Assembly (NCBI RefSeq): GCF_004799285.1
Contig: NZ_SSND01000001.1
Span: 806,001 to 870,000 of the forward strand
Source: Aliigemmobacter aestuarii
GTDB lineage: Bacteria > Pseudomonadota > Alphaproteobacteria > Rhodobacterales > Rhodobacteraceae
DNA length: 64,000 bases
Direction: 5' to 3'
Below the pieces are notes generated by a model. That model searched no databases. It saw nothing but the letters and a program-made list of their open reading frames with translations, and was not told where the DNA came from. A program made the position numbers and the translations under genes. Below are positions 1-64,000 of the stretch, one piece after another. Within the stretch, counting starts at the first letter, position 1. Each line of letters starts with the position of its first letter.

Positions 1-138
1 GAACCGCGCATCGCTGCCGCCGGCTTCCAACAGGGCCACGCTGAACCGGCCGTTTTCGGTCAGCCGGTTCGCCAGCACGCAACCGGCCGATCCGGCGCCG
101 ATGATGACGAAATCGGGGGTGATGTCGGCGTTGGTCAT
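1..138 (-). CDS. GMC-family oxidoreductase, N-terminal fragment
   Basis: Only the first 46 codons lie in the window; the gene continues beyond its left edge. The N-terminus begins [20 protein letters not shown], which contains the FAD-binding GxGxxG motif, and continues to EAGG, the usual opening of glucose-methanol-choline oxidoreductases such as choline dehydrogenase. It is the last visible gene of the leftward carnitine cluster, 110 bp after the CaiD-like gene. A role in oxidising an alcohol of the choline/betaine family is an inference from that position; the substrate cannot be read from the fragment. Confidence 0.8.
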
Positions 139-248
139 GGCAGCCTCGGACCTTGGGTTCGGGTCGCGACCCTATTGCGCGCGAACGCGGCAGGCGCAAC
201 GGAAGGCGACGCGAAATGTCGCTTTCCGCCCGCTGCCCGGGCGCACCC

Positions 249-1049
249 TCAGCGCCCCTTCCAGACCGGATCGCGCTTTTCGGCGAAGGCGCGGGCGCCT
301 TCCAGTTGATCCTCGCTGGAATAGAGCCTGTCGACCGTGGGCATCTGGCGCTTGGTGATCCGGTTCAGCGCATCCTGGAAACGCATGTTTTCGGCCTCGC
401 GCACGACCTCCTTGATCGCGGCATAGACAAGCGGCGGCCCGCTTTCCAGAAGCCGCGCCAGATCCCATGCCTTTGCCAGAAGATCGCCGGGCGCGCAGAT
501 TTCCTTGATCAGGCCCCAGCGATGCGCCTCTTCGGCATCGAACCAGCGCCCGGTCAGCAGAAGATCCATCGCGACATGATAGGGGATACGCTTGGGCAGC
601 TTGATCGAGGCCGCATCCGCCACCGTGCCCGACCGGATTTCCGGCAGCGCGAAGGTGGCGTTCGACGAACACAGGATCAGGTCGGCAGACAGCGCCAGTT
701 CCAGCCCACCGCCGCAGCAGATGCCGTTGACCGCCGCGATCACCGGCTTGTTGAGGTTGGGCAATTCCTGCAAACCGCCGAACCCGCCCACGCCATAATC
801 GCCGTCAACCGCATCCCCCCCGGCCGCCGCCTTCAGGTCCCATCCGGGGCAAAAGAACTTGTCCCCCTCGGCGCGCAGGATGCAGACCCGCAGGCTGTCA
901 TCGTCGCGGAAGTCGCGAAACGTCAGCCCCATGATCCGGCTGGTCACAAGGTCGATCGCGTTGGCCTTGGGCCGGTCCAGCGTGACCTCGAGGATGGCGC
1001 CCTCGCGCCGCGTGCGGATCGGTCCTTCGGTGCGCATTTCCATGGCCAT
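249..1049 (-). CDS. caiD: Enoyl-CoA hydratase/isomerase, carnitinyl-CoA dehydratase (CaiD) type
   Basis: This 266-residue crotonase-fold protein probably interconverts crotonobetainyl-CoA and carnitinyl-CoA in the cytoplasm. The crotonase oxyanion-hole segments are visible (FFCPGWDLKA near residue 65; GICCGGGLELALSADL near 110), followed by PEIRSG, and the length is normal for CaiD. The start lies 4 bp after the stop of the upstream CoA ligase gene, so the two are surely cotranscribed. Neighbouring carnitine dehydrogenase and acyl-CoA dehydrogenase genes support the CaiD assignment over a general beta-oxidation hydratase. The exact substrate is inferred. Confidence 0.8.
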   Translation of the reverse strand: MAMEMRTEGPIRTRREGAILEVTLDRPKANAIDLVTSRIMGLTFRDFRDDDSLRVCILRAEGDKFFCPGWDLKAAAGGDAVDGDYGVGGFGGLQELPNLNKPVIAAVNGICCGGGLELALSADLILCSSNATFALPEIRSGTVADAASIKLPKRIPYHVAMDLLLTGRWFDAEEAHRWGLIKEICAPGDLLAKAWDLARLLESGPPLVYAAIKEVVREAENMRFQDALNRITKRQMPTVDRLYSSEDQLEGARAFAEKRDPVWKGR

Positions 1050-1052
1050 CTC

Positions 1053-3044
1053 CTATCCCTTTCTGATCAAGGCATCCACCGCGACCGCGCCGTCGGGGCG
1101 CAGCAGCACGGGATTGATTTCAATCTCTTCCAGCGTCGCATCCCCGGCCATCAGCCGGCCCAGACGCACCGCCATCGCGCCCAGTGCGCCCAGGTCGGGC
1201 CGCGGCGCGCCGCGATAGCCGTCCAAGAGCGGATAAAGCCTGAGCCGGGTCAGCGCCTCCATGACCTCGGCCTCGGCGACCGGCCAGACCAGCGTGACCG
1301 TATCGGCCAGAACCTCCGCGGTGATGCCGCCCATGCCCAGGGTCAGCGTCAGCCCGTAGACCGGATCGCGGCGCAGGCCCAGAAGCACCTCGGCCACCGC
1401 GCCGGTGACCATCTCTTCGGCCAGATAGCCGGTGGCGCCCGGCATCGCGGCCTCGCCCTCCAACGTGGACAGGCCAAGGCGCACGGCACCCGCCTCGGTC
1501 TTGTGGGCAAAGCCCAGGCCCTTGAGCGCAAGCGGCGCCGTCAGCCCGCCCGCACGGGCGCGCAGGTCAGCCAGCGTCCGCGCGCTGACGCCCCGCGGCA
1601 CGGCGACCCCGGCCCCCGCCAGCAGCGCCTTCGCCTCGGCCTCGTCCAGGAGCCGCGTCGCACGCTGCGGCGCCGCGGCGAGCGGCCGCCAGCCCGCGCG
1701 CCCGGAAGGCGTCTGCGCCGCCTTCAGCGCCCCCAACGCCGTTTCCAGCCCCATCATCGGCACGCATCCCCGTGCCAGCATCCCGGCCGCGCGATCCTCG
1801 TCGAAATTCTCGGGGATCGAGGCCACCGCAAAGGCAGGCTTGCCGGTCGCGGCCTGCGCTGCCTCGATCGCGTCGAGCGCCGGCTGGAACGAGGACGGAT
1901 CGCAGCGGTCCGGGCGCGGCGGGTCGATGATGAAGATCCCCGCATCATAGCCAGCCAGCATCTCGGTGAAAACGGCCGTGGTGCGCGGCCCGTCGCCCCA
2001 GATGAACGTGTGGTAATCCAGCGGGTTGGCGATGGTCACGATCGGGCCAAGGATGTCGCCCAGGGCCTTGCGCTGTCCGTCCGACGGGGCCGGGAACGAT
2101 ATCCCGAAGGGGGCGGCCAGATCCGCGACCAGCCCCGCCTCGCCCCCCGAACAGGAAAGCGAACACATCCGCACCCCAAGTCCGGGGCCGTGGACGTGAA
2201 ACACCTTCAGCGTTTCCAGCAGTTCGGGCAGCGTGTTCACCTCGGCGATGCCCGCCTGCCGCAGGAACGCGCTGGACGCCGCGCCGCCCCCCGCAAGCGA
2301 GGCGGTATGCGAGGCCGCGGCGGTGCGGCTCGCCTCGGTCTTGCCCGACTTGACACAGACGATCCCCTTGCCCGCGGCACGAGCCGCCTCGGCCAGTTCG
2401 GCCAGCGCGGGCGCGTCGTCGATCCCCTCGACATACATGCCAAGTGCGGTCACGCGGTCATCGGCCAGAAGCGCGCCCGCAAGTTCCGCAAGGCCCACCT
2501 GCGCCGCATTGCCAAGACAGGCGACATAGGCCACCGGCAGCGCGCGCGCCTGCATCGTCAGGTTGATGACGATGTTGGAGGATTGCGACAGAAGCGCCAC
2601 GCCCCGTTCCACCCGCCGGCCGCCATGCTGGTCGGGCCACAGAAGCGCGCCGTCGAGATAGTTGATGACGCCATAGCAATTGGGGCCAAGGATCGGCATC
2701 TCGCCCGCCGCCGCGACCAGATCGGCCTGCAAGCCCGCCTCGCCCGCCTCTTCCCAACCGCTGGCAAAGCAGATCGCCCCGCCCGCACCCATCGCGGACA
2801 GCTCGCGCACCACCTCGATCGTGGCAAAGCGATTCACACCGATGAACGTCGCATCGGGCGGCGCGGGAAGATCGGCGAGGCGCGCATATGCCCTGACGCC
2901 GCCCACCTCCGACCGCTTCGGATGCACCGGCCAGACCGGCCCGTCAAAGCCCATCTTGCGGCACTGCTCGATGACGTTCCCGGCCCAGCCAGCCCCGAGG
3001 ACAGCGATCGACTTCGGGCGCAGAAGGCGGCTGAAATCTCTCAT
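1053..3044 (-). CDS. NDP-forming acyl-CoA synthetase (acetate-CoA ligase family)
   Basis: This 663-residue protein has the ADP-forming acetyl-CoA synthetase layout: a CoA-binding Rossmann domain (residues 1-125, SIAVLGAG), succinyl-CoA-ligase-like domains with the SHTASLAG segment whose His246 should be phosphorylated, and a C-terminal ATP-grasp domain (about 440-663, ending EINPVLLRPDG). It makes a CoA thioester at the cost of ATP to ADP. Beside caiD and an acyl-CoA dehydrogenase it probably activates carnitine, crotonobetaine or gamma-butyrobetaine, the job done in enterobacteria by the unrelated AMP-forming CaiC. That substrate is inferred from context. Confidence 0.8.
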   Translation of the reverse strand: MRDFSRLLRPKSIAVLGAGWAGNVIEQCRKMGFDGPVWPVHPKRSEVGGVRAYARLADLPAPPDATFIGVNRFATIEVVRELSAMGAGGAICFASGWEEAGEAGLQADLVAAAGEMPILGPNCYGVINYLDGALLWPDQHGGRRVERGVALLSQSSNIVINLTMQARALPVAYVACLGNAAQVGLAELAGALLADDRVTALGMYVEGIDDAPALAELAEAARAAGKGIVCVKSGKTEASRTAAASHTASLAGGGAASSAFLRQAGIAEVNTLPELLETLKVFHVHGPGLGVRMCSLSCSGGEAGLVADLAAPFGISFPAPSDGQRKALGDILGPIVTIANPLDYHTFIWGDGPRTTAVFTEMLAGYDAGIFIIDPPRPDRCDPSSFQPALDAIEAAQAATGKPAFAVASIPENFDEDRAAGMLARGCVPMMGLETALGALKAAQTPSGRAGWRPLAAAPQRATRLLDEAEAKALLAGAGVAVPRGVSARTLADLRARAGGLTAPLALKGLGFAHKTEAGAVRLGLSTLEGEAAMPGATGYLAEEMVTGAVAEVLLGLRRDPVYGLTLTLGMGGITAEVLADTVTLVWPVAEAEVMEALTRLRLYPLLDGYRGAPRPDLGALGAMAVRLGRLMAGDATLEEIEINPVLLRPDGAVAVDALIRKG

Positions 3045-3071
3045 CCGCGCCCCCCGTGCCGATGAGGCAGG

Positions 3072-3118
3072 CCGGGGGCTCTGCCCCCGGACCCCCGGGA
3101 TATTTCGAGACAGAAAAT
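3072..3118 (-). repeat. Dispersed hairpin repeat, copy E1 (left arm of MITE-like element A)
   Basis: Read on the minus strand this is ATTTTCTGTCTCGAAATATC followed by a G run and a perfect 8-bp hairpin (CCGGGGGC, loop TCT, at 3072-3090). It is the variant with ATTTTCTGTC in place of TTCAACCTGA. It pairs as an inverted repeat with the copy at 3243-3311. It lies just upstream of the CoA ligase start. Confidence 0.75.
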
Positions 3119-3272
3119 GGAAACGCCCCGCCGGACATGTGCCGACGAGGCGTCATTTCCTGTCACGGTCATCGGCGTCCCCGCCTGTACCGCATAGCCA
3201 CGATAACGCGCGGAGGTTAACGCAAGGTGAACTTCGGTGGGCATTTTCTGTCCTCAAATATCCTCGGGGGGT
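3091..3272. repeat. MITE-like element A with ~28-bp inverted termini
   Basis: Termini at 3091-3118 and 3243-3272 are inverted copies of each other with few mismatches (ACCCCCGGGATATTTC versus ACCCCCCGAGGATATTTG on the other strand, then ACAGAAAAT). The interior holds a 55-bp core (3167-3221) containing GGTCATCGGC, GCCTGTACCGCA and GGAGGTTAAC. The same three blocks, at nearly the same spacing, recur inside a second inverted-repeat pair at 52083-52258. No transposase is encoded. Whether it moves is unknown. Confidence 0.6.
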
Positions 3273-3311
3273 GAATTGGCCGAAGGCCAAGAGGGGGGCA
3301 GACAGCCCCCC
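3243..3311 (+). repeat. Dispersed hairpin repeat, copy E2
   Basis: ATTTTCTGTCCTCAAATATC plus a G run is followed by two perfect hairpins: TTGGCC-GAA-GGCCAA (3276-3290) and GGGGGGC-AGACA-GCCCCCC (3293-3311). The second lies 22 bp past the stop codon of the acyl-CoA dehydrogenase gene, so on the minus strand it could also end that transcript. It has no T tract. Confidence 0.75.
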
Positions 3312-3332
3312 TGCCCGGCCTGTCGCAGCACC

Positions 3333-4496
3333 TCAGGCCCCGTGTTCGCGCAGCAGCTGGCGGCTGATGATGTGGCGCTGGATCTCGGAGGTGCCTTCCC
3401 AGATCCGCTCCACCCGGGCGTCGCGCCAGATGCGTTCCAGCGGCAGGTCGTCCATCAGCCCCATGCCGCCGTGGATCTGGATCGCCTCGTCGGCGATCAT
3501 GGCCAGCACCTCGGTCGCCTTCAGCTTGGCCATCGACATGTCGGCCTCGGTCACGCTGCCCTGATCGAAGCGCCAGGCCGCCTCCCATGTCAGCAGTTCG
3601 GCGGCCTTCAGTTCCATCGCCATATCCGCGAGCTTGAAGCTGACCCCCTGGAACTTGCCGATCTGCTGGCCGAACTGGCGTCGTTCGGCGGCGTAGCGGA
3701 TGGCGTGCTGAAGCGCGCGGTCGGCACGGCCCAGACAGGTGGCCGCGACCTGCAGGCGGGTGGCGCCAAGCCAGGTGTTGGCAACCTCGAAGCCCTTGTG
3801 CACCTCGCCAAGGATCGCGCTTTCGGGCAGGCGGCAGTTGTCGAATTCCAGCACCGCGTTGGTGTAGCCGCGGTGGCTGACATTGCGGTAGCCCTCGCGC
3901 ACGGTGAAACCGGGTGTGCCCTTGTCGACGAAGAAGGCGGTGATCAGCTTCTTCCGGCCGCGGGGGGTTTCCTCTTCACCCGAGGCCATGAAGACGATGG
4001 CGAAATCGGCGATGTCGGCGTGGCTGATGAAATGCTTGGTGCCGTTGAGCACCCAGTCGGTGCCCTCGCGCCGGGCGCTTGCGGTCATCCCGCGCAGGTC
4101 GGAACCCGCGCCCGGCTCGGTCATGGCAAGACAGTCCCATTTCTCGCCGCGGATGCAGGGGTAGAGGTATTTCTGGCGCTGCTCGTCGGTTCCGGCCAGC
4201 AGGATGTTCGAAGGCCGCGCGACGCAGGTCCAGTGCAGGGCATAGTTCGCCCGGCCAAGTTCCCTTTCGTAAAGCAGCCAGGACAGGGTATCAAGCCCCG
4301 CCCCACCGACATCGGACGGCATGTTTGCCGCATAAAGACCTGCTTCTATTGCTTTTTTCTGGATTTCACGAACCAGATCCATGCGCAGGTGGCCGGTGCG
4401 TTCCACCTCCATCTCATGGGGGAAAAGTTCGTTTTCTACAAAGGCGCGGGTCGTCGCGACAATCATCTGCTGTTCTTCGTTCAGTCCGAACTGCAT
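3333..4496 (-). CDS. Acyl-CoA dehydrogenase of the carnitine cluster
   Basis: This 387-residue flavoenzyme has normal acyl-CoA dehydrogenase length and motifs: AMTEPGAGSD near residue 125, the ERRQFGQ segment near 275, and RIWEGTSEIQR near the C-terminus, which carries the FAD-contacting and catalytic-loop signature. It dehydrogenates an acyl-CoA to the 2-enoyl-CoA and passes electrons to ETF. With the CoA ligase and CaiD-like genes downstream, a gamma-butyrobetainyl-CoA dehydrogenase role (to crotonobetainyl-CoA) fits best. It begins 10 bp after the SDR gene, in the same operon. Confidence 0.85.
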   Translation of the reverse strand: MQFGLNEEQQMIVATTRAFVENELFPHEMEVERTGHLRMDLVREIQKKAIEAGLYAANMPSDVGGAGLDTLSWLLYERELGRANYALHWTCVARPSNILLAGTDEQRQKYLYPCIRGEKWDCLAMTEPGAGSDLRGMTASARREGTDWVLNGTKHFISHADIADFAIVFMASGEEETPRGRKKLITAFFVDKGTPGFTVREGYRNVSHRGYTNAVLEFDNCRLPESAILGEVHKGFEVANTWLGATRLQVAATCLGRADRALQHAIRYAAERRQFGQQIGKFQGVSFKLADMAMELKAAELLTWEAAWRFDQGSVTEADMSMAKLKATEVLAMIADEAIQIHGGMGLMDDLPLERIWRDARVERIWEGTSEIQRHIISRQLLREHGA

Positions 4497-4505
4497 GGGA
4501 GCCTC

Positions 4506-5261
4506 TTACGGGTCGACGTTGTAGGTAAAGCCGTCCACCGTGATCGCCTGCCCCGAAATCATGCGGGCGGCCGGTGAGGCCAGGAACAGGGCTGTCGCGG
4601 CCACGTCCTCGGGATCGGACAGGCGTTTGAGCGCGGTGCCCGCGGCATAGCCCTGACGGACCGCATCCGCGGTCATGCCCTTGGCTTCGGCCTCGGCTGC
4701 GATCACGCGGTCGATGCGGGGGCCATTGACCGACCCGGGGCAGATGGCGTTGGCGCGAATTCCATGCTGCCCCAGTTCCATCGCGACCGTCTTCATCAGC
4801 CCGATCACCGCCCATTTCGCCGCCACATAGGGGGCGCGGAAGGGCGTTCCGAAAAGGCCCGAGGTCGAGGAGGTGAAGATCATCGCCCCGGCCCCGGCCG
4901 GTTTCATCAGACGCGCGCCATATTTCGCGGCCAGCATTGCGCCATCGAGATTGACTGATAGGCACTGATGCCATTCGGCAAGGTCCATGTCCTCGATCGC
5001 GGCGGTCGGTCCCTTGATCCCGGCATTGGCGCAGAGCACGTCCAGCCCGCCCCACTCGGCCGCGATGTCGCCAAAGAGGATGGCCATTTCCGCCTCGGCC
5101 GAGGCATCGCAGACCGTGGCGCGGATGCCTTCTGGCACAGCCGCCACCGCTGCCGTATCCACATCGGTGACCCAGACGCGGTATCCCGCGTCCTGAAAGG
5201 CGCGCGCCATCACAAGGCCGATGCCGTTGGCACCCGCCGTGACCAGAACCCGCGGCGTCAT
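4506..5261 (-). CDS. Short-chain dehydrogenase/reductase
   Basis: This is a classical 251-residue SDR. It has a TAGANGIG cofactor motif at residues 8-15, NAG near 85, and the YVAAK catalytic Tyr/Lys pair near 152. The fold uses NAD(P)H to oxidise or reduce an alcohol/ketone. The start codon overlaps the stop of the carnitine dehydrogenase gene by 4 bp, so the two are translationally coupled. An inferred option is a second carnitine-stereoisomer dehydrogenase (for example D-carnitine), but nothing in the sequence fixes the substrate. Confidence 0.8.
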   Translation of the reverse strand: MTPRVLVTAGANGIGLVMARAFQDAGYRVWVTDVDTAAVAAVPEGIRATVCDASAEAEMAILFGDIAAEWGGLDVLCANAGIKGPTAAIEDMDLAEWHQCLSVNLDGAMLAAKYGARLMKPAGAGAMIFTSSTSGLFGTPFRAPYVAAKWAVIGLMKTVAMELGQHGIRANAICPGSVNGPRIDRVIAAEAEAKGMTADAVRQGYAAGTALKRLSDPEDVAATALFLASPAARMISGQAITVDGFTYNVDP

Positions 5262-6727
5262 GTCCGCTGCCCCACATGGCGGCCCACGGCATCAGGCCGG
5301 GGCAGGGTCGCATGGGCGCGCGCCACGGCCTGAAGGCGGGCGTGCACCTCGGGTGCGGCCGGACAGACGCGGCCCGCAGCCATATCCACATGCAACAGCA
5401 TCTGTTCCAGCGTGGCCACCGTGCTGCCATCCTGATCGCGGGTCAGCGTGATGAAGACATGCATCCGCTTCTCGTCCGCCATCAGCACCTGCAGCGTCCC
5501 GGTCAACCGGTCGCCCAACTTGGCCTCGCCGCGGTGCATGATATGCGTCTCGGCGGTGTAATAGCTGTGACCGCCCTTGATGTAGGCGGCATCGGCCCCG
5601 ATCAGGCGCATGAAATTGTCGGTGCATTCGGAGGCGACAAACAGATAGCGGCTTTCGGTCATGTGGCCGTTGTAGTCGATCCAGGACGGCAGGACCTGCG
5701 GCCGGGCCATGACCAGCGGGGCCGCAGCGGACAGACCGCCCTCGGGTTCAAAGAACGCGGCCTGGCGCCGTCGGTCATGTTCCAGCAGCACACGCCCCGC
5801 GCCCCAGTCGCGATCCTTCAGTGCCCGCAGGAAACCGATCAGATTGCTGTCACGGATGCGTTCCAATTCGCGGATCGAATGGTGGCCCGATTGCGCGTCG
5901 GATTGGCCCGCGATCAGGTCCACCAGTTCGTCGTTGAATTCGGGCACGTCCATCAGTTTGGTCCAGGGCCAGGTCAGGCAGGGGCCGAACTGGGCCATGA
6001 AATGTTTCATCCCGGCTTCACCGCCCGCGATTCGATAGGTTTCGAACAGGCCCATCTGGCCCCAGCGCAGGCCAAAGCCCATGCGGATCGCCTCGTCGAT
6101 TTCCTCGGTGGTGGCGATGCCGTCCTTCACCAGCCACAGCGCCTCGCGCCACACTGCCTCAAGGAAGCGGTCGGCAATATGGGCGTCGATCTCCTTGCGG
6201 ATGTGCAGCGGGAACATCCCGATCTCGCGCAGGGTTTCCTTGGCGCGTTCGATCAGCGCCGGGTCGGATTTCGCACTGGGAACCACCTCGGCCAGGGGCA
6301 GCAGGTAGACCGGGTTGAACGGGTGGGCGACGAAGATCGTCGAAGGATCCGCCGCGCCCTCCTGCAGCTCGCTGGGTTTGAAGCCGCTGGTCGACGAGCC
6401 GATCGGCACGCCTTTCGATACCTGCTGGATCTGGGCGAAGACGCGGTGTTTCAAATCCAGTCGTTCGGAGACGGATTCCTGAATGTAATCAGCCCCTTCA
6501 ACGCATTCCGTAATGGTGGATGCAAAGCTGAGCTTGCCTTCGGCGGGCATCGGCAGATCCGACAACGCCGGCAGCGCCTTGCGCGCGTTGGCGATCACCT
6601 CGCCCACCTTGCGGGGGGCTTCGGGGTCGGGATCGAAGACCGAAACGTCCCAGCCGTTCAGAAGGAAGCGCGCAGCCCAGCCGCCGCCGATCACGCCCCC
6701 GCCGATGATGGATGCCTTGCGTGCCAT
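5258..6727 (-). CDS. lcdH: L-carnitine 3-dehydrogenase fused to a betainyl-CoA thioesterase
   Basis: The protein has 489 residues. The N-terminal two-thirds is a 3-hydroxyacyl-CoA-dehydrogenase-like NAD enzyme (GGGVIGGGWAARF at 9-21; VAHPFNPVYLLPL near 143; GLRWGQMGLFET near 232). It oxidises L-carnitine to 3-dehydrocarnitine. From about residue 345 a hot-dog thioesterase domain follows (WIDYNGHMTESRYL). In Pseudomonas these are the separate CdhA and CdhB, and fusions like this are known for L-carnitine dehydrogenases. The thioesterase would hydrolyse betainyl-CoA to glycine betaine. It is flanked by the dehydrocarnitine-cleaving enzyme gene and an SDR. Confidence 0.92.
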   Translation of the reverse strand: MARKASIIGGGVIGGGWAARFLLNGWDVSVFDPDPEAPRKVGEVIANARKALPALSDLPMPAEGKLSFASTITECVEGADYIQESVSERLDLKHRVFAQIQQVSKGVPIGSSTSGFKPSELQEGAADPSTIFVAHPFNPVYLLPLAEVVPSAKSDPALIERAKETLREIGMFPLHIRKEIDAHIADRFLEAVWREALWLVKDGIATTEEIDEAIRMGFGLRWGQMGLFETYRIAGGEAGMKHFMAQFGPCLTWPWTKLMDVPEFNDELVDLIAGQSDAQSGHHSIRELERIRDSNLIGFLRALKDRDWGAGRVLLEHDRRRQAAFFEPEGGLSAAAPLVMARPQVLPSWIDYNGHMTESRYLFVASECTDNFMRLIGADAAYIKGGHSYYTAETHIMHRGEAKLGDRLTGTLQVLMADEKRMHVFITLTRDQDGSTVATLEQMLLHVDMAAGRVCPAAPEVHARLQAVARAHATLPRPDAVGRHVGQRT

Positions 6728-6769
6728 CTTGTATCTTCCCGTTCTCTTTCCGGCAGCCCCGGCTGCCCG

Positions 6770-7099
6770 TCAATCCACGCAGATGCCCTGCACCTGCCCC
6801 TTGTCGTCCAGAAAATCAAAGCAGCCCAGGTTCGGCTCCAGCGTCGAGCAGGTCCTTGTTTCGGCCAGGCAATGGCCGCTGCACTCGGACGCGCGGCTGC
6901 AGGACTTGCCCGCATCCGGCGTCGGGGTGAAGCAGATCTCGCGCTCCATCAGCCCGCCACGACCGACGCTGCCACCCCCCGCCTGACATTCGGCGCGGGC
7001 GGTTTCGGTCAGGGTCAGGCCCTGGGGATCTTCGGCCGCCTCGGGGCGGCAGGCCCCGAGGGCGACCAGGGCAATCATCCACAGGGCCTTGCACATCAT
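6770..7099 (-). CDS. Small cysteine-rich lipoprotein, function unknown
   Basis: This 109-residue (or 108, since two ATG codons are adjacent) protein opens with a lipoprotein signal peptide ending LVALGAC at Cys17. The mature part has eight further cysteines (for example SCSRASECSGHC), which could form four disulfides in the periplasm. It lies between the BKACE gene and the carnitine dehydrogenase gene with short gaps (25 and 42 bp) and on the same strand, so it is probably part of the operon. I do not recognise the family. A role linked to carnitine use is only suggested by position. Confidence 0.7.
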   Translation of the reverse strand: MMCKALWMIALVALGACRPEAAEDPQGLTLTETARAECQAGGGSVGRGGLMEREICFTPTPDAGKSCSRASECSGHCLAETRTCSTLEPNLGCFDFLDDKGQVQGICVD

Positions 7100-7124
7100 C
7101 GTCCCGATCCCCCGGCGCCGCGCA

Positions 7125-8045
7125 TCACCGCGCCATCGGCGCGCGCTTTTCCAGTTTCAGCCGCGCGCGCACCTCGTCGGGGCCGATCACGCGGGCGCCC
7201 ATGTTCTCGATGATGGTCACGGCACGTTCCACCAGCTGCGCGTTGGTGGCCAGGACGCCCTTGTCGAGCCACAGGTTATCCTCGAGCCCCACGCGCACAT
7301 TGCCGCCCGCCAGAACAGCCGCCGCGACATAGGCCATCTGGTGACGGCCAAGCGAGAAGGCCGACCAATGCCAGTGCTTCGGCACGTTGTTCACCATCGC
7401 CATGAAGGTGTTCAGGTCGTCCGGCGCGCCCCACGGCACCCCCATGCAAAGCTGCACCAGAACCGGATCGGGGATGATCCCCTCATCCGCGAGCTGCCTT
7501 GCAAACCAGAGGTGGCCGGTATCGAAGGCCTCGATCTCGATCCGCGTGCCCGCGTCCACCATGCGCCTTGCCATGTCGCGAAGCATGCCGGGGGTGTTGA
7601 CCATGACGTAGTCGGCTTCGGCGAAGTTCATCGTCCCGCAGTCGAGCGTGCAGATTTCCGGGCGGCATTCGACGACATGGGCGACGCGTTCGGTCGCCCC
7701 CGCCATGTCGCTGCGCTGTGACATGCGGTTCATCGCCTCGGTCCCGTCGAACAGCATGTCGCCGCCCATGCCGGCGGTAAGGTTCAGAACCACATCGGTG
7801 CCGCTGTCGCGGATGCGTTCGGTGACCTCGCGGTAAAGCGCAGGGTCGCGGGCGGGCTTGCCGGTTTCGGGATCGCGCACGTGGCAATGCACCACCGCCG
7901 CCCCCGCCTTGGCCGCGTCGATCGCACTGGTCGCGATCTGTTCGGGCGAGCGCGGCACATGCGGGCTGCGATCCTGCGTGCCACCCGATCCGGTGACGGC
8001 ACAGGTGATGAAAACCTCGCGATTCATGGTCAAGGGCATCGGCAA
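7125..8045 (-). CDS. Beta-keto acid cleavage enzyme (BKACE), dehydrocarnitine:acetyl-CoA type
   Basis: This 306-residue TIM-barrel BKACE enzyme has the zinc-binding HCHVRD motif near residue 53 and a conserved GLEDN segment near 256. In carnitine clusters this family (CdhC) condenses 3-dehydrocarnitine with acetyl-CoA to give betainyl-CoA and acetoacetate, feeding the thioesterase half of the next enzyme gene. A second ATG six codons in (MNREVF) could be the true start. It is the first gene of the leftward unit and is divergent from the regulator gene, with 68 bp between them. Confidence 0.88.
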   Translation of the reverse strand: MPMPLTMNREVFITCAVTGSGGTQDRSPHVPRSPEQIATSAIDAAKAGAAVVHCHVRDPETGKPARDPALYREVTERIRDSGTDVVLNLTAGMGGDMLFDGTEAMNRMSQRSDMAGATERVAHVVECRPEICTLDCGTMNFAEADYVMVNTPGMLRDMARRMVDAGTRIEIEAFDTGHLWFARQLADEGIIPDPVLVQLCMGVPWGAPDDLNTFMAMVNNVPKHWHWSAFSLGRHQMAYVAAAVLAGGNVRVGLEDNLWLDKGVLATNAQLVERAVTIIENMGARVIGPDEVRARLKLEKRAPMAR

Positions 8046-8113
8046 TCCTCCAGATTCATGGCGCCGATCCTAACGCCCTTGCAGGCCCGCGCTTTGCGAT
8101 TTACGAAATCTTC

Positions 8114-9076
8114 ATGGCAGATTCCGCATCAATCCTCGCTGCATCGCGGCAACCGCTGACCATCGCGCTGCTGGTCCTTCCGCGCGCCTCGATCCTCGAG
8201 GTGGCCTCGACGCTGGACCCGTTGCGCGCGGCGAACCGGCATCTGGGGTTCGAGGCCTATCGCTGGAGGGTCGTCACGCCCGACGGGCAGGCCGCCCCCC
8301 TGACCTGCGGCATCGAACTGCCCGCCGACGGGCCGCTGTCGGCGGCGGCGGGGGCGGATGCGCTGATCGTGATCGCCGGATACAATCAGGCCGACGTGGC
8401 GACCGCCGCGCTGATCCGCGGCCTGCGCCGCATCGCGCCGCGCTTCAAGGCCCTCGGCGGGATCGACGCGGGGTCATGGGTGCTGGCCCGGGCCGGGCTG
8501 CTGCAGGGCTACCGCGCCACCGTCCATTGGGAAGACCTTGAGGATTTCGCCGCCACCTATCCCGACATCGAGGTGCTGCCGGATCGTTTCGTGATCGACC
8601 GGACGCGGATGACAGCGGGCGGGGCGGCCCCGGCGGCGGACCTGATGCTGCACCTGATCGCGCACCGGTCGGGACGCGCCACAGCACTTCAGGTGGCGGG
8701 CAGCTTCATCACCACCCCGCGCGAGGGCGCCGAAACCCAGATCGCGCCCGCGCGCGCCCCGCTTCGGATCGACCCGCGGGTCGCGGCGGCCATCGCGCGG
8801 ATGGAAACCCGGCTTGACGCGCCCGAACCGGTCGCCGCGACCGCCCGCGCGCTCGGCCTGTCGCCTCGACGTCTGGAAACCCTGTTCCATACCGAACTGG
8901 GCCAGACGCCGGGGGCCTTCGGCCTGTCGCTCAGGCTTCAGGCGGCGCGGCGGATGATCAATGACACAAGGCATCCGCTGGCCGAGGTGGCCCTGCGCAC
9001 GGGCTTTTCCAGCGCCTCGACCCTGAGCCGCGCCTTCCGCGCGCATTTCGGCCAGCCGCCCTCGGCCCTCAGATAG
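8114..9076 (+). CDS. GlxA/CdhR-family transcriptional regulator
   Basis: This 320-residue regulator has an N-terminal DJ-1/PfpI-like domain (about 15-185) and a C-terminal AraC-type double helix-turn-helix (about 225-315; the last helix is in STLSRAFRAHFG). The family includes CdhR and GbdR, which sense carnitine or betaine and activate catabolic operons. The divergent position next to the BKACE gene argues that it controls the leftward carnitine cluster from the 68-bp gap. In the DJ-1 part, DAGSWVLA replaces the protease nucleophile, as is usual for this regulator family. Confidence 0.88.
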   Translation: MADSASILAASRQPLTIALLVLPRASILEVASTLDPLRAANRHLGFEAYRWRVVTPDGQAAPLTCGIELPADGPLSAAAGADALIVIAGYNQADVATAALIRGLRRIAPRFKALGGIDAGSWVLARAGLLQGYRATVHWEDLEDFAATYPDIEVLPDRFVIDRTRMTAGGAAPAADLMLHLIAHRSGRATALQVAGSFITTPREGAETQIAPARAPLRIDPRVAAAIARMETRLDAPEPVAATARALGLSPRRLETLFHTELGQTPGAFGLSLRLQAARRMINDTRHPLAEVALRTGFSSASTLSRAFRAHFGQPPSALR

Positions 9077-9081
9077 GGGAA

Positions 9082-9150
9082 GGGGGGCTGTCTGCCCCCC
9101 TCTTTGGCTTCGCCAAATTCACCCCCCGAGGGTATTTCCGTCAGGTTGAA
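9082..9150 (-). repeat. Dispersed hairpin repeat, copy E3
   Basis: On the minus strand this is TTCAACCTGACGGAAATACC plus a G run, then hairpins TTTGGC-GAA-GCCAAA (9103-9117) and GGGGGGC-AGACA-GCCCCCC (9082-9100). The outer hairpin is 6 bp past the regulator stop codon. It forms a head-to-head pair with E4, 22 bp away. Confidence 0.8.
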
Positions 9151-9172
9151 GGACAATTCGATTCAAATGCGT

Positions 9173-9239
9173 TTCAACCTGATCGAAATACCCCGGGGGT
9201 AGCCTTTCGGCACGAAAGGCGCAGGGGGCAGCGCCCCCT
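9173..9239 (+). repeat. Dispersed hairpin repeat, copy E4
   Basis: TTCAACCTGATCGAAATACC plus a G run is followed by hairpins GCCTTTCG-GCA-CGAAAGGC (9202-9220) and AGGGGGC-AGC-GCCCCCT (9223-9239). The last hairpin reaches the dcp stop codon. With E3 it fills the gap between two convergent genes and could end transcripts from both sides. Confidence 0.8.
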
Positions 9240-11272
9240 CATGCCGCGCCCAGAAGCCCACGGCCCTTCAAAAGCGCCTCGACCCCCGGCATCCGGCCGC
9301 GGAAGTCCAGATAAAGCTCTTCGGCCGGGCGCGAGCCCCCCGCCGAGAGGATGAACCGTTCCAGTCGCGCCGCCGTTTCCGGATCGAACGGGTCGCCGGC
9401 TTCCTCGAAAGCGGCGAAGGCGTCGGCATCCATCACCTCGGACCACATGTAGCTGTAATAGCCGCTGGAATATCCGTCGCCCGAGAAGACATGCGCGAAA
9501 TGCGGCGTGGCATGGCGCATCCGGATCGCGCGCGGCATCCCCAGGGCTTCCAGAACCTCGGCCTGCCTCTGCATCGGGTCGGCGGGTGCCGCGCCTTCGT
9601 GGAAGGCAAGGTCGACCAGCGCCGAGGCGACGAATTCGACCGTGGCAAAGCCCTGGTCGAAGGTCGAGGCGCCCAGCATCCGGTCGATCAGGTCGCGCGG
9701 CATCGGCTGGCCGGTTTCGGCATGGGTGGCGAATTCGGCCAAGACCTCGGGCACTTCCAGCCAGTGTTCGTAAAGCTGGCTGGGCAGTTCCACGAAATCG
9801 CGGGCCACCGACGTGCCAGAAATCAGCTGATAGGTCACGTCCGACAGCATCTGGTGCAGCGCATGGCCGAATTCGTGGAACAGCGTGCGCGCGTCGTCAT
9901 AGGACAGAAGCGCCGCACGGCCCGCCGGAGGCTTGGCGAAGTTGCAGACATTGACCACGATCGGCCGGATGTCGCCTGCCAGTTTCTGCTGGCTGCGCAT
10001 CGCCGAGCACCAGGCGCCGGACCGTTTCGATCCGCGCGCGAAATAGTCGCCCACGAAAAGCGCCACATGCGCGCCGTTGCGCGTGACGTTCCAGGCCCGG
10101 CAATCCGGGTGGTAAAGTGGGACGTCGACGGGTGCGAACTCCAGCCCGAACAAGCGGTTCGCGCAGGCGAAGGCCGCCTCGACCATGCGGTCGAGTTGGA
10201 AGAAGGGCTTGAGTTCGGCCTCGTCGAGGTCGTGTTCCGCCTTGCGGCGCCGTTCGGCGTAAAAGCGCCAGTCCCAGGGTTCGAGCGGCCCATCGAAGCC
10301 GTCCGCCCGCAGCATCGCCTCAAGCCGGGCCGCGTCGGAAAGGGCGGCGCGGCGGGCCGGTTCCCAGACCCGCATCAAGAGGTCGCGCACCCGGTCTGCC
10401 GAGCCTGCCATTTCCGTTTCCAGCTTGAAGGCGGCGAAATCGGCATAGCCCAGAAGGCGCGCGCGTTCCTCGCGCAGCGACAGGATTTCGGCGGCAATGG
10501 CGCGGTTGTCGGTGTCGCCGCCATTCTCGCCGCGCGCCACCCAGGCCTCATAGGCGCGGCGGCGCAGGTCGCGGCGGGGAGAGAATTGCAGGAAGGGCAC
10601 GATCAGCGACCGATTGAGCGTGACCACGGGGCCGGGCGCGCCCTTGTCCTCGCCGGCCGCGCGGGCGGCCTCGATGACGAAATCGGGCAGGCCTTCCAGG
10701 TCGGCTTTGGCCAGCGGCATGAACCAGTCGCGCTCGTCCGCCAAGAGGTTTTGGGAAAACTGCGTGCCGAGGACCGAGAGGCGCATCTTGACCTCTTTCA
10801 GCCGGTCGGCGGCATCGCCTTCCAGCCGTGCGCCCGCGCGCAGGAAATTGCGGTGCGTCAGGTCCAGCACGCGCCGCTGTTCGGCCGACAGACCCAGATC
10901 GTCGCGCGCCTGCCAGAGGCTGTCGATCCGGGCGAAGAGGGCGGGGTTCGAGACTACCTCGGAGGCATAGGCCGACAGTTTCGGGGCGAAGTCGCGCATC
11001 AACGCCTCGCGCGCCTCGTTGCTGTCGGCGCCTGCGAGGGCATAGAAGGCCCCCAGCACCCGGTCGAGCCTGCGGTCGGCCAGATCCAGCGCCTCGATCG
11101 TGTTGGCAAAGCCGGGCGGTTCGGGGCTGGCGGCGACGGCCGCGACGGCGGCGCGCGCCTCGTCCAGCGCGGCATCAACGGCGGGCAAGAAGTCTTCGTC
11201 CCGGATGCGGTCGAAAGGGGGCAGACCGAAGGGTGTGGTCCAGTCTTCCAGAAGCGGGTTGGTCATCGGCAC
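9239..11272 (-). CDS. dcp: Peptidyl-dipeptidase Dcp (M3 metallopeptidase)
   Basis: This 677-residue zinc peptidase has the M3 motif HEFGHALHQ near residue 465. Around it lie NVCNFAKP and SGTSVARDFVELPSQLYEHW, which match Dcp rather than oligopeptidase A. It removes dipeptides from peptide C-termini. No signal peptide is visible, so it is probably cytoplasmic. It is read leftward and starts 52 bp past the permease stop, and could be cotranscribed with the amino-acid importer. Its 3' end abuts the E4 hairpin. Confidence 0.9.
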   Translation of the reverse strand: MPMTNPLLEDWTTPFGLPPFDRIRDEDFLPAVDAALDEARAAVAAVAASPEPPGFANTIEALDLADRRLDRVLGAFYALAGADSNEAREALMRDFAPKLSAYASEVVSNPALFARIDSLWQARDDLGLSAEQRRVLDLTHRNFLRAGARLEGDAADRLKEVKMRLSVLGTQFSQNLLADERDWFMPLAKADLEGLPDFVIEAARAAGEDKGAPGPVVTLNRSLIVPFLQFSPRRDLRRRAYEAWVARGENGGDTDNRAIAAEILSLREERARLLGYADFAAFKLETEMAGSADRVRDLLMRVWEPARRAALSDAARLEAMLRADGFDGPLEPWDWRFYAERRRKAEHDLDEAELKPFFQLDRMVEAAFACANRLFGLEFAPVDVPLYHPDCRAWNVTRNGAHVALFVGDYFARGSKRSGAWCSAMRSQQKLAGDIRPIVVNVCNFAKPPAGRAALLSYDDARTLFHEFGHALHQMLSDVTYQLISGTSVARDFVELPSQLYEHWLEVPEVLAEFATHAETGQPMPRDLIDRMLGASTFDQGFATVEFVASALVDLAFHEGAAPADPMQRQAEVLEALGMPRAIRMRHATPHFAHVFSGDGYSSGYYSYMWSEVMDADAFAAFEEAGDPFDPETAARLERFILSAGGSRPAEELYLDFRGRMPGVEALLKGRGLLGAA

Positions 11273-11324
11273 TCTCCTTTGACGGTCAACCTAGGCAGCG
11301 TCCGCCGAAACGTCCAGCGCCGGG

Positions 11325-12128
11325 TCAGCGCGCGTCGGGCCCGCGCAACCGCGCCTCGATCCGGCGCAGGATAAGGCTCAGCGTGATCGTCATCGTCAGG
11401 TAGACCAGCGCCACGACGTTGTAGGTTTCGAAATAGCGGAAGTTGCCCGCCGCCGTTACCTTGCCCAGCTGGGTGATGTCGGTCACGCCCAGGACGCTCA
11501 CCAGCGAGCTGTCCTTGACCATCGCGACGAAATCGTTGCCGAGCGGCGGCAGGATCATCCGGAACGCCTGGGGAAAGACGATGTGGCGAAAGCGTTGCCA
11601 GCCGTTCAGGCCCAGGGCCTGCGCGGCCTCGATCTGGCCCTTGTCGACCGACAGGAGGCCCGCCCGGAACACCTCGGATAGGAAAGCCGAATAGGCGATG
11701 GTCAGGGCGATGATCGCGCGCCAGATGAGGGGAAAATCACGCGTCTTCCAGGGTTCAAGCCCGAGGGGCGCGGTTGCCCAGTTCCAGGCGGCGACGATCG
11801 CCGGGGCCAGCACGAAGGCGACATAAAGCAGAAGCACGATGATCGGGATGCCACGCACGATCTCGACATAAAGCCGGGCGGCCTGCCGGACGACCAGAAA
11901 GCGCGACAGCCCCGCCACCGCCAGAAGAAGCCCGAGGACGGCGGCAAGGCCGAAGCCCACCAGCGTGACGAAGATGGTGATGCCGATGCCCTTCACCAGC
12001 GTCTGCAACACGCGGGCGTAGATTTCCGATGTGGCGACCTCAAGGAACAGCCAGCCGCCGACCCCGATCAGGATCAGCAGCCACCATGGGAAATCTTCGG
12101 TTTGCCGTGACGGTCCCAGCATGGGCAA
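11325..12128 (-). CDS. Amino-acid ABC transporter permease (HisM/GlnP type)
   Basis: This 267-residue inner-membrane permease has one hydrophobic N-terminal helix, then the polar-amino-acid permease core starting LVKGIGITIFVTLVGFGLA. The EAA loop is EAAQALGLNGWQRF near residue 165. It follows its probable binding-protein gene by 37 bp across a GC hairpin. No ATPase gene is nearby, so the ATP-binding subunit must come from elsewhere in the genome. The substrate (polar or cationic amino acid) is not defined by the sequence. Confidence 0.9.
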   Translation of the reverse strand: MPMLGPSRQTEDFPWWLLILIGVGGWLFLEVATSEIYARVLQTLVKGIGITIFVTLVGFGLAAVLGLLLAVAGLSRFLVVRQAARLYVEIVRGIPIIVLLLYVAFVLAPAIVAAWNWATAPLGLEPWKTRDFPLIWRAIIALTIAYSAFLSEVFRAGLLSVDKGQIEAAQALGLNGWQRFRHIVFPQAFRMILPPLGNDFVAMVKDSSLVSVLGVTDITQLGKVTAAGNFRYFETYNVVALVYLTMTITLSLILRRIEARLRGPDAR

Positions 12129-12131
12129 CAG

Positions 12132-12157
12132 CCCCCGGCCCGTTGCCGGACCGGGGG
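12132..12157 (-). terminator. Intercistronic GC hairpin between binding protein and permease genes
   Basis: CCCCCGG (12132-12138) pairs perfectly with CCGGGGG (12151-12157) across a 12-base loop. No T tract follows. Between a binding-protein gene and its permease gene, such a hairpin commonly stabilises the upstream message or partly stops transcription, giving more binding protein than permease. That function is inferred. Confidence 0.5.
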
Positions 12158-12165
12158 ATCGGGGC

Positions 12166-12957
12166 TCAGCCGCCCATCTTGTATTCGAGGAACCACTTGG
12201 TGTTCAGCGCGTCGATCGTGCCGTCATCCTTCATCGACTGGATCGCGGCATTCATCGGTGCGACAAGGTCAGACCCCTTGGGGAAGATGAAGCCGAAATC
12301 CTCGGTCCCCAGCTTTTCGCCGATGATCTTCAGGCCGCCGTTCGATGCCTCGACATAGCCCGCGCCGGCGGTGCCATCGGTCAGCACCAGATCGACGTCG
12401 CCGGCCTTGAGCGCCTCGACCGTCGCACCGAAGGTTTCAAACAGCTTGACGCGCGGGTTGGCCTCGTTGCCGTCCAGCACCTCGTAGACGCCGACATAGA
12501 AGGGCGTCGTGCCGGGCTGGGCCGCCATCAGCAGGGTTTCGTCGGCGGCAAAGCTTTTCGCATCGGTAAAGCGCGCCTCGTCGCCGCGCACCATCATCAC
12601 CATTTCCGACCGCATGTAGGCGTCCGAGAAATCGACCATTTCCTTGCGGTCGTCGCGGATGGTGATCCCGGTCATGCCCATGTCGAACTGGCCTTCGGAC
12701 ACGGCGGCGATCATCGCATCCCAGCTGATGTTTTCATATTTCACGGTGGCGTTCAGACGCTTGGCGATTTCGGCCATCGCATCGTATTCCCAGCCGACCG
12801 CCGCACCCGAGGCATCGACGAACTGCAGGGGCGGATAGGCGTTTTCGGTCACAACCACGATCTCGCGTCCGGCGAGGTCGGGCAGGTCGGCGGCGAAGGT
12901 GGCGGTGGCAGCGCTGGCGAAAAGGGCCATCGCGCCAAAGGCAGCGGTCAGTTTCAT
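12166..12957 (-). CDS. Periplasmic amino-acid-binding protein of ABC transporter
   Basis: This 263-residue solute-binding protein has a signal peptide (cleavage near ATFAADLP, about residue 23). The family-3 binding fold is clear: [16 protein letters not shown] near residue 38, then [22 protein letters not shown] near 115, where the Arg/Asp contacts bind the alpha-amino and carboxyl groups of the ligand. It is the first gene of the leftward importer unit. The ligand cannot be named from the sequence. Confidence 0.9.
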
Positions 12958-13192
12958 GAGTCAGGCTCCGCGTTGGACGTTTGACAGAAGAGTATCTTAC
13001 GCCGGCCGAGAGTCCAGCGCCGGAAAGCTCGACCTTGTCTTCTGGGGCTTTCGCTCGCAGGTAATCGATTGACCTGCATTCTCTTGCGTGAAAATCTAGG
13101 GTTCCAACGATGCGCGTTGCTTGGTCGGTTCAGGATAACGTTAGGTGGTTCCTGCGCGCTTTTTGGGATTTTGCTTAACAAGGACCTCAATC

Positions 13193-13825
13193 ATGCCCAG
13201 AATACTTCCGCCCGCCCTGGCGGCCACAATTTGCCTTCTTGCGCTGCCCGTGATGGCAGATGAACAAGCCGCGATCGACGGATGCATTGATCAGCTGCGT
13301 GCCGTCGGCGGCCCCGACGCCCAGAATGGCGGCGAGATCCTCAGCAGCGAGTATTCCGAGGCAGGAACGATTGTCATGCTGAAGGATGCAGGCGGCACAG
13401 TATGGCGTTGCATCGGTTATAACGATGGCGCTGTCGGCGAACTGGCCGTAGCCGAGGCGGCCGATGACGGTGGCGGTGCCATGGCCGGTGCCCCCACTTC
13501 GGGCGAGCCCACGACAGACACGGTGACCGTTCAGTTCGCAGCCGGAACATCGGGTGCTTCTTACACCTCGACCCTGACGCCGGGCAGCAGCACGCGTTAT
13601 GTTCTGGGCGCGAGTGCCAATCAGAACCTGTCGGTCAATGTCACGGTGATGCAAGGTTCGGTCGAATACCAGATATTCAATCCTGACCAAAGCTTCCTGT
13701 TGGATCTGATCCCGGCAGGCACCCCCTATGCCGGGCAGCTTTGGCAATCCGGTGATCATGTGGTGGAAGTGGTCAATCGCGGTGGCGCGGCGGCCGAATA
13801 TGCGGTCGACTTTTCCATCAACTGA
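13193..13825 (+). CDS. Secreted periplasmic protein with C-terminal beta-sandwich domain
   Basis: The protein has 210 residues. The ATG at 13193 is chosen because AAGGAC precedes it and a signal peptide follows (MPRILPPALAATICLLALPV, cleaved near VMADEQ). Residues 25-85 hold two cysteines and a WRCIGYNDG segment. After an Ala/Gly/Pro/Thr linker, residues 110-210 form an all-beta region (YVLGASANQNLSVNV, later GDHVVEVVNRGGAAAEYAVD) resembling pre-peptidase C-terminal or lysozyme-inhibitor (PliG-like) sandwiches. I cannot assign a function. It lies 40 bp before a small lipoprotein gene and is probably cotranscribed with it. Confidence 0.75.
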   Translation: MPRILPPALAATICLLALPVMADEQAAIDGCIDQLRAVGGPDAQNGGEILSSEYSEAGTIVMLKDAGGTVWRCIGYNDGAVGELAVAEAADDGGGAMAGAPTSGEPTTDTVTVQFAAGTSGASYTSTLTPGSSTRYVLGASANQNLSVNVTVMQGSVEYQIFNPDQSFLLDLIPAGTPYAGQLWQSGDHVVEVVNRGGAAAEYAVDFSIN

Positions 13826-13865
13826 CGCAAACGCGCGAACCCCTTTTCAATGAATGGAAACTGAC

Positions 13866-14168
13866 ATGAAAAATGCTACAAAAATCGCCGCAGGCTTTTC
13901 TGCTCTCTTTCTTCTCGGCGCGTGTGTCGAGGAATCCGCACCGTTGGTCTCCGCCCCCGCTGTGGGCAGTGCCTCGGACCTGAGCGATTTTGAAGGGGCC
14001 CGGGCGGGACAGGCTGAAATGGGCATTACCAACCTTGGCTATGAACTGATCCGGTCCGAAGGTCTGACCTCTTATTGGTTCAACCGCGCCACCGGAGCCT
14101 GCGCACAGATCGTCACCTCGGACGGACGGTACTCGTCGATCACGATGCTGCCGGCAGGGGATTGCTGA
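13866..14168 (+). CDS. Small lipoprotein, function unknown
   Basis: This 100-residue protein starts at 13866 (an ATG four codons earlier is possible). Its lipoprotein signal peptide ends FLLGAC at Cys20. The mature part reads SDFEGARAGQAEMGI, then SYWFNRATGACAQIV and ends AGDC, so two cysteines may pair. It shares a W/Cys-containing segment style with the preceding protein (WRCIGYNDG), which suggests related periplasmic domains. No enzyme motif is visible. A strong hairpin follows the stop. Confidence 0.7.
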   Translation: MKNATKIAAGFSALFLLGACVEESAPLVSAPAVGSASDLSDFEGARAGQAEMGITNLGYELIRSEGLTSYWFNRATGACAQIVTSDGRYSSITMLPAGDC

Positions 14169-14177
14169 TCAGACAAC

Positions 14178-14214
14178 GCGAACCGCGCCGCGCGGTGCGC
14201 AAGGCGCGGTTCGC
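14178..14214. terminator. Perfect 12-bp bidirectional hairpin
   Basis: GCGAACCGCGCC (14178-14189) and GGCGCGGTTCGC (14203-14214) are perfect complements around a 13-base loop. The hairpin fills the 48-bp gap between two convergent genes, so it can end transcripts from either side. It lacks a T run on both strands. Confidence 0.65.
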
Positions 14215-14216
14215 CC

Positions 14217-15272
14217 CTAGCTCGACATTCGGGCATGAAGATGCCCGCAGACCGGGCATGTGTCGCTGGCCTTAGTGCGTATAACTCGTGTTTCGGCATA
14301 AAGCGCATCGTGGATCACCAACCGCCCGCGCAATCCTTCGCCAGCCCCGGTGATCTGTTTGACCGCCTCCATCGCCATCATCGTTCCGATGACGCCCGGA
14401 AGGGGTGCGGCAACGCCCGCCTCGGCGCAGGTCGGCACCTGGCCAGGGGCCGGACGGGTGGGAAAGACGCATTCATAGCAGGGGCCGCCGCGCGCCGGAT
14501 CGTAAAGCGAGATCTGGCCCTCCCACTGGGTGATCGCGCCCGCGATCAGCGGCTTGCCCGCGGCCACGCAGGCGCGGTTGACCAGATAGCGGGTGTCGAA
14601 ATTGTCGGTTCCGTCCAGCACCAGGTCATATTCGCCGATCAGGTCCGTGGCGATATCGACCGTCAGGCGGCGCTTGTAGGGTCGGATTTCTATGAAAGGA
14701 TTCAATGCCTTCATCGCCACTTCTGCGGAAAATACCTTGGCCATCCCGATCCGGTCGTCGGTATGGATCACCTGGCGCTGAAGGTTCGAATTGTCCACCT
14801 CGTCATCGTCGATCACGCCGATCGTGCCCACCCCGGAGGCCGCAAGATAAAGCAGCGCCGGGCTGCCCAGCCCCCCTGCCCCCACAACAAGGACGCGCGC
14901 GGAGTTGAGCCGCTTCTGTCCCGGCCCGCCGATCTCGCGCAGGATGATGTGGCGGGCGTAGCGATCCAGTTCCGCCGGGCCAAAGGCCGAGCCCCGCGGC
15001 GCGGGTTCCGGTGACGGGACGGCAATCCGGTTCCGCAGGCGCCGCAGCACGGCAGCATAGGCCGCAGCCCCCGCCGCCAAGACCGCCAGAAGGCCCCAGG
15101 CCCGCAGGTCCCCCCCCACAAGGCGCGAGCCGGGATTGGGCTGCGGCAGGAACGGCGCGTGCATCAGCAGAAGAAACCCCAGCCAGACGGCCGAAAGCAC
15201 CAGCCACGCCCGCCGTCCGGGCAGCCAACCGCGCGCCAGGAACAGCGCCAGAAACCCCAGAAGCCCGATCAC
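14217..15272 (-). CDS. moeB: MoeB/ThiF-type sulfur-carrier adenylyltransferase with N-terminal membrane segment
   Basis: The protein has 351 residues. Residues about 1-40 and 58-77 are hydrophobic and probably form membrane helices. From residue 100 on it is a typical E1-like adenylyltransferase: GAGGLGSP at 131-138, DDDEVDNSNLQRQ near 155, DGTDNFDTR near 220, a CYEC zinc pair, the PTCAEAGV active-site cysteine region, and a second CPVC pair near the C-terminus. It activates the C-terminal glycine of MoaD or ThiS. It has no rhodanese domain, as in MoeB. It is the last gene of a coaBC-dut-moeB unit. Confidence 0.85.
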   Translation of the reverse strand: MIGLLGFLALFLARGWLPGRRAWLVLSAVWLGFLLLMHAPFLPQPNPGSRLVGGDLRAWGLLAVLAAGAAAYAAVLRRLRNRIAVPSPEPAPRGSAFGPAELDRYARHIILREIGGPGQKRLNSARVLVVGAGGLGSPALLYLAASGVGTIGVIDDDEVDNSNLQRQVIHTDDRIGMAKVFSAEVAMKALNPFIEIRPYKRRLTVDIATDLIGEYDLVLDGTDNFDTRYLVNRACVAAGKPLIAGAITQWEGQISLYDPARGGPCYECVFPTRPAPGQVPTCAEAGVAAPLPGVIGTMMAMEAVKQITGAGEGLRGRLVIHDALYAETRVIRTKASDTCPVCGHLHARMSS

Positions 15273-15309
15273 CCGAGCATCCCCATCGCCGGCCCCCGGC
15301 CGCCACCCT

Positions 15310-15792
15310 TCATTGCCGCCCCGTGGAGCCGAAACCGCCGTTGCCGCGGGTGGTGTCGCTCAGCGCATCGACCACGGCGAACCCCACCTGCACGACCGGG
15401 GCGACCACCATCTGCGCCACGCGGTCGCCATGTGCGACGGTAAAGGGCGCGTCGCCCAGATTGACCAGCGCCACACCCAGCGGGCCGCGATAGTCGCTGT
15501 CGATCGTGCCGGGCGTGTTAGGCAGCGTGATCCCGTGTTTAAGCGCAAGGCCGGACCGGGGCCGGATCTGCATTTCGAAGCCTTCGGGAATCTCGACCCG
15601 GATCCCGGTCGGCACGATCAGGCGCTGCATGGGCAGAAGGGTGATCCCGGCAGCGCGGTCCGGCTCGGGCAGGTTCGCGCGGATGTCAGCCCCGGCGGCG
15701 CCTGCGGTTTCATAGGCGGGCAAGGGCAAGGACCGGTCGGCCCAGTCCTCCCAAAGGATGCGGATCACGGGGCGGATGGCGGGCCCGGTCAT
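15310..15792 (-). CDS. dut: Deoxyuridine 5'-triphosphate nucleotidohydrolase (dUTPase)
   Basis: This 160-residue trimeric dUTPase hydrolyses dUTP to dUMP and pyrophosphate, keeping uracil out of DNA and supplying thymidylate synthesis. The five family motifs are visible: AGADIRA near residue 35, PRSGLAL near 76, the uridine-binding GTIDSDYRG near 93, GDRVAQMV near 122, and the C-terminal GGFGSTG arm. The start overlaps the coaBC stop by 4 bp, giving translational coupling. Confidence 0.97.
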
Positions 15793-16985
15793 GCCAGGGC
15801 CTCGGCGATGCGACGGGCCAGTTGCCGGGCGACGGCATCCTTGCCCATCCGGGGCCAGTGTTCGGCACCCGCATCCGTGATCAGCGTCACCGCGTTCTCG
15901 CTGCCGCCCATGATCCCGGTTTCCGGCGACACGTCATTGGCCACGATCCAGTCGCAACCCTTCCGGTCGCGCTTGGCGCGGGCGTGATCCTCGACCCGTT
16001 CGGTTTCGGCGGCAAATCCGACGACCAGCCGGGGGCGGCCCTCGGTCATGCGCGACACGGTGGCAAGGATGTCGGGGTTTTCGGCGAATTCCAGCGCCGG
16101 GGCCTTGCCCGAGCCGTCCTTCTTCATCTTCTGGCCCGCGGCATTGGCCACGCGCCAGTCGGCGACGGCCGCCGCCATCACCGCCGCGTCGGCGGGCAGC
16201 GCCGCCTGAACCGCCGCCAGCATCTCGCGCGCGGTTTCGACGCGCACGACCGTCACGCCCGGCGGCGGCGGTACCGTGGCGGGGCCGGTGACGAAGGTCA
16301 CGCGCGCGCCCAGATCGCGCAAACCGGCGGCAATCGCCGTGCCCTGTGCCCCCGACGACCGGTTCGCGATGTATCGCACAGGGTCGATCGGTTCATGGGT
16401 CGGCCCGGATGTCACCAGAACATGCCGCCCCGCAAGCGGACCCTCCGCAAGCGCGGCCTCGATCGCGGCGAGGATCTCTGCCGGTTCGGCCATGCGTCCG
16501 GGGCCGTATTCGCCGCAGGCCATCTCGCCCGCGTTCGGCCCCACGACCAGCACGCCGTCCCCCCGCAGCGTCGCCAGATTGCGCGCCGTCGCGGGATGTT
16601 CCCACATCCGCACGTTCATCGCCGGCGCGATCAGCACCCGCTTGTCCGTTGCCATCAGGAGGGTCGAGGCGAGGTCATCGGCATGCCCCCCCGCCATCCT
16701 CGCCATCAGATCGGCCGTGGCCGGGGCCACAACGACCAGATCGGCGGCGCGCGAAAGCTGGATATGGCCCATCTCGGCCTCGTCGGTCAGGTCAAAGAGA
16801 TCGCGATAGACCTTTTCGCCCGCCAGCGCCGAAACGGACAGCGGCGTCACGAATTCCCCACCCGCGCGCGTCAGTACGGGCACGACCCCCGCCCCTGCCG
16901 TGCGCAAAAGCCGGATCAGCTCCAGCGACTTGTAGGCCGCGATGCCGCCCCCGATGACCAGAAGTATCCGCTTGCCCGCCAGCAT
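15789..16985 (-). CDS. coaBC: Phosphopantothenoylcysteine decarboxylase/phosphopantothenate-cysteine ligase
   Basis: This 398-residue bifunctional enzyme carries out two steps of coenzyme A synthesis. The N-terminal flavoprotein half (CoaC) shows [24 protein letters not shown] and the catalytic-Cys segment [10 protein letters not shown] near residue 155. The C-terminal half (CoaB) shows [15 protein letters not shown] and NRSSGAQG. A longer frame begins at 17027, but the ATG at 16985 (MLAGKRILL) gives the family's normal N-terminus. It is the first gene of the coaBC-dut-moeB unit. Confidence 0.96.
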
Positions 16986-17066
16986 GATCGCCTCGCCCGT
17001 TGCACCCCCAATCCATAGGCGGGGCAAGCCGCGAACTCAACCGCCGCGTCGCCGCGCGCCATGCGC

Positions 17067-17942
17067 CTAGAGGAAGTGCAGCACTTCGCGCGACTGGGTT
17101 TCCAGATGGCGGCGCAGCTTGGCGAAGGCCGCAGCCTCAAGCTGGCGGACACGTTCTTTCGACAGGCCAAGCTCCTCACCCAGCGATTCCAGGGTGCGCG
17201 GTTCTTCGCGCAGCTTGCGTTCGGTGACGATGAAGCGTTCGCGCGCGTTCAGCGTGGCAAGTGCCGCCGCCAGCCAGCCCCGCAGGCGTTCTGAATCATG
17301 CGCGCCCTCGACGATCTCGGCGGCCTGTGCGCCATCGTCTTCCAGCGCCTCGATCCATTCGCGGCCTTCCTCGTCTGTCGACTGGGTGGCGTTCAGCGAA
17401 TAGTCGGACCCGGACAGGCGGCCTTCCATCATCTCGACATCCGACAGCGGAACGCCAAGATCCAAAGCGATCTTCTCGCGCAGCTGATGCGCATCGAGCG
17501 TCATGCCCGCAGCTTCGGCCTCGCGTTCCAGACGCGCCTGGACGCGGCGCATGTTGAAGAACAGCGCCTTCTGGCTGCTCGTCGAACCCGTCCGCACCAT
17601 CGACCAGTTGCGCATCACATAGTCCTGGATGCTGGCCTTGATCCACCATACGGCATAGGTCGAAAAGCGCACGCCGCGGTCCGGGTCGAACTTGTCGGCG
17701 GCCTTCATCAGGCCAAGGCTCGCCTCCTGGATCAGGTCGTTCATCGGCGCGCCATAGCGGCGGAACTTGGCCGCCATCGAGATTGCCAGCCGCATGTAGG
17801 CCGTGATCAGCCGGTGCAGCGCCGCCTCGTCCCGATGGTCGCGCCAGGCATAGGCCAGCCGCGCCTCGGTCTCGGCATCCAGAAGTTCGGCGCGCATCGC
17901 TTGGCGCGACATGGTTTGGTCTGTATATCCGTCTAGCGCCAT
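17067..17942 (-). CDS. rpoH: RNA polymerase sigma-32 factor, RpoHII-like
   Basis: The protein has 291 residues. The ATG at 17942 (MALDGYTDQ) follows a GGGGG ribosome site and gives the usual length. Sigma regions 2 (DLIQEASLGLMKAADKFD; FSTYAVWWIKASIQDY) and 4 (LSKERVRQLEAAAFAKLRRH) are clear, and QKALFFNMRR is the RpoH hallmark between regions 2 and 3. Rhodobacterales usually carry two RpoH factors. The N-terminus here looks like the RpoHII type that serves the singlet-oxygen response under RpoE. That subtype is my judgement, supported by a TGATCC box upstream. Confidence 0.9.
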   Translation of the reverse strand: MALDGYTDQTMSRQAMRAELLDAETEARLAYAWRDHRDEAALHRLITAYMRLAISMAAKFRRYGAPMNDLIQEASLGLMKAADKFDPDRGVRFSTYAVWWIKASIQDYVMRNWSMVRTGSTSSQKALFFNMRRVQARLEREAEAAGMTLDAHQLREKIALDLGVPLSDVEMMEGRLSGSDYSLNATQSTDEEGREWIEALEDDGAQAAEIVEGAHDSERLRGWLAAALATLNARERFIVTERKLREEPRTLESLGEELGLSKERVRQLEAAAFAKLRRHLETQSREVLHFL

Positions 17943-17993
17943 GACATCCCCCTGTCGGTGTCGCTCTCGGCGGTTTTGCCAATCATTGCAGGG

Positions 17994-18021
17994 GCTACGA
18001 GGGAACCGGGTGAGCGGATCA
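17994..18021 (-). promoter_or_regulatory. Candidate RpoE-type promoter of rpoH
   Basis: On the minus strand TGATCC lies at 18021-18016, the -35 element recognised by RpoE in Rhodobacter. About 15 bases later comes TCGTAG (18000-17995), a weak -10 candidate. The rpoH start is about 50 bp further on. The -35 match is exact; the -10 is uncertain. Confidence 0.4.
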
Positions 18022-18570
18022 AAAATAAAATCGCCATCCCTGCCACATCTTTCATTGGTCCTGGGCGGGGCACGGTCAGGCAAGTCACGATTTGCGGAGC
18101 GGCTGGTTGCCGCCAGCGGCCGGGGCCGCGTCTATCTGGCCACCGCCGAAGCCTGGGATGACGAGATGCGCGACAGGATCGCCGCGCACCGGTCCGACAG
18201 GGGCGAAGGCTGGCGCACCGTCGAGGCCCCGCGCGACGTGGGCGCCGTGCTGCGACAGGTCGCCGCGGACGAGGTCGTGCTGCTGGATTGCGCGACCCTC
18301 TGGCTGACCAACGTCATGCTGGCCGAGGCGGACCTTGCCGCCGAAACCGCATCCTTCCTGGCCGCGCTTTCGGCCTGCCCGGCGCCGGTCGTCGTCGTCT
18401 CGAACGAGGTGGGGCTGTCGATCGTGCCGGAAAACGCGCTGGCACGCCGGTTCCGCGACGAACAGGGGCGGCTCAACCAGAGGATCGCCGAGACGGCCGG
18501 GCTTGTTGTCGGCGTGATGGCCGGCCTGCCCTTCGTGCTGAAGGGCCAGTTGCCGGACGGCATGGCATGA
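18010..18570 (+). CDS. cobU: Adenosylcobinamide kinase/adenosylcobinamide-phosphate guanylyltransferase
   Basis: This 186-residue enzyme phosphorylates adenosylcobinamide and then forms GDP-cobinamide in late cobalamin assembly. The P-loop is GGARSGKS near residue 20, followed by RVYLATAEAWDDEM (guanylation region), VLLDCATLWLTN and SNEVGLSIVP. The GTG at 18010 is chosen because upstream frames would run into the divergent rpoH gene and the family is about 180 residues. The stop overlaps the next start by 4 bp. Confidence 0.92.
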   Translation: MSGSKIKSPSLPHLSLVLGGARSGKSRFAERLVAASGRGRVYLATAEAWDDEMRDRIAAHRSDRGEGWRTVEAPRDVGAVLRQVAADEVVLLDCATLWLTNVMLAEADLAAETASFLAALSACPAPVVVVSNEVGLSIVPENALARRFRDEQGRLNQRIAETAGLVVGVMAGLPFVLKGQLPDGMA

Positions 18571-19145
18571 CCCGGTTCTGGTGGGTACGGCACGGGCCGA
18601 CGCATCAGAAGACCTTTACCGGCTGGCGCGACGTGCCCGCCGATCTTTCCGATACCGAGGCGCTGGCGAGGCTGAATGAATTCCTGCCTGCCGATGCCCT
18701 GCTGATCTCGTCCGACCTGATCCGGGCGGTGGCGACCGCCGATGCGCTGGCCACGGGGCGGACCCGCCTACCGCATGACCCGGCGCTGCGCGAGATCCAT
18801 TTCGGCGACTGGGACGGGCTGCACTGGACCGAGGTCGACGCCCGCGATCCCGGTCTGGCGCGGGCCTATTGGGAAACCCCCGGCGACATCGCGCCCCCCG
18901 GCGGCGAAAGCTGGAACGCGGCGGCGGGGCGGGTTTCGGCGGCGGTGGATCGGCTTGTCCGCGCGCATCCCGGCGCGGACCTGGTCGTCGTGGCCCATTT
19001 CGGGGCGATCCTGACGCAGGTTCAGGCCGCGCGCGGCTGTTCCGCCGCCGAGGTTCTGGCACAGGGCATCGACACGCTTTCGGTGACGCGCCTGGACCGG
19101 GACGGGGCCGGCTGGATCGAACGGATCGTCAATCACTGCCCCTGA
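18567..19145 (+). CDS. Histidine phosphatase family protein, possible alpha-ribazole phosphatase
   Basis: This 192-residue phosphoglycerate-mutase-like phosphatase opens with WWVRHGPTH, where the RHG histidine is the phospho-acceptor. It continues with SSDLIRAVATA, REIHFGDWDG and VVAHFGAIL, whose histidine completes the catalytic set. The ATGA overlap with cobU shows coupled translation. This supports a CobC-like role, removing the phosphate of alpha-ribazole 5'-phosphate or adenosylcobalamin phosphate. The substrate is inferred from the neighbour. Confidence 0.8.
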   Translation: MTRFWWVRHGPTHQKTFTGWRDVPADLSDTEALARLNEFLPADALLISSDLIRAVATADALATGRTRLPHDPALREIHFGDWDGLHWTEVDARDPGLARAYWETPGDIAPPGGESWNAAAGRVSAAVDRLVRAHPGADLVVVAHFGAILTQVQAARGCSAAEVLAQGIDTLSVTRLDRDGAGWIERIVNHCP

Positions 19146-19242
19146 CGGGCCTGCCCCCTGCTTTGCCGCCTTGCTGAAACGCCCCTTTCGCCTGTCTCCG
19201 CCACGGCGTAGCCTGCGCGTGGATTGCCAAAGGATTGCCGGA

Positions 19243-20115
19243 ATGACCTATGACCTTGTGATCGGGGACCGCGCCTATTCAAGCTGGTCGCTGCGCGGCT
19301 GGCTTTTGTTCTACGCCTTCGGCATCCCGGTCCGGCTGCATCGCGCCCGGCTTTATACCAACGAACTGCCCAACCTTCTGAAATCCTTCCATCCCGCGCG
19401 CACCGCGCCCACCATGCGCACCCCGGCGGGAACCGTCGTTCCCGAAAGCCTTGCCATCGCCGAGGAACTGGCCAGCCGCCACCCCGAGGCGGGGATCTGG
19501 CCCGCCGATCCCGAGGCCCGCGCCGTGGCGCGGGCGCTGGCCGCCGAGATGCATGCAGGCTTCACCGCGCTCCGCAGCCATTGCCCGATGAACCTGCGCG
19601 TGTCCTACACGGATTGCGCCCCGCCGCAGGCGGTGCTGGACGATCTGGCCCGGCTTCAGGTCATCTGGGACTGGGCGCGCGCGGCCACGGGCGCCACCGG
19701 GCCCTGGCTTTGCGGCGCCTATTCGGCGGTGGATGTGTTCTTTGCCCCGGTTGCGACGCGGATCGCCACCTACAACCTGCCGGTGGACGGGCCCGCCCGC
19801 GCCTATGTTGCGGCACATCTGGCGCATCCCTCGTTCCGCCGCTGGCGCGCGATGGGGATGGTCGACGGGCCGGATCAGGCGTTTTACCGCCGGGACTATC
19901 CGATCCGGCCCTGGCCCGGCCCCGTGCCGCTGCCCGCGCGGGCCGTGGACGGGACAGCATCGGAAGACGCCGCCTGCCCCTATTCGAGCGACCCGGTCAC
20001 GCATGTTCTGGAACTCGACGGGCGGCGGTTCGGCTTCTGCAACGCCTTCTGCCGCGACAAGACCATGGCCGACCCCGAAGCGTGGCCCGCCTTCATGGCG
20101 CTTTACCGTTCGTAA
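19243..20115 (+). CDS. Glutathione S-transferase with C-terminal YHS-like cysteine module
   Basis: The protein has 290 residues from the ATG at 19243 (MTYDLVIGDRAYSSWS), chosen for its typical GST opening. Residues 1-85 look like a thioredoxin-fold GST domain (VPESLAIAEEL as the glutathione-binding segment), and 90-230 like the helical domain. The last ~46 residues carry Cys245, Cys266 and Cys270 in CPYSSDPV...FGFCNAFCRDK, which resembles a YHS/TRASH metal-binding motif. Fusion of the two is unusual. The function of the tail is unknown. Confidence 0.8.
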   Translation: MTYDLVIGDRAYSSWSLRGWLLFYAFGIPVRLHRARLYTNELPNLLKSFHPARTAPTMRTPAGTVVPESLAIAEELASRHPEAGIWPADPEARAVARALAAEMHAGFTALRSHCPMNLRVSYTDCAPPQAVLDDLARLQVIWDWARAATGATGPWLCGAYSAVDVFFAPVATRIATYNLPVDGPARAYVAAHLAHPSFRRWRAMGMVDGPDQAFYRRDYPIRPWPGPVPLPARAVDGTASEDAACPYSSDPVTHVLELDGRRFGFCNAFCRDKTMADPEAWPAFMALYRS

Positions 20116-20171
20116 ACCATTTCCACGCTACGCCTCGGGTTAACAGGGGTTAACAAAGGGCAGCGCAGGCA

Positions 20172-21686
20172 ATGGTGGCACGGGCCTTTACGGTCGCCTT
20201 CGAAGGGGTCGAGGCGCGCATGGTCGAAGTGCAATGCGCCACCGCGCCAGGGCTTCCGTCGTTCACCGTCGTGGGCCTGCCCGACAAGGCGGTCAGCGAA
20301 GCCAAGGAACGGGTGCGGGCGGCGCTGTCGGCGATGTCGATCGCGCTGCCCTCAAAGCGGATCACCATCAACCTGTCGCCCGCCGACCTGCCCAAGGAAG
20401 GCTCGCATTTCGACCTGCCGATCGCGCTGGCGCTGCTGGCCGCGCTGGAGATCATCCCGGCCGACGATGTCGAACGCACGGTGGCCCTTGGCGAGTTGTC
20501 GCTGGACGGGCGGCTGGTGCCGGTGGTGGGGGCGCTGCCCGCCGCGATGGCGGCGGCGGTCGCGGACCGCGCGCTGCTTTGCCCGCGCGACTGCGGGGCC
20601 GAGGCGGCCTGGGTCGGGGCGACGCAGGTCCTGGCCCCCGCCTCGCTCGACCAGGTGGTGCGCCACTACACCGGGCAGGCGCCGCTGACCCCGGCCGAGG
20701 CGGGCGAGGTGGCCCGTGCCGGCCACCCCCGCGACCTGCGCGAGGTCAAGGGCCAGGAACGCGCCAAGCGCGCGCTCGAAATCGCTGCGGCCGGACGGCA
20801 TCACATGCTGATGGTGGGCAGCCCCGGGTCGGGCAAATCGATGCTGGCCGCGCGCCTGCCCGGCATCCTGCCGCCGCTTTCGGCAGCCGAGGCGCTGGAA
20901 ACCTCGATGATCCATTCGCTTGCGGGGCTGCTGAACGAAGGCGGGATAAGCCGCGACAGGCCCTTTCGCGAACCCCATCACACCGCCTCGATGGCCGCGA
21001 TCGTGGGCGGCGGGCGCGGCGCGAAACCGGGCGAGATCAGCCTTGCCCACAACGGCGTCCTGTTCATGGACGAATTCCCCGAATTCCCGCGCACCGTACT
21101 GGAAACCCTGCGCCAGCCGATCGAGACGGGCGAGGTGGTGGTCGCCCGCGCCAATGCCCATGTGCGCTATCCCTGCCGGTTCCTTCTGGTGGCCGCGGCA
21201 AACCCCTGCCGCTGCGGCCACATGGCCGACCCGGCGCGGGCATGCGCACGCGTGCCGGCCTGCGGGGCAGAGTATCTGGGGCGCATCTCGGGGCCGCTGA
21301 TGGACCGGTTCGACCTGCGGGTCGAGGTGCCGCCCGTGGCCTATACAGACCTGGACCTTCCCGCCTCGGGTGATGCCTCGCCCGTGGTCGCCGCCCGGGT
21401 GGAACGGGCACGCGACCGGCAGGCGCGGCGCTTCGCGGGCCATCCCCATGCACGGGTCAATGCCGATGCCGAGGGCGCGCTTCTGGACGAAGTGGCGACA
21501 CCGGATGCCGGGGGCCGCGCGCTGCTGTCGCGGGTGGCCGAACGCTTTGGCCTTTCGGCGCGCGGCTATCACCGGGTGCTGCGCGTCGCGCGCACCATCG
21601 CCGATCTGGACGGGTCCGACGGGGTGCGCCAGCCGCATGTGGCCGAGGCGGTCAGCTACCGGCTGGCCGTGCCGACCCCAGGCTGA
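20172..21686 (+). CDS. comM: YifB/ComM-family Mg-chelatase-like AAA+ ATPase
   Basis: This 504-residue protein has an N-terminal Lon-protease-like domain (GLPDKAVSEAKERV; ALALLAALEIIP), an AAA+ domain with Walker A GSPGSGKSM near residue 220 and Walker B VLFMDEFPEF near 298, a cysteine cluster (NPCRCGHMADPARACARVPAC) typical of this family, and a C-terminal helical domain. ComM is a branch-migration helicase that extends the joint molecule during natural transformation. Two GGTTAACA direct repeats lie just upstream (20131-20155). Confidence 0.92.
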   Translation: MVARAFTVAFEGVEARMVEVQCATAPGLPSFTVVGLPDKAVSEAKERVRAALSAMSIALPSKRITINLSPADLPKEGSHFDLPIALALLAALEIIPADDVERTVALGELSLDGRLVPVVGALPAAMAAAVADRALLCPRDCGAEAAWVGATQVLAPASLDQVVRHYTGQAPLTPAEAGEVARAGHPRDLREVKGQERAKRALEIAAAGRHHMLMVGSPGSGKSMLAARLPGILPPLSAAEALETSMIHSLAGLLNEGGISRDRPFREPHHTASMAAIVGGGRGAKPGEISLAHNGVLFMDEFPEFPRTVLETLRQPIETGEVVVARANAHVRYPCRFLLVAAANPCRCGHMADPARACARVPACGAEYLGRISGPLMDRFDLRVEVPPVAYTDLDLPASGDASPVVAARVERARDRQARRFAGHPHARVNADAEGALLDEVATPDAGGRALLSRVAERFGLSARGYHRVLRVARTIADLDGSDGVRQPHVAEAVSYRLAVPTPG

Positions 21687-21707
21687 GCCGCGCGCCGGGG
21701 TGCGGCC

Positions 21708-22652
21708 TCAGCCGCGGCTCTTTTCCTCGATCACCTGCCAGATCCGTTCGGCAGTGTTGATCCCGTCGAACCGCTCCAGCTCCTGTATGCCGGTGGGCGA
21801 GGTCACGTTGATCTCGGTCAGCCAGTCGCCGATCACGTCGATGCCGACGAAGATCTGCCCGCTGTCGCGCAGCGTGGGGCCGATGGCGGCGCAGATCTCA
21901 AGATCGCGCGGGGTCAGCCCGACCTGTTCGGGCCGCCCGCCCACATGCATGTTCGACCGCGTCTCGCCGGCCTGGGGCACGCGGTTGATGGCGCCCACCG
22001 GCTCGCCGTTCACCAGGATGATGCGCTTGTCGCCCTTCGCGACCGCCGGCAGGAATTTCTGCACGATCAGCGGCTCGCGGCTCATGCCGGTGAAAAGCTC
22101 GTGCAGCGAGGCGAGGTTGCGGTCGTTCGGGTCCAGCCGGAACACGCCCGCCCCGCCATTGCCGTAAAGCGGCTTGAGGATGATGTCGCCATGACGCGCC
22201 TTGAAGGCACGGATCGTCGCCAGATCGCGCGCGATGGCGGTCGGCGGGGTCAGGTCCGGGAACCGCAGGACCAGCAGCTTTTCAGGATAGTTGCGCACCC
22301 AGAACGGGTCGTTCACCACCAGCGTCTTGGGATGGATCATCTCCAGCAGATGGGTGGTGGTGATGTAGCCCATGTCGAAGGGCGGGTCCTGCCGCAGCCA
22401 GACCACGTCGAAGCTGCCCAGATCCACCTCGGCCTCGTCCCCGAAGGTGACATGGTTGCCGACCTCGCGGCGCAGCGTGACCGGCCAGCCCCGCGCCATC
22501 ACCCGCCCCTCGACAAAGGCCAGACGGTCGGGCGTGTAGTAGAACAGGGAATGCCCCCGCGCCTGAGCCTCGATCGCGATGCGAAAGGTCGAATCGGCAT
22601 TGATGTTGATCGACCCAATCGGGTCCATCTGCAGGGCGACTTTCAGGGCCAT
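21708..22652 (-). CDS. gshB: Glutathione synthetase
   Basis: This 314-residue ATP-grasp enzyme joins glycine to gamma-glutamylcysteine. The start at 22652 ([17 protein letters not shown]) follows GGAGAACGCC and matches the family. Visible motifs include [19 protein letters not shown] near residue 78, [16 protein letters not shown] (ATP-grasp glycine-rich loop) near 160, and [17 protein letters not shown] near the end. It lies downstream of rsmI and yraN, as in many Rhodobacterales, but is separated from yraN by 366 bp. Confidence 0.96.
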
Positions 22653-22804
22653 GGCGTTCTCCGCATGACATTCAGGGGGCGTGGGCCCCTTTCTTGGCCC
22701 AGCCCCGCGCCGGATGCAATCGCAAGCAGGACGCCACGAAACACGACACCGGAAAGCAAGAGGGCGGGAAGCAAGACGGCGGCGGCCCAGACCGGAGGGC
22801 GCAT
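22643..22804 (-). CDS. Possible 53-residue membrane protein overlapping the gshB start
   Basis: This short frame starts [20 protein letters not shown] and encodes one clear hydrophobic helix followed by a basic tail. It ends 10 bp inside gshB, an arrangement that could couple gshB translation. The ribosome site is poor, and I know no family. The same frame extends upstream through a 16-bp tandem repeat that cannot be coding throughout. It could be a chance frame. Confidence 0.25.
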
Positions 22805-23018
22805 GTCCGCACAAGGCGCGACCGGTGCAAGCGGGACAAGACGCGCGACGGGCGGAAATCCGACGGGCAAAATCGGCGACGGGCCAAACCGGCGACGGGT
22901 AAGATCAGCGACGGACCAAACCGGCGACGTCTCGAAAGACAGGCGCGCCCGCTCCATGGCGCCGCGGGCGCCCATCGTGCCGCCGTCACGCGCCGCCGTC
23001 ATGCGCCGCCGCGCGCCA
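22653..23018. other. 366-bp gap between yraN and gshB
   Basis: The gap holds the possible 53-residue frame (22643-22804) and a 16-bp tandem repeat (22846-22929). The flanks of the repeat are also low in complexity: purine-rich stretches to the left, GCC/GCG-rich triplets at 22955-23018. I see no hairpin terminator or clear promoter. Confidence 0.6.
22846..22929. repeat. 16-bp tandem repeat, about five units
   Basis: Units read cgacgggcaaaatcgg (22861), cgacgggccaaaccgg (22877), cgacgggtaagatcag (22893), cgacggaccaaaccgg (22909). A 15-bp unit (22846) precedes them and a partial unit (22925) follows. The period of 16 is not a multiple of three, which argues against coding. The unit is half-conserved: CGACGG is fixed and the rest varies. 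Confidence 0.8.
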
Positions 23019-23372
23019 TCATGCGGCGAAGGCGTTCTCGATCACCTCGATCCGTCCCGCGCCATCCACCAGCGCCACGTCGAAGCGCGATTCGGTCAGC
23101 TGTCCGGCGGGTTCACCGGCAAGGAATTCGGCCGCCGCATTCCAGATCCGCGCCATCTGGCGGGAACCGAGATGCTGCGCCGCCTCGGCATGGGTCGCGC
23201 TCTGCTTTACCTCGATGAAGATCACGCGCCCGCCATCCCGCGCGATCAGGTCGATCTCGCCTGAATGGCCGCGCCAGCGTTCGGCGGCGATGGATCGCCC
23301 CTGCCCTGCATAATGCCGTGCGACCGCCTGCTCGGCGGCCCGTCCCGCATGCCAGGATCGCGCGCCGCTCAT
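23019..23372 (-). CDS. yraN: YraN family protein (UPF0102)
   Basis: This 117-residue protein has the restriction-endonuclease-like UPF0102 fold: GRAAEQAVARHY near residue 10, then GHSGEIDLIARD and VIFIEVKQS, which together carry the putative metal-binding E/D...ExK residues. The cellular role is undefined; a nuclease acting on nucleic acid intermediates is suspected for the family. The start at 23372 overlaps the rsmI stop by 4 bp, a conserved pairing. Confidence 0.9.
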   Translation of the reverse strand: MSGARSWHAGRAAEQAVARHYAGQGRSIAAERWRGHSGEIDLIARDGGRVIFIEVKQSATHAEAAQHLGSRQMARIWNAAAEFLAGEPAGQLTESRFDVALVDGAGRIEVIENAFAA

Positions 23373-24244
23373 GTCGCGCCCGCAAGGCGCAAGGCGGCCT
23401 GATAGACCTCGCGACGGGGCAACCCCAGCGCATCGGCCACCGCCGCGGCCGCATCCTTGACCGTCATGTCCCGCAACGCCATCTTCAGCGCCTCCTCCAT
23501 CTCTGCCGCCCCGGCGCGGGCCGGGGCCGCGCGGTCGATGACAAGGACGATCTCGCCCTTCACCTCGCGCCCGCCGAACCGTTCGGCCAGTTCCGCCAGC
23601 GTGCCGCGCGCCACTTCCTCGAACCGTTTGGTCAGTTCCCGGCATAGCGCAGCCTGCCGCGTCTGTCCGAAGGTTTCGCAGAGTTCGGTTAATGTTTCCC
23701 CAACGCGCTTGGGGGATTCGTAAAGGACGACCGTCGCCTTGGTCTGCGCCAGTTCGGCAAGGAAGGCACGCCGGGCCGCCCTTGTCGCTGGCGGGAAGCC
23801 TGCAAAAAGGAACCGGTCGGAGGGCAGCCCCGCCACGCAAAGCGCGGCGAGGACGGCCGAGGGGCCCGGCGCCGCCAGGACCGGAAGGCCCGCCTCGATT
23901 GCGGCGCGCGACAGCTGGTATCCGGGATCGGCGACGAGGGGCGTCCCGGCCTCGGAGGCATAGACCACCGAACGCCCGTCCTTGAGAGCGGCGATGATGC
24001 GGGGGCGCATCTGATCGCCGTTGTGATCGTGATAAGCCCAGAGCGGGCGCCCGCCGAGCGCGATCCCGTGGATCGCCATCAGGTGCCTCAGGCTGCGTGT
24101 GTCTTCGGCCACCAGAACATCGGCGCCGGCCAGCAGGTCCAGCGCGCGCAGCGTGATGTCGCGGGCCGCGCCGATCGGCGTGGCGATGAAATGCAGACCC
24201 GGCGCAATCCCTGCCGCCGCAGGCCGGCTCTTGCCGATCGTCAC
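23369..24244 (-). CDS. rsmI: 16S rRNA (cytidine-1402-2'-O)-methyltransferase
   Basis: This 291-residue SAM-dependent enzyme methylates the 2'-hydroxyl of C1402 in the decoding centre. The tetrapyrrole-methylase-type fold is visible: GLHFIATPIGAARDITLRAL near residue 16, VAEDTRSLRHLM near 48, SEAGTPLVADPGYQL near 100 and ESPKRVGETL near 178. It is the first gene of the leftward rsmI-yraN unit and is divergent from the LpoA-like lipoprotein gene, as in many Proteobacteria. Confidence 0.95.
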   Translation of the reverse strand: MTIGKSRPAAAGIAPGLHFIATPIGAARDITLRALDLLAGADVLVAEDTRSLRHLMAIHGIALGGRPLWAYHDHNGDQMRPRIIAALKDGRSVVYASEAGTPLVADPGYQLSRAAIEAGLPVLAAPGPSAVLAALCVAGLPSDRFLFAGFPPATRAARRAFLAELAQTKATVVLYESPKRVGETLTELCETFGQTRQAALCRELTKRFEEVARGTLAELAERFGGREVKGEIVLVIDRAAPARAGAAEMEEALKMALRDMTVKDAAAAVADALGLPRREVYQAALRLAGAT

Positions 24245-24342
24245 GTCGCTGCCCCTTCCATCGTCCCTGACAAGTTTACTTCACGCGCCAAACCGCTTAG
24301 GGTCGGAAGACTGCTCGACCCAGGGAGTGAGGTAATCCGCGC

Positions 24343-25524
24343 ATGTTGTCCGTTTTGAGTCTGGCCCGCAAGTCGGCAGCCGTTCTGGTTGCCCTTTTCA
24401 CGTCCCTCGCGCTTGCGGCCTGCGTCCCGACGCCGAATCTTGCCGGCCGCAGTGGCCCCCGGGTCGACACCTCGCAACCGGTTCCCGTCGCGCTTCTGGT
24501 GCCCGGCGGATCGGGCCAGGCCAGCGACGAGTTGCTGGCGCGGTCGCTGCAGAACGCGGCGCGGATGGCGATCAACGATCTGGGCGGGGTCGCGATCGAC
24601 CTGCGCGTCTACAACACCGCCGGCCAGCCCGGACAGGCGCAGGCGATGGCGCTGAAGGCCGCCGACGAGGGCGCGAAGATCGTGCTGGGCCCCGTCTTCG
24701 CGCAGGAGGCCAACGCGGTGGGCGTGGCGCTTGCCGCGCGCGGGATCAACGTGCTGTCCTTCTCGAACAACACCGACATTGCGGGCGGAAACGTCTTCGT
24801 GATGGGGCCGACCTTCCAGAACACGGCGAGCCGGCTTGCGACCTATGCCGCCCGTCAGGGCAAGCGGCGCGTCATGGTCGTCTATGACCAGAACACCGCA
24901 GGTCAGATCGGCAAGGCCGCGATCGAACAGGGCGTCGCGCGCGCCGGGGGATCGGTCGTGGCGGCGCAGGGCTATGAATTCTCGCAGAACGGGATCGTCA
25001 GCGCGATTCCGGGCATTGCCGCCACCGCGCGCGCCTCGGGGGCGGATGCGCTTTTCCTGACGGCCGACAGCGCCGGGGCGCTGCCGCTTGTCACGCAGCT
25101 TCTGCGCGACAATCAGGTCAACCCCGAAACCACCAAGTTCATCGGCCTGACCCGCTGGGACATTCCGGCCGCGACGCAAAGCCTGCCCGGCGTGCAGGGG
25201 GGCTGGTTCGCGCTGCCTGATCCGGCGCTTTATCAGCAGTATCAGTCGCGCTATCAGGCCGCCTATGGCGAGGCGCCGCACCCGATCTCGGGTCTGGCCT
25301 ATGACGGCATCGCGGCCATCGGCGCGCTGCTCAAGCAGGGCAAGGCCGATGCGCTGACCGGGGCCGCACTGACCCAAGGGGCCGGCTTCGTCGGGGTGGG
25401 CGGGATCTTCCGCCTGCGCCCCGACGGCACCAACGAACGCGGTCTGGCCGTGGCCGAGATCCGCAACAACCAGGTGATCGTGATTGACCCCGCGCCCCGC
25501 AGCTTCGCAGGCGCCGGTTTCTGA
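24343..25524 (+). CDS. Penicillin-binding protein activator, LpoA-like lipoprotein
   Basis: This 393-residue protein has a lipoprotein signal peptide ending LALAAC at Cys27. The rest is a periplasmic-binding type-1 fold (VPVALLVPGGSG; VLGPVFAQEANAVG; VMVVYDQNTAGQIGKAA; GLAYDGIAAIGALL). The family is labelled LpoA-like because the fold matches the C-terminal half of LpoA, which activates PBP1A; the N-terminal TPR part of gamma-proteobacterial LpoA is absent here. It would sit in the outer membrane facing the periplasm. Confidence 0.82.
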   Translation: MLSVLSLARKSAAVLVALFTSLALAACVPTPNLAGRSGPRVDTSQPVPVALLVPGGSGQASDELLARSLQNAARMAINDLGGVAIDLRVYNTAGQPGQAQAMALKAADEGAKIVLGPVFAQEANAVGVALAARGINVLSFSNNTDIAGGNVFVMGPTFQNTASRLATYAARQGKRRVMVVYDQNTAGQIGKAAIEQGVARAGGSVVAAQGYEFSQNGIVSAIPGIAATARASGADALFLTADSAGALPLVTQLLRDNQVNPETTKFIGLTRWDIPAATQSLPGVQGGWFALPDPALYQQYQSRYQAAYGEAPHPISGLAYDGIAAIGALLKQGKADALTGAALTQGAGFVGVGGIFRLRPDGTNERGLAVAEIRNNQVIVIDPAPRSFAGAGF

Positions 25525-28291
25525 ACCGGCGCTGACCCATCCCGTAAGCTTCGCCTCTCCCTTTCCCCTCGGGGCCGACCTGATCGACCCCGAGGGCATC
25601 GTGGCCGCCATCGCCGCCGACCCCGGCGGGGAGGCGGGCAAGCCCTCGCGTGCCATCGCGGTGGCGCATCTTGCCGCCGCGAAGATCGAGGCGAACGCCC
25701 GCCTGTCGACCCTGTTCTCGGCCCATCCGGCCGAGGGGCGGGCGCTGACGCGGGCGCAGGCGGCGATGACCGACGGGCTGGTGATCGCCGCGCTGGCGGT
25801 GGCGACGCGCCTGCTGCACCCGCTGCCGAACCCGACCGAGGCGGAACGGATCGCCGTTCTGGCGGTGGGTGGCTACGGGCGGGCCGAGATGGCCCCCCAT
25901 TCCGATGTGGATCTGCTGTTCCTCACGCCCTGGAAGGTCACACCCTGGGCTGAATCGGTGATCGAATCGCTGCTGTACATCCTGTGGGATCTGAAGCTGA
26001 AGGTGGGCCATTCCACCCGCACGGTGAAAGACTGCGTCCGCCTCGGACGCGAGGACATCACGATCCGCACCGCGCTTCTGGAACACCGCTTCATCGCGGG
26101 CGACATGGGGTTGGCGCGCGAACTGGACAAAAGGCTCTGGGACGATCTGTTCCGCAATACCGGGCCCGAGTTCATCGAGGCGAAGCTGGCCGAAAGGGCC
26201 GAACGCCACAAGCGCCAGGGCGGCCAGCGCTATGTGCTGGAACCCAACGTGAAAGAGGGCAAGGGCGGGCTGCGCGACCTTCAGACGCTTTACTGGATCG
26301 GCAAATACCTGCACCGCGTGCCTGATGCCGAAGGGCTTGTCGGCGCCGGGCTTCTGAGGCGCGAGGAATATGAGACCTTCGCCCGCGCCGAGGCGTTCCT
26401 GTGGTCGGTGCGCTGCCATCTGCATTACATCGCCAACCGCCCGGTCGATCAGCTGACCTTCGACATGCAGGTCGAGGTGGCGGCCCGGATGGGCTATGCC
26501 GACAGCGGCGGGCGACGGGCGGTCGAACATTTCATGCAGGACTATTTCCGCCATGCCACCCGCGTGGGTGAACTGACCCGCGTCTTCCTGACCGAGCTTG
26601 AGGCCCGCCACGCCAAGGGCGAGGCAAGCCTGATCGGGCTGTTCCGCCGCCGCAAGCGCGTGCGCAAGGGGCTGAAGCTGGTGCAGGGCCGGATCGACAT
26701 CGTGGACGAGACCGAGTTCCTTTCGGACAAGCTGAACCTTCTGCGGATCTTCGAGGAGGCGCTGCGCACGGGCTATCTTCTGCATCCCAACGTCATGCGG
26801 CTGATCACGGCCAACCTCGACCTGATCGACGACGACATGCGCGAAGACCCGGAAGCGATCCGGATCTTCCTTGACCTGATGCTGAAACACGGCAACCCCG
26901 AACGCGCGCTGCGCCGGATGAACGAACTGGGGGTTCTGGCCGCCTTCATCCCGGAATTCGAACCGATCGTGGCGATGATGCAGTTCAACGTCTACCACCA
27001 CTACACGGTGGACGAACACACGATCCAGTGCATCTCGACCCTGGCGCAGATCGAACGGGGCGAACTGGTCGAGGAACTGCCGCTGTCGTCGGACATCCTC
27101 AAGCAGGGCGTGAACCGCAAGATCCTTTACGTCGCGCTCTTGCTGCATGACATCGGCAAGGGCCGCCCCGAGGATCATTCGATCCTGGGCGCGCAGATCG
27201 CGCGGCGCGTCGCCCCGCGCCTGGGACTGAGCGACGACGAATGTGAAACGGTCGAATGGCTGGTGCGCTATCACCTCCTGATGTCCGACATGGCGCAGAA
27301 GCGCGACATCGGCGACCCGCGCACGGTGCGCGACTTCGCCAAGGTGGTGAAGACGCGCAGGCGGCTGGACCTGCTGACGGTGCTGACGGTCTGCGACATC
27401 CGCGGCGTCGGCCCCGGAACCTGGAACAACTGGAAGGCCATGCTGCTGCGCCAGTTGCACCGCGATACGGCCGAGGCGCTGGAAGGCGGGCTTGAGAACC
27501 TCAACCGCGAAAAACGCGAAAGCGAAGCGAAGCGCTACCTGCGCGAAGCGCTTTCGGACTGGGACGGCAAGGACATCCGCACCGAACTCGCGCGCCACTA
27601 TCCGCCCTACTGGCAGGGACTGGGCACCGATACCCATGCCGTCTTTGCCCGGCTGCTGAAGCGGATCGGCGATGACGAGATCCGGATCGACCTGCACCCC
27701 GAAACCGCGCGCGACGCAACCCGCGCCTGTTTCGCGCTGGCCGACCATCCCGGCATCTTCTCGCGTCTGGCGGGGGCGCTGGCGCTGGTGGGCGCAAACA
27801 TCGTCGATGCGCGCACCTATACCTCGAAGGACGGCTACGCGACGGCTGTCTTCTGGGTGCAGGATGCCGACGGCCACCCCTATGAGGCCGCCCGCCTGCC
27901 CCGCCTGAGGCAGATGATCGACAAGACGCTGAAGGGCGAGGTCGTCCCGCGCGAGGCGCTGGCAGACCGCGACAAGGTGAAAAAGCGCGAACGCGAGTTC
28001 CGCTTCCCGACCCATATCACCTTCGACAACGAGGGATCGGACATCTACACGATCATCGAGGTCGATACCCGCGACCGTCCCGGCCTGCTTTACGACCTGA
28101 CCCGGACCCTAGCAGCGAACAATATCTATATCGCCAGCGCCGTGATCGCGACCTTCGGCGCGCAGGTGGTGGACAGCTTCTATGTCAAGGACATGTTCGG
28201 GTTGAAGCTGCACGCGAAGTCCAAGCAGGACGCGCTGGAACGCAAACTGCGCCAGGCGATCACCGAAGGCGCGGAAAGAGCAAGGGCATGA
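25484..28291 (+). CDS. glnD: [Protein-PII] uridylyltransferase/uridylyl-removing enzyme
   Basis: This 935-residue nitrogen sensor modifies PII proteins according to glutamine level. Domains in order: nucleotidyltransferase (GGYGRAEMAPHSDVDLLFL near residue 130), a helical region, the HD domain for deuridylylation (LHDIGKGRPEDHS near 553), and two ACT domains that bind glutamine (about 745-815 and 855-930). The TTG at 25484 overlaps the previous gene by 41 bp but follows AGGTG at 7-base spacing. No better in-frame start is visible before the conserved region. Confidence 0.94.
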   Translation: MTPRPAASQAPVSEPALTHPVSFASPFPLGADLIDPEGIVAAIAADPGGEAGKPSRAIAVAHLAAAKIEANARLSTLFSAHPAEGRALTRAQAAMTDGLVIAALAVATRLLHPLPNPTEAERIAVLAVGGYGRAEMAPHSDVDLLFLTPWKVTPWAESVIESLLYILWDLKLKVGHSTRTVKDCVRLGREDITIRTALLEHRFIAGDMGLARELDKRLWDDLFRNTGPEFIEAKLAERAERHKRQGGQRYVLEPNVKEGKGGLRDLQTLYWIGKYLHRVPDAEGLVGAGLLRREEYETFARAEAFLWSVRCHLHYIANRPVDQLTFDMQVEVAARMGYADSGGRRAVEHFMQDYFRHATRVGELTRVFLTELEARHAKGEASLIGLFRRRKRVRKGLKLVQGRIDIVDETEFLSDKLNLLRIFEEALRTGYLLHPNVMRLITANLDLIDDDMREDPEAIRIFLDLMLKHGNPERALRRMNELGVLAAFIPEFEPIVAMMQFNVYHHYTVDEHTIQCISTLAQIERGELVEELPLSSDILKQGVNRKILYVALLLHDIGKGRPEDHSILGAQIARRVAPRLGLSDDECETVEWLVRYHLLMSDMAQKRDIGDPRTVRDFAKVVKTRRRLDLLTVLTVCDIRGVGPGTWNNWKAMLLRQLHRDTAEALEGGLENLNREKRESEAKRYLREALSDWDGKDIRTELARHYPPYWQGLGTDTHAVFARLLKRIGDDEIRIDLHPETARDATRACFALADHPGIFSRLAGALALVGANIVDARTYTSKDGYATAVFWVQDADGHPYEAARLPRLRQMIDKTLKGEVVPREALADRDKVKKREREFRFPTHITFDNEGSDIYTIIEVDTRDRPGLLYDLTRTLAANNIYIASAVIATFGAQVVDSFYVKDMFGLKLHAKSKQDALERKLRQAITEGAERARA

Positions 28292-29832
28292 AACCGATCC
28301 GCCTCGTCCGGGGCTTCCTGACCGTCGGCGGCTGGACGCTGGCCAGCCGCATCCTGGGTTTCGTGCGCGACGCCTGGATCGCCGCCGCGCTTGGCACGGG
28401 GCCGGTGGCGCAGGCCTTCATCGTGGCCTTCGCCCTGCCCAACATGTTCCGCCGCTTCTTCGCCGAGGGCGCCTTCAACATGGCCTTCGTGCCGATGTTT
28501 TCCAAGAAACTGGAAGGCGGCGAGGATGCCGAGGACTTTGCCCGCGACGCGATGGCGGGGCTGGCCACGGTGGTGCTGGCGGTCACGCTTCTGGCGCAGG
28601 TCTTCATGCCGGGCCTCGTCTGGTTGATGGCCTCGGGCTATGCCGGGGACGAACGCTTTGCCCTGTCGGTGGACTTCGGGCGCATCGCCTTTCCCTACAT
28701 CCTGTTCATCTCGCTGGCGGCACTGGCCTCGGGTGTCCTGAACGCCACGGGCCGCTTTGCCGCGGCTGCCGCGGCGCCCGTCCTTCTGAACGTCCTTTTC
28801 ATCGGCACGCTGAGCCTTGCACCGCGCCTCGGTTGGGATTTCGGCACGGCGCTGGTCTGGACGGTGCCGGTGGCAGGCATCGCACAGTTCGCGCTGGTGT
28901 GGTGGGCGGCCCGATCCGCGGGCATCCGCCTGATCCCCCGGATGCCGCGACTGACGCCGGACCTCAGGCGCCTTGCCCTGATCGCCGCACCCGCGATGCT
29001 GGCGGGCGGCGTGGTTCAGGTGAACCTGCTGATCGGTCGTCAGGTGGCCAGCTATTACGATGCCGCCGTGGCCTGGCTCTACAACGCCGACCGCCTTTAC
29101 CAGTTGCCGCTGGGGGTTGTCGCGATTGCCATCGGCGTGGTCCTTCTGCCCGACCTGTCGCGCCGCCTGAAGGCCGGCGACGAAGAGGGCGGGCGCCATT
29201 CCTTATCGCGCGCGAGCGAATTCGCGCTGATGCTGACGATCCCCGCCTCGGTCGCGCTGGTGGTCATTCCGATCCCGCTGGTCTCGGTCCTGTTCGAGCG
29301 CGGCAAGTTCGGCCCCGACGACACCGCCGCCACCGCCTTCGCGGTCGCGGTCTATGGCCTGGGCCTGCCGGCCTTCGTGCTGCAGAAGGTGCTGCAACCG
29401 CTTTACTTCGCGCGCGAGGATACGCGGCGGCCGTTCTGGTTCGCGCTCCTGGCGATGGTGGTGAATGCGGCTGTCGCGGTGGGTCTTTCGCCGGTCATCG
29501 GCTTCATCGCCGCGGCGCTGGCGACCACGCTGGCGGGCTGGGCAATGGTCGGTTTCCTGTGGTGGGGGGCGCGCGGAATGGGCATCGCCGCCACATTCGA
29601 CGACCGTTTCCACCGCCGCTGGCCCCGGATCATCGCCGCAAGCGCCTTCATGGGGCTGTGCCTGTGGCTTGGCACGGTGATCCTTGGCCCCGCGCTCGGC
29701 ATGGCGTTCTGGCGCTATGTGGCGCTGGCTGCACTCGTCGGGATCGGGGTGATCAGCTATTTCGGCTCGGGCGCGATGATCGGCGCGTTCCGCCTGTCGG
29801 ACATCACCGGCAACATGCGCCGTCAGCGCTGA
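28288..29832 (+). CDS. murJ: Lipid II flippase MurJ
   Basis: This 514-residue MOP-superfamily membrane protein has about 14 helices. It flips lipid II to the periplasm for peptidoglycan synthesis. Family motifs include TLASRILGFVRDAWIAAALG near residue 12, NMFRRFFAEGAFNMAFVP near 52, and LYNADRLYQLPLGVVAIAIG near 265. The start overlaps the glnD stop by 4 bp, so the two are translationally coupled, an arrangement common in Rhodobacterales. Confidence 0.95.
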   Translation: MKPIRLVRGFLTVGGWTLASRILGFVRDAWIAAALGTGPVAQAFIVAFALPNMFRRFFAEGAFNMAFVPMFSKKLEGGEDAEDFARDAMAGLATVVLAVTLLAQVFMPGLVWLMASGYAGDERFALSVDFGRIAFPYILFISLAALASGVLNATGRFAAAAAAPVLLNVLFIGTLSLAPRLGWDFGTALVWTVPVAGIAQFALVWWAARSAGIRLIPRMPRLTPDLRRLALIAAPAMLAGGVVQVNLLIGRQVASYYDAAVAWLYNADRLYQLPLGVVAIAIGVVLLPDLSRRLKAGDEEGGRHSLSRASEFALMLTIPASVALVVIPIPLVSVLFERGKFGPDDTAATAFAVAVYGLGLPAFVLQKVLQPLYFAREDTRRPFWFALLAMVVNAAVAVGLSPVIGFIAAALATTLAGWAMVGFLWWGARGMGIAATFDDRFHRRWPRIIAASAFMGLCLWLGTVILGPALGMAFWRYVALAALVGIGVISYFGSGAMIGAFRLSDITGNMRRQR

Positions 29833-30506
29833 CGCATCCGGTTCAGCACCCGCGCCAGACCGCCGGGCGCACAGAGGATGGCCAGACCAAAGCCCACCGG
29901 CACCGCCAGAACCGCCGCAACCCAGGCCATTGACCCGCCGAAGACCCACCAGAAGAACACCCTCAGCCCGATCAGGAACCCCGCCAGGGTGAAGGCCTGA
30001 TACCGCTCGGGATGGCCTGCCGGATACTGCGCCCACCGCATCCAGGTGAAGGCGCCGATCAGCCCGTAGACTGCCACATCCGCACCGACAAGCGGCGCAT
30101 CGAACCCCATCAGGGTGTAAAGCGCGGCCGTCGCGACCGACGACCCGAAATAGAGGATCACCATCGCAACCGGCGAAAACACCCGCCCGATCAGGTTGCC
30201 GATCGCCAGCAGGATCACCACCGAAAACAGCGCATCCGTGAAGGACAGATGCGCGACCGGATAGGTCAGCAGCCTGAGCCAGCCCTGATCCAGCCACATC
30301 CCGCGCGCCACCAGCCCGCGCTGGAAGTCGGGCGCGAAGCCGAACAGGTTCACCGCATCCAGCCGCCAGCCGATCGCCTGCGGCCCGCCGATGATTCCGC
30401 TCTGGCCAAGCGCAAAGAACAGTTCGGCCGCGATCACCGGCAGGGCCAGCACCCAGACGATCCAGGGCAGGGGATTGAAGACGGGCGCATCATGTCCGGG
30501 CCGCAT
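29823..30506 (-). CDS. Rhomboid-family membrane protein lacking the catalytic Ser and His
   Basis: This 227-residue protein has six or seven hydrophobic helices. The rhomboid pattern is visible: HLSFTDALFSVVILLAIGN (residues 86-104) matches the His...Asn segment of helix 2, and GADVAVYGLIGA (141-152) aligns with the serine loop, where active enzymes read GxSG. Asp143 stands where the nucleophile should be, and the last helix (GGSMAWVAAVL) has no histidine. It should therefore be a pseudo-rhomboid. It overlaps murJ by 10 bp, convergently, and is divergent from trpS. Confidence 0.75.
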   Translation of the reverse strand: MRPGHDAPVFNPLPWIVWVLALPVIAAELFFALGQSGIIGGPQAIGWRLDAVNLFGFAPDFQRGLVARGMWLDQGWLRLLTYPVAHLSFTDALFSVVILLAIGNLIGRVFSPVAMVILYFGSSVATAALYTLMGFDAPLVGADVAVYGLIGAFTWMRWAQYPAGHPERYQAFTLAGFLIGLRVFFWWVFGGSMAWVAAVLAVPVGFGLAILCAPGGLARVLNRMRQR

Positions 30507-30602
30507 GGGTTCCTCATCGCTTCGGGCCGGGGCGCGATTGACGCCCCTCCGAGGGGAAGGTAAGCGGAAACCCGCATCAATATCCAGATGGAGCAGCCCC
30601 CG

Positions 30603-31655
30603 ATGTCCGAGCCGGTCCAAACGCCTCAGACCAACGCCGCCTTCAGGCCCCGCATCTTTTCGGGCATCCAGCCCTCGGGCGGGCTGACGCTGGGCAATTA
30701 TCTCGGCGCGCTCAAGCGCTTTGTCGAAAAGCAGGACGAGGGGATCGAGACGATCTACTGCCTTGTCGACATGCACGCGATCACCGTCTGGCAGGACCCC
30801 GACAAGCTGCGCCAGCAGACGCGCGAAGGCGCCGCGGCCTTCATCGCCGCGGGCATCGACCCGGCCCGGTCGATCCTGTTCAACCAGAGCCAGGTGACAG
30901 CGCATGCAGAGCTTGGCTGGATATTCAACTGCGTCGCGCGCATGGGCTGGATGAGCCGCATGACCCAGTTCAAGGACAAGGCCGGCAAGAACAGCGAGAA
31001 TGTGAGCCTTGGCCTTTTTGCCTATCCGGCGCTGATGGCGGCCGACATCCTTGCCTATCACGCCACGATGGTGCCCGTGGGCGAGGACCAGAAGCAACAT
31101 CTGGAACTGACACGCGACATCGCGATCAAGTTCAACAACGATTTCGGCGTGGATTTCTTCCCGGTGGTGAAGCCGATCATCGAAGGCGCGGCGACCCGCG
31201 TGATGTCCTTGCGCGACGGCACGAAGAAGATGTCGAAATCCGATCCCTCCGACCAGTCGCGGATCAACCTGACCGATGACGCCGACACGATCTCGAAAAA
31301 GATCCGCAAGGCCAAGACCGATCCCGAACCGCTGCCCGACACGCTTGAGGGCCTGAAGGACCGCCCCGAGGCGCGCAATCTGGTCAACATCTATGCGGCT
31401 CTTGCCGGCCACAGCGCCGAACAGGTGATCGCCGATTTCGCGGGCGCGCAGTTCGGCACCTTCAAGCCCGCGCTGGCCGATCTGGCGGTGGCCAAGCTCG
31501 AACCGATCACGACCGAGATGAACCGCCTGATGAAGGACCCGGCCGAGATCGACCGCATCCTTGGCGAAGGCGCCGACCGGGCAGAGGCCATCGCCCGCCC
31601 GATCGTCGATCAGGTCTATGACATCGTGGGCATGATCCGGTCGCGGCGGCGGTAG
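30603..31655 (+). CDS. trpS: Tryptophanyl-tRNA synthetase
   Basis: This 350-residue class I synthetase charges tRNA-Trp. The HIGH-type motif is [13 protein letters not shown] near residue 22 and the KMSKS loop is KKMSKSD near 208. [16 protein letters not shown] precedes the catalytic domain. An ATG at 30588 is possible, but the one at 30603 has GGAG at 9-base spacing and gives the usual N-terminus. The C-terminal anticodon helices end [10 protein letters not shown]. Confidence 0.97.
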
Positions 31656-31659
31656 GGCG

Positions 31660-32085
31660 ATGCGCGCGCTTGCCCGGCTCACGCTGACGCTGGCGCTTCT
31701 GGTCTCGTTCGTCTTCACGCTGCGCACCGGGGCCGAACTGGCCTCGGCCCCGGTTGCTGCCATCTACGCCGACCGCGCTGCATCCGGGATCGAGGCCGCC
31801 ATGAACCGCGCGCTGGCCGAACGCGCGACGCCCGAGGCTCTGGCCGCCCGGATCGCGGCGCGGCTTGACGAAGATCCGCGCGACTGGGTGGTGATCGACG
31901 CGCTGGCCGGTCTGGCGTCAGAGCGGGGCATCGCCCTGCCCGGTGACCTCCCGCAGCGCCTCGACACGACGCGCGCCCAGGACAGCAGCTTTCTCGCCAC
32001 GGCGCAGGCCTGCGTTGCCTGCGTGATGGACTGGTCCGCCTGCACGACCAATCTGGCCCTGATGTGCCGCGCGCGATGGACCTAA
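31660..32085 (+). CDS. Membrane protein of unknown function, N-terminal part (probably frameshifted)
   Basis: This 141-residue frame starts 4 bp after trpS. It has one N-terminal membrane helix (LTLTLALLVSFVFTL), an Ala-rich helical part, and a cysteine segment CVACVMDWSAC near residue 120. It ends at a TAA directly after MCRARWT. The next frame (32064 onward, one base back) continues with MDLTPVGDLAG, which reads like the natural continuation. A missing base in the CGCGCGCG run near 32070 would explain both. Function unknown. Confidence 0.55.
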   Translation: MRALARLTLTLALLVSFVFTLRTGAELASAPVAAIYADRAASGIEAAMNRALAERATPEALAARIAARLDEDPRDWVVIDALAGLASERGIALPGDLPQRLDTTRAQDSSFLATAQACVACVMDWSACTTNLALMCRARWT

Positions 32086-32747
32086 CCCCGGTGGGCGACC
32101 TGGCGGGCATCCTCCGCGCCGCCAAGGAATATCTGGCCGGCAGGCCGGTGGACGAGGTCGATCTTGCCTTGTCGATCGTGGGCGTGGGCGCGACCGCGCT
32201 GGTGATCGTCACGGGCGGGTCGTCGGCGGCGGTCAAGGCGGGGGCGGGTCTGGCCAAGGTCGCCCGCGGGATGGGCAGGCTGTCGGATGGCCTTGTCGCC
32301 CTGACACGGCGGGCGGTGGTTGACGGGGTGGACTGGGTCGCCCTGCCCGGCGTCCGCTCGGTCGATGACCTGAAGACCGCACTCCGCGCCGAGGCGTTCG
32401 CGCCCCTGGTTTCCGTGGCGGGCGACCTGCACCGCATGACCGGCCGGGTGGGCATTGCCCACACCCTGCACCTGATGCCGCTGGTCGAGGATGCCAACAG
32501 CGCCCGGCGTCTGGCCAATGCGGCCGAAGCGATGGACGGCCCCCGCCTTGTCGCCCGCGCCGAACTGCTCGGCCCGGCGCGGGTCCTGCGTGCCACGGTG
32601 CGGCTTTCCGAAATGGCCTTCGGTTTCGCGGCGGCGCTTCTGTCCCTCGCCGCCTCGCTCGGGCTTGCCGCAGGCGGGCTGATCCAGTCCGCCGTCCTGC
32701 GCCAGCTGCGCAGGCGCCTTTCGCGCGCCGACCGACCCCGACCGTGA
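32064..32747 (+). CDS. Membrane protein of unknown function, C-terminal part
   Basis: This 227-residue frame begins at a GTG at 32064 that overlaps the preceding frame by 22 bp, or at the ATG at 32076 (MDLTPVG). It contains a hydrophobic helix (LSIVGVGATALVIVTGGSS, near residue 40), amphipathic Ala/Arg-rich helices, and a second hydrophobic stretch near the C-terminus (FGFAAALLSLAASLGLAAGG). I know no family. It is either the second half of one broken or frameshifted gene, or a translationally coupled partner. Confidence 0.55.
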   Translation: MPRAMDLTPVGDLAGILRAAKEYLAGRPVDEVDLALSIVGVGATALVIVTGGSSAAVKAGAGLAKVARGMGRLSDGLVALTRRAVVDGVDWVALPGVRSVDDLKTALRAEAFAPLVSVAGDLHRMTGRVGIAHTLHLMPLVEDANSARRLANAAEAMDGPRLVARAELLGPARVLRATVRLSEMAFGFAAALLSLAASLGLAAGGLIQSAVLRQLRRRLSRADRPRP

Positions 32748-32878
32748 CGACCGGTCCTGGCCAGACCGTCACAAAACCGAATCCGAATCCCACCAGTCTG
32801 CCTTTCGTGCCCCAGGGCACAGGGCCGACCAGTCCCCTACCGCGCGGACGTCCCCATCTGTCGCGCAGGCCCCTTCTG

Positions 32879-32917
32879 CCCCCGGTCCGCTGTCCCCGCG
32901 ACCGGGGGCTTTCCTTT
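32879..32917 (+). terminator. Rho-independent-like terminator after the 32064-32747 frame
   Basis: CCCCCGGTC (32879-32887) and GACCGGGGG (32900-32908) form a perfect 9-bp stem with a 12-base loop, followed by the pyrimidine run CTTTCCTTT. It lies 132 bp past the last stop and probably ends the trpS-containing unit. Confidence 0.65.
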
Positions 32918-32929
32918 CCACAGCCCCCT

Positions 32930-32999
32930 TTCAACCTGGTCGAAATACCCTTGGGGGGTGAATTGGCCGGAAGGCCGAGAGGGGGGCGGACAGCCCCCC
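32930..32999 (+). repeat. Dispersed hairpin repeat, copy E5
   Basis: TTCAACCTGGTCGAAATACC plus a G run is followed by a TTGGCC-GGAA-GGCC hairpin and GGGGGGC-GGACA-GCCCCCC (32981-32999). The module order and spacing match E2 and E3. It points toward the VOC gene. Confidence 0.8.
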
Positions 33000-33104
33000 T
33001 GCCCGGCCGGATTGCGCCCTTCCGCACAGGGTCTGCGCGGCCGGGTGGCTTATCTGCATGGCCATTCCGGCCTAGGTTGCGGATAGCTGACAGGAGCATC
33101 CGCC

Positions 33105-33590
33105 ATGACCCAACCCGTCCATCCCGCCACCCGCATCGGGCATGTGCATCTGAAGGTCGCCGACCTCGATCGCGCCATCGCCTTCTATTCCGGCGTCCTC
33201 GGCTTCGAGGTCACGCAACGCTATGGCACGCAGGCCGCGTTCCTGTCGGCCGGCGGCTATCACCACCACATCGGCCTGAACACCTGGGAATCGAAGGGCG
33301 CCAGCGCCCCGCCGCCGGGCCACACCGGGCTTTACCACACGGCCATCCTCTATCCCGACCGGGCTTCGCTGGCCGACGCGCTGAAGCGCCTTGTCACCGC
33401 GGGCTGGCCGATCGAGGGCGCGTCCGATCATGGCGTGAGCGAGGCGATCTATCTCAGCGATCCCGACGGCAACGGCGTGGAACTTTACCGCGACCGCGAC
33501 GAGGCCGACTGGCCGCGTGATGCCAACGGCACGCTTGCGATGGTCACGCGTCGGCTGGACCTTCACGCGCTCTTGGCCGAGGCCGCGTGA
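33105..33590 (+). CDS. VOC-superfamily protein (glyoxalase/extradiol-dioxygenase fold)
   Basis: This 161-residue single-copy VOC protein has the metal-ligand pattern of catechol 2,3-dioxygenase-like enzymes: His in IGHVHLKV (near residue 14), His in GLYHTAILY (near 74), and Glu in GNGVELYRDRDEAD (near 126). FYSGVLGFEV and GGYHHHIGLNTW are typical. The substrate is unknown. CatE-like ring-cleavage or a glyoxalase-type reaction are both possible. It stands alone, read rightward. Confidence 0.75.
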   Translation: MTQPVHPATRIGHVHLKVADLDRAIAFYSGVLGFEVTQRYGTQAAFLSAGGYHHHIGLNTWESKGASAPPPGHTGLYHTAILYPDRASLADALKRLVTAGWPIEGASDHGVSEAIYLSDPDGNGVELYRDRDEADWPRDANGTLAMVTRRLDLHALLAEAA

Positions 33591-33677
33591 CCATCGGCCG
33601 CGGATCGCACCGGCGGACCTAGACCCTGCCTGCCGCCTGTGATTGACTGCCCGCGCACGGAAGCGAAAGGCAGCGTC

Positions 33678-34550
33678 ATGGCATTTGGCAGGAACATCCG
33701 GACCTTCTTCGAAGGCAAGTGGCACGACGGCGACATCCCCGTGATGCGCGCCGCCGATCATGGCATCTGGCAGGGGTCTTCGGTGTTCGACGGTGCGCGC
33801 CTGTTCGAGGGCGTCGCCCCGGATCTGGATCACCATCTGTCACGCGTGAACCGGTCGGCTGCCGCCCTGATGATCACGCCCACGGTCAGCGCCGAAGACA
33901 TGCTGGACATCGCCCGCGACGGGCTGCGCGCCTATGGCCGCGACCAGGCCGTCTATATCCGCCCGATGTACTGGGCGATCGACGGATCGGATCTGGGCGT
34001 GGCCCCGGCCGAGAATTCCACCGGCTTCGCGCTCTGCCTCGAAGAGGTGCCGATGCCCGCGAAGGATGCCGCCACCACGCTCTGCCGCACCCGGTTCCGC
34101 CGCCCGGTGCTGGAGGACAATGTCTGCAACGCCAAGGCGGGCTGCCTTTACCCCAACAACGCGCGGATGCTGGTCGAGGCCCGCAGCAAGGGCTTTGGCA
34201 ACGCGCTTGTGGCCGATGCCATGGGCAATGTCGCCGAAACCGCCACGGCCAATGTCTTCATGGTCAGGGATGGCGTGGTCTTTACCCCCATCGCCAACGG
34301 CACCTTCCTGTCGGGCATCACTCGGGCGCGCCACATCGCCAACCTGCGCGCCGACGGGGTCGAGGTGGTCGAAGGCGTGCTGACCTTCGACGATTTCCGC
34401 GATGCCGACGAGGTCTTCCTGTCGGGCAACTTCGCCAAGGTGACGCCGGTAAAGGCCTTCGAGGACCGCGAATACCAGGTCGGCCCGATGACGCGGCGGG
34501 TGCGCGATCTGTACTGGGACTGGGCGCTGACCACCGGTCGCATCGTCTAG
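33678..34550 (+). CDS. Fold-type IV aminotransferase, branched-chain type
   Basis: This 290-residue PLP enzyme has ADHGIWQGSSVFDGARLF near residue 21, the PLP-lysine segment NVCNAKAGCLYPNN near 152, and GNVAETATANVFMV near 186, all typical of IlvE-like aminotransferases. It probably transaminates branched-chain amino acids with 2-oxoglutarate. D-amino-acid aminotransferase and aminodeoxychorismate lyase share the fold and are less likely alternatives. The start at 33678 (MAFGRN) is preferred over an upstream ATG at 33639. The M50 protease gene follows after 11 bp. Confidence 0.8.
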   Translation: MAFGRNIRTFFEGKWHDGDIPVMRAADHGIWQGSSVFDGARLFEGVAPDLDHHLSRVNRSAAALMITPTVSAEDMLDIARDGLRAYGRDQAVYIRPMYWAIDGSDLGVAPAENSTGFALCLEEVPMPAKDAATTLCRTRFRRPVLEDNVCNAKAGCLYPNNARMLVEARSKGFGNALVADAMGNVAETATANVFMVRDGVVFTPIANGTFLSGITRARHIANLRADGVEVVEGVLTFDDFRDADEVFLSGNFAKVTPVKAFEDREYQVGPMTRRVRDLYWDWALTTGRIV

Positions 34551-34561
34551 GACGGCCGCGC

Positions 34562-35260
34562 ATGTTCGGTAACGAGCCCACTCTGTTCGTGTTTCGCGGG
34601 ATCTTCGGGATCCGAGTCGAGGTCAGGCAATCGCTGGTTCTGCTGGCGCTTCTTTATGTCGTGCTGTCGGTCGGCTCCATGCAGGGCCTGATCGATGCGC
34701 TGATCACCGTGGGCCTGATCGTCCTGTCGATCTATCTGCACGAACTTGGCCATGCCTGGGGCTGCCGGGTTCAGGGCGTGCCGGTCGAACGGATCGTGAT
34801 CTTTGGCGGCGGCGGGTTCTGCGAACACCGCCGGTCCAGCGCGCGGCAGGACGAACTGATCGTCGCGATGGGGCCGATCGTGAACCTGATCCTCTGGGCC
34901 ATAAGCTCGATCTGGGTCAATTCGGTGGTGGGCGGGCTGACCAGCCTGCGCGACCTGACGCCCGTCATGGCCGAGCTTTTGTACTGGGCGAACCTTGTTG
35001 CATTGATCAACATCGCGCTTTTCTTCTTCAACATGGTGCCGGTTCAACCGCTGGACGGGGGCAAGCTGTTCTATCTTGGCCTGTTGCGGGTGATGCCGGC
35101 GGGACGCGCACTGCGGCTGGCCGGGACGGTCGGCGTCGTTTTCTGCGTGCTGTGGTGGCCGGGGCTGTTCGCGCTTTACTGGCTCACCGGCTGGCTGCTG
35201 CTGTTCGCGCCGTCGTTCCGGCAGCATCTCGCGATGATGCGGGGACAGATCGGCGGCTGA
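34562..35260 (+). CDS. Site-2-protease-type (M50) membrane metalloprotease
   Basis: This 232-residue protein has about five membrane helices. The zinc motif HELGH sits near residue 60 in a hydrophobic helix, and MVPVQPLDGGK near 160 supplies the third ligand Asp. These are the two signatures of site-2 proteases. The protein is short and has no PDZ or CBS domain, so it belongs to the small S2P group with unknown substrates. It follows the aminotransferase gene by 11 bp and ends at a hairpin. Confidence 0.85.
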   Translation: MFGNEPTLFVFRGIFGIRVEVRQSLVLLALLYVVLSVGSMQGLIDALITVGLIVLSIYLHELGHAWGCRVQGVPVERIVIFGGGGFCEHRRSSARQDELIVAMGPIVNLILWAISSIWVNSVVGGLTSLRDLTPVMAELLYWANLVALINIALFFFNMVPVQPLDGGKLFYLGLLRVMPAGRALRLAGTVGVVFCVLWWPGLFALYWLTGWLLLFAPSFRQHLAMMRGQIGG

Positions 35261-35277
35261 CCGCGCCGAAGGCGCGG
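35261..35277 (+). terminator. Hairpin directly after the M50 gene
   Basis: CCGCGCC-GAA-GGCGCGG starts at the base after the stop codon and is a perfect 7-bp stem. A second weak hairpin, GGCC-TTTCAC-GGCC, followed by TTTT, comes shortly after (35280-35296). Together they probably end the aminotransferase-M50 transcript. Confidence 0.5.
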
Positions 35278-35392
35278 CGGCCTTTCACGGCCTTTTCGGG
35301 CCGGTCCGCCCCGTTCTGCAACGTCACCCAACGGACGGCTTGCCAACCCTGCCCCGCCGGGTCCATGATCCGGCTGCGAAAGAGGTTTGGAA

Positions 35393-35848
35393 ATGCGCAA
35401 GTTCCTTGTCGTTCTGGACGACAGCCGCGAATGCCTGAATGCCATGCGCTATGCCGCGCTGCGCGCCGCCCATACCGGTGCGGGCGTGCAGATCCTGTCG
35501 ATCATCCCGCCCGAGGAATTCCAGCACTGGATCGGCGTGTCCGACCTGATGCGCGCCGAGGCCCGCGAACGGATCGAGGCGCATTTCGAGGTCTTCGCCA
35601 AGTGGATGCGCGACAAGCAGGGCGTGAACCCGGAACTGGTGATCCGCGAAGGCGATCCGGTGACCGAGATCCTCGCCCAGGTGAAGGACGACCCCGAGGT
35701 GGGCGTTCTGGTTCTGGGCGCCGGGACGGAAAAATCCGGCCCCGGCCCGCTGGTCACGCAGATGAGCCGCAATTCCGGCAACCTGCCGATCCCGATCACC
35801 ATCGTTCCGGGCGACATGTCCAAGGAACGGCTTGAGGCGATCACCTGA
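35393..35848 (+). CDS. Universal stress protein (UspA family)
   Basis: This 151-residue Rossmann-like USP starts at the ATG at 35393, preceded by AGAGG at 7-base spacing. The fold is indicated by FLVVLDDSRECLNAMRYAALRAA at the N-terminus and VLVLGAGTEKSGPGP near residue 112. The last region departs from the strict ATP-binding G-2x-G-9x-G(S/T) pattern, so nucleotide binding is uncertain. USPs of this kind respond to stress or energy state. Confidence 0.85.
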   Translation: MRKFLVVLDDSRECLNAMRYAALRAAHTGAGVQILSIIPPEEFQHWIGVSDLMRAEARERIEAHFEVFAKWMRDKQGVNPELVIREGDPVTEILAQVKDDPEVGVLVLGAGTEKSGPGPLVTQMSRNSGNLPIPITIVPGDMSKERLEAIT

Positions 35849-35975
35849 CCGGTGCCGGTTGACCCTGCGTCACGGTTGCGCAACGCGCAACGCGGGCATG
35901 CCCGATCAGAGGTTTTCCCCGCCCCGCCGCGCCCCCATACTCCTGCCCGAGGGAGGGTCGCACAGGAGACGACCC

Positions 35976-36128
35976 ATGTCGCAGAAGAAACCGCAACCCA
36001 GGGCAGCCGCCGCAGCGTTCGAATACGAACCCTACTACATGCCGCAGCCCCGACCGGCGCGCCCGCGTCCGGCCCGCCCGGAACAGACCGCGCTTGACGT
36101 GATGTTCGCCTATTACGACGTCGGCTGA
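35976..36128 (+). CDS. Small Pro/Arg/Tyr-rich protein, function unknown
   Basis: This 50-residue frame has a strong ribosome site (AGGAGA at 7-base spacing). It reads MSQKKPQPRAAAAAFEYEPY, then a short proline/arginine repeat (PARPRPARP), and ends ALDVMFAYYDVG. No membrane helix or enzyme motif is visible. Such a composition suggests a binding peptide or linker-like protein. It lies between the USP gene and the Irr-box promoter of nfu. The ribosome site and its unusual non-random composition make it likely to be real. Confidence 0.6.
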   Translation: MSQKKPQPRAAAAAFEYEPYYMPQPRPARPRPARPEQTALDVMFAYYDVG

Positions 36129-36167
36129 AATCGTCGCGCGACCGTCGGATCGGGGGGCGGGGACCGA

Positions 36168-36184
36168 TTTAGAATCGTTCCAAA
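36168..36184. promoter_or_regulatory. Irr box (ICE motif) upstream of nfu
   Basis: TTTAGAATCGTTCCAAA differs at one base from the iron control element consensus TTTAGAAYNRTTCTAAA bound by Irr in alphaproteobacteria. It ends 2 bp before a TTGACA -35 hexamer, so Irr bound here would touch the promoter of nfu. Confidence 0.7.
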
Positions 36185-36186
36185 TA

Positions 36187-36215
36187 TTGACATCCCCGCC
36201 CCTGGGGCGCATATC
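36187..36215 (+). promoter_or_regulatory. Sigma-70-type promoter of nfu-tsaB-rimI
   Basis: TTGACA (36187-36192) and CATATC (36210-36215) are 17 bp apart. The expected start point is about 20 bp before the nfu ATG. The -35 is a perfect match; the -10 is moderate. Confidence 0.55.
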
Positions 36216-36240
36216 CGACAGGAACAGTTGGAGAGGCGTC

Positions 36241-36807
36241 ATGTTCATCCAGACCGAATCCACCCCGAACCCGGCCACGCTGAAATTCCTGCCCGGACAG
36301 ACCGTGCTTGAGGTCGGCACTGCCGATTTCCCCTCGTCCGAGGCGGCGAAGGCCTCGCCGCTGGCCAGCCGCATCTTTGCGGTGAACGGGGTTGCGGGCG
36401 TGTTCTTCGGATCGGATTTCGTGACCGTCACGAAGGACGCGGCCTCTGCCTGGGATCACATCAAGCCCGCCATCCTTGGCGCGATCATGGAACATTTCCA
36501 GTCGGGCGCGCCGGTGATCGAAGGCGCCGCCGGTGCCGGTTCCGGCGGGCATGCGGCGCATGACGGCCCGGATGCCGACATCGTCCGCCAGATCAAGGAA
36601 CTGCTGGATACCCGCGTGCGTCCCGCCGTGGCGCAGGACGGGGGCGACATCACCTTCCACGGGTTCGACCGTGGCGTCGTCTATCTGCACATGCAGGGCG
36701 CCTGCGCGGGCTGCCCGTCCTCGACCCTGACGCTGAAGATGGGGATCGAGAACCTGCTGCGGCATTACATCCCGGAAGTGACCGAGGTGCGCCCCGTTGC
36801 CGCCTGA
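36241..36807 (+). CDS. NifU-like Fe-S scaffold/carrier protein (Nfu)
   Basis: This 188-residue protein has an N-terminal Nfu domain (TESTPNPATLKFLPGQ) and a C-terminal NifU domain with the cluster-binding motif CAGCPSS near residue 157. Nfu proteins carry 4Fe-4S clusters to client enzymes. An Irr box and a good promoter sit directly upstream, so expression should follow iron or heme status. The 3' end overlaps the tsaB start by 11 bp. Confidence 0.92.
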   Translation: MFIQTESTPNPATLKFLPGQTVLEVGTADFPSSEAAKASPLASRIFAVNGVAGVFFGSDFVTVTKDAASAWDHIKPAILGAIMEHFQSGAPVIEGAAGAGSGGHAAHDGPDADIVRQIKELLDTRVRPAVAQDGGDITFHGFDRGVVYLHMQGACAGCPSSTLTLKMGIENLLRHYIPEVTEVRPVAA

Positions 36808-37444
36808 GCCTGTCGTTCTGGCCTTCGACACATCGGCCGCGCATTGCGCGGCCGCTTTGCTTTTGCCGGGCGGCAGGATCGTCCAGCGCTCCGAAGCGAT
36901 GCAGAAGGGACAGGCCGAACGCCTGCTGCCGCTTCTGGAAGAGGTTCTGGCCGAAGGCGGCATCGGCTGGAAGGACGTGACGGCGCTTGGCGTCGGGGTC
37001 GGGCCGGGCAACTTCACCGGCATCCGCATCGCGGTTGCGGCGGCGCGCGGGCTGGCGCTTGGCCTTGGGGTGCCCGCGCATGGCGTGACCCGTTTCGAGG
37101 CGCTGGCCCTAGACCTGCCGCGCCCGCTGGCGGTGGTCGAGGACGCGCGGCACGGCGATGTCTATCTTCAGGAATTCTGGCCCGAACCGGATGCGGCGCG
37201 GATCACCGAGCTTTCGTCGCTGCCCATGGAAACAGGCGATGTGCCCCTTGTCGGGTCCGCGGCCGAACCCGCCGCCGCATTGACAGGGGGCGCCGTGCTG
37301 GGCGCGCGCTATCCTCTGGCCGAGGCCATCGCCCGCATCGCGGCCACGCGTGGCCCCGGCGTGGCGCGACCAGCCCCCTTCTACCTGCGGGCGGCCGATG
37401 CCGCGCCGCCGGCCGATCCGCCCCCGGTCATCCTCGATGCCTGA
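36797..37444 (+). CDS. tsaB: tRNA N6-threonylcarbamoyladenosine modification protein TsaB
   Basis: This 215-residue ASKHA-fold protein works with TsaD and TsaE to place the t6A modification on ANN-decoding tRNAs. It opens VVLAFDTSAAHCAAALL and has GVGVGPGNFTGIRIAVAAAR near residue 66, both typical. It has no TsaD metal-binding motif. The start is a TTG at 36797 with GAGGTG at 7-base spacing; no ATG is available. It overlaps nfu by 11 bp and rimI by 8 bp. Confidence 0.92.
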   Translation: MPPEPVVLAFDTSAAHCAAALLLPGGRIVQRSEAMQKGQAERLLPLLEEVLAEGGIGWKDVTALGVGVGPGNFTGIRIAVAAARGLALGLGVPAHGVTRFEALALDLPRPLAVVEDARHGDVYLQEFWPEPDAARITELSSLPMETGDVPLVGSAAEPAAALTGGAVLGARYPLAEAIARIAATRGPGVARPAPFYLRAADAAPPADPPPVILDA

Positions 37445-37871
37445 GGCGATTCCGCCTGATCCTCTTGCGCTGGCCGCCACCCATGCCGCTGCCTTCGCCG
37501 GCGGCGAAAGGGCCTGGTCGGCGCAGGAATTCGGCGACCTTCTGGCGCAGTCCGGGGTCATCCTTTGCGGCGACGCGCGGGCCTTCGTGCTTGGCCGTGT
37601 CCTGCTGGACGAGGCCGAGATCCTGACCGTGGCGACCGATCCGGCCTTCCGCAGGCAGGGTCTGGCGCGCCGGGCGCTGGCGGCGTTTCAGGCGCGGGCC
37701 GAGGCGGCGGGTGCCGCACGGGTGTTTCTGGAAGTGGCCGAGACGAACCATGCGGCGCGGGCGCTTTACACGGCGGCGGGTTACGCCAAAACAGGGCGCC
37801 GACTCGGATATTACCGGCAAGTCGACGGCGCGCGGACGGATGCGTTGCTGCTGGCGCGATCCCTGCCCTGA
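37437..37871 (+). CDS. rimI: Ribosomal-protein-alanine N-acetyltransferase RimI-like (GNAT)
   Basis: This 144-residue GNAT protein has the acetyl-CoA-binding motif RRQGLARRALAAF near residue 78, then FLEVAETNHAARALYTAAGYAKTGRRLGYY, a sequence pattern typical of RimI. It would acetylate the N-terminus of ribosomal protein S18 or similar targets. Adjacency to tsaB is a conserved trait of rimI. The ATG at 37437 lies inside the end of tsaB. Confidence 0.88.
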   Translation: MPEAIPPDPLALAATHAAAFAGGERAWSAQEFGDLLAQSGVILCGDARAFVLGRVLLDEAEILTVATDPAFRRQGLARRALAAFQARAEAAGAARVFLEVAETNHAARALYTAAGYAKTGRRLGYYRQVDGARTDALLLARSLP

Positions 37872-37977
37872 CCACCCCTGAACAGGGCGGCAGACCCGAC
37901 GCAACGTCAACCGCCACGGGCCGCTCCGCAACCTGACCATGCGGTCAAATCTGCCGCCACGGCCCCGCTTTTCCCCA

Positions 37978-38006
37978 TTGACCGCTTCCCCGGAATCCGC
38001 CCTAAT
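37978..38006 (+). promoter_or_regulatory. Candidate promoter of the nucleoside importer operon
   Basis: TTGACC (37978-37983), 17 bp, then CCTAAT (38001-38006). The predicted leader is about 75 nt and contains a perfect 8-bp hairpin. Confidence 0.45.
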
Positions 38007-38025
38007 TCAGGCACGACCCAGCAGC

Positions 38026-38051
38026 GGCCGACCGATGAGTCCCGGTCGGCC
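38026..38051 (+). promoter_or_regulatory. Leader hairpin upstream of the BMP gene
   Basis: GGCCGACC (38026-38033) pairs perfectly with GGTCGGCC (38044-38051) around a 10-base loop, 36 bases before the start codon. It has no T run. It may stabilise the message or take part in regulation. I see no known riboswitch consensus. Confidence 0.45.
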
Positions 38052-38087
38052 CTATTGGCATAACGAATGATAAACCGGGAGATTTCC

Positions 38088-39083
38088 ATGACCGTTATGA
38101 AAACCCTGATGGGCGCGGCCGCGACGCTTGCGCTTGGCGCCGCCGCTGCCGTGGCCGAGCCGGCCATCATCTTCGACCTGGGCGGCAAGTTCGACAAGTC
38201 GTTCAACGAGGCGGCCTTCAACGGCGCGACACGTTGGGCACAGGAAACCGGCGGCACGTTCAAGGAACTGGAAATGCAGTCGGAAGCCCAGCGTGAACAG
38301 GCGCTGCGCCGTCTGGCGGAATCCGGCGCCAACCCGGTGGTGATGACGGGCTTTGCCTTCGGCGACGTGCTGAACACCGTGGCTCCGGACTTCCCCGACA
38401 CCAAGTTCGCGATCATCGACATGGTGGTGGAACAGCCGAACGTGAAATCGGTGGTCTTCAACGAACATGAAGGGTCTTACCTTGTCGGCATGATGGCGGC
38501 GCTGGCGTCGAAGACCGGCACCGTCGGCTTCATCGGCGGGATGGACATCCCGCTGATCCGCAAGTTCGGCTGCGGCTATGCCCAGGGCGTCAAGGCCGTG
38601 AATCCGGATGCCACCGTGATCCTGAACATGACCGGCACCACCCCTGCCGCCTGGAACGACCCGGTGAAGGGCGCCGAACTGGCCAAGGGCCAGAAGGCGC
38701 AGGGCGCGGACGTGATCTATGCCGCCGCTGGCGGCACCGGCGTGGGCGTGCTTCAGGCCGCGGCCGACGAAGGCATCCTGTCGATCGGCGTGGATAGCAA
38801 CCAGAACTACCTGCACCCCGGCAAGGTCCTGACCTCGATGCTCAAGCGCGTGGACAATGCCGTCTACGAAGCCTTCAAGGAAGGCGAGGCGCTGGCGCCG
38901 GGGATCAACGTGATGGGCCTGGCCAATGACGGCGTCGGCTATGCGATGGACGAACACAACGCCGCGCTGGTGACGCCCGAGATGCAGGCCACGGTCGACG
39001 AGGCCGCCGCCAAGATCAAGTCGGGCGAGCTGGCCGTGCATGACTACATGAGCGACAACACCTGCCCGGCGGCGACGTTCTGA
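38088..39083 (+). CDS. BMP-family nucleoside-binding lipoprotein-like ABC substrate-binding protein
   Basis: This 331-residue binding protein starts at the ATG at 38088, after GGGAGA. It has a signal peptide (cleavage near AAVAEPA, residue 22) and no lipobox. The BMP (PnrA/BmpA) signature FDLGGKFDKSFNEAAFNGA follows, with IGVDSNQN near residue 227 and GFIGGMDIP near 142. Family members bind nucleosides. The downstream ABC genes and a purine nucleoside phosphorylase gene support purine nucleosides as ligand. Confidence 0.9.
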   Translation: MTVMKTLMGAAATLALGAAAAVAEPAIIFDLGGKFDKSFNEAAFNGATRWAQETGGTFKELEMQSEAQREQALRRLAESGANPVVMTGFAFGDVLNTVAPDFPDTKFAIIDMVVEQPNVKSVVFNEHEGSYLVGMMAALASKTGTVGFIGGMDIPLIRKFGCGYAQGVKAVNPDATVILNMTGTTPAAWNDPVKGAELAKGQKAQGADVIYAAAGGTGVGVLQAAADEGILSIGVDSNQNYLHPGKVLTSMLKRVDNAVYEAFKEGEALAPGINVMGLANDGVGYAMDEHNAALVTPEMQATVDEAAAKIKSGELAVHDYMSDNTCPAATF

Positions 39084-39086
39084 GCC

Positions 39087-40667
39087 ATGTCGGTGTCAAC
39101 CGATGCGGGGCGGCAGGCAACTGCCGCCCCAACCGCGCCCTATGCCATCGAACTGAAGGGCATATCCAAGGCCTTCGGTCCTGTTCAGGCGAACAAGGAT
39201 ATCTCGATCCAGGTGGCCAAGGGATCCATCCACGGGATCATCGGCGAGAACGGCGCCGGCAAGTCCACGCTGATGTCGATCCTCTACGGTTTCTACAAGG
39301 CCGACCGGGGCGAGATCGTGATCAACGGCAGGGTCACCGCCATTCCCGACAGCCAGAGCGCCATCCGCGCGGGCATCGGCATGGTGTTCCAGCATTTCAA
39401 GCTGGTGCAGAATTTCACGGTGCTGGAAAACGTCATCCTTGGCGCCGAAGAGGGCCAGATGCTGGCGGGTTCGCTGGCGAAGGCGCGCCGCGTGCTGCGC
39501 GAACTGGCCGAGGAATATGAACTCGAGGTCGATCCGGACGCCCTGATCGAGGACCTGTCGGTCGGCCACCAGCAGCGGGTCGAGATCCTCAAGGCGCTGT
39601 ATCGGCAGGCCGATATCCTGATCCTTGACGAACCCACGGGCGTGCTGACCCCGGCCGAGGCGGACCACCTGTTCCGCATCCTGCGCGGGCTGAAGGAACA
39701 GGGCAAGACGATCATCCTGATCACGCACAAGCTGCGCGAGATCATGGAGATCACCGACACCGTCAGCGTGATGCGCCGGGGCGAAATGACGGCGACGGTG
39801 AAGACCGCCGAAACGAGCCCCGAGCAACTGGCCGAACTGATGGTCGGGCGCAAGGTCCTGCTGCATGTGGCCAAGGGGCCGGCCAATCCGGGCGCGACCG
39901 TGCTCGATGTCGAAAACCTGCGCGTGAAGGACGATCAGGGTGTCGAACGCCTGAAGGGCATCAGCCTGAAGGTGCGCGCGGGCGAAATCCTCGGCATCGC
40001 CGGGGTCGCGGGCAACGGACAGTCCGAACTGCTGGCCGTCCTTGGCGGGATGCAGGCCGGAACCGGACACATCCGCATCAAGGGCGACGAGATCGACCTG
40101 ACCGGCAAGCATTCGAACGGCCAGACCCGCCGCGCGCGCGGCATCGCCCATGTGCCCGAAGACCGCCAGCACCTGGGCCTGATCATGGATTTCACCGCCT
40201 GGGAAAACGTGGCCTTCGGCTATCACCACGCGCCGGAATACCAGAAGAACCGCCTGTTCATGGACAACGACGCCCTGCGCGCCGATACCGAACGGAAGAT
40301 GGCCACGTTCGACGTGCGCCCCCCGATCCCGACACTTGCGGCGAAAAGCTTTTCGGGCGGCAACCAGCAAAAGATCGTTGTCGCACGCGAGATCGAACGA
40401 AACCCCGACCTGCTGCTGGTGGGCCAGCCCACGCGCGGCGTCGACATCGGCGCGATCGAATTCATCCACAAGCAGATCGTGGCCCTGCGCGACGCGGGCA
40501 AGGCCATTCTTCTGGTCAGCGTGGAACTGGACGAGATCATGTCGCTGTCGGACCGGATCGCCGTCATGTTCGACGGCCGCATCATGGGCGAACGCGATCC
40601 GAGATCCACCAATGAACGCGAACTGGGTCTGATGATGGCCGGCGTCACCGATGGAGGCGCGGCATGA
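39087..40667 (+). CDS. ABC transporter ATP-binding protein (two-domain, nucleoside/sugar type)
   Basis: This 526-residue double ATPase energises the importer. The first domain has Walker A GENGAGKST, signature LSVGHQQR and Walker B ILILDEPTGVLTP. In the second, the Walker A is the degenerate GVAGNGQSE without lysine, as is normal for this family, with signature FSGGNQQK and LLVGQPTRGVD. So only one site is probably fully active. It starts 3 bp after the binding protein gene and overlaps the first permease gene by 4 bp. Confidence 0.94.
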   Translation: MSVSTDAGRQATAAPTAPYAIELKGISKAFGPVQANKDISIQVAKGSIHGIIGENGAGKSTLMSILYGFYKADRGEIVINGRVTAIPDSQSAIRAGIGMVFQHFKLVQNFTVLENVILGAEEGQMLAGSLAKARRVLRELAEEYELEVDPDALIEDLSVGHQQRVEILKALYRQADILILDEPTGVLTPAEADHLFRILRGLKEQGKTIILITHKLREIMEITDTVSVMRRGEMTATVKTAETSPEQLAELMVGRKVLLHVAKGPANPGATVLDVENLRVKDDQGVERLKGISLKVRAGEILGIAGVAGNGQSELLAVLGGMQAGTGHIRIKGDEIDLTGKHSNGQTRRARGIAHVPEDRQHLGLIMDFTAWENVAFGYHHAPEYQKNRLFMDNDALRADTERKMATFDVRPPIPTLAAKSFSGGNQQKIVVAREIERNPDLLLVGQPTRGVDIGAIEFIHKQIVALRDAGKAILLVSVELDEIMSLSDRIAVMFDGRIMGERDPRSTNERELGLMMAGVTDGGAA

Positions 40668-41767
40668 CGAAGCTGCCGAAATGGGCCGATGTCGCCCTTG
40701 TTCCGCTGATCAGCCTGATGCTGGCGGCCATCGTCGCGGCCATCGTCCTGGTCGCCATTGGGCATGACCCGTGGAACGCGCTCAAGGTCATGGTCGACGG
40801 CGCGCTCGGGTCGCCCTATGGCTGGGGCTACACGCTTTACTACACCACCAGCTTCATCTTCACCGGCCTCGCGGTGACGGTGGCCTTCCACGCCAGCCTC
40901 TTCAACATCGGCGGCGAGGGGCAGGCTCAACTGGGCGGGCTTGGCGTGGCGCTGGTCTGCCTGTCGATGCCCTGGCCGCACTGGACGCTGGCGCTTGCGG
41001 CGGCGACCCTGGGCGCCGCGGCCTTCGGTGCGGCCTGGGCTGCGATCCCGGCCTATCTACAGGCCAGGCGCGGCAGCCACATCGTGATCACCACGATCAT
41101 GTTCAACTACATCGCCGCGGCGCTTCTGGTCTATCTCCTGGTGGACGTGCTGCGCCCGGCGGGTCAGATGGACCCGGCCTCGGCCCGGTTCCCCGAGGGT
41201 GCGAACCTTCCCGCGCTGAACGAGATCCCCGGCTTCAACCTGATCTTCGAGAAGGCCGTGCCCGCCAATGTGACGCTGTTCATCGCGCTTTTCATGGCCT
41301 GGGTGGTCTGGGCGATCCTTTGGCGCACCCGGCTCGGTTATGAGATCCGCGCCTTCGGCAAGTCGGAAACCGCCGCGCGCTATGCCGGGATCAATGCCGT
41401 CAGGATCACCATGATCGCCATGCTGATCTCGGGCGGGCTTGCCGGCATGATGAGCATCAACAATGTCATGGGCGAGGCGGAACGGCTGTTGCAGAACTCG
41501 TCCGAGGGGGCGGGCTTCATCGGCATCGCGGTGGCGCTGATGGGGCGCAATCATCCCGTGGGCGTCGTGCTGGCCGCGCTCTTGTTCGGCTTCCTCTATC
41601 AGGGCGGGGCCGAGCTTGGCCTCTGGACCTCGATCCCGATCGAGATGCGGATCGTCGTCCAGGGCCTGGTGATCCTGTTCACGGGCGCGCTCGACATGAT
41701 GGTGCGGATGATGCTGGGCTGGCTGTTCAGCCTGTCGCAAAGCGCCGAAAGCGTGGGGGCGAAGTGA
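40664..41767 (+). CDS. ABC transporter permease (nucleoside/sugar type), subunit 1
   Basis: This 367-residue permease has about 9-10 helices. FNIGGEGQAQLGGLGVALV near residue 81 and the IRAFGKSETAARYAGI loop near 228 match the BPD_transp_2 family that partners BMP-type binding proteins. It forms the membrane channel together with the next gene product. Its start overlaps the ATPase stop, and its stop shares a base with the next start. Confidence 0.93.
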   Translation: MTKLPKWADVALVPLISLMLAAIVAAIVLVAIGHDPWNALKVMVDGALGSPYGWGYTLYYTTSFIFTGLAVTVAFHASLFNIGGEGQAQLGGLGVALVCLSMPWPHWTLALAAATLGAAAFGAAWAAIPAYLQARRGSHIVITTIMFNYIAAALLVYLLVDVLRPAGQMDPASARFPEGANLPALNEIPGFNLIFEKAVPANVTLFIALFMAWVVWAILWRTRLGYEIRAFGKSETAARYAGINAVRITMIAMLISGGLAGMMSINNVMGEAERLLQNSSEGAGFIGIAVALMGRNHPVGVVLAALLFGFLYQGGAELGLWTSIPIEMRIVVQGLVILFTGALDMMVRMMLGWLFSLSQSAESVGAK

Positions 41768-42735
41768 TGGATTACGCAACGCTTCTGCAGCTTCTCGACA
41801 CCACGCTGCGCTTTGCGACGCCGCTTCTGCTGGCCTGCCTGGCGGGGCTCTATTCCGAACGCGCAGGCGTCTTCGACATCGGGCTGGAAGGCAAGATGCT
41901 GATGGCCGCCATGTCCTCGGGCGCGGTCGCGGCGCTGACCGGGTCGGTCTGGCTGGGGCTTCTGGCGGCGATCGGCGGGTCGCTCCTGTTCGCGCTGGTG
42001 CACGGGGTGGCGTCGATCACCTTCCGGGGCAATCAGCTGATTTCCGGTGTGGCGCTCAATTTCATCGCCTCGGGGATCACGGTTCTGGTGGCGCAAAGCC
42101 TGTTCGGCCAGGGCGGGCGCACCCCGCCGTTGACGGGTGGCGCGCGGTCGAACCCGGTCATCCTGCCCTTCGCCGAACCCATGCGCGACGTGCCGGTGAT
42201 CGGGCCGCTCTACTACGAGGTCATTTCGGGCCATTCGCCGCTGGTCTATCTGGCCCTTCTGATGGTTCCGGTCACCTGGTGGGTGCTCTACCGCACCCGC
42301 TTTGGCCTGCGGCTGCGCGCGGTCGGCGAAAATCCCGCCGCCGTCGACACCGCGGGCGTCTCGGTCCGCGGCCTGCGTTTTGCCGCCGTGATGATCACCG
42401 GCGTCCTCTGCGGCGTCGCAGGCGCCTACATGGCCACCGCGCTCCAGGCGGGCTTTGGCCGCGAAATGACGGCGGGGCGTGGCTATATCGCGCTGGCCGC
42501 GCTGATCTTTGCCAAATGGCGCCCCTGGGCCGCGCTTTACGCCTGCCTGCTGTTCGGCTTCTTCCAGGCGCTTGCGCTGCGCCCGGACGTGGTGGAAGGG
42601 GTTGTCGGCGTGAAGGTGCCGGTGCCCGCGCTCGATGCGCTGCCCTATGTGCTGACGGTGCTGGTGCTGGCGGGCTTCGTGGGCAAGGCGATCCCGCCGC
42701 GCGCGGGCGGCGAGCCCTATGTCAAGGAACGCTGA
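41767..42735 (+). CDS. ABC transporter permease (nucleoside/sugar type), subunit 2
   Basis: This 322-residue permease carries VFDIGLEGKMLMAAMSSG near residue 35, GNQLISGVALNFIASGITVL near 88 and the loop LRAVGENPAAVDTAGVSV near 182, all typical of the second BPD_transp_2 subunit. The ATG at 41767 is used; a GTG one codon earlier is possible. It completes the importer. A repeat copy (E6) and then the phosphorylase gene follow. Confidence 0.93.
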   Translation: MDYATLLQLLDTTLRFATPLLLACLAGLYSERAGVFDIGLEGKMLMAAMSSGAVAALTGSVWLGLLAAIGGSLLFALVHGVASITFRGNQLISGVALNFIASGITVLVAQSLFGQGGRTPPLTGGARSNPVILPFAEPMRDVPVIGPLYYEVISGHSPLVYLALLMVPVTWWVLYRTRFGLRLRAVGENPAAVDTAGVSVRGLRFAAVMITGVLCGVAGAYMATALQAGFGREMTAGRGYIALAALIFAKWRPWAALYACLLFGFFQALALRPDVVEGVVGVKVPVPALDALPYVLTVLVLAGFVGKAIPPRAGGEPYVKER

Positions 42736-42745
42736 CCTCCACGAC

Positions 42746-42798
42746 TTGAACCTGACGAAAATACCCTCGGGGGGTCCGGGGGGCAGACAGCCCCCCGG
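42746..42798 (+). repeat. Dispersed hairpin repeat, copy E6
   Basis: TTGAACCTGACGAAAATACC plus a G run leads directly into a perfect 9-bp hairpin, CCGGGGGGC-AGACA-GCCCCCCGG (42776-42798). The small GGCC hairpin module of E2, E3 and E5 is absent. It sits between the permease and phosphorylase genes and may partly separate their transcripts. Confidence 0.8.
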
Positions 42799-42824
42799 CC
42801 TCTCCTCCCCGTGAAAGACCGACC

Positions 42825-43652
42825 ATGACGCACCCCGCCGACCTCTCCCGCGCCGATATCCCCCGCCTGGCCGACACGATCCGCGCCCGCGCCGGGACTG
42901 CCCCCGTGCGCCTGGGGATGATCCTGGGGTCCGGTCTGGGCCATCTGGCCCATGCGGTCGAGGGCATGGCCATCCCCTATGCCGACCTGCCGGGCTTTCC
43001 GCATGCCGCCGTGTCCGGCCACAACCCGAACCTGCACATCGGCGATCTGGAAGGGGTGCGGGTCGCGATCTTCGGCGCGCGCGAACATTACTATGAAAAC
43101 GGCAACCCGGCGGCGATGCGCCCGGCGCTTGAAACCCTGCGCGCGCTTGGGGCCGAGTCGCTGATCGTGACCAATGCCGCAGGCTCGCTGCACCCCGAGA
43201 TCGACCCGGGCGACCTGATGCTTCTGTCGGATCACATCAACTACAGCGGGCTAAACCCGCTGATCGGCGAACGCACCGATGCGCGTTTCGTGCCGATGAC
43301 GGATGCGCATGACGCAGGGATGCGCGCGGCCCTCAAGGCGGCGGCCGAACGCGTCGGCGTGCCCCTGCCGGAAGGCGTCTATGCCTGGTATTCCGGCCCC
43401 TCGTTCGAAACCCCGGCCGAGATCCGCATGCTGCGCACACTTGGCGCGGATGCCGTCGGCATGTCGACCGTGCCCGAGGTGATCCTCGCACGGTTCCTCG
43501 GCCTGCGCGTGGCGGCGATCTCGACCGTCACGAACAAGGCCGCGGGCCTGTCGGACGAAAAGATCAGCCATGAACACACCAAGGCGATGGCGCCCCTGGG
43601 TGCGGCCAAACTGGAACGGGTGATCCGCGAATTCCTGCGAACGCTCCGATGA
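42825..43652 (+). CDS. punA: Purine nucleoside phosphorylase, trimeric type
   Basis: This 275-residue enzyme cleaves purine nucleosides with phosphate to base and ribose-1-phosphate. The trimeric PNP motifs are clear: MILGSGLGHLAHAVE (phosphate-binding serine) near residue 33, NAAGSLHPEIDPGDLMLLSDHINYSGLNPL near 114, YAWYSGPSFETPAEIRMLR near 186, and AISTVTNKAAG near 228, the Asn that contacts the base. Placement after the BMP importer genes points to a joint role in nucleoside salvage. Confidence 0.95.
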   Translation: MTHPADLSRADIPRLADTIRARAGTAPVRLGMILGSGLGHLAHAVEGMAIPYADLPGFPHAAVSGHNPNLHIGDLEGVRVAIFGAREHYYENGNPAAMRPALETLRALGAESLIVTNAAGSLHPEIDPGDLMLLSDHINYSGLNPLIGERTDARFVPMTDAHDAGMRAALKAAAERVGVPLPEGVYAWYSGPSFETPAEIRMLRTLGADAVGMSTVPEVILARFLGLRVAAISTVTNKAAGLSDEKISHEHTKAMAPLGAAKLERVIREFLRTLR

Positions 43653-43734
43653 GGCGGGACGGCATTTGACATCCCCGTCCGGGCAGGTCTTAGCTTGGAC
43701 AGTCCCTTGGCCCCATCCGCGCGCACCGGTCGCA

Positions 43735-44655
43735 ATGCAGCTTTACCTCCCCATTGCCGAGGTTTCCGTCAACGCCTTCCTGCTTCTGGGGGCGGGCGGA
43801 ATCGTGGGCTTCCTGTCGGGAATGTTCGGCGTGGGTGGCGGCTTCCTGATCACGCCCCTGCTGTTCTTCCTCGGCATCCCGCCCGCCATCGCCGTGGCCA
43901 CCGGGGCAAACCAGGTCGTGGCCTCGTCGGTTTCGGGGGTGCTGGCACAACTGCGGCGAAAGGCAGTTGATTTCCGCATGGGCGGCATCCTTCTGGCCGG
44001 GGGCGTGGCGGGTTCGGGCCTGGGGATCTGGGTCTTTGCGCTGCTCAAGGCCATGGGCCAGGTCGATCTGTTCGTGCAGTTGTCCTATGTGCTGTTCCTG
44101 GGGCTTGTCGGGGCGCTGATGCTGAACGAAAGCCTGCGCACGCTTTTGCGGTCGCGCAACCCCAATGCCCCGATCCGGCGGGCGCATGTGCACACCTGGG
44201 TGCATCGCCTGCCCTTCAAGATGAAGTTCCGCGCCTCGGGGCTTTACATCAGCGTGCTGCCGCCCCTGGGCGTCGGCGCCTTCGTGGGCTTCCTGGCCGC
44301 CGTGATGGGCGTGGGCGGCGGGTTCATCATGGTGCCCGCGATGATCTATCTTCTGGGGATGCCGACCAAGGTCGTGATCGGCACCTCGCTCTTTCAGATC
44401 ATCTTCGTGACAGCCTTCACGACGGTGATGCATGCCGTCACCAGCCAGACCGTCGACATGATGCTGGCCCTGATCCTGATCTTCGGGGGCGTGGTCGGGG
44501 CACAGATCGGCGCGCGGGTGGGGGTACGGCTCAGGGCCGACCAGCTGCGCATCCTTCTGGCGCTTCTGGTGCTGGCGGTCAGTTTCAAGATCGCGCTCGA
44601 CCTGCTGCTGACGCCGGGTGAAACCTATTCGATCGTGGCGGGGCGGCTGCCATGA
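43735..44655 (+). CDS. TauE/SafE-family (DUF81) sulfite/sulfoacetate exporter-like protein
   Basis: This 306-residue membrane protein has about eight helices in two repeats. Each repeat carries the family glycine motif: GGIVGFLSGMFGVGGGFLITP near residue 22 and GAFVGFLAAVMGVGGGFIMVP near 182. Family members export sulfite or organosulfonates, but the substrate here is not known. The start at 43735 (MQLYLPIAEV) follows family practice. It overlaps the TIGR02186 gene by 4 bp; the pairing recurs in Rhodobacterales. Confidence 0.88.
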   Translation: MQLYLPIAEVSVNAFLLLGAGGIVGFLSGMFGVGGGFLITPLLFFLGIPPAIAVATGANQVVASSVSGVLAQLRRKAVDFRMGGILLAGGVAGSGLGIWVFALLKAMGQVDLFVQLSYVLFLGLVGALMLNESLRTLLRSRNPNAPIRRAHVHTWVHRLPFKMKFRASGLYISVLPPLGVGAFVGFLAAVMGVGGGFIMVPAMIYLLGMPTKVVIGTSLFQIIFVTAFTTVMHAVTSQTVDMMLALILIFGGVVGAQIGARVGVRLRADQLRILLALLVLAVSFKIALDLLLTPGETYSIVAGRLP

Positions 44656-45413
44656 CGATCCTGCGCGCGCTTCTGGCCCTGCTTCTTTCGGTCCTGCCCG
44701 CCACGGCCGAACAGATCGTGCTGGGCCTGTCGGAATACCGTGTGTCCATCACCGCCGATTTCGACGGGTCCGAGATCCTCGTCTATGGCGCGGTCAAGCG
44801 GCAGGAGCCGATCCCGGCAGGCCCGCCGCTGCAGGTGGTCGTCACGGTCGAGGGGCCGTCGACGCCGCTGACCGTCTGGCGCAAGGACCGGCGATGGGGC
44901 ATCTGGGTCAACAGCGCCGCCGTCACGATCGACCGTGCGCCCAGCTTCTATGCCATCGCCACGACCGGTCCGCTGCGCGAGGTCCTGTCCGAGACAGAGG
45001 ACCTGCGCCACCGCATCTCGATCACCCGCGTGATCCGCGCCGTGGGCATCGCCGCCCAGGCCGATGACAGCCCCGCCTTCGTCAACGCGTTGCAACGCAT
45101 CCGGATCCAGGAAAAGCGCTTTGTGCTGAAGGAACGCTCTGTGGCGCTGTCCGACCAGACGCTTTTCCGGACCGACATCGAACTGCCGGCCGCGCTGACC
45201 GAGGGCGATTATCGCGTGCGTGTCTTCCTCACGCGTGACGGGCGGGTCCTCGACAAGCTCGAACGGTCGATCTTTGTCCGGAAAGAGGGGCTGGAGCGGT
45301 TCTTCTTCCGGCTGGCGCATGACCAGCCGCTTGTCTACGGGCTGTTGTCGCTTTTCGTCGCGGTGGTGGCGGGCTGGCTGGCCTCGGCCGCGTTCCGGCT
45401 GCTGCGGAACTGA
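44652..45413 (+). CDS. TIGR02186-family membrane-anchored protein
   Basis: This 253-residue protein has a signal peptide (cleaved near ATAEQIV, residue 19) and a large periplasmic all-beta part: SITADFDGSEILVYGAVKR near residue 32, and ERSIFVRKEGLERFFFRLAHDQPLVYG near 210. One C-terminal helix (LLSLFVAVVAGWLASAAF) anchors it. The family is found next to TauE/SafE genes and its function is unknown. A helper role for the exporter is a reasonable guess from coupling. Confidence 0.85.
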   Translation: MTILRALLALLLSVLPATAEQIVLGLSEYRVSITADFDGSEILVYGAVKRQEPIPAGPPLQVVVTVEGPSTPLTVWRKDRRWGIWVNSAAVTIDRAPSFYAIATTGPLREVLSETEDLRHRISITRVIRAVGIAAQADDSPAFVNALQRIRIQEKRFVLKERSVALSDQTLFRTDIELPAALTEGDYRVRVFLTRDGRVLDKLERSIFVRKEGLERFFFRLAHDQPLVYGLLSLFVAVVAGWLASAAFRLLRN

Positions 45414-45417
45414 CGCA

Positions 45418-46755
45418 TCAGCCCAGGGCGGTGGCGGCCTCGATCCGGGGATAGGCGCGCGCAAGCGTGATCGCGCGCGCGGTGTTAAGCACCATCAGCG
45501 CGCCCCAGAGTCCGTGATTGCCGTAGGCCGGAACCAGCACTGCAAGGGCCAGCAGATAGACCGCCACGGAAACCACCATGGCGCGCAGCATGTCGCCGGT
45601 CCGGGTTGCGCCGATGAAGATGCCGTCCAGCATCCAGCTTGCAACCCCGATCATCGGACCGATCACCACCCAGGGAAGATAGGCCCGCGCCTCGGTGCGG
45701 ACATCGGGGGCGGTGGCCATCAGGTCGATGATCCAGGGACCGGCCAGAAGGAACGCGAGCGCCAGCGCGATACTGCCCCCGGCGCCCCATATCGAACTGA
45801 TCACCGCCGCCCGGCGCAGGCGCGCGGCCGACCGCATCCCCACCGCCTGGCCGACCAGCGTTTCGGCGGCAAAGGCGAAACCGTCCAGCGCATAGGCGGT
45901 GATCTCCAGGAACTGAAGGAGCACCTGATTGGCGGCCAGCGTCACATCCCCCTGCCCCGCCCCCATGAACAGGAAGGTGGCGAAGGCCCCCTGCAACAGG
46001 ATCGACCGCAGCATGATCTGGCTGTTCACCGCGCCCATGCGCATCAGCGCCGCGCGGTCGGCAAGCCGCACCCGTGCCGCCGCCAGCATCGGCCCGGCCA
46101 GGGCTTCGCGACACAGCCACAGGCCCAGAAGGAGCCCCGTCCATTCCGCGATCAGCGTGGCCGTGGCCACGCCCGCGACGCCCCAGCCAAGCCCGAGGAC
46201 GAACCACAGGTCCAGCACCACATTGAGCCCGTTCATCCACAATTGCAGCACAAGCACGCCGCGCGTGCGCTCTACCGCGATCAGCCAGCCGGTGACCGCA
46301 TAAAGCGCGATGGTGGCGGGCGCGCCCCAGATCCGCAGCGAAAGATAGCTCTGCGCCAGGCCTTCGACCTCGGCGCTGGCCGGTGCCAGCCGGAACGCCG
46401 CCCAGAACAGCGGCCATTGCAGCGCGATCAGCATCAGCCCCGCCGCCCCTGCGATCAGGAAGGCGCGCAGAAGGACGGCCGAGCTTTCGGCCCTGTCGCC
46501 CTGCCCGTGCGCCTGCGCGACAAGTCCGGTCGTGCCCATCCTGAGAAAGCCGAACACCCAGTAGAGCATGGCAAGGATCATCGCCCCCACGCCGACGGCC
46601 CCGATCGGCGCGGCCTGCCCCATCTGGCCGACAACGCCCGTATCGACCGCCCCCAGCAGCGGAACCGTCGCATTCGACAGGACGATGGGCAGGGCGATCT
46701 TCAGGACACGGGTGTGCGTGATCTCGGCCGATGGGGCGGGATCAGCCATCGCCAC
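45418..46755 (-). CDS. MATE-family efflux transporter
   Basis: This 445-residue multidrug/toxin extrusion antiporter of the DinF-like branch has 12 predicted helices. Its N-terminus reads HTRVLKIALPIVLSNATVPLLGAVDTGVVG, the canonical first MATE helix. The repeat of the fold begins near residue 240 (INSQIMLRSILLQGAFATF). It expels compounds using a cation gradient; the substrate is unknown. It ends 4 bp from the convergent TIGR02186 gene and overlaps the upstream thioesterase gene by 14 bp. Confidence 0.93.
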   Translation of the reverse strand: MAMADPAPSAEITHTRVLKIALPIVLSNATVPLLGAVDTGVVGQMGQAAPIGAVGVGAMILAMLYWVFGFLRMGTTGLVAQAHGQGDRAESSAVLLRAFLIAGAAGLMLIALQWPLFWAAFRLAPASAEVEGLAQSYLSLRIWGAPATIALYAVTGWLIAVERTRGVLVLQLWMNGLNVVLDLWFVLGLGWGVAGVATATLIAEWTGLLLGLWLCREALAGPMLAAARVRLADRAALMRMGAVNSQIMLRSILLQGAFATFLFMGAGQGDVTLAANQVLLQFLEITAYALDGFAFAAETLVGQAVGMRSAARLRRAAVISSIWGAGGSIALALAFLLAGPWIIDLMATAPDVRTEARAYLPWVVIGPMIGVASWMLDGIFIGATRTGDMLRAMVVSVAVYLLALAVLVPAYGNHGLWGALMVLNTARAITLARAYPRIEAATALG

Positions 46756-47257
46756 CCCGTTCCGGCATCACGAAATGGCCCGTCGCCTGGGCGAACAGAC
46801 GGCTGCGGTTGTCTTGCCAGGCTTCGACATGGACCGACGCATAGCGCCGCCCCGACCGGTTCACCCGCGCACGCGCATAGGCATCGCGCGGCAGCCCCGA
46901 CCGCAGGTAATCCACCGTGAAGTCGATCGTCTTGGGCAGGCGCGGCAGGTGGTTGGCATCCACCGCCAGCGGGTCAAGCGCGCCTTGTTCCATCTCTTCC
47001 CACATCAGCGACCAGGACAGTTCGATGATCGCGGTGACTTCCAGGAAGGCCGCCGTCACGCCGCCATGGATCGCGGGAAGAAGCGGGTTGCCGATCAGCT
47101 TGTCGTCGAAGGGCAGGATCGCGGTCAACTCGTCGCCCCTGCGGTCGAAATGGATGCCGAGGAAGCTGATGTAGGGCACGCCTTCGACCAGCCTGCGCAG
47201 CGCGGCGTCGCGGCGCTGCTTGACGACCTGGACGGGTTCGGGCCTGGGCCGGGTCAT
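46742..47257 (-). CDS. PaaI-family hot-dog thioesterase, copy 2
   Basis: This 171-residue protein has PYISFLGIHFDRRGDELTAILPF and HGGVTAAFLEVTAIIEL, the latter the PaaI thioesterase HGG motif near residue 67. It would hydrolyse an acyl- or aryl-CoA thioester; the substrate is unknown. It lies between a second, shorter PaaI-type gene (4-bp overlap) and the MATE gene (14-bp overlap), so three genes are tightly coupled. The two thioesterases probably arose by duplication or form a heteromer. Confidence 0.85.
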   Translation of the reverse strand: MTRPRPEPVQVVKQRRDAALRRLVEGVPYISFLGIHFDRRGDELTAILPFDDKLIGNPLLPAIHGGVTAAFLEVTAIIELSWSLMWEEMEQGALDPLAVDANHLPRLPKTIDFTVDYLRSGLPRDAYARARVNRSGRRYASVHVEAWQDNRSRLFAQATGHFVMPERGGDG

Positions 47258-47700
47258 TTCGCACCGCCTTTCCGTTCCACGGTGAAGGCGCCGGTGGCGG
47301 TGGCCACGGGCCGGTCGCCATCCTCATCGGCGGCGACCGCGCGGACGAAGGCCACGCTGCGGGTGACGTGATAGCACTCCGCCCGGGCCGTGATCCTCTG
47401 GCCCGGCGTCGCCGCGCGCATGTAGTCGATCCGCAGGTCGATCGTCGCCGTTCCCGCGGCCGAGGCCGGATGGCTCATCACCGCAGCGCCTGCGGCGGTA
47501 TCCATCAGCGCGGACACCGCGCCGCCGTGGATGACGCCGGTGGCCGGATCGCCCACGAAGCGCGGATCGTAGGCCATCGAGATCACCGCAACCCCGTCTT
47601 CCAGCCGTTCCAGCACCATCCCGAGAGCGCGGGAATGGGGGATCGCCTCTATGAACTGGCGCGCAAGGCGGGCGCGCCCTTCGTCTTCGGTCTGGGACAT
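47254..47700 (-). CDS. PaaI-family hot-dog thioesterase, copy 1
   Basis: This 148-residue single-domain hot-dog protein has SRALGMVLERLEDGVAVISM near residue 18 and GVIHGGAVSALMDTAAGAAV near 57, containing the HGG(A/V)...D catalytic pattern of PaaI thioesterases. It is the first gene of a leftward unit with the second thioesterase and the MATE pump, and is divergent from the metal transporter gene with 118 bp between starts. Confidence 0.87.
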   Translation of the reverse strand: MSQTEDEGRARLARQFIEAIPHSRALGMVLERLEDGVAVISMAYDPRFVGDPATGVIHGGAVSALMDTAAGAAVMSHPASAAGTATIDLRIDYMRAATPGQRITARAECYHVTRSVAFVRAVAADEDGDRPVATATGAFTVERKGGAK

Positions 47701-47755
47701 GCGGACTCCTTCGCGGCGTTCTGCCTTTTTGCCGGTGCCTGCGCAGGTTTGTCAC

Positions 47756-47783
47756 TTGCCAAACCCGCTGCAAGGGCTATCTT
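47756..47783 (+). promoter_or_regulatory. Candidate promoter of the metal transporter gene
   Basis: TTGCCA (47756-47761), 16 bp, TATCTT (47778-47783). The predicted start point, near 47790, falls in the Fur-like box. Confidence 0.5.
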
Positions 47784-47789
47784 TGCAAT

Positions 47790-47804
47790 TGCGAACCATT
47801 CTCA
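47790..47804. promoter_or_regulatory. Fur/Mur-like operator
   Basis: TGCGAACCATTCTCA is an imperfect 7-1-7 inverted repeat (TGCGAAC, C, ATTCTCA; five of seven pairs match). In wider context ATTGCGAACCATTCTCATT resembles classical Fur boxes. It lies over the predicted transcription start and 14 bp before the ATG, a position suited to repression by a metal-loaded Fur-family protein. Confidence 0.6.
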
Positions 47805-47818
47805 TTACAGAAAGCGCC

Positions 47819-48958
47819 ATGTCAAAGCCCGTAGCCGCGACCGCCCCCGTCCTGCCGACACGGATCGGCCCGTTCCGGGCCAACCGGCTGGCCATCGCCC
47901 TTCTGCTGGCCGCCCTGGCCGTCGCCCCGGGCGAGCTCGGGCCGCTTACACGGGGGCTGATGGTGGATGCCTTCGTGCAGGTGTCGGCCTTCGTGGCGGC
48001 GACGCTGCTTCTGTTCTATGGTGCGGAAAAGCTGTTCCGCTTCGACATCGGCCAGGCGCTGAGCCGGGCGCGGGTCTGGCAGGTGCCGCTGGCCGCCCTG
48101 CTGGGCGCGACACCCGGATGCGGCGGTGCGGTGGTCGTCGTGGCGGCCTATTCCTCGGGTCATGTCAGCTTTGGCGCGGTGGTGGCCACGCTGACCGCCA
48201 CGATGGGCGACGCGGCCTTCCTGCTGATCGCCACCCGGCCCGATGCGGCGGCGGTGGTGCTGCCGCTTTCCTTCGTGGTGGGGGTGCTGTCGGGCTGGGC
48301 GATCGACCTTCTGTCCCGCCGCTTCCCGGTGCGCAATTCCTGCACCGGCGGGATCACCGTGCCGCTTATCGGTCGCAACCGGTGGCGCGATCTGGCCTTC
48401 GGCGCGCTGGCGCTGCCCGGCCTTGTCATGGGGATCACCGACCTTGCCGGTCAGGATATCGAGGCGATCTTCGGCCTTGCCCTGCCCGCCATCGCCCTTG
48501 CGGGCACCGCCGTGGGCCTTCTGATCTGGGCCGCCTCGCCGCTGCAGGCGATGACCAACCCTTCCGATCCGCCGCTGGCCCGGATGGCCGAGGAAACCGC
48601 GTTCATCTCGGTCTGGGTGATCGTGGCCTACCTCGCCTATGATTACCTCGCCGTCTTCTCGGGCCTCGATCTGGCCGCGCTGTTCACCACCATCGCGCCG
48701 ATCCTGCCTCTGGCCGGGGTCGCGGTGGGGCTGATCCCCGGCTGCGGTCCTCAGGTCGTTGTGGCAACGCTCTACATCAATGGCGCGGTGCCCTTCTCGG
48801 CCCTGATCGGCAACGCGATCTCGAACGACGGGGATGCGCTGTTCCCGGCGATCGCGCTCAACCCGCGCGCGGCGATCCTGGCCACGCTCTATTCCACGAT
48901 CCCCGCCCTGATCGTGGCCTACGGGTTCTATTTCCTGGCGCCCGGCTTCATGAACTGA
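47819..48958 (+). CDS. Putative manganese/metal transporter (PF11449 type)
   Basis: This 379-residue protein has about ten membrane helices in two halves, each with a glycine-cysteine motif: ALLGATPGCGGAVVVVAAY near residue 96 and VAVGLIPGCGPQVVVATLY near 300. GDAAFLLIA and NDGDALFPA provide conserved acidic residues in the second part of each half. This is the putative manganese transporter family distantly related to ArsP permeases. Ligand and direction are not proven. A Fur-like box at the promoter fits a metal role. Confidence 0.75.
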   Translation: MSKPVAATAPVLPTRIGPFRANRLAIALLLAALAVAPGELGPLTRGLMVDAFVQVSAFVAATLLLFYGAEKLFRFDIGQALSRARVWQVPLAALLGATPGCGGAVVVVAAYSSGHVSFGAVVATLTATMGDAAFLLIATRPDAAAVVLPLSFVVGVLSGWAIDLLSRRFPVRNSCTGGITVPLIGRNRWRDLAFGALALPGLVMGITDLAGQDIEAIFGLALPAIALAGTAVGLLIWAASPLQAMTNPSDPPLARMAEETAFISVWVIVAYLAYDYLAVFSGLDLAALFTTIAPILPLAGVAVGLIPGCGPQVVVATLYINGAVPFSALIGNAISNDGDALFPAIALNPRAAILATLYSTIPALIVAYGFYFLAPGFMN

Positions 48959-49021
48959 GGCCGGAAAGCCGCGTTGCCCGACGGCGGCCTTGCCGCTAGG
49001 ATCGCCGGACCGGAGGACGCC

Positions 49022-49399
49022 ATGAACGAAAAGCGCCTGTCATTCAAGGAAATGTGCAGCAAGTTCGACGTGACCCCGCGCACGTTGCGATACTACGAAT
49101 ATATCGAGCTGCTGTTCCCCGAAAAGGAAGGCCGCGCCCGGTACTACGGCCCGCGCGAGGTGGCGCGCATGACGCTGATCTTACGCGGTCGCCGGTTCGG
49201 TTTCAGCCTCGAGGAAATCCGCCAGTGGTTGCTGATCTACCAGCACAAGGGCACGCGCGACCAGATGCTTGCCTTCGTCGCAATGGCCGACCGTCAGCTG
49301 GCCGAGCTTGACCGCCAGAGGGCCGAGCTTGACGTGACCATCGAGGACCTGAAATCGCTGCGCACCACCGCCGCGGACGAGGCCGGCAAACTGACCTGA
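49022..49399 (+). CDS. MerR-family transcriptional regulator, copy 1
   Basis: This 125-residue regulator has an N-terminal MerR winged helix ([19 protein letters not shown] near residue 11; MTLILRGRRFGFSLEEIR near 45) and a C-terminal coiled-coil (about 75-115) for dimerisation. It has no metal-binding cysteines, so it does not sense metals in the MerR way. It closely resembles the next MerR gene and probably arose by duplication. The pair precedes fatty-acid oxidation genes, as for LiuR/PsrA-type MerR regulators. Confidence 0.87.
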   Translation: MNEKRLSFKEMCSKFDVTPRTLRYYEYIELLFPEKEGRARYYGPREVARMTLILRGRRFGFSLEEIRQWLLIYQHKGTRDQMLAFVAMADRQLAELDRQRAELDVTIEDLKSLRTTAADEAGKLT

Positions 49400-49450
49400 C
49401 CCGCGCTTGGGCGGCTCAGAATGTTGCCCGTTCCCCTGCGTCACCTTGCA

Positions 49451-49463
49451 TGACGTTTCGTCA
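49451..49463. promoter_or_regulatory. MerR-type palindrome 1
   Basis: TGACGTTTCGTCA is a 5-3-5 perfect inverted repeat, about 107 bp before the second MerR gene. It shares the TGACG half-site with the larger dyad 10 bp downstream. Confidence 0.45.
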
Positions 49464-49472
49464 GGCTTTTTC

Positions 49473-49502
49473 TGACGTGACGTTACATTTACGTCAACGT
49501 CA
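49473..49502. promoter_or_regulatory. MerR-type dyad 2 (LiuR-like operator)
   Basis: The site contains GACGT-TACATTT-ACGTC (49479-49495), a perfect 5-7-5 dyad. It is extended by outer half-sites TGACG on the left and AACGTCA on the right. Such ACGT-rich dyads are typical of MerR regulators of branched-chain and fatty-acid catabolism. Confidence 0.6.
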
Positions 49503-49569
49503 AGCACTCTGGTATTGAATCGGGAAACGCCCCATGTGCCGCGCAGTTGACCCTGCGTGAGAGTAGATC

Positions 49570-49962
49570 ATGACGACCGACCTGATGACGATCCGCGAGA
49601 TGTGCGAAGCCTATGACGTGACGCCGCGCACATTGCGTTTCTACGAATCGAAGGAACTGCTTTTCCCGATCCGGGAAGGCACCCGCCGACTGTTCACCAA
49701 GCGCGACCGTGCCCGGCTCACGCTGATCCTGCGCGGCAAGCGTTTTGGCTTCAGCCTCGAGGACATCCGGCAGCTCTTGGACATGTACGACCGCGACGGC
49801 AGCCAGGAAACCCAGCTGCGCCGCACCTATGACCTGGCCCGTGAACGCCTTGCCGCGATGGAGACGCAGCGCGCCGAACTCGACGTGGCGATCGCGGACC
49901 TGAAAGACCAACTGGCCTGGGGCGAGGAAATGCTCGCGCGTTTCGCCTCGAACGCCGCCTGA
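49570..49962 (+). CDS. MerR-family transcriptional regulator, copy 2
   Basis: This 130-residue paralogue of the preceding regulator has [19 protein letters not shown], then [20 protein letters not shown], then a C-terminal coiled-coil (about 77-120) and no cysteines. It lies 25 bp before the acyl-CoA dehydrogenase gene and behind two ACGT dyads, so it probably autoregulates and controls the whole oxidation unit. The likely effector is an acyl-CoA, by analogy with the LiuR and PsrA groups. Confidence 0.9.
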
Positions 49963-49987
49963 CCGACGACCAAGGGAGACAGAACCG

Positions 49988-51763
49988 ATGCCCAGCTACA
50001 CCGCCCCCGTGAAGGACATGCAGTTCCTGCTGCATGACGTGCTGAAAGTCACCGAAGCCGGCATCGAGGGCTATGCCGATCTGGACGAGGGCTTCACCTC
50101 GGCGGTGCTGGAAGAGGCGGGCAAGGTGGCATCCGGGGTTCTGGCCCCGCTGAACGCCGTGGGCGACCGCGAAGGCTGCACGCTGGAAAACGGCGTGGTC
50201 CGCACGCCGAAAGGCTTCAAGGAAGCGTTCGAGGCGATGAAACAGGGCGGCTGGACCGCGCTGGATTGCGACCCGGCCTATGGCGGGCAAGGCCTGCCCT
50301 ACCTGATGGGCACGGCCGTGGGCGAAATCTTTGTCTCGGCTAACATGGCTTTCAACATGTATCAGGGCCTGACGCATGGCGCCTATTCGGCGATCCACAC
50401 CCACGGCACGCCCGAACAGAAGGCGATGTATCTGCCCAAGATGGTCAGCTGCGACTGGACGGGCACGATGAACCTGACCGAGCCGCATTGCGGCACCGAT
50501 CTGGGGCTGATGCGCACCAAGGCCGAACCGCAGGCCGATGGCAGCTACCGGATCACGGGGCAGAAGATCTTCATCTCGGCGGGCGATCATGACCTGTCGG
50601 AAAACGTCATCCATCTGGTGCTGGCCAAGGCGCCCGGCGGCGGCGAGGGGACGAAGGGCATCAGCCTGTTCATCGTGCCGAAGTTTCTGGTGAATGACGA
50701 TGGCAGCCTTGGCGCGCGCAACGCGGTCTCGGTCGGCAAGATCGAGGAAAAGATGGGCATCCACGGCAATGCCACCTGCGTGATGAACTATGACGGCGCA
50801 ACCGGCTGGCTGCTGGGCGACCTGCACAAGGGCATGCGCGCGATGTTCACCATGATGAACGAGGCCCGTCTGGGCGTGGGCCTGCAGGGCTATGCGGTGG
50901 CCGAGGCCGCCTATCAGAACGCGCTGAACTATGCGAAGGATCGCCTGCAAGGCCGTGCCGTGACCGGGGCGGAAAACCCCGACGCCCCCGCCGATCCGCT
51001 GATCGTCCACCCCGACATCCGCCGCAACCTGATGGAGCAAAAAAGCTTTGTCGAAGGCGCCCGCGCGCTGACCTTCTGGGGCGCGCATCTGATCGACCGT
51101 TCAGTGCGGCAGGACGACGAGGCGGCCGAGGGCCTGATCAGCCTGATGATCCCGGTCATCAAGGGTTTCCAGACCGACAAGGGGTTCGAGATGGCCGTGC
51201 AGGCCCAGCAGGTCTATGGCGGGCACGGCTATATCGAGGAATGGGGGATGAGCCAGTTCGCCCGCGACGCCCGGATCGCGATGATCTACGAAGGCGCGAA
51301 CGGGGTGCAGGCGCTTGACCTTGTGGGCCGCAAGCTGGCACAGGACGGGGGCAAACACGTCATGGCCTTCTTCGAGATGGTCAAGGCCGAGGTGAAGGCG
51401 CACGACGACGACGCCCGGATGGCCCCCTTCGCCGAAGCGCTGAAAACGGCCTCCAAACAGCTGCAGCAGGCGGCCATGTTCTTCATGGCGCAGGGCATGA
51501 AGAACCCCAACGCTGCGCTGGCGGGGAGCTATGACTTCATGCACCTGATGGGCCATGTCTGCATGGGGCTGATGTGGACGCGCATGGCGCGCGCCGCCTT
51601 CACCGCGCTGGACGAAGGCCGGGGCGACGCGGATTTCCTGAACACGAAGATCGCCACCGGACGCTTCTACATGGCCCGCCAGCTGCCCGCCTGCGCGATG
51701 CATCTGGCCAGGATCGAAACCGGCGCCGATCCTGTGATGGCCCTTGCAGCCGAGGCGTTCTAA
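49988..51763 (+). CDS. Acyl-CoA dehydrogenase with C-terminal extension (long FadE/DmdC type)
   Basis: This 591-residue flavoenzyme has the N-terminal extension motif [16 protein letters not shown], the central acyl-CoA dehydrogenase motif [19 protein letters not shown] near residue 160, then [36 protein letters not shown] near 417, where the Glu of YEG is catalytic, and a helical C-terminal domain. The roughly 600-residue type includes 3-methylmercaptopropionyl-CoA dehydrogenase (DmdC) and general FadE forms. Context with thiolase and FadB genes favours fatty-acid oxidation. GGGAG precedes the start. Confidence 0.92.
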
Positions 51764-51790
51764 GCTGCGGGAACCCATTTTCAGGGGCCA

Positions 51791-51811
51791 GGATTTTTCT
51801 CCGAAAAATCC
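51791..51811. other. Perfect 9-bp hairpin between acyl-CoA dehydrogenase and small gene
   Basis: GGATTTTTC-TCC-GAAAAATCC is a perfect hairpin with a T-rich and an A-rich arm, followed by a C run. It lies 27 bp past the stop. It might be an attenuating or message-stabilising element. Confidence 0.5.
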
Positions 51812-51836
51812 CCCCCTCCCCCGAACGGAGTGACCC

Positions 51837-52049
51837 ATGCCCAGACGATTTCGCCTGACCCGCCGCTTCCCGGTCGCCATGACGGAGGACGGATACCGGC
51901 GCCTGAAGAAATTCGCCGCCGAGGCGGGCCTGGACGAAGGCGAGGCACTGTCCTTCCTGTTCGAGAACTGGTCGAGCGTGATCCATCACGACAACCTCAC
52001 CCACCGGCTGCGACTGTTCAACAGCGAGCTCGAGGACAGGAAGCGCTGA
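51837..52049 (+). CDS. Small protein of unknown function in the beta-oxidation unit
   Basis: This 70-residue protein is preceded by GGAG at suitable spacing. It reads MPRRFRLTRRFPVAMTEDGY and continues RLKKFAAEAGLDEGEALSFLFENW. The start is basic, followed by an amphipathic helix, a turn and a second helix, which would fit a ribbon-helix-helix-like DNA-binding fold. It has no membrane segment. It lies between the acyl-CoA dehydrogenase and GST genes. I do not recognise it by name. Confidence 0.65.
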   Translation: MPRRFRLTRRFPVAMTEDGYRRLKKFAAEAGLDEGEALSFLFENWSSVIHHDNLTHRLRLFNSELEDRKR

Positions 52050-52082
52050 GCATGGCGGAGGCTGCGGACGCCTTCGGCGGGA

Positions 52083-52258
52083 GGGTATTTACGTCAGGTT
52101 GAAGACGTATCCACCCCGCCCCGCCTTACGCCTTGGCTATGCGACTTATCGGGACGGGGCTTCAACCTGAGCGGTCATCGGCTCCCCAGCCTGTACCGCA
52201 ACCGCGACAAGATCAGAGGAAGGTTAACAATTCCTTCTTCAACCTGATGAAAATACCC
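52083..52258. repeat. MITE-like element B with ~22-bp inverted termini
   Basis: GGGTATTTACGTCAGGTTGA (left, 52083-52104) and the reverse complement of 52237-52258 agree at 20 of 22 positions. The interior contains GGTCATCGGC, GCCTGTACCGCA and GAAGGTTAAC (52173-52228), the same blocks as in element A at nearly identical spacing. An extra CTTCAACCTGA copy lies at about 52160. The terminal sequence type differs from A, but the core is shared. Confidence 0.6.
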
Positions 52259-52292
52259 CGCGGGGGGTGCGGGGGGCGCGTAAGCCCCCCGC
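52237..52292 (+). repeat. Dispersed hairpin repeat, copy E8
   Basis: CTTCAACCTGATGAAAATAC plus a C/G run is followed by a perfect 9-bp hairpin GCGGGGGGC-GCGTAA-GCCCCCCGC (52269-52292). It lies 30 bp before the GST gene. Its inverted partner (52083-52104) lacks the hairpin. Confidence 0.75.
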
Positions 52293-52321
52293 TGCCGCCG
52301 GGGGCCGGGAGGACCGCAAGA

Positions 52322-52957
52322 ATGACGATGCAGCTTCATTGCTTTGGCGAAAGCGGCAATGCCTACAAGGTGGCGCTCGCGCTTGAGTTGACGGGCACCG
52401 ACTGGCGCCCCGTGTTCGTCGATTTCTTCAACGGGGGCACCCGCACGCCGGAATTCCGCGCCCTGAACGAGATGGGCGAGGTACCGGTGCTGGTGGATGG
52501 CGACACGGTGCTGACGCAGTCGGGCGTGATCCTGGACTATCTCAGCTCGAAGACCGGGAAGCTGGGCGGGCGGTCGGCGGCCGAGCGGCGCGAGGTGCTG
52601 CGCTGGCTTTTCTGGGACAATCACAAGCTGTCGACGCAGGCCGGAACGGTCCGTTTCCTTGCGAATTTCCTGCCCGAGGCCAAGCGACCCGAAGGGGTGA
52701 TCCCCTTCCTGCAGGGGCGGTTGAAGGCGTCCTACACGATTCTGGACGCGCATCTGGCGGGGCGCGACTGGATCGTGGGCGACGGGCCGACCATCGCCGA
52801 CCTGTCCTGTTGCGGATACCTCTATTACCCCGAGCCTTTCGGATTTGACCGCGCCGACTGGCCGCATATCGACCGCTGGCTGGATCGCATCGCGGCCCTG
52901 CCCGGCTGGAAACACCCCTATGAACTGATGCCCGGCAACCCTTCGGACCGGGCCTGA
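52322..52957 (+). CDS. Glutathione S-transferase family protein
   Basis: This 211-residue GST has an N-terminal thioredoxin-fold domain (LHCFGESGNAYKVALALEL; MGEVPVLVDGDTVLTQSGVILDYL, the glutathione-binding cis-Pro and Ser segment near residue 53) and a C-terminal helical domain. Most such alphaproteobacterial GSTs have unknown substrates. It starts 30 bp after repeat E8 and 11 bp before the thiolase gene, so it is probably in the same unit as the beta-oxidation genes. Confidence 0.88.
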   Translation: MTMQLHCFGESGNAYKVALALELTGTDWRPVFVDFFNGGTRTPEFRALNEMGEVPVLVDGDTVLTQSGVILDYLSSKTGKLGGRSAAERREVLRWLFWDNHKLSTQAGTVRFLANFLPEAKRPEGVIPFLQGRLKASYTILDAHLAGRDWIVGDGPTIADLSCCGYLYYPEPFGFDRADWPHIDRWLDRIAALPGWKHPYELMPGNPSDRA

Positions 52958-52968
52958 GGAGGACAACC

Positions 52969-54180
52969 ATGACAGAGGCCTATATCTATGATGCGATCCG
53001 CAGCCCGCGCGGCAAGGGCCGGGCGGATGGATCGCTGCACGAAGTGACCTCGGTTTCGCTTTCGGCGCAGATGTTGAACGCGATGGCCGCACGCAACGGG
53101 CTTGCGGGCCATGTGGTCGAGGATGTGATCTGGGGCAATGTCACGCAGGTGGGCGAACAAGGCGGATGCCTCGCGCGCTCTTCCGTCCTGATGTCCGATC
53201 TGGACGAGCGCATCCCCGGCCTGTCGATCAACCGTTTCTGCGCCAGCGGGATGGAGGCGGTGAACCTTGCCGCCAATCAGGTCAAGGGTGGCGCGGGCGC
53301 GGCCTATATCGCGGGCGGGGTCGAGATGATGAGCCGCGTGCCCATGGGGTCGGACGGGGCGGCGATTGCCGTTGACCCGCGGCTGGCGATGAAGACCTAT
53401 TTCGTTCCGCAAGGCATTTCCGCCGATCTGATCGCCACGGAATACGGCTTTAGCCGTCAGGATGCCGACGCGCTGGCCGTGGAAAGCCAGCGCCGCGCCG
53501 CCGCTGCCTGGGCCGACAACCGCTTTGCCCGCTCCATCGTGCCGGTCCGCGACATGAACGGGCTGACGATCCTTGATCGGGACGAATTCATCCGCCCCGA
53601 CACCACGATGGAGGGTCTCGCGGCGCTGAAGGCCAGCTTCAAGGACATGGGCGAGGTGATGCCCGGTTTCGACAAGGTCGCCTTGATGAAATACCCGCAT
53701 CTCGAGCGGATCGAGCATATCCACCATGCAGGCAATTCCAGCGGCATCGTCGATGGGGCGGCAGCCGTGCTGATCGGGTCGAAGGAATTCGGCGAGGCGC
53801 ACGGGTTGAAGCCGCGCGCGCGCATCCGCGCCACGGCCAAGATCGGGACCGATCCCACGATCATGCTGACGGGGCCGGTGCCCGTGACGGAAAAGATCCT
53901 GAAGGACAGCGGCATGGCGATTTCGGACATCGACCTGTTCGAAGTGAACGAGGCGTTTGCCTCGGTCGTCTTGCGCTTCATGCAGGCCTTTGACGTGGAC
54001 GCCGCGAAGGTGAACGTGAACGGCGGCTCCATCGCCATGGGCCATCCGCTTGGCGCGACCGGCGCCATCATCATCGGCACGCTGCTGGACGAGCTGGAGC
54101 GCACGGGCAAGGGCACTGGCCTTGCCACGCTGTGCATCGCCTCCGGCATGGGTGCTGCCACCATCATCGAACGCGTCTGA
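52969..54180 (+). CDS. fadA: Acetyl-CoA C-acyltransferase (thiolase)
   Basis: This 403-residue thiolase cleaves 3-ketoacyl-CoA with CoA in the last step of beta-oxidation. NRFCASGMEAVN near residue 91 contains the nucleophilic cysteine, NVNGGSIAMGHPLGATGA near 352 the active-site histidine, and LCIASGMGAATIIER at the end the second cysteine. Adjacency to fadB (22 bp) supports an oxidation role. The trifunctional subunit order is A then B. Confidence 0.93.
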   Translation: MTEAYIYDAIRSPRGKGRADGSLHEVTSVSLSAQMLNAMAARNGLAGHVVEDVIWGNVTQVGEQGGCLARSSVLMSDLDERIPGLSINRFCASGMEAVNLAANQVKGGAGAAYIAGGVEMMSRVPMGSDGAAIAVDPRLAMKTYFVPQGISADLIATEYGFSRQDADALAVESQRRAAAAWADNRFARSIVPVRDMNGLTILDRDEFIRPDTTMEGLAALKASFKDMGEVMPGFDKVALMKYPHLERIEHIHHAGNSSGIVDGAAAVLIGSKEFGEAHGLKPRARIRATAKIGTDPTIMLTGPVPVTEKILKDSGMAISDIDLFEVNEAFASVVLRFMQAFDVDAAKVNVNGGSIAMGHPLGATGAIIIGTLLDELERTGKGTGLATLCIASGMGAATIIERV

Positions 54181-54202
54181 GACGGGCGGGAGGACACAGA
54201 AA

Positions 54203-56395
54203 ATGACCGCAGATTTTACCTATGCCGTGGACGCCGATGGCGTGGCCACCATCACCTGGGACGTCGCCCGGAAGTCGATGAACGTGATGAGCCTCGAGGG
54301 CTTTGCCCTTCTGGACAGCATGATCGACCGGGCCCTGGCCGATCAGGACGTCAGGGGCGTGATCATCACCAGCGGCAAGAAGGATTTTGCCGGGGGCATG
54401 GACCTGAACGTGATCGCCCAGATGCGGGCGGGCGGCGCGCAGGCCATCTTTGACGGTGTGATGCAGATGCACGGCGTGTTGCGCAAGATCGAACGCGCGG
54501 GGATGGAACCGAATACGCTCAAAGGCGCCAAGCCCATCGTCGCGGCCCTGCCCGGCACGGCGTTGGGGATCGGGCTGGAACTGCCGCTCTCTTGCCACCG
54601 GATCATCGCGGCCGACAATCCGAAGGCCAAGATCGGCCTGCCGGAAATCATGGTCGGCATCTTCCCCGGCGCGGGCGGCACGACGCGGCTTGTGCGCAAG
54701 ATGGGCGCGATGATGGCGGCGCCCTTCCTGCTGGAAGGCAAGCTTTCGGACCCGAAAGCCGCCAAGGGCGCGGGGATCATCGACGAGGTCGTGGCGCCCG
54801 AAGACCTTCTGGCGCGGGCAAAGGAATGGGTGCTGGCCGCCAAAGAGGCCGATCTGGTGAAACCCTGGGATGCCAAGGGCTACAAGATGCCGGGCGGGGC
54901 GCCCTATCATCCGGCGGGGTTCCAGACCTTTGTCGGGGCATCCGCCATGGTCCACGGCAAGACGATGGGCGTTTACCCGGCCGCAAAGGCGCTGCTGGCG
55001 GCCGTTTATGAAGGCGCGCTGGTGCCCTTCGACGCGGCGCTCCGGATCGAGGCGCGGCATTTCACGTCCGTTCTGATGAACCCGTCCTCGGCGGCGATGA
55101 TCCGCAGCCTGTTCATCAACAAGGAGGCGCTGGAAAAAGGCGCGGTACGCCCCGCCGTGGCCGATCAGGCGGTGCGCAAGCTGGGCGTGCTGGGTGCGGG
55201 CATGATGGGGGCTGGCATCGCCTATGTCAGCGCCAATGCCGGGATCGAGGTGGTGCTGATCGACGCCGCACAAGAGGCGGCCGACCGGGGCAAATCCTAT
55301 TCCGAGGGCATCCTCGACAAGGGGATGAAGCGCGGCAAGGTCACCGCCGAGAAGAAGGCCGAGGTTCTGGGCCGGATCACCGCCACCACCGATTACGCGG
55401 CGCTGGCGGGCTGCGACCTGATCGTGGAGGCGGTGTTCGAGGATCCGAAGGTCAAGGCCGATGTCACCGCGAAGGCCGAGGCGGTGATCCCGCAGGACGC
55501 GATCTTTGCCACCAACACCTCGACCCTGCCGATTTCCGATCTGGCCCGCGCCAGCGCGCGCCCCAAACAGTTCATCGGGATTCACTTCTTCAGCCCGGTC
55601 GACAAGATGATGCTGGTGGAAATCATCAAGGGCCGCCAGACCGGCGATGTCGCCGTGGCCAAGGCGCTGGATTTCGTGCGCCAGATCCGCAAGACGCCGA
55701 TCGTGGTGAACGACGCGCGCTTCTTCTATGCCAATCGTTGCATCATCCCCTACATCAACGAAGGCATCCGCATGGTGGCCGAAGGGGTGGAACCGGCGTT
55801 GGTGGAAAACGCGGCCAAACTGGTGGGCTTGCCCTTGGGGCCGCTGCAACTGGTCGATGAAACCTCGATCGACCTGGGCGTGAAGATCGCCAAGGCCACG
55901 CGGGTGGCCATGGGCGATGCCTATCCGGATGCTGCCGTCGATGCCGTGCTGTTCTGGATGGCCGACGAAGGCCGACTGGGCAAGAAGGCCAATGCCGGTT
56001 TCTATGCCTATGACGCGGCGGGCAAGCGGCTGGGTCTGTGGGACGGGCTTGCGGGCAAGTTCCCCGTGGCCGAAGACCAACCGACCCTGACAGAGGTTCA
56101 GCACCGCCTGTTGATGGCGCAGGTGCTGGAGGCCGTCCGCGCCCTCGAGGAAGGCGTGCTGACCGACATCCGCGAAGGCGATGTGGGCGCGATCCTTGGC
56201 TGGGGCTTTGCACCCTGGTCTGGCGGGCCGTTCTCGTGGCTTGATATCCTGGGCGCAGCCCGCGCGGTGGAGATCTGCGAAGGTCTGGAAGCGGCACACG
56301 GCGCGCGGTTCCGTGCCCCCGCGCTTCTGCGCGAAATGGCCGGGAAGGGCGAAACCTTCTATGGCCGCTTCGCGCCGGAAAAACGCGCGGCCTGA
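54203..56395 (+). CDS. fadB: 3-hydroxyacyl-CoA dehydrogenase/enoyl-CoA hydratase (FadB/FadJ type)
   Basis: This 730-residue multienzyme has an N-terminal crotonase domain (GKKDFAGGMDLNVIAQM near residue 55; ALPGTALGIGLELPLSC near 115) and a C-terminal NAD dehydrogenase (GVLGAGMMGAGIAYVSANAG near 328; HFFSPVDKMMLVEI near 461). It hydrates and oxidises enoyl-CoA in beta-oxidation. The start at 54203 follows GGGAGGACAC. The 3' end overlaps the convergent Hint-domain gene by 37 bp. Confidence 0.95.
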   Translation: MTADFTYAVDADGVATITWDVARKSMNVMSLEGFALLDSMIDRALADQDVRGVIITSGKKDFAGGMDLNVIAQMRAGGAQAIFDGVMQMHGVLRKIERAGMEPNTLKGAKPIVAALPGTALGIGLELPLSCHRIIAADNPKAKIGLPEIMVGIFPGAGGTTRLVRKMGAMMAAPFLLEGKLSDPKAAKGAGIIDEVVAPEDLLARAKEWVLAAKEADLVKPWDAKGYKMPGGAPYHPAGFQTFVGASAMVHGKTMGVYPAAKALLAAVYEGALVPFDAALRIEARHFTSVLMNPSSAAMIRSLFINKEALEKGAVRPAVADQAVRKLGVLGAGMMGAGIAYVSANAGIEVVLIDAAQEAADRGKSYSEGILDKGMKRGKVTAEKKAEVLGRITATTDYAALAGCDLIVEAVFEDPKVKADVTAKAEAVIPQDAIFATNTSTLPISDLARASARPKQFIGIHFFSPVDKMMLVEIIKGRQTGDVAVAKALDFVRQIRKTPIVVNDARFFYANRCIIPYINEGIRMVAEGVEPALVENAAKLVGLPLGPLQLVDETSIDLGVKIAKATRVAMGDAYPDAAVDAVLFWMADEGRLGKKANAGFYAYDAAGKRLGLWDGLAGKFPVAEDQPTLTEVQHRLLMAQVLEAVRALEEGVLTDIREGDVGAILGWGFAPWSGGPFSWLDILGAARAVEICEGLEAAHGARFRAPALLREMAGKGETFYGRFAPEKRAA

Positions 56396-57141
56396 CCCGC
56401 ACCTGCATCGTCCTGCGGCAGGGGCCGCAGGGCGGTGCCAAGGTCTTCGGCCATGAGGCAGGCGACCAGAGCACGCGCCTCTGACAGGGGAAGGGTCGGA
56501 TAGGGCGTGCGATCCGCCCCGCCTTCGGGATCGTGGGCCGTGGCCAGATCGGGCGCGGGCGCCGCGATCAGCGCCCCGCGTCCGGCATAGACGACCTGAT
56601 CGCGCGGAAACCCCAGCCGCCAGACCGAAAGGCCCGGCTCGGGCCGCGCAAGGCCGATGCCGCGATAGCCTTCCAGCGCCGCAGCAGGGACCAGCGCGAA
56701 AGGTTCGCCATGCGCCTCTTCGGCGGCATCGCATTCGATCAGCACATGCTGTTCCGGCAGAAGGCGCAGCGCGCTGCGGTTGCCAAGCGCGGCCACCGGC
56801 ACGTCAAGCGGCCAGTGCGCGCGCAGGGCGATGGCGGCAGGCAGGCCGGGCAAGGGTTGCGACCACAGTTCGAACAGCGGCACCGGCCCGTCATCGAAGG
56901 TCAGCACCAGATCGCCCGGAGACAGCTCTTCAACCGGAACCCAGCCGCGCGGCGTGGCTATGGGTGTGCCCGAAAGGACGCCTTCGGCCACCGCCGGGAC
57001 GTCCTCATGCCCTAACCTTTTCCACGACCCGACGCCCAAACGCGCCCCCGTACACACCGCAAACCCACATCCCGCCAGTCTGGAACCGCCGGGCACCCGC
57101 CCCCGGCTTGCGGGGAAATCGCGGCGAAAAGCGGGGCGCAA
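56359..57141 (-). CDS. Hint-domain (hedgehog/intein-type) protein
   Basis: This 260-residue frame contains a Hint fold from about residue 52: EGVLSGTPIATPRGW, then PVEELSPGDLVLTFDDG, then LLPEQHVLIECDAAEEAHG near 130 (TxxH-like region). These are typical of the short Hint proteins of Rhodobacterales. The residue at the splice-type nucleophile position appears to be Ser (VLSGT) rather than Cys. Whether self-processing occurs is unknown. The first ~45 residues are not conserved-looking and the start is uncertain. It overlaps fadB by 37 bp, convergently. Confidence 0.7.
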   Translation of the reverse strand: MRPAFRRDFPASRGRVPGGSRLAGCGFAVCTGARLGVGSWKRLGHEDVPAVAEGVLSGTPIATPRGWVPVEELSPGDLVLTFDDGPVPLFELWSQPLPGLPAAIALRAHWPLDVPVAALGNRSALRLLPEQHVLIECDAAEEAHGEPFALVPAAALEGYRGIGLARPEPGLSVWRLGFPRDQVVYAGRGALIAAPAPDLATAHDPEGGADRTPYPTLPLSEARALVACLMAEDLGTALRPLPQDDAGAGQAARFSGAKRP

Positions 57142-57182
57142 CTGGGGCCTGAAACGGGCAAACGCGCAGGAAATCCGTGCTA

Positions 57183-57854
57183 TCAGCCGTGCGGACGCGG
57201 CCCATCGTCAAAGCGATACCCGAAGCGTTCGATATCCTCGGCGCACAAATCGGCCAGAAGTGCTGCGTCCGCATCGCTGTAGAGAGGCCGCCAGTCCGGG
57301 GCGCGGGCGCTTTCGTTCATCCGTGGCAGCGCCGGCAGGCGAAACCCCAGATGGGCCTCGAACGGGGCGATATCGGCGGCAAGATGTTCAAGCCGGACAT
57401 AGAGCGAGGCGCGTTCGGCGCCCGTCCTGTCGCGCATATAGGCTGCGGCCGGCCAGAGGCGGAAGCCGGTCTGCGTCTGCGGGTGGTTCAGGAAACCGCT
57501 GAAATCATGGGACTTCGCAAGGCCGACGGCAGGATGGGCAAAGGATTGCGCGCGCAGCCAGTGGTAATAGCTGACCGCGCGATCCCATGGGTTGCGGACC
57601 AGCGCGAGCGTGAAGAAGGTGGCGATCTCGTCTTCGGTGACAAGCCCCGCGATGTCGGCGAGGGTGGAATGCTTCCACAGCCGGCCAGCGGTCTTCACCC
57701 CCTTCAGGCGGCCGCGCCGCGCCCGCGCCTTGGGCGTGTCGCCGATCAGGATGTCATCCTTCATCGCGCGTCCTTCCAGTGCGAGGCTCAGCGCCGTGCC
57801 CCCGGTCTTGGGGATATGAACGAAGATGAACCGCCGCCCGCGCGAGATGATCAT
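57183..57854 (-). CDS. Sulfotransferase family 2 protein
   Basis: This 223-residue protein has the PAPS-binding 5'-PSB loop FVHIPKTGGTALSLAL near residue 12 and the 3'-phosphate segment VRNPWDRAVSYYHWL near 87. It would transfer sulfate from PAPS to a sugar or other acceptor, as in capsular or exopolysaccharide modification. The acceptor is unknown. It lies 15 bp upstream of the 2-hydroxyacid dehydrogenase stop, on the same strand. Confidence 0.85.
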   Translation of the reverse strand: MIISRGRRFIFVHIPKTGGTALSLALEGRAMKDDILIGDTPKARARRGRLKGVKTAGRLWKHSTLADIAGLVTEDEIATFFTLALVRNPWDRAVSYYHWLRAQSFAHPAVGLAKSHDFSGFLNHPQTQTGFRLWPAAAYMRDRTGAERASLYVRLEHLAADIAPFEAHLGFRLPALPRMNESARAPDWRPLYSDADAALLADLCAEDIERFGYRFDDGPRPHG

Positions 57855-57869
57855 CGGCGCCTGCCCGCC

Positions 57870-58838
57870 TCAGCCCGCAGGGGGCGGCGTGACCAGATTG
57901 GGCGGCGTCCGCCCCGCCGCCCATGCGGTCAGGTTGTCGACCGCCATCAGGCCCATGGCCGTCCGCACCTCAAGCGCCGCCGTCCCCAGATGGGGCAAGA
58001 GCGTCACGTTCTCCATGTGCAGAAGCGCCGGCGTGACGCGCGGCTCGAATTCATAGACATCCAGCCCCGCCCCGGCGATCTGCCCCTTCTGCAAGGCCTT
58101 AACCAGCGCGGCCTCGTCCACCACGTCGCCGCGTGCGATGTTGACGAAGATCGCGTGCGGCCGCATGTGCGCAAGGGCCTCGGCGTCGATCAGGTGGCGC
58201 GTCGCGGGCCCGCCGGGCACCGCCACGACGACCACATCGGCGGCCATTGCCTCGGCCATCGTCACCTGTGTCGCAGGCAGCCCCGGATCGGCCAGCGGCG
58301 ATCGGTTGTGGAACACCACCTCCATCCCGAAGCCGAAATGCGCGCGCCGCGCGATCGCCTGGCCAATCCGCCCCATGCCGATGATACCGATCCGCTTGCC
58401 GGAAACATGCAGGCCCAGCATCTGGGTCGGGTGCCAGCCCTCCCACCGGCCGGACCGCACCAGCCGTTCGCCCTCGCCCGCGCGCCGCGCCGTCATCAGG
58501 ATCAGCATCAGCGCGATATCCGCCGTTGCGTCAGTCACGGCGCCCGGCGTGTTCGACACCATGATGCCCGCGGCATGGGCGGCGGCCGTGTCGATGTGGT
58601 TGTAGCCCACCCCGAAATTCGCCAGAAGCCGCGCGCGCGGGCGCGGGACATCGGCAAAGACCTCGGCCGAAAACAGATCGCCCAGCGTCGGCAGGACCGC
58701 ATCAAAGCTCAGAAGGGCCTCGCGCAGTTCCAGCGCATCAAGGGGCCGCGTATCTTCGCGCAGGGTCACGTCAAACCCCGCGCGGGCCGCGGCGACGACG
58801 GGTTCGGGCAGTGGCCGTGTGATCAGAAGCGTCGGCAT
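57870..58838 (-). CDS. D-2-hydroxyacid dehydrogenase (glyoxylate/hydroxypyruvate reductase type)
   Basis: This 322-residue NAD(P) enzyme has GKRIGIIGMGRIGQAIARRA near residue 148, followed by the catalytic triad region: FVNIARGDVVDE (Arg), AGAGLDVYEFEP (Glu) and LLPHLGTAALEVR (His). It probably reduces glyoxylate or hydroxypyruvate; related enzymes act on other 2-keto acids. It shares one base with the csaA-like gene upstream. Confidence 0.9.
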   Translation of the reverse strand: MPTLLITRPLPEPVVAAARAGFDVTLREDTRPLDALELREALLSFDAVLPTLGDLFSAEVFADVPRPRARLLANFGVGYNHIDTAAAHAAGIMVSNTPGAVTDATADIALMLILMTARRAGEGERLVRSGRWEGWHPTQMLGLHVSGKRIGIIGMGRIGQAIARRAHFGFGMEVVFHNRSPLADPGLPATQVTMAEAMAADVVVVAVPGGPATRHLIDAEALAHMRPHAIFVNIARGDVVDEAALVKALQKGQIAGAGLDVYEFEPRVTPALLHMENVTLLPHLGTAALEVRTAMGLMAVDNLTAWAAGRTPPNLVTPPPAG

Positions 58839-59185
58839 CAGAACATCCTCCCGCCATTGGGTACCGCGTGGCCGGGGCCGATCAGCACCACTTCGCCATC
58901 GGCATCGGGCAGACCAAGCACCAGAACCTCGGAGACGAACTTGCCGATCTGGCGGGGCGGAAAGTTCACCACCCCCAGAACCTGCCGCCCGACCAGTTCG
59001 CCGGGCGTGTAGTGGCGCGTGATCTGGGCCGAGGACCGTTTTTCGCCGATCCCTTCGCCGAAATCGACCCAGAGCTTTATCGCGGGTTTCCGCGCCTCGG
59101 GGTAGGGTTCGGCACGGGTAATCGTGCCCACGCGGATATCGACGCGGGCGAAATCGTCATAGGTGATCTGTCCGCCGCCGGTCAT
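58838..59185 (-). CDS. csaA: tRNA-binding OB-fold protein, CsaA-like
   Basis: This 115-residue protein consists of one tRNA_bind OB fold: YDDFARVDIRVGTITRAEPY at the start and YTPGELVGRQVLGVVNFPPRQIG near residue 61, followed by EVLVLGLPDADGEVVL. CsaA homologues bind tRNA and may act as chaperones for secreted proteins. It overlaps the proC stop by 4 bp and the hydroxyacid dehydrogenase start by one base, so the three genes are one unit. Confidence 0.88.
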   Translation of the reverse strand: MTGGGQITYDDFARVDIRVGTITRAEPYPEARKPAIKLWVDFGEGIGEKRSSAQITRHYTPGELVGRQVLGVVNFPPRQIGKFVSEVLVLGLPDADGEVVLIGPGHAVPNGGRMF

Positions 59186-59991
59186 TTGCCAAGCTCCCGC
59201 CCACGGTCCGCCGCGGCCTTGACCGCCCGGCGCAAAAGCGGGGGAAAGCCGCTGTCGGGGTCCATCAGCACGGCAAGGGCCGCTGCCGTCGTGCCACCGG
59301 GCGAGGTGACGTTGATGCGCAGCTGCGCCGCGCTTTCGGGCGCCAGACGGGCCAGTTCCCCTGCCCCCGTCACGGTCGCGCGCGCCAGCCGCATCGCAAG
59401 GTCGGCTGGCAGGCCCTCGGACTCGCCCGCGGCGGCCAGCGCCTCGATCAGGTGAAAGACATAGGCCGGGCCCGAGCCGGAAACGGCTGTTACCGCATCC
59501 ATCTGACCCTCGTGATCCAGCCGGACGACCTGCCCCACCGCCGACAGAAGCGCCTCGGCCAGATCCAGATCGGCCGGGCTGGCATGGGCGTTTCCGATGA
59601 TCGCGGTGATCCCGCGCCCGACCGCCGCCGGGGTGTTTGGCATCGCCCGGACCAGCCGGATCCCCGCGCCAAGCGCCGCCTCGTAGGTGGCGATCGTGGT
59701 GCCCGCCGCAACCGTCAGGTAAAGCGGCCCCGCCCCAAGCGCCTGAAGCGAGGTCAGCGCCGCGCCCATCATCTGCGGCTTGACGGCGATCAGGACGATG
59801 GCGGGATCGCGCGGCAGCGCCGCATTCACATGGACGCCGGTGGATTTCACCCAGTCCGAAGGGTTCGGGTCGATCACCCAGACCTTGTCTGACGGCACGC
59901 CCCGGGCAAGCCAGCCCTCAAGCATTGCCGAACCCATCTTGCCGCACCCCAGAAGCACCAGGCCGCGCGTCGTCACATCCTGCAAGGTCAT
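59182..59991 (-). CDS. proC: Pyrroline-5-carboxylate reductase
   Basis: This 269-residue enzyme makes proline from pyrroline-5-carboxylate with NAD(P)H. It opens GLVLLGCGKMGSAMLEGWL, the dinucleotide-binding motif, and has VRAMPNTPAAVGRGITAI near residue 117 and the substrate-binding helix ending AVSGSGPAYVFHLIEALA near 165. The later segment NVTSPGGTTAAAL near 232 is the ProC signature. A 27-bp gap precedes it after the YbjN gene. Confidence 0.95.
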   Translation of the reverse strand: MTLQDVTTRGLVLLGCGKMGSAMLEGWLARGVPSDKVWVIDPNPSDWVKSTGVHVNAALPRDPAIVLIAVKPQMMGAALTSLQALGAGPLYLTVAAGTTIATYEAALGAGIRLVRAMPNTPAAVGRGITAIIGNAHASPADLDLAEALLSAVGQVVRLDHEGQMDAVTAVSGSGPAYVFHLIEALAAAGESEGLPADLAMRLARATVTGAGELARLAPESAAQLRINVTSPGGTTAAALAVLMDPDSGFPPLLRRAVKAAADRGRELGK

Positions 59992-60018
59992 CCTCTCCCC
60001 CGTTGGTTCGGGGGCAGG

Positions 60019-60522
60019 TTAGGCGCGCCCGTAGGCCTCTGCAATGGCGACCTTCATCGCATCGGATGGCGTGCGTTCACCCCAGGTCGCCAGCTGGAAG
60101 GCCGGATAGAAGCGTTCCGCCGCCATGACCGCGCTTGCGATCAGCCGGTCGATCTGTTCCGGCCCGGCCACCTGGCCGCCCGCAAGGCACAGGCCATAGC
60201 GCCAGACCATCAGCTTCTGTTCGGCCCACCAGGTGAACGCGCCGTTCCAGACCAGGTCGTTGCAGCGGTTCAGCACGTCGAAAAGTTCGGACAGGCGGTG
60301 TTCGGGCGGCTCCATCTCGAAGGTGCAGATCAGGCGCAAGGTTTCATCCTGCGCCGACCAGGCCAGCGTCAGCGAATATGTCCGCCACTGCCCCTCGACC
60401 GCCATGGCGATCTGATCGTCCGTCACCCGGTCGAATTCCCAGTCATGATGTTCGGCAAGGGTCTCGACGATGTCGATCGGATGCATTTCGTCCGTTGACA
60501 GGAAATCTTCAGATAGCGACAT
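60019..60522 (-). CDS. YbjN-domain protein
   Basis: This 167-residue protein belongs to the YbjN family: HPIDIVETLAEHHDWEFDRV near residue 14, then ICTFEMEPPEHRLSELFDVLNRCNDLVWNG near 65. YbjN proteins are small type-III-secretion-chaperone-like folds that influence motility and stress traits in enterobacteria, by an unknown mechanism. It is the first gene of a leftward unit with proC and csaA. A perfect TATAAT lies 12 bp upstream of the start on the same strand but is too close to be a normal promoter. Confidence 0.85.
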   Translation of the reverse strand: MSLSEDFLSTDEMHPIDIVETLAEHHDWEFDRVTDDQIAMAVEGQWRTYSLTLAWSAQDETLRLICTFEMEPPEHRLSELFDVLNRCNDLVWNGAFTWWAEQKLMVWRYGLCLAGGQVAGPEQIDRLIASAVMAAERFYPAFQLATWGERTPSDAMKVAIAEAYGRA

Positions 60523-60823
60523 TGCCCGGCCTCATTATAAGGCTTCTGGCGGGCCACGACCCACAAGAAGCTGGGTGTCTGGCAAGGTACGGCGTATGCC
60601 TGACACCGTCCTTACTAAATATGGTGTGCCGAAAGGGGAACCCTGTAAAGGGAATTCTTCTGTGGACAAGTCCAAAAAAACGGCTTCCCTGCATTGAGGG
60701 TTTGATTTTCCCTTTTCCGGGCGTGAAACTCTACAGGGGCGCGCGATCGGCGGGATCTTGTTAGGGGATTGCGGCCGTGTCCATGCGGGTGCTGGCTGCG
60801 GCCCGGAGTAACGGTGGCAGACG
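60523..60823. other. 301-bp gap between divergent ybjN-like and kinase genes
   Basis: No gene is convincing here. Both neighbours start outward, so promoters for each should lie in it. On the minus strand TATAAT occurs at 60539-60534. On the plus strand no clear -35/-10 pair is visible before the kinase ATG. The middle (60640-60730) is richer in A and T than the rest of the window. Confidence 0.5.
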
Positions 60824-63394
60824 ATGACGACGGACGAGGCGCCAGAGCGAAATAACGGACGCATGACCCCGCCCGGCGCCGGGTTCGTCTTTCGTGATTT
60901 CGAACGGTCCCGCATCAGCGCCATCCGGGATGCCGTCACAACGCACCCGGTCTTTTATTCGCTGGCATACTTCGCCATCGCCATACTGTGGACTGCGATG
61001 GTCACCATCGGTTCGGCCTTCCACGGCGAAAACGGCTTTGCCGTGAACCAGTCGCCCCATATCGCACATTTCATCCTGATTGTCGGGCTTCTGCTCTATC
61101 CGGCGCGGCTGCTGTGGGTGCCGGTCTTGGGTTATGTGCTGGCCCATGCCCTGCCCTTCGTCCTGCACGCGGACGAGCGATCGGCCTGGATCGGGATCGA
61201 GGCGCTGACGCTGGACAAGATGGCCCGGATCTTTGCCCTGAACCTGATCACCGCGCTGGCGACCGGTGCGGCCTTGCGCGGTTTTTTCGCGACCTTGCGG
61301 CGCCGGTTCCGCCCCTACCTGGTGGATTTCCTGACCGCACTGTTCACCCTCGCCGGGTTCATCGGGCTTGGTCTTGTTCTGGTCGCCGTGCTTTACAGCT
61401 TCTGCCGGAGCCTTCCGCCCGAGGCGGCCCAGGCGCTCGGGTTTCATGAAAACTATCTGGAATGGTCGATCTATCGCATGATCCGGGGCGGAACGGTGGC
61501 GGCCGGATTCATGCTGGCGGTGATCGAGGCGCCTTCGCTGCGCGATCTGGGGCGCGCGCTGGCCCTGTCCATGCTTTTTCCGGCCCTTGCGCTGGTGAAT
61601 GTCGCAGGCTTCGGCATGTATCCGATGCTGGATGCGGTGGCGCTGGCCTTGCTGATCGCCATGTTCGCGCCGATCCGGATCGCTGCGCTGACGGCGCTTC
61701 TGGGGGTGTCCTTCTTTTCCGCCCTCACCGGGCATTTCCTGAACGATACGGTCAGCACCGCGACCGAGGGCGTCTGGCTGGTGCGCTATTCCGTGGCGGG
61801 GCTGGTGTTGACGGTGCTGCTGGCGGCCATGCGCAGCCTGCACAATCACGGCCGGCAGCAATTCATCGGGGCGATCCGGCGGCTCAACCGGGTGCGGGAC
61901 TTCGCCAGCGTGGGGGTCTTTTCGATCAACCTGACAACCGGGCAGATCCGCGCGGACCGGTCCACCCGGCGGATTCTCGGCATCCCGGCGAATGGCCGGG
62001 CCGGCACCCTGCTGGACCGTTTCGACGGGGTCGACAGGCAGGATCTGGCGCAGGCCCTGAAGCCCGATCGCGACCGGTCGGCAGTGCTCTTGCTGCGGCT
62101 TCGGGCGGCGGATGACGACAGCCCGCGCCCGGTGATCCGGCTGTTCCTGTGGTATGAACGGGCGCCTTCGGGCGAGGCAGTGGCTTATGGGCTGGCCGTC
62201 GACGTGACCGTGGAACACGAACAGGAACGCGCGCTGAAGGCGACGCTTGCGGAACTGTCATCGCGCCAGCAACGGCAGGCGCAGATCTTTTCGATCATCA
62301 GCCATGAATTGCGCACGCCCGCCTCGCTTCTGTCCATGCTGCTGGAAGAGCTGGAGCGCGACCCCGCGGACGGGCGAACGCGCAAGCAGTTGCGCGACGC
62401 GACGGACCAGCTTCTGGGCGTGCTGGCCGACATGCGCCAGACGGTCAACCCGACGCAGAACCTGCCGGTGCGGATCGAGCCCTACAAACCCGCGGAACTG
62501 GCGGAATCGCTGCGCACCGCGCTGGCGCCGATGGCGAGGGACGCGGGGATGGCGATCGACCTGTCGCTTGGCCAGGGGGCCGATTTGGCGCGCCTTTGCG
62601 ACAGCCTGCGGCTGCGACAGGCGTTGTCGAACCTTTTGCGCAACGCCATCCTGCACAGCCGCGGTTCGGTCGTGCGCATCGCCTTCCGGGCCGCCCCGCC
62701 GGCAACCGAAGGCGGCGCCCCTCTGACCCTGTGGGAGGTCACCGACAACGGCATCGGCATCCCCGATGCGGATGTGGATCGCCTGTTCGAGGCGTTCGAG
62801 CGCGGCGGGTCCGATCCCGGCAAGCGCGTCGACGGATCCGGCCTTGGCCTCTACATCGCCCGCAACTCGATCGAGGTTCTGGGCGGTTCGATCGTGCATT
62901 TCCGGCCCGACGAGGGCGGTACGGGTTATCGCATCACGCTGCCAGGCGCGCTGGCAGAGGAAGGGGAAGCCCCCGCGCCGCCCGCCCCTGCCGCCACCGC
63001 CACGGTCCATCCCGAGGCGCGCGTCCTTTTGGCCGAGGACAACGCGCTTGTGGCCGAGGTGATGCGCAACCGGCTGCTGCGCTTTGTCGGCACGGTCGAG
63101 GTGGTCGGAAACGGCAAGGACGCGCTGGACAGGATCACCGAAGGCGGCATCGACCTGCTGATCACCGATCTGTTCATGCCCGAGATCGACGGCGATGAAC
63201 TGATCCGCCAGCTTCGGGCGCGCGGGCACAGACTGCCGGTCATCGGGCTGACGGCAGCGGTCGTGGGCGATGATCTGGAAAGGATGCGCGCCGCCGGCGC
63301 AACGGTGGTGTTGGCAAAGCCCGTCGACATGGCGCAATTGCGCGATCTGGTCGGCAGGTGCCTTGCCCCTGAAAGGCGCGACGCGGCGGAATGA
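60824..63394 (+). CDS. Membrane-bound hybrid sensor histidine kinase/response regulator
   Basis: This 856-residue protein has eight to nine N-terminal membrane helices (about 40-345, resembling MASE1), then a PAS-like region (about 365-475), a histidine kinase core (FSIISHELRTPASLLS near residue 490, phospho-acceptor His; NLLRNAILHSRGSVV; DNGIGIPDADVDRLFEAFERG; GSGLGLYIARNSIEVLGG), and a C-terminal receiver (VLLAEDNALVAEV; LLITDLFMPEIDG, phospho-acceptor Asp near 781). It has no DNA-binding output. A partner phosphotransfer protein or response regulator is not in the window. The signal is unknown. Confidence 0.92.
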   Translation: MTTDEAPERNNGRMTPPGAGFVFRDFERSRISAIRDAVTTHPVFYSLAYFAIAILWTAMVTIGSAFHGENGFAVNQSPHIAHFILIVGLLLYPARLLWVPVLGYVLAHALPFVLHADERSAWIGIEALTLDKMARIFALNLITALATGAALRGFFATLRRRFRPYLVDFLTALFTLAGFIGLGLVLVAVLYSFCRSLPPEAAQALGFHENYLEWSIYRMIRGGTVAAGFMLAVIEAPSLRDLGRALALSMLFPALALVNVAGFGMYPMLDAVALALLIAMFAPIRIAALTALLGVSFFSALTGHFLNDTVSTATEGVWLVRYSVAGLVLTVLLAAMRSLHNHGRQQFIGAIRRLNRVRDFASVGVFSINLTTGQIRADRSTRRILGIPANGRAGTLLDRFDGVDRQDLAQALKPDRDRSAVLLLRLRAADDDSPRPVIRLFLWYERAPSGEAVAYGLAVDVTVEHEQERALKATLAELSSRQQRQAQIFSIISHELRTPASLLSMLLEELERDPADGRTRKQLRDATDQLLGVLADMRQTVNPTQNLPVRIEPYKPAELAESLRTALAPMARDAGMAIDLSLGQGADLARLCDSLRLRQALSNLLRNAILHSRGSVVRIAFRAAPPATEGGAPLTLWEVTDNGIGIPDADVDRLFEAFERGGSDPGKRVDGSGLGLYIARNSIEVLGGSIVHFRPDEGGTGYRITLPGALAEEGEAPAPPAPAATATVHPEARVLLAEDNALVAEVMRNRLLRFVGTVEVVGNGKDALDRITEGGIDLLITDLFMPEIDGDELIRQLRARGHRLPVIGLTAAVVGDDLERMRAAGATVVLAKPVDMAQLRDLVGRCLAPERRDAAE

Positions 63395-63431
63395 TCGCCG
63401 CCACGTTACCGCCCTTCGGCCCGCGCCGGGA

Positions 63432-63695
63432 TCAGCCCTTTTTGGCTTTGCCGGCCAGCGACGCCTCAAGCGCGGCGATGCGCGCCGACAGGGCCTCGTT
63501 TTCCTCGCGGGCCTTCTGGGCCATGGCGCGCACGGCATCGAATTCTTCGCGGGTGACGAAATCGCGATCGGCCATCCAGCGGTCGATGAAGCCCTTCATC
63601 GCGGTTTCGGCCTCGGTCTTGGCTCCCTGCGCCACGCCCATGGCATTGGTCATCAGTTGCGACATGTCGTCGAAGAACTTGTTGCGGCTCTGCAT
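63432..63695 (-). CDS. ubiK: Ubiquinone biosynthesis accessory factor UbiK
   Basis: This 87-residue protein starts at the ATG at 63695 (MQSRNKFFDDMSQL). It has an amphipathic N-terminal helix and a C-terminal coiled-coil (residues 50-85; EFDAVRAMAQKAREENEALSA) typical of BMFP/UbiK. UbiK helps the ubiquinone-making Ubi complex, with UbiJ, in aerobic bacteria. It is divergent from lgt, with a 118-bp gap. Confidence 0.88.
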   Translation of the reverse strand: MQSRNKFFDDMSQLMTNAMGVAQGAKTEAETAMKGFIDRWMADRDFVTREEFDAVRAMAQKAREENEALSARIAALEASLAGKAKKG

Positions 63696-63717
63696 GGGAC
63701 GGGCTCCTTCCGGTTGA

Positions 63718-63731
63718 CCCCATATATGGGG
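63718..63731. promoter_or_regulatory. 14-bp perfect palindrome in the ubiK-lgt gap
   Basis: CCCCATATATGGGG is a perfect palindrome 23 bp upstream of ubiK. Its centre can serve as a -10 on the minus strand (CATATA). A plausible -35 for lgt on the plus strand is TTGACA at 63765-63770, with a weak -10 following. Confidence 0.35.
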
Positions 63732-63813
63732 CGAAGCCCCCCACACACAAGCCCGTGGGGCCGGTTGACAATGCCGCAGCGCCACAGGACAAGCTTTTTC
63801 CAACGGAGACGCC

Positions 63814-64000
63814 ATGGCCTATATCCCCTTTCCAGACATCTCGCCCGATCTGGTTTCGATCGAGGTCGGCGGCATCACCTTCGCGCTGCGCTGGTATGCA
63901 CTGGCCTATATCGCGGGGCTGATCTGGGGCTGGTGGCTGATCGCGCGGCTGGTGAAGCGCGCGGACCTGTGGGACGGCCCCGCGCCGATGGTGCCCGAAC
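63814..64000 (+). CDS. lgt: Prolipoprotein diacylglyceryl transferase, N-terminal fragment
   Basis: The first 62 codons are in the window; the gene runs off the right edge. The N-terminus reads MAYIPFPDISPDLVSIEVGG and continues ITFALRWYALAYIAGLIWGW, the classical opening of Lgt with its first membrane helices. The enzyme attaches a diacylglyceryl group from phosphatidylglycerol to the lipobox cysteine of prolipoproteins. CGGAG precedes the ATG at 7-base spacing. Confidence 0.93.
   Translation, partial: MAYIPFPDISPDLVSIEVGGITFALRWYALAYIAGLIWGWWLIARLVKRADLWDGPAPMVPE

What the first reader, a model, noticed from the sequence alone, without database searches (positions are those of the whole stretch)
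3091..3272. Two MITE-like elements 49 kb apart share an internal core but carry different terminal repeats
Element A (3091-3272) and element B (52083-52258) each consist of inverted copies of the repeat head around about 120 bp. Inside, both hold GGTCATCGGC, a C4-5 run, GCCTGTACCGCA, then about 20 variable bases and GG(A)AGGTTAAC, at the same spacing (55 and 56 bp). Their terminal repeats are of the two different head types. So core and termini behave as separable parts, and orientation relative to neighbouring genes differs. This may be a small non-autonomous mobile element or a conserved RNA/DNA-binding site.
Basis: seen in the sequence. Interest (0 to 1): 0.6.

Follow-up and report, generated by a model that had tools for sequence, protein, structure and literature searches.

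The report
Guide-like RNA genes flanked by targets
The two "mobile elements" look like two genes for one family of small RNA, each carrying a short address that matches repeats beside it and a private set of similar sites elsewhere in the same genome; the address and the sites appear to change together between species, and what the RNA does is not yet known.

Summary
The "core" is the 5' hairpin of a predicted ~90-nt RNA on the minus strand (covarying helix; G.U cells outnumber A.C 35 to 3; promoter-like letters). A covariance model finds it in 45 of 61 genomes of the family (own included) and sparsely in other Alphaproteobacteria and plasmids. Of 146 elements, 16 share the place of A and 34 that of B. 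The "termini" are target-like arms, 5'-[11 nt]-N3-AAATA-[3-4 nt]-3': the 11 nt match the RNA's linker and the last 3-4 nt its hairpin loop (first three letters equal in 110 of 118, against 37 expected and 53 at most in 10,000 shuffles). Similar arms recur at intergenic sites: 91 (type II) and 21 (type I) in this genome; type II is absent from 100 relatives. Guide-specific arms were found in other genomes, and in two of them the arms were seen before the matching RNA; some arm families have no RNA. A few sampled orthologous sites carry each genome's own letters. The closest analogue is RAYT transposase/REP, with an RNA in place of the protein. I favour a two-part guide RNA acting at these sites. 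Partner, level of action (DNA favoured) and function are unknown; transcription was not tested.

The parts
3097..3119 (+). Element A, left arm: GGGA-TATTT-CGA-GACAGAAAATG (reads as linker'-N3-AAATA-loop' on the minus strand)
3100..3193 (-). Predicted small RNA A, about 90 nt, start near 3193; the 3' end inside the left arm is inferred
   Evidence: model hit 3147-3193 minus; fold of the part downstream of the core; transcription not tested
3165..3193 (-).
   Evidence: covariation; letters
3154..3164 (-). Linker (guide) of RNA A, GACAGGAAATG
3200..3205 (-). -10-like box TATCGT, 7 nt before CGG of the hairpin
   Evidence: logo of 146 elements
3217..3231 (-). CtrA-like box, TTAA-N7-TGAA in plus-strand letters
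   Evidence: motif definition from PMC6180460 passages
3242..3264 (+). Element A, right arm: CATTTTCTGTC-CTC-AAATA-TCCT
52082..52104 (+). Element B, left arm: AGGG-TATTT-ACG-TCAGGTTGAAG
52094..52199 (-). Predicted small RNA B, start near 52199; 3' end inferred
   Evidence: model hit 52153-52199 minus
52171..52199 (-). Conserved 5' hairpin of RNA B; loop GGGG = 52184-52187
52160..52170 (-). Linker (guide) of RNA B, TCAGGTTGAAG
52224..52227 (-). TTAA half-site; the second TTAA of a full CtrA box is degenerate here
52237..52259 (+). Element B, right arm: CTTCAACCTGA-TGA-AAATA-CCCC
9131..9192 (.). Dispersed type II arms, inverted pair (9131-9151 and 9172-9192)
32930..32950 (+). Dispersed type II arm, single
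42745..42766 (+). Dispersed type II arm, single, about 10 nt after a TGA that ends an upstream open frame

Best explanation
A and B are two paralogous, resident genes of one small-RNA family. Each RNA starts with a conserved hairpin of about 28 nt; its 4-nt loop and the 11-13 nt linker after it act together as a two-part guide. The two segments base-pair with one strand of an arm, 5'-linker'-N3-AAATA-loop'-3'; AAATA and the hairpin are the constant parts. Arms lie beside the RNA gene, often on both sides, and in several genomes at further intergenic sites (from 14 to about 120 where counted at up to 2 mismatches). I propose that the RNA directs a ribonucleoprotein to these sites, more likely as DNA than as transcripts, and that this is why guide, flanking arms and dispersed arms change together. 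Shown by sequence: covarying hairpin, strand, two-part match, guide-specific site families, fixed positions. Inferred: transcription, acting in trans, DNA as the target. Unknown: the protein, the effect on the site and the benefit.
For: Hairpin: 99% of cells paired, 4 pairs with changes on both sides (0 of 500 shuffles reach either); G.U 35 v A.C 3 on the minus strand. Two-part match: loop = arm tail (first 3 letters) in 110 of 118, shuffles mean 37, max 53; within stem class T-A 55 of 60 (mean 15, max 30), within G-C 51 of 54 (mean 42, max 47). Of 11 arms of elements with rare loops 10 match. Linker-arm cells in 123 elements: 1056 Watson-Crick, 144 G.U, 9 A.C, 21 other. Copies found by linker alone (>=9/10): 72 of 80 have N4-AA[AG]TA after the 10-mer; foreign linkers reach 9/10 in 22 of 1841 trials. 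Type II arms: 71 here, 0 in 100 relatives at one mismatch. G012's predicted arms: 14 there (2 its element's own), 1 in the other 100 genomes. Arms in G041 and G060 (25, 24) were seen before RNAs with matching guide and loop were found there. Fixed places. Orthologous gaps with own letters. Plasmids L228, L230, L172 carry an exact arm 404-941 bp away.
Against: No partner protein found. Dispersed arms are not universal: in 806 kb of 121 fetched loci only 4 own-guide arms lay outside the elements, and the common-guide pattern was found in only 10 of 101 genomes. Orphan families: exact arms counted in G053, G037 and G006 differ from the arms of the RNAs found there, G007 has arms but no RNA found, and G039 has a further family without an RNA. 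The linker often differs from its arms at one position (C in the gene, T or G in the arm). 12 of 146 elements had neither arm nearby. The terminator evidence is weak and without control (64 of 146 with a T-rich window). B has only half of a CtrA box. Shuffles ignore descent, and the elements are a sample (one search stopped at its limit).
Confidence: 0.55

Rival explanations
1. The RNA is a trans-acting regulator that pairs with arms in messenger RNAs (3' untranslated regions), helped by a chaperone such as Hfq; arms are shared regulatory tags. [quoted passage not shown]
For: G.U-rich pairing suits RNA-RNA contact; many sampled arms closely follow stop codons; the loop-plus-linker topology with an A-rich crossing strand suits RNA.
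Against: Arms are not oriented for it: of 74 scored sites, 44 have the gene on the linker side reading into the arm in the pairing sense, 56 have the gene on the other side reading in the non-pairing sense, and 25 of 38 co-directional sites give only the non-pairing sense (rough gene calls).
Confidence: 0.22
2. The match is structural in cis: the transcript runs through the left arm, the linker pairs with it as terminator stem and the loop pairs with its tail (a pseudoknot); other arms are copies of a terminator module.
For: Left arm in 106 of 146, loop match 102 of 106; A and B fold with linker paired to left arm.
Against: The right arm lies upstream of the promoter-like letters and matches as well (115 of 123); in L249 and in plasmids L172, L228 and L230 a matching arm was found only on the far side.
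Confidence: 0.1
3. A mobile MITE-like element, with the heads as terminal repeats and the RNA as passenger or cofactor.
For: Inverted arms at both ends in 95 of 146; dispersed copies; in small plasmids cargo differs between RNA and arm (parDE, Fic); place A occurs in both orientations.
Against: Fixed places across genera; 75 of 91 arms single; arms at a few orthologous places with each genome's letters.
Confidence: 0.08
4. The minus strand acts as folded single-stranded DNA (recombination, transposition or priming site) rather than as RNA.
For: Hairpin pairing and G.T wobble are possible in DNA; several plasmid copies lie near annotated rep or par genes.
Against: Promoter-like letters at fixed distance and a purine at the start, a T-run after the stem in L249; own genome has no Y1 transposase match.
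Confidence: 0.05

Closest known systems
RAYT transposases and their REP sequences (PMC2817692, abstract seen)
   Same: Resident locus flanked by two inverted repeats, cognate dispersed repeats in the same genome, locus and repeats co-evolve, abundance tracks presence
   Different: Here the resident locus looks like an RNA gene, not a Y1 transposase; Y1 has no match in this genome; the match is direct base complementarity; most arms counted here are single
IS110 bridge RNA (PMC11208160, abstract seen)
   Same: Structured non-coding RNA with short segments that base-pair with DNA sites, including the element's own DNA
   Different: No recombinase gene recognised beside A or B; the locus is resident; many copies of one site type; one hairpin loop plus a linker instead of two internal loops. 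IS110 presence in the genome was not searched
TnpB/IscB omega RNAs and TldR guides (recalled)
   Same: Conserved scaffold and a short variable guide; a constant T-rich motif 5' of the matched sequence
   Different: No nuclease gene recognised beside A or B; guide of about 11 nt sits between scaffold and terminator-like stem; extra match through the hairpin loop
Trans-acting small RNAs of the Hfq type (recalled), and the suggestion of REP-containing small RNAs in Bradyrhizobium (PMC5082802, section 15 read)
   Same: About 90 nt, own promoter-like letters, terminator-like stem, short pairing segment; repeats at gene ends
   Different: Targets are dispersed sites in both orientations that change with the RNA; the Br-REP consensus letters printed there resemble neither our hairpin nor our arms

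Membership tests
RAYT/REP system | Y1 (IS200/IS605-like) transposase gene in the genome | tested here: not met
   PF01797: none in own genome; 6 of 61 family genomes have a match
RAYT/REP system | Locus flanked by two inverted cognate repeats | tested here: met
   both arms in 95 of 146 elements, A and B among them
RAYT/REP system | Cognate dispersed repeats abundant only where the locus is present | tested here: inconclusive
   for; against: arms without matching RNA in G053, G037, G006, G007, and few dispersed arms near other elements
MITE | Copies scattered at non-orthologous places | tested here: not met
   50 of 146 core elements lie at two fixed places; the rest were not placed. Dispersed arms without core are scattered
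MITE | Target-site duplication and empty sites | not tested
   no search made
IS110 bridge RNA | DEDD recombinase encoded beside the RNA | tested here: inconclusive
   neighbours of A and B are metabolic genes and one unmatched 70-aa frame; recurring neighbours of other loci were clustered but not searched by family
Known Rfam family | Score above a family's gathering cut-off | tested here: not met
   0 matches in window and in 11 loci; permissive scan of A gave 3 matches far below cut-off
CtrA-regulated promoter | TTAA-N7-TTAA near -35 | tested here: inconclusive
   consensus over 146 elements fits; B has a half-site; no binding data
Trans-acting small RNA | Transcript of discrete size | not testable with these tools
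   no RNA reads on hand

The most novel reading that the evidence does not exclude
A host-resident, programmable two-part guide RNA directs an unidentified protein to dozens of chromosomal DNA sites, and guide, flanking arms and sites are rewritten together during evolution: an RNA-guided counterpart of the RAYT/REP system, with some plasmids carrying their own RNA and matching arm.
Probability: 0.3. Interest if true: 0.95.

Novelty: categorically new. Interest (0 to 1): 0.85.

Why it matters
If right, a common bacterial order carries a guide-RNA system without a CRISPR or transposon gene recognised beside it, whose specificity is written in about 15 letters and can be read from each genome. 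It would also give a testable reason why some genus-specific intergenic repeats are so uniform inside a genome and so different between genomes. Because guide and sites are predictable from sequence, the idea can be checked with existing RNA data and simple letter swaps. The rating "categorically new" rests on sequence patterns alone and on a limited literature library.

Tried and rejected
Primase/G-site idea: plasmid copies downstream of repA suggested a priming hairpin; dropped because promoter-like letters, strand-specific G.U pairs and chromosomal copies beside metabolic genes fit an RNA better. CsrA-decoy and anti-SD ideas from the G-rich loop: dropped when the loop proved to follow the arm tail. 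RAYT as partner: no match in this genome. Inversion between arms: only place A is flipped, in 8 of 16 loci whose left gene is 46-69% identical to ours, against 72-100% in the unflipped ones, so perhaps few events. Obligatory mismatch at linker position -8: common (C>T 88 of the differences in 123 elements) but absent in element B and in three plasmids, so not a rule. A plasmid-borne partner gene: the four whole plasmids read showed none that I recognised. Neighbour clustering was meant to reveal a partner and revealed synteny instead. Model hit G072 (L248) does not look like the family.

Literature. Listings seen: 13 of 13; 7 of 7; 15 of 15; 6 of 6; 40 of 177, chance 10-letter hits; no paper with the arm or hairpin letters sought; 12 of 22; 5 of 5. 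None of the listed titles and abstract starts describes this family. Most subscription papers are not in that library. PMC5107571 (passages): Intergenic 134 of P. denitrificans is an 84-nt RNA, but the paper reports homology to Actinobacteria and I could not place it on our locus, so I do not equate them. PMC2873474 (passages) reports transcribed REP elements in S. meliloti. PMC5082802 (passages and section 15) speculates on trans action of REP-containing small RNAs; its repeats differ in letters.

Full report
What is there. Element A (3097-3264) and element B (52082-52259) each consist of a left arm, a GC-rich stem, a third copy of the head, the shared core, a promoter-like stretch and a right arm. 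The core occurs only twice in this genome at up to 3 mismatches, in 43 of 101 genomes searched (own included), in at least 118 stretches of named genomes (scan stopped at its limit) and in some plasmids.

The core looks like an RNA hairpin on the minus strand. In 58 diverse sequences a nine-pair hairpin keeps 99% of cells paired with changes on both sides in four pairs. Over 146 elements G.U cells number 35 and A.C cells 3, which points to the minus strand. The 146-element logo shows a -10-like TAnnnT (first T 47, A 95, last T 107 of 146), a purine at the start (145 of 146) and TTAA-N7-TTAA-like letters further up, the form described for CtrA sites (PMC6180460, passages). Some relatives show compensatory changes (L205; L236, L239, L249), and L249 has a run of T after its stem. 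A model finds the RNA in 45 of 61 family genomes and in 3 of 40 others, one of these (G072) not convincing on inspection, and in 12 of 385 genomes drawn from the class at a stricter cut, 7 of them outside the family. Rfam has no match above its cut-offs. Transcription itself was not tested.

Many of the genes stay put. With the window's neighbours as probes, 16 of 146 elements lie beside a relative of the CoA-ligase-like gene left of A (15 of them also beside the acyl-CoA dehydrogenase gene on its other side), and 34 of 146 lie beside a relative, at 60% identity or more, of the acyl-CoA dehydrogenase-like gene or the glutathione S-transferase-like gene around B (domains). Place B has one orientation in 34 of 34; place A is flipped in 8 of 16. 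A third group, 8 loci, shares several other neighbours including what I read as an ABC-transporter ATPase (name from my reading of the translation). The other elements were not placed.

Guide and arms. The 10 nt of linker recur in the right flank at 8 or more of 10 in 119 of 146 elements. Of 80 copies with 9 or 10 matches, 72 are followed by four free bases and AA[AG]TA; foreign linkers reach 9 of 10 in 22 of 1841 trials. With that motif required and 7 of 10 allowed, right arms are found in 123, left arms in 106, both in 95 and neither in 12 of 146. The letters after AAATA repeat the hairpin loop: first three equal in 110 of 118 (shuffle mean 37, largest of 10,000 53), in 115 of 123 right and 102 of 106 left arms, and in 127 of 141 arms of the 85 elements fetched from 43 genomes. 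Rare loops such as TGTC, CGCC, CCGC and CACC are matched in 10 of 11 arms. Linker against arm gives 144 G.U and 9 A.C cells. These shuffles ignore descent; the rare, separate changes are the better argument.

Dispersed arms. In this genome type II arms number 91 and type I 21 (up to 2 mismatches; reversed control 0), with one RNA for each. At one mismatch type II has 71 copies here and none in 100 relatives. For a pattern covering two common guides, 10 of 101 genomes had exact arms: G020 56, G039 41, G041 25, G060 24, G053 18, G037 13, G002 10, G007 3, G011 3, G006 2. In G020 and in most listed arms of G039 linker and tail fit an RNA there; in G041 and G060 no fitting RNA was known until the model found one in each with the fitting guide and loop. 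Against: the arms of G053, G037 and G006 do not fit the RNAs found there, and G007 has no RNA found. G012's unusual guide led to 14 arms there (2 of them its element's own) and 1 in the other 100 genomes. In 121 fetched loci only 4 own-guide arms lay outside the elements in 806 kb (permuted guides 0.28 per 506 kb), so abundance varies.

Where arms lie. Of 91 type II arms 75 are single. Of 74 scored sites in four genomes 31 lie between convergent, 38 between co-directional and 5 between divergent genes (rough gene calls). Among 20 sites each of G020, G041 and G060, orthologous gaps with arms turned up between genomes of different guide (L295/L271, L309/L287) and of the same guide (L258/L290, L268/L285), each with its own genome's letters. 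This speaks for change in place, but two cases across guides are few, and I made no count of gaps where one genome lacks the arm.

Plasmids. In several Rhizobiaceae and Mesorhizobium plasmids the RNA lies downstream of repA in the same orientation of the core, with an exact arm 404 to 941 bp further on in L228, L230 and L172, in two of them beyond different cargo; in L229 the arm is 65 bp away. L231 (whole plasmid) and the stretches L170, L233 and L234 showed no arm, nor did the Thiothrix locus L168. The constant part after the arm, GGGGGCAGACAGCCCCC, is shared with this window.

Reading. The simplest account is an RNA that recognises arms through two segments. Arms occur in both transcription senses, so I favour DNA over messenger RNA, without proof. 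The nearest known arrangement is RAYT/REP (PMC2817692, abstract), but Y1 has no match in this genome and matches in only 6 of 61 family genomes; IS110 bridge RNAs (PMC11208160, abstract) share the idea of RNA segments matching DNA sites. A looser forerunner of the RNA-level rival is in print as speculation (PMC5082802). IS110, TnpB and reverse transcriptase families were not searched. The mechanism, the partner and the benefit remain open.

Noticed in passing
G039, G053, G037, G006 and G007: Arm families without a matching RNA found in the same genome, for example CTTCTTCTTTG-N3-AAATACTC in G039.
   Followed up: partly
L228, L172, L230, L229: In small plasmids the stretch between the RNA gene and its arm differs (parDE; Fic; no annotated gene on that strand; 65 bp), with the same constant hairpin after the arm.
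   Followed up: partly
window 9131-9192; L038, L040, L044, L045: Inverted arm pairs of both types share a similar AT-rich spacer (around TTGATTCAA).
   Followed up: no
window 22861-22924: Tandem 16-bp units beginning CGACGG, overlapping open frames.
   Followed up: no
window 51837-52049: 70-aa open frame without a Pfam match between the acyl-CoA dehydrogenase-like gene and element B.
   Followed up: no
G073, G206 and G291: Genomes of other alphaproteobacterial families, under 2 Mb, with three RNA copies each.
   Followed up: partly
place A loci: The whole element is flipped relative to its neighbours in 8 of 16 loci.
   Followed up: partly
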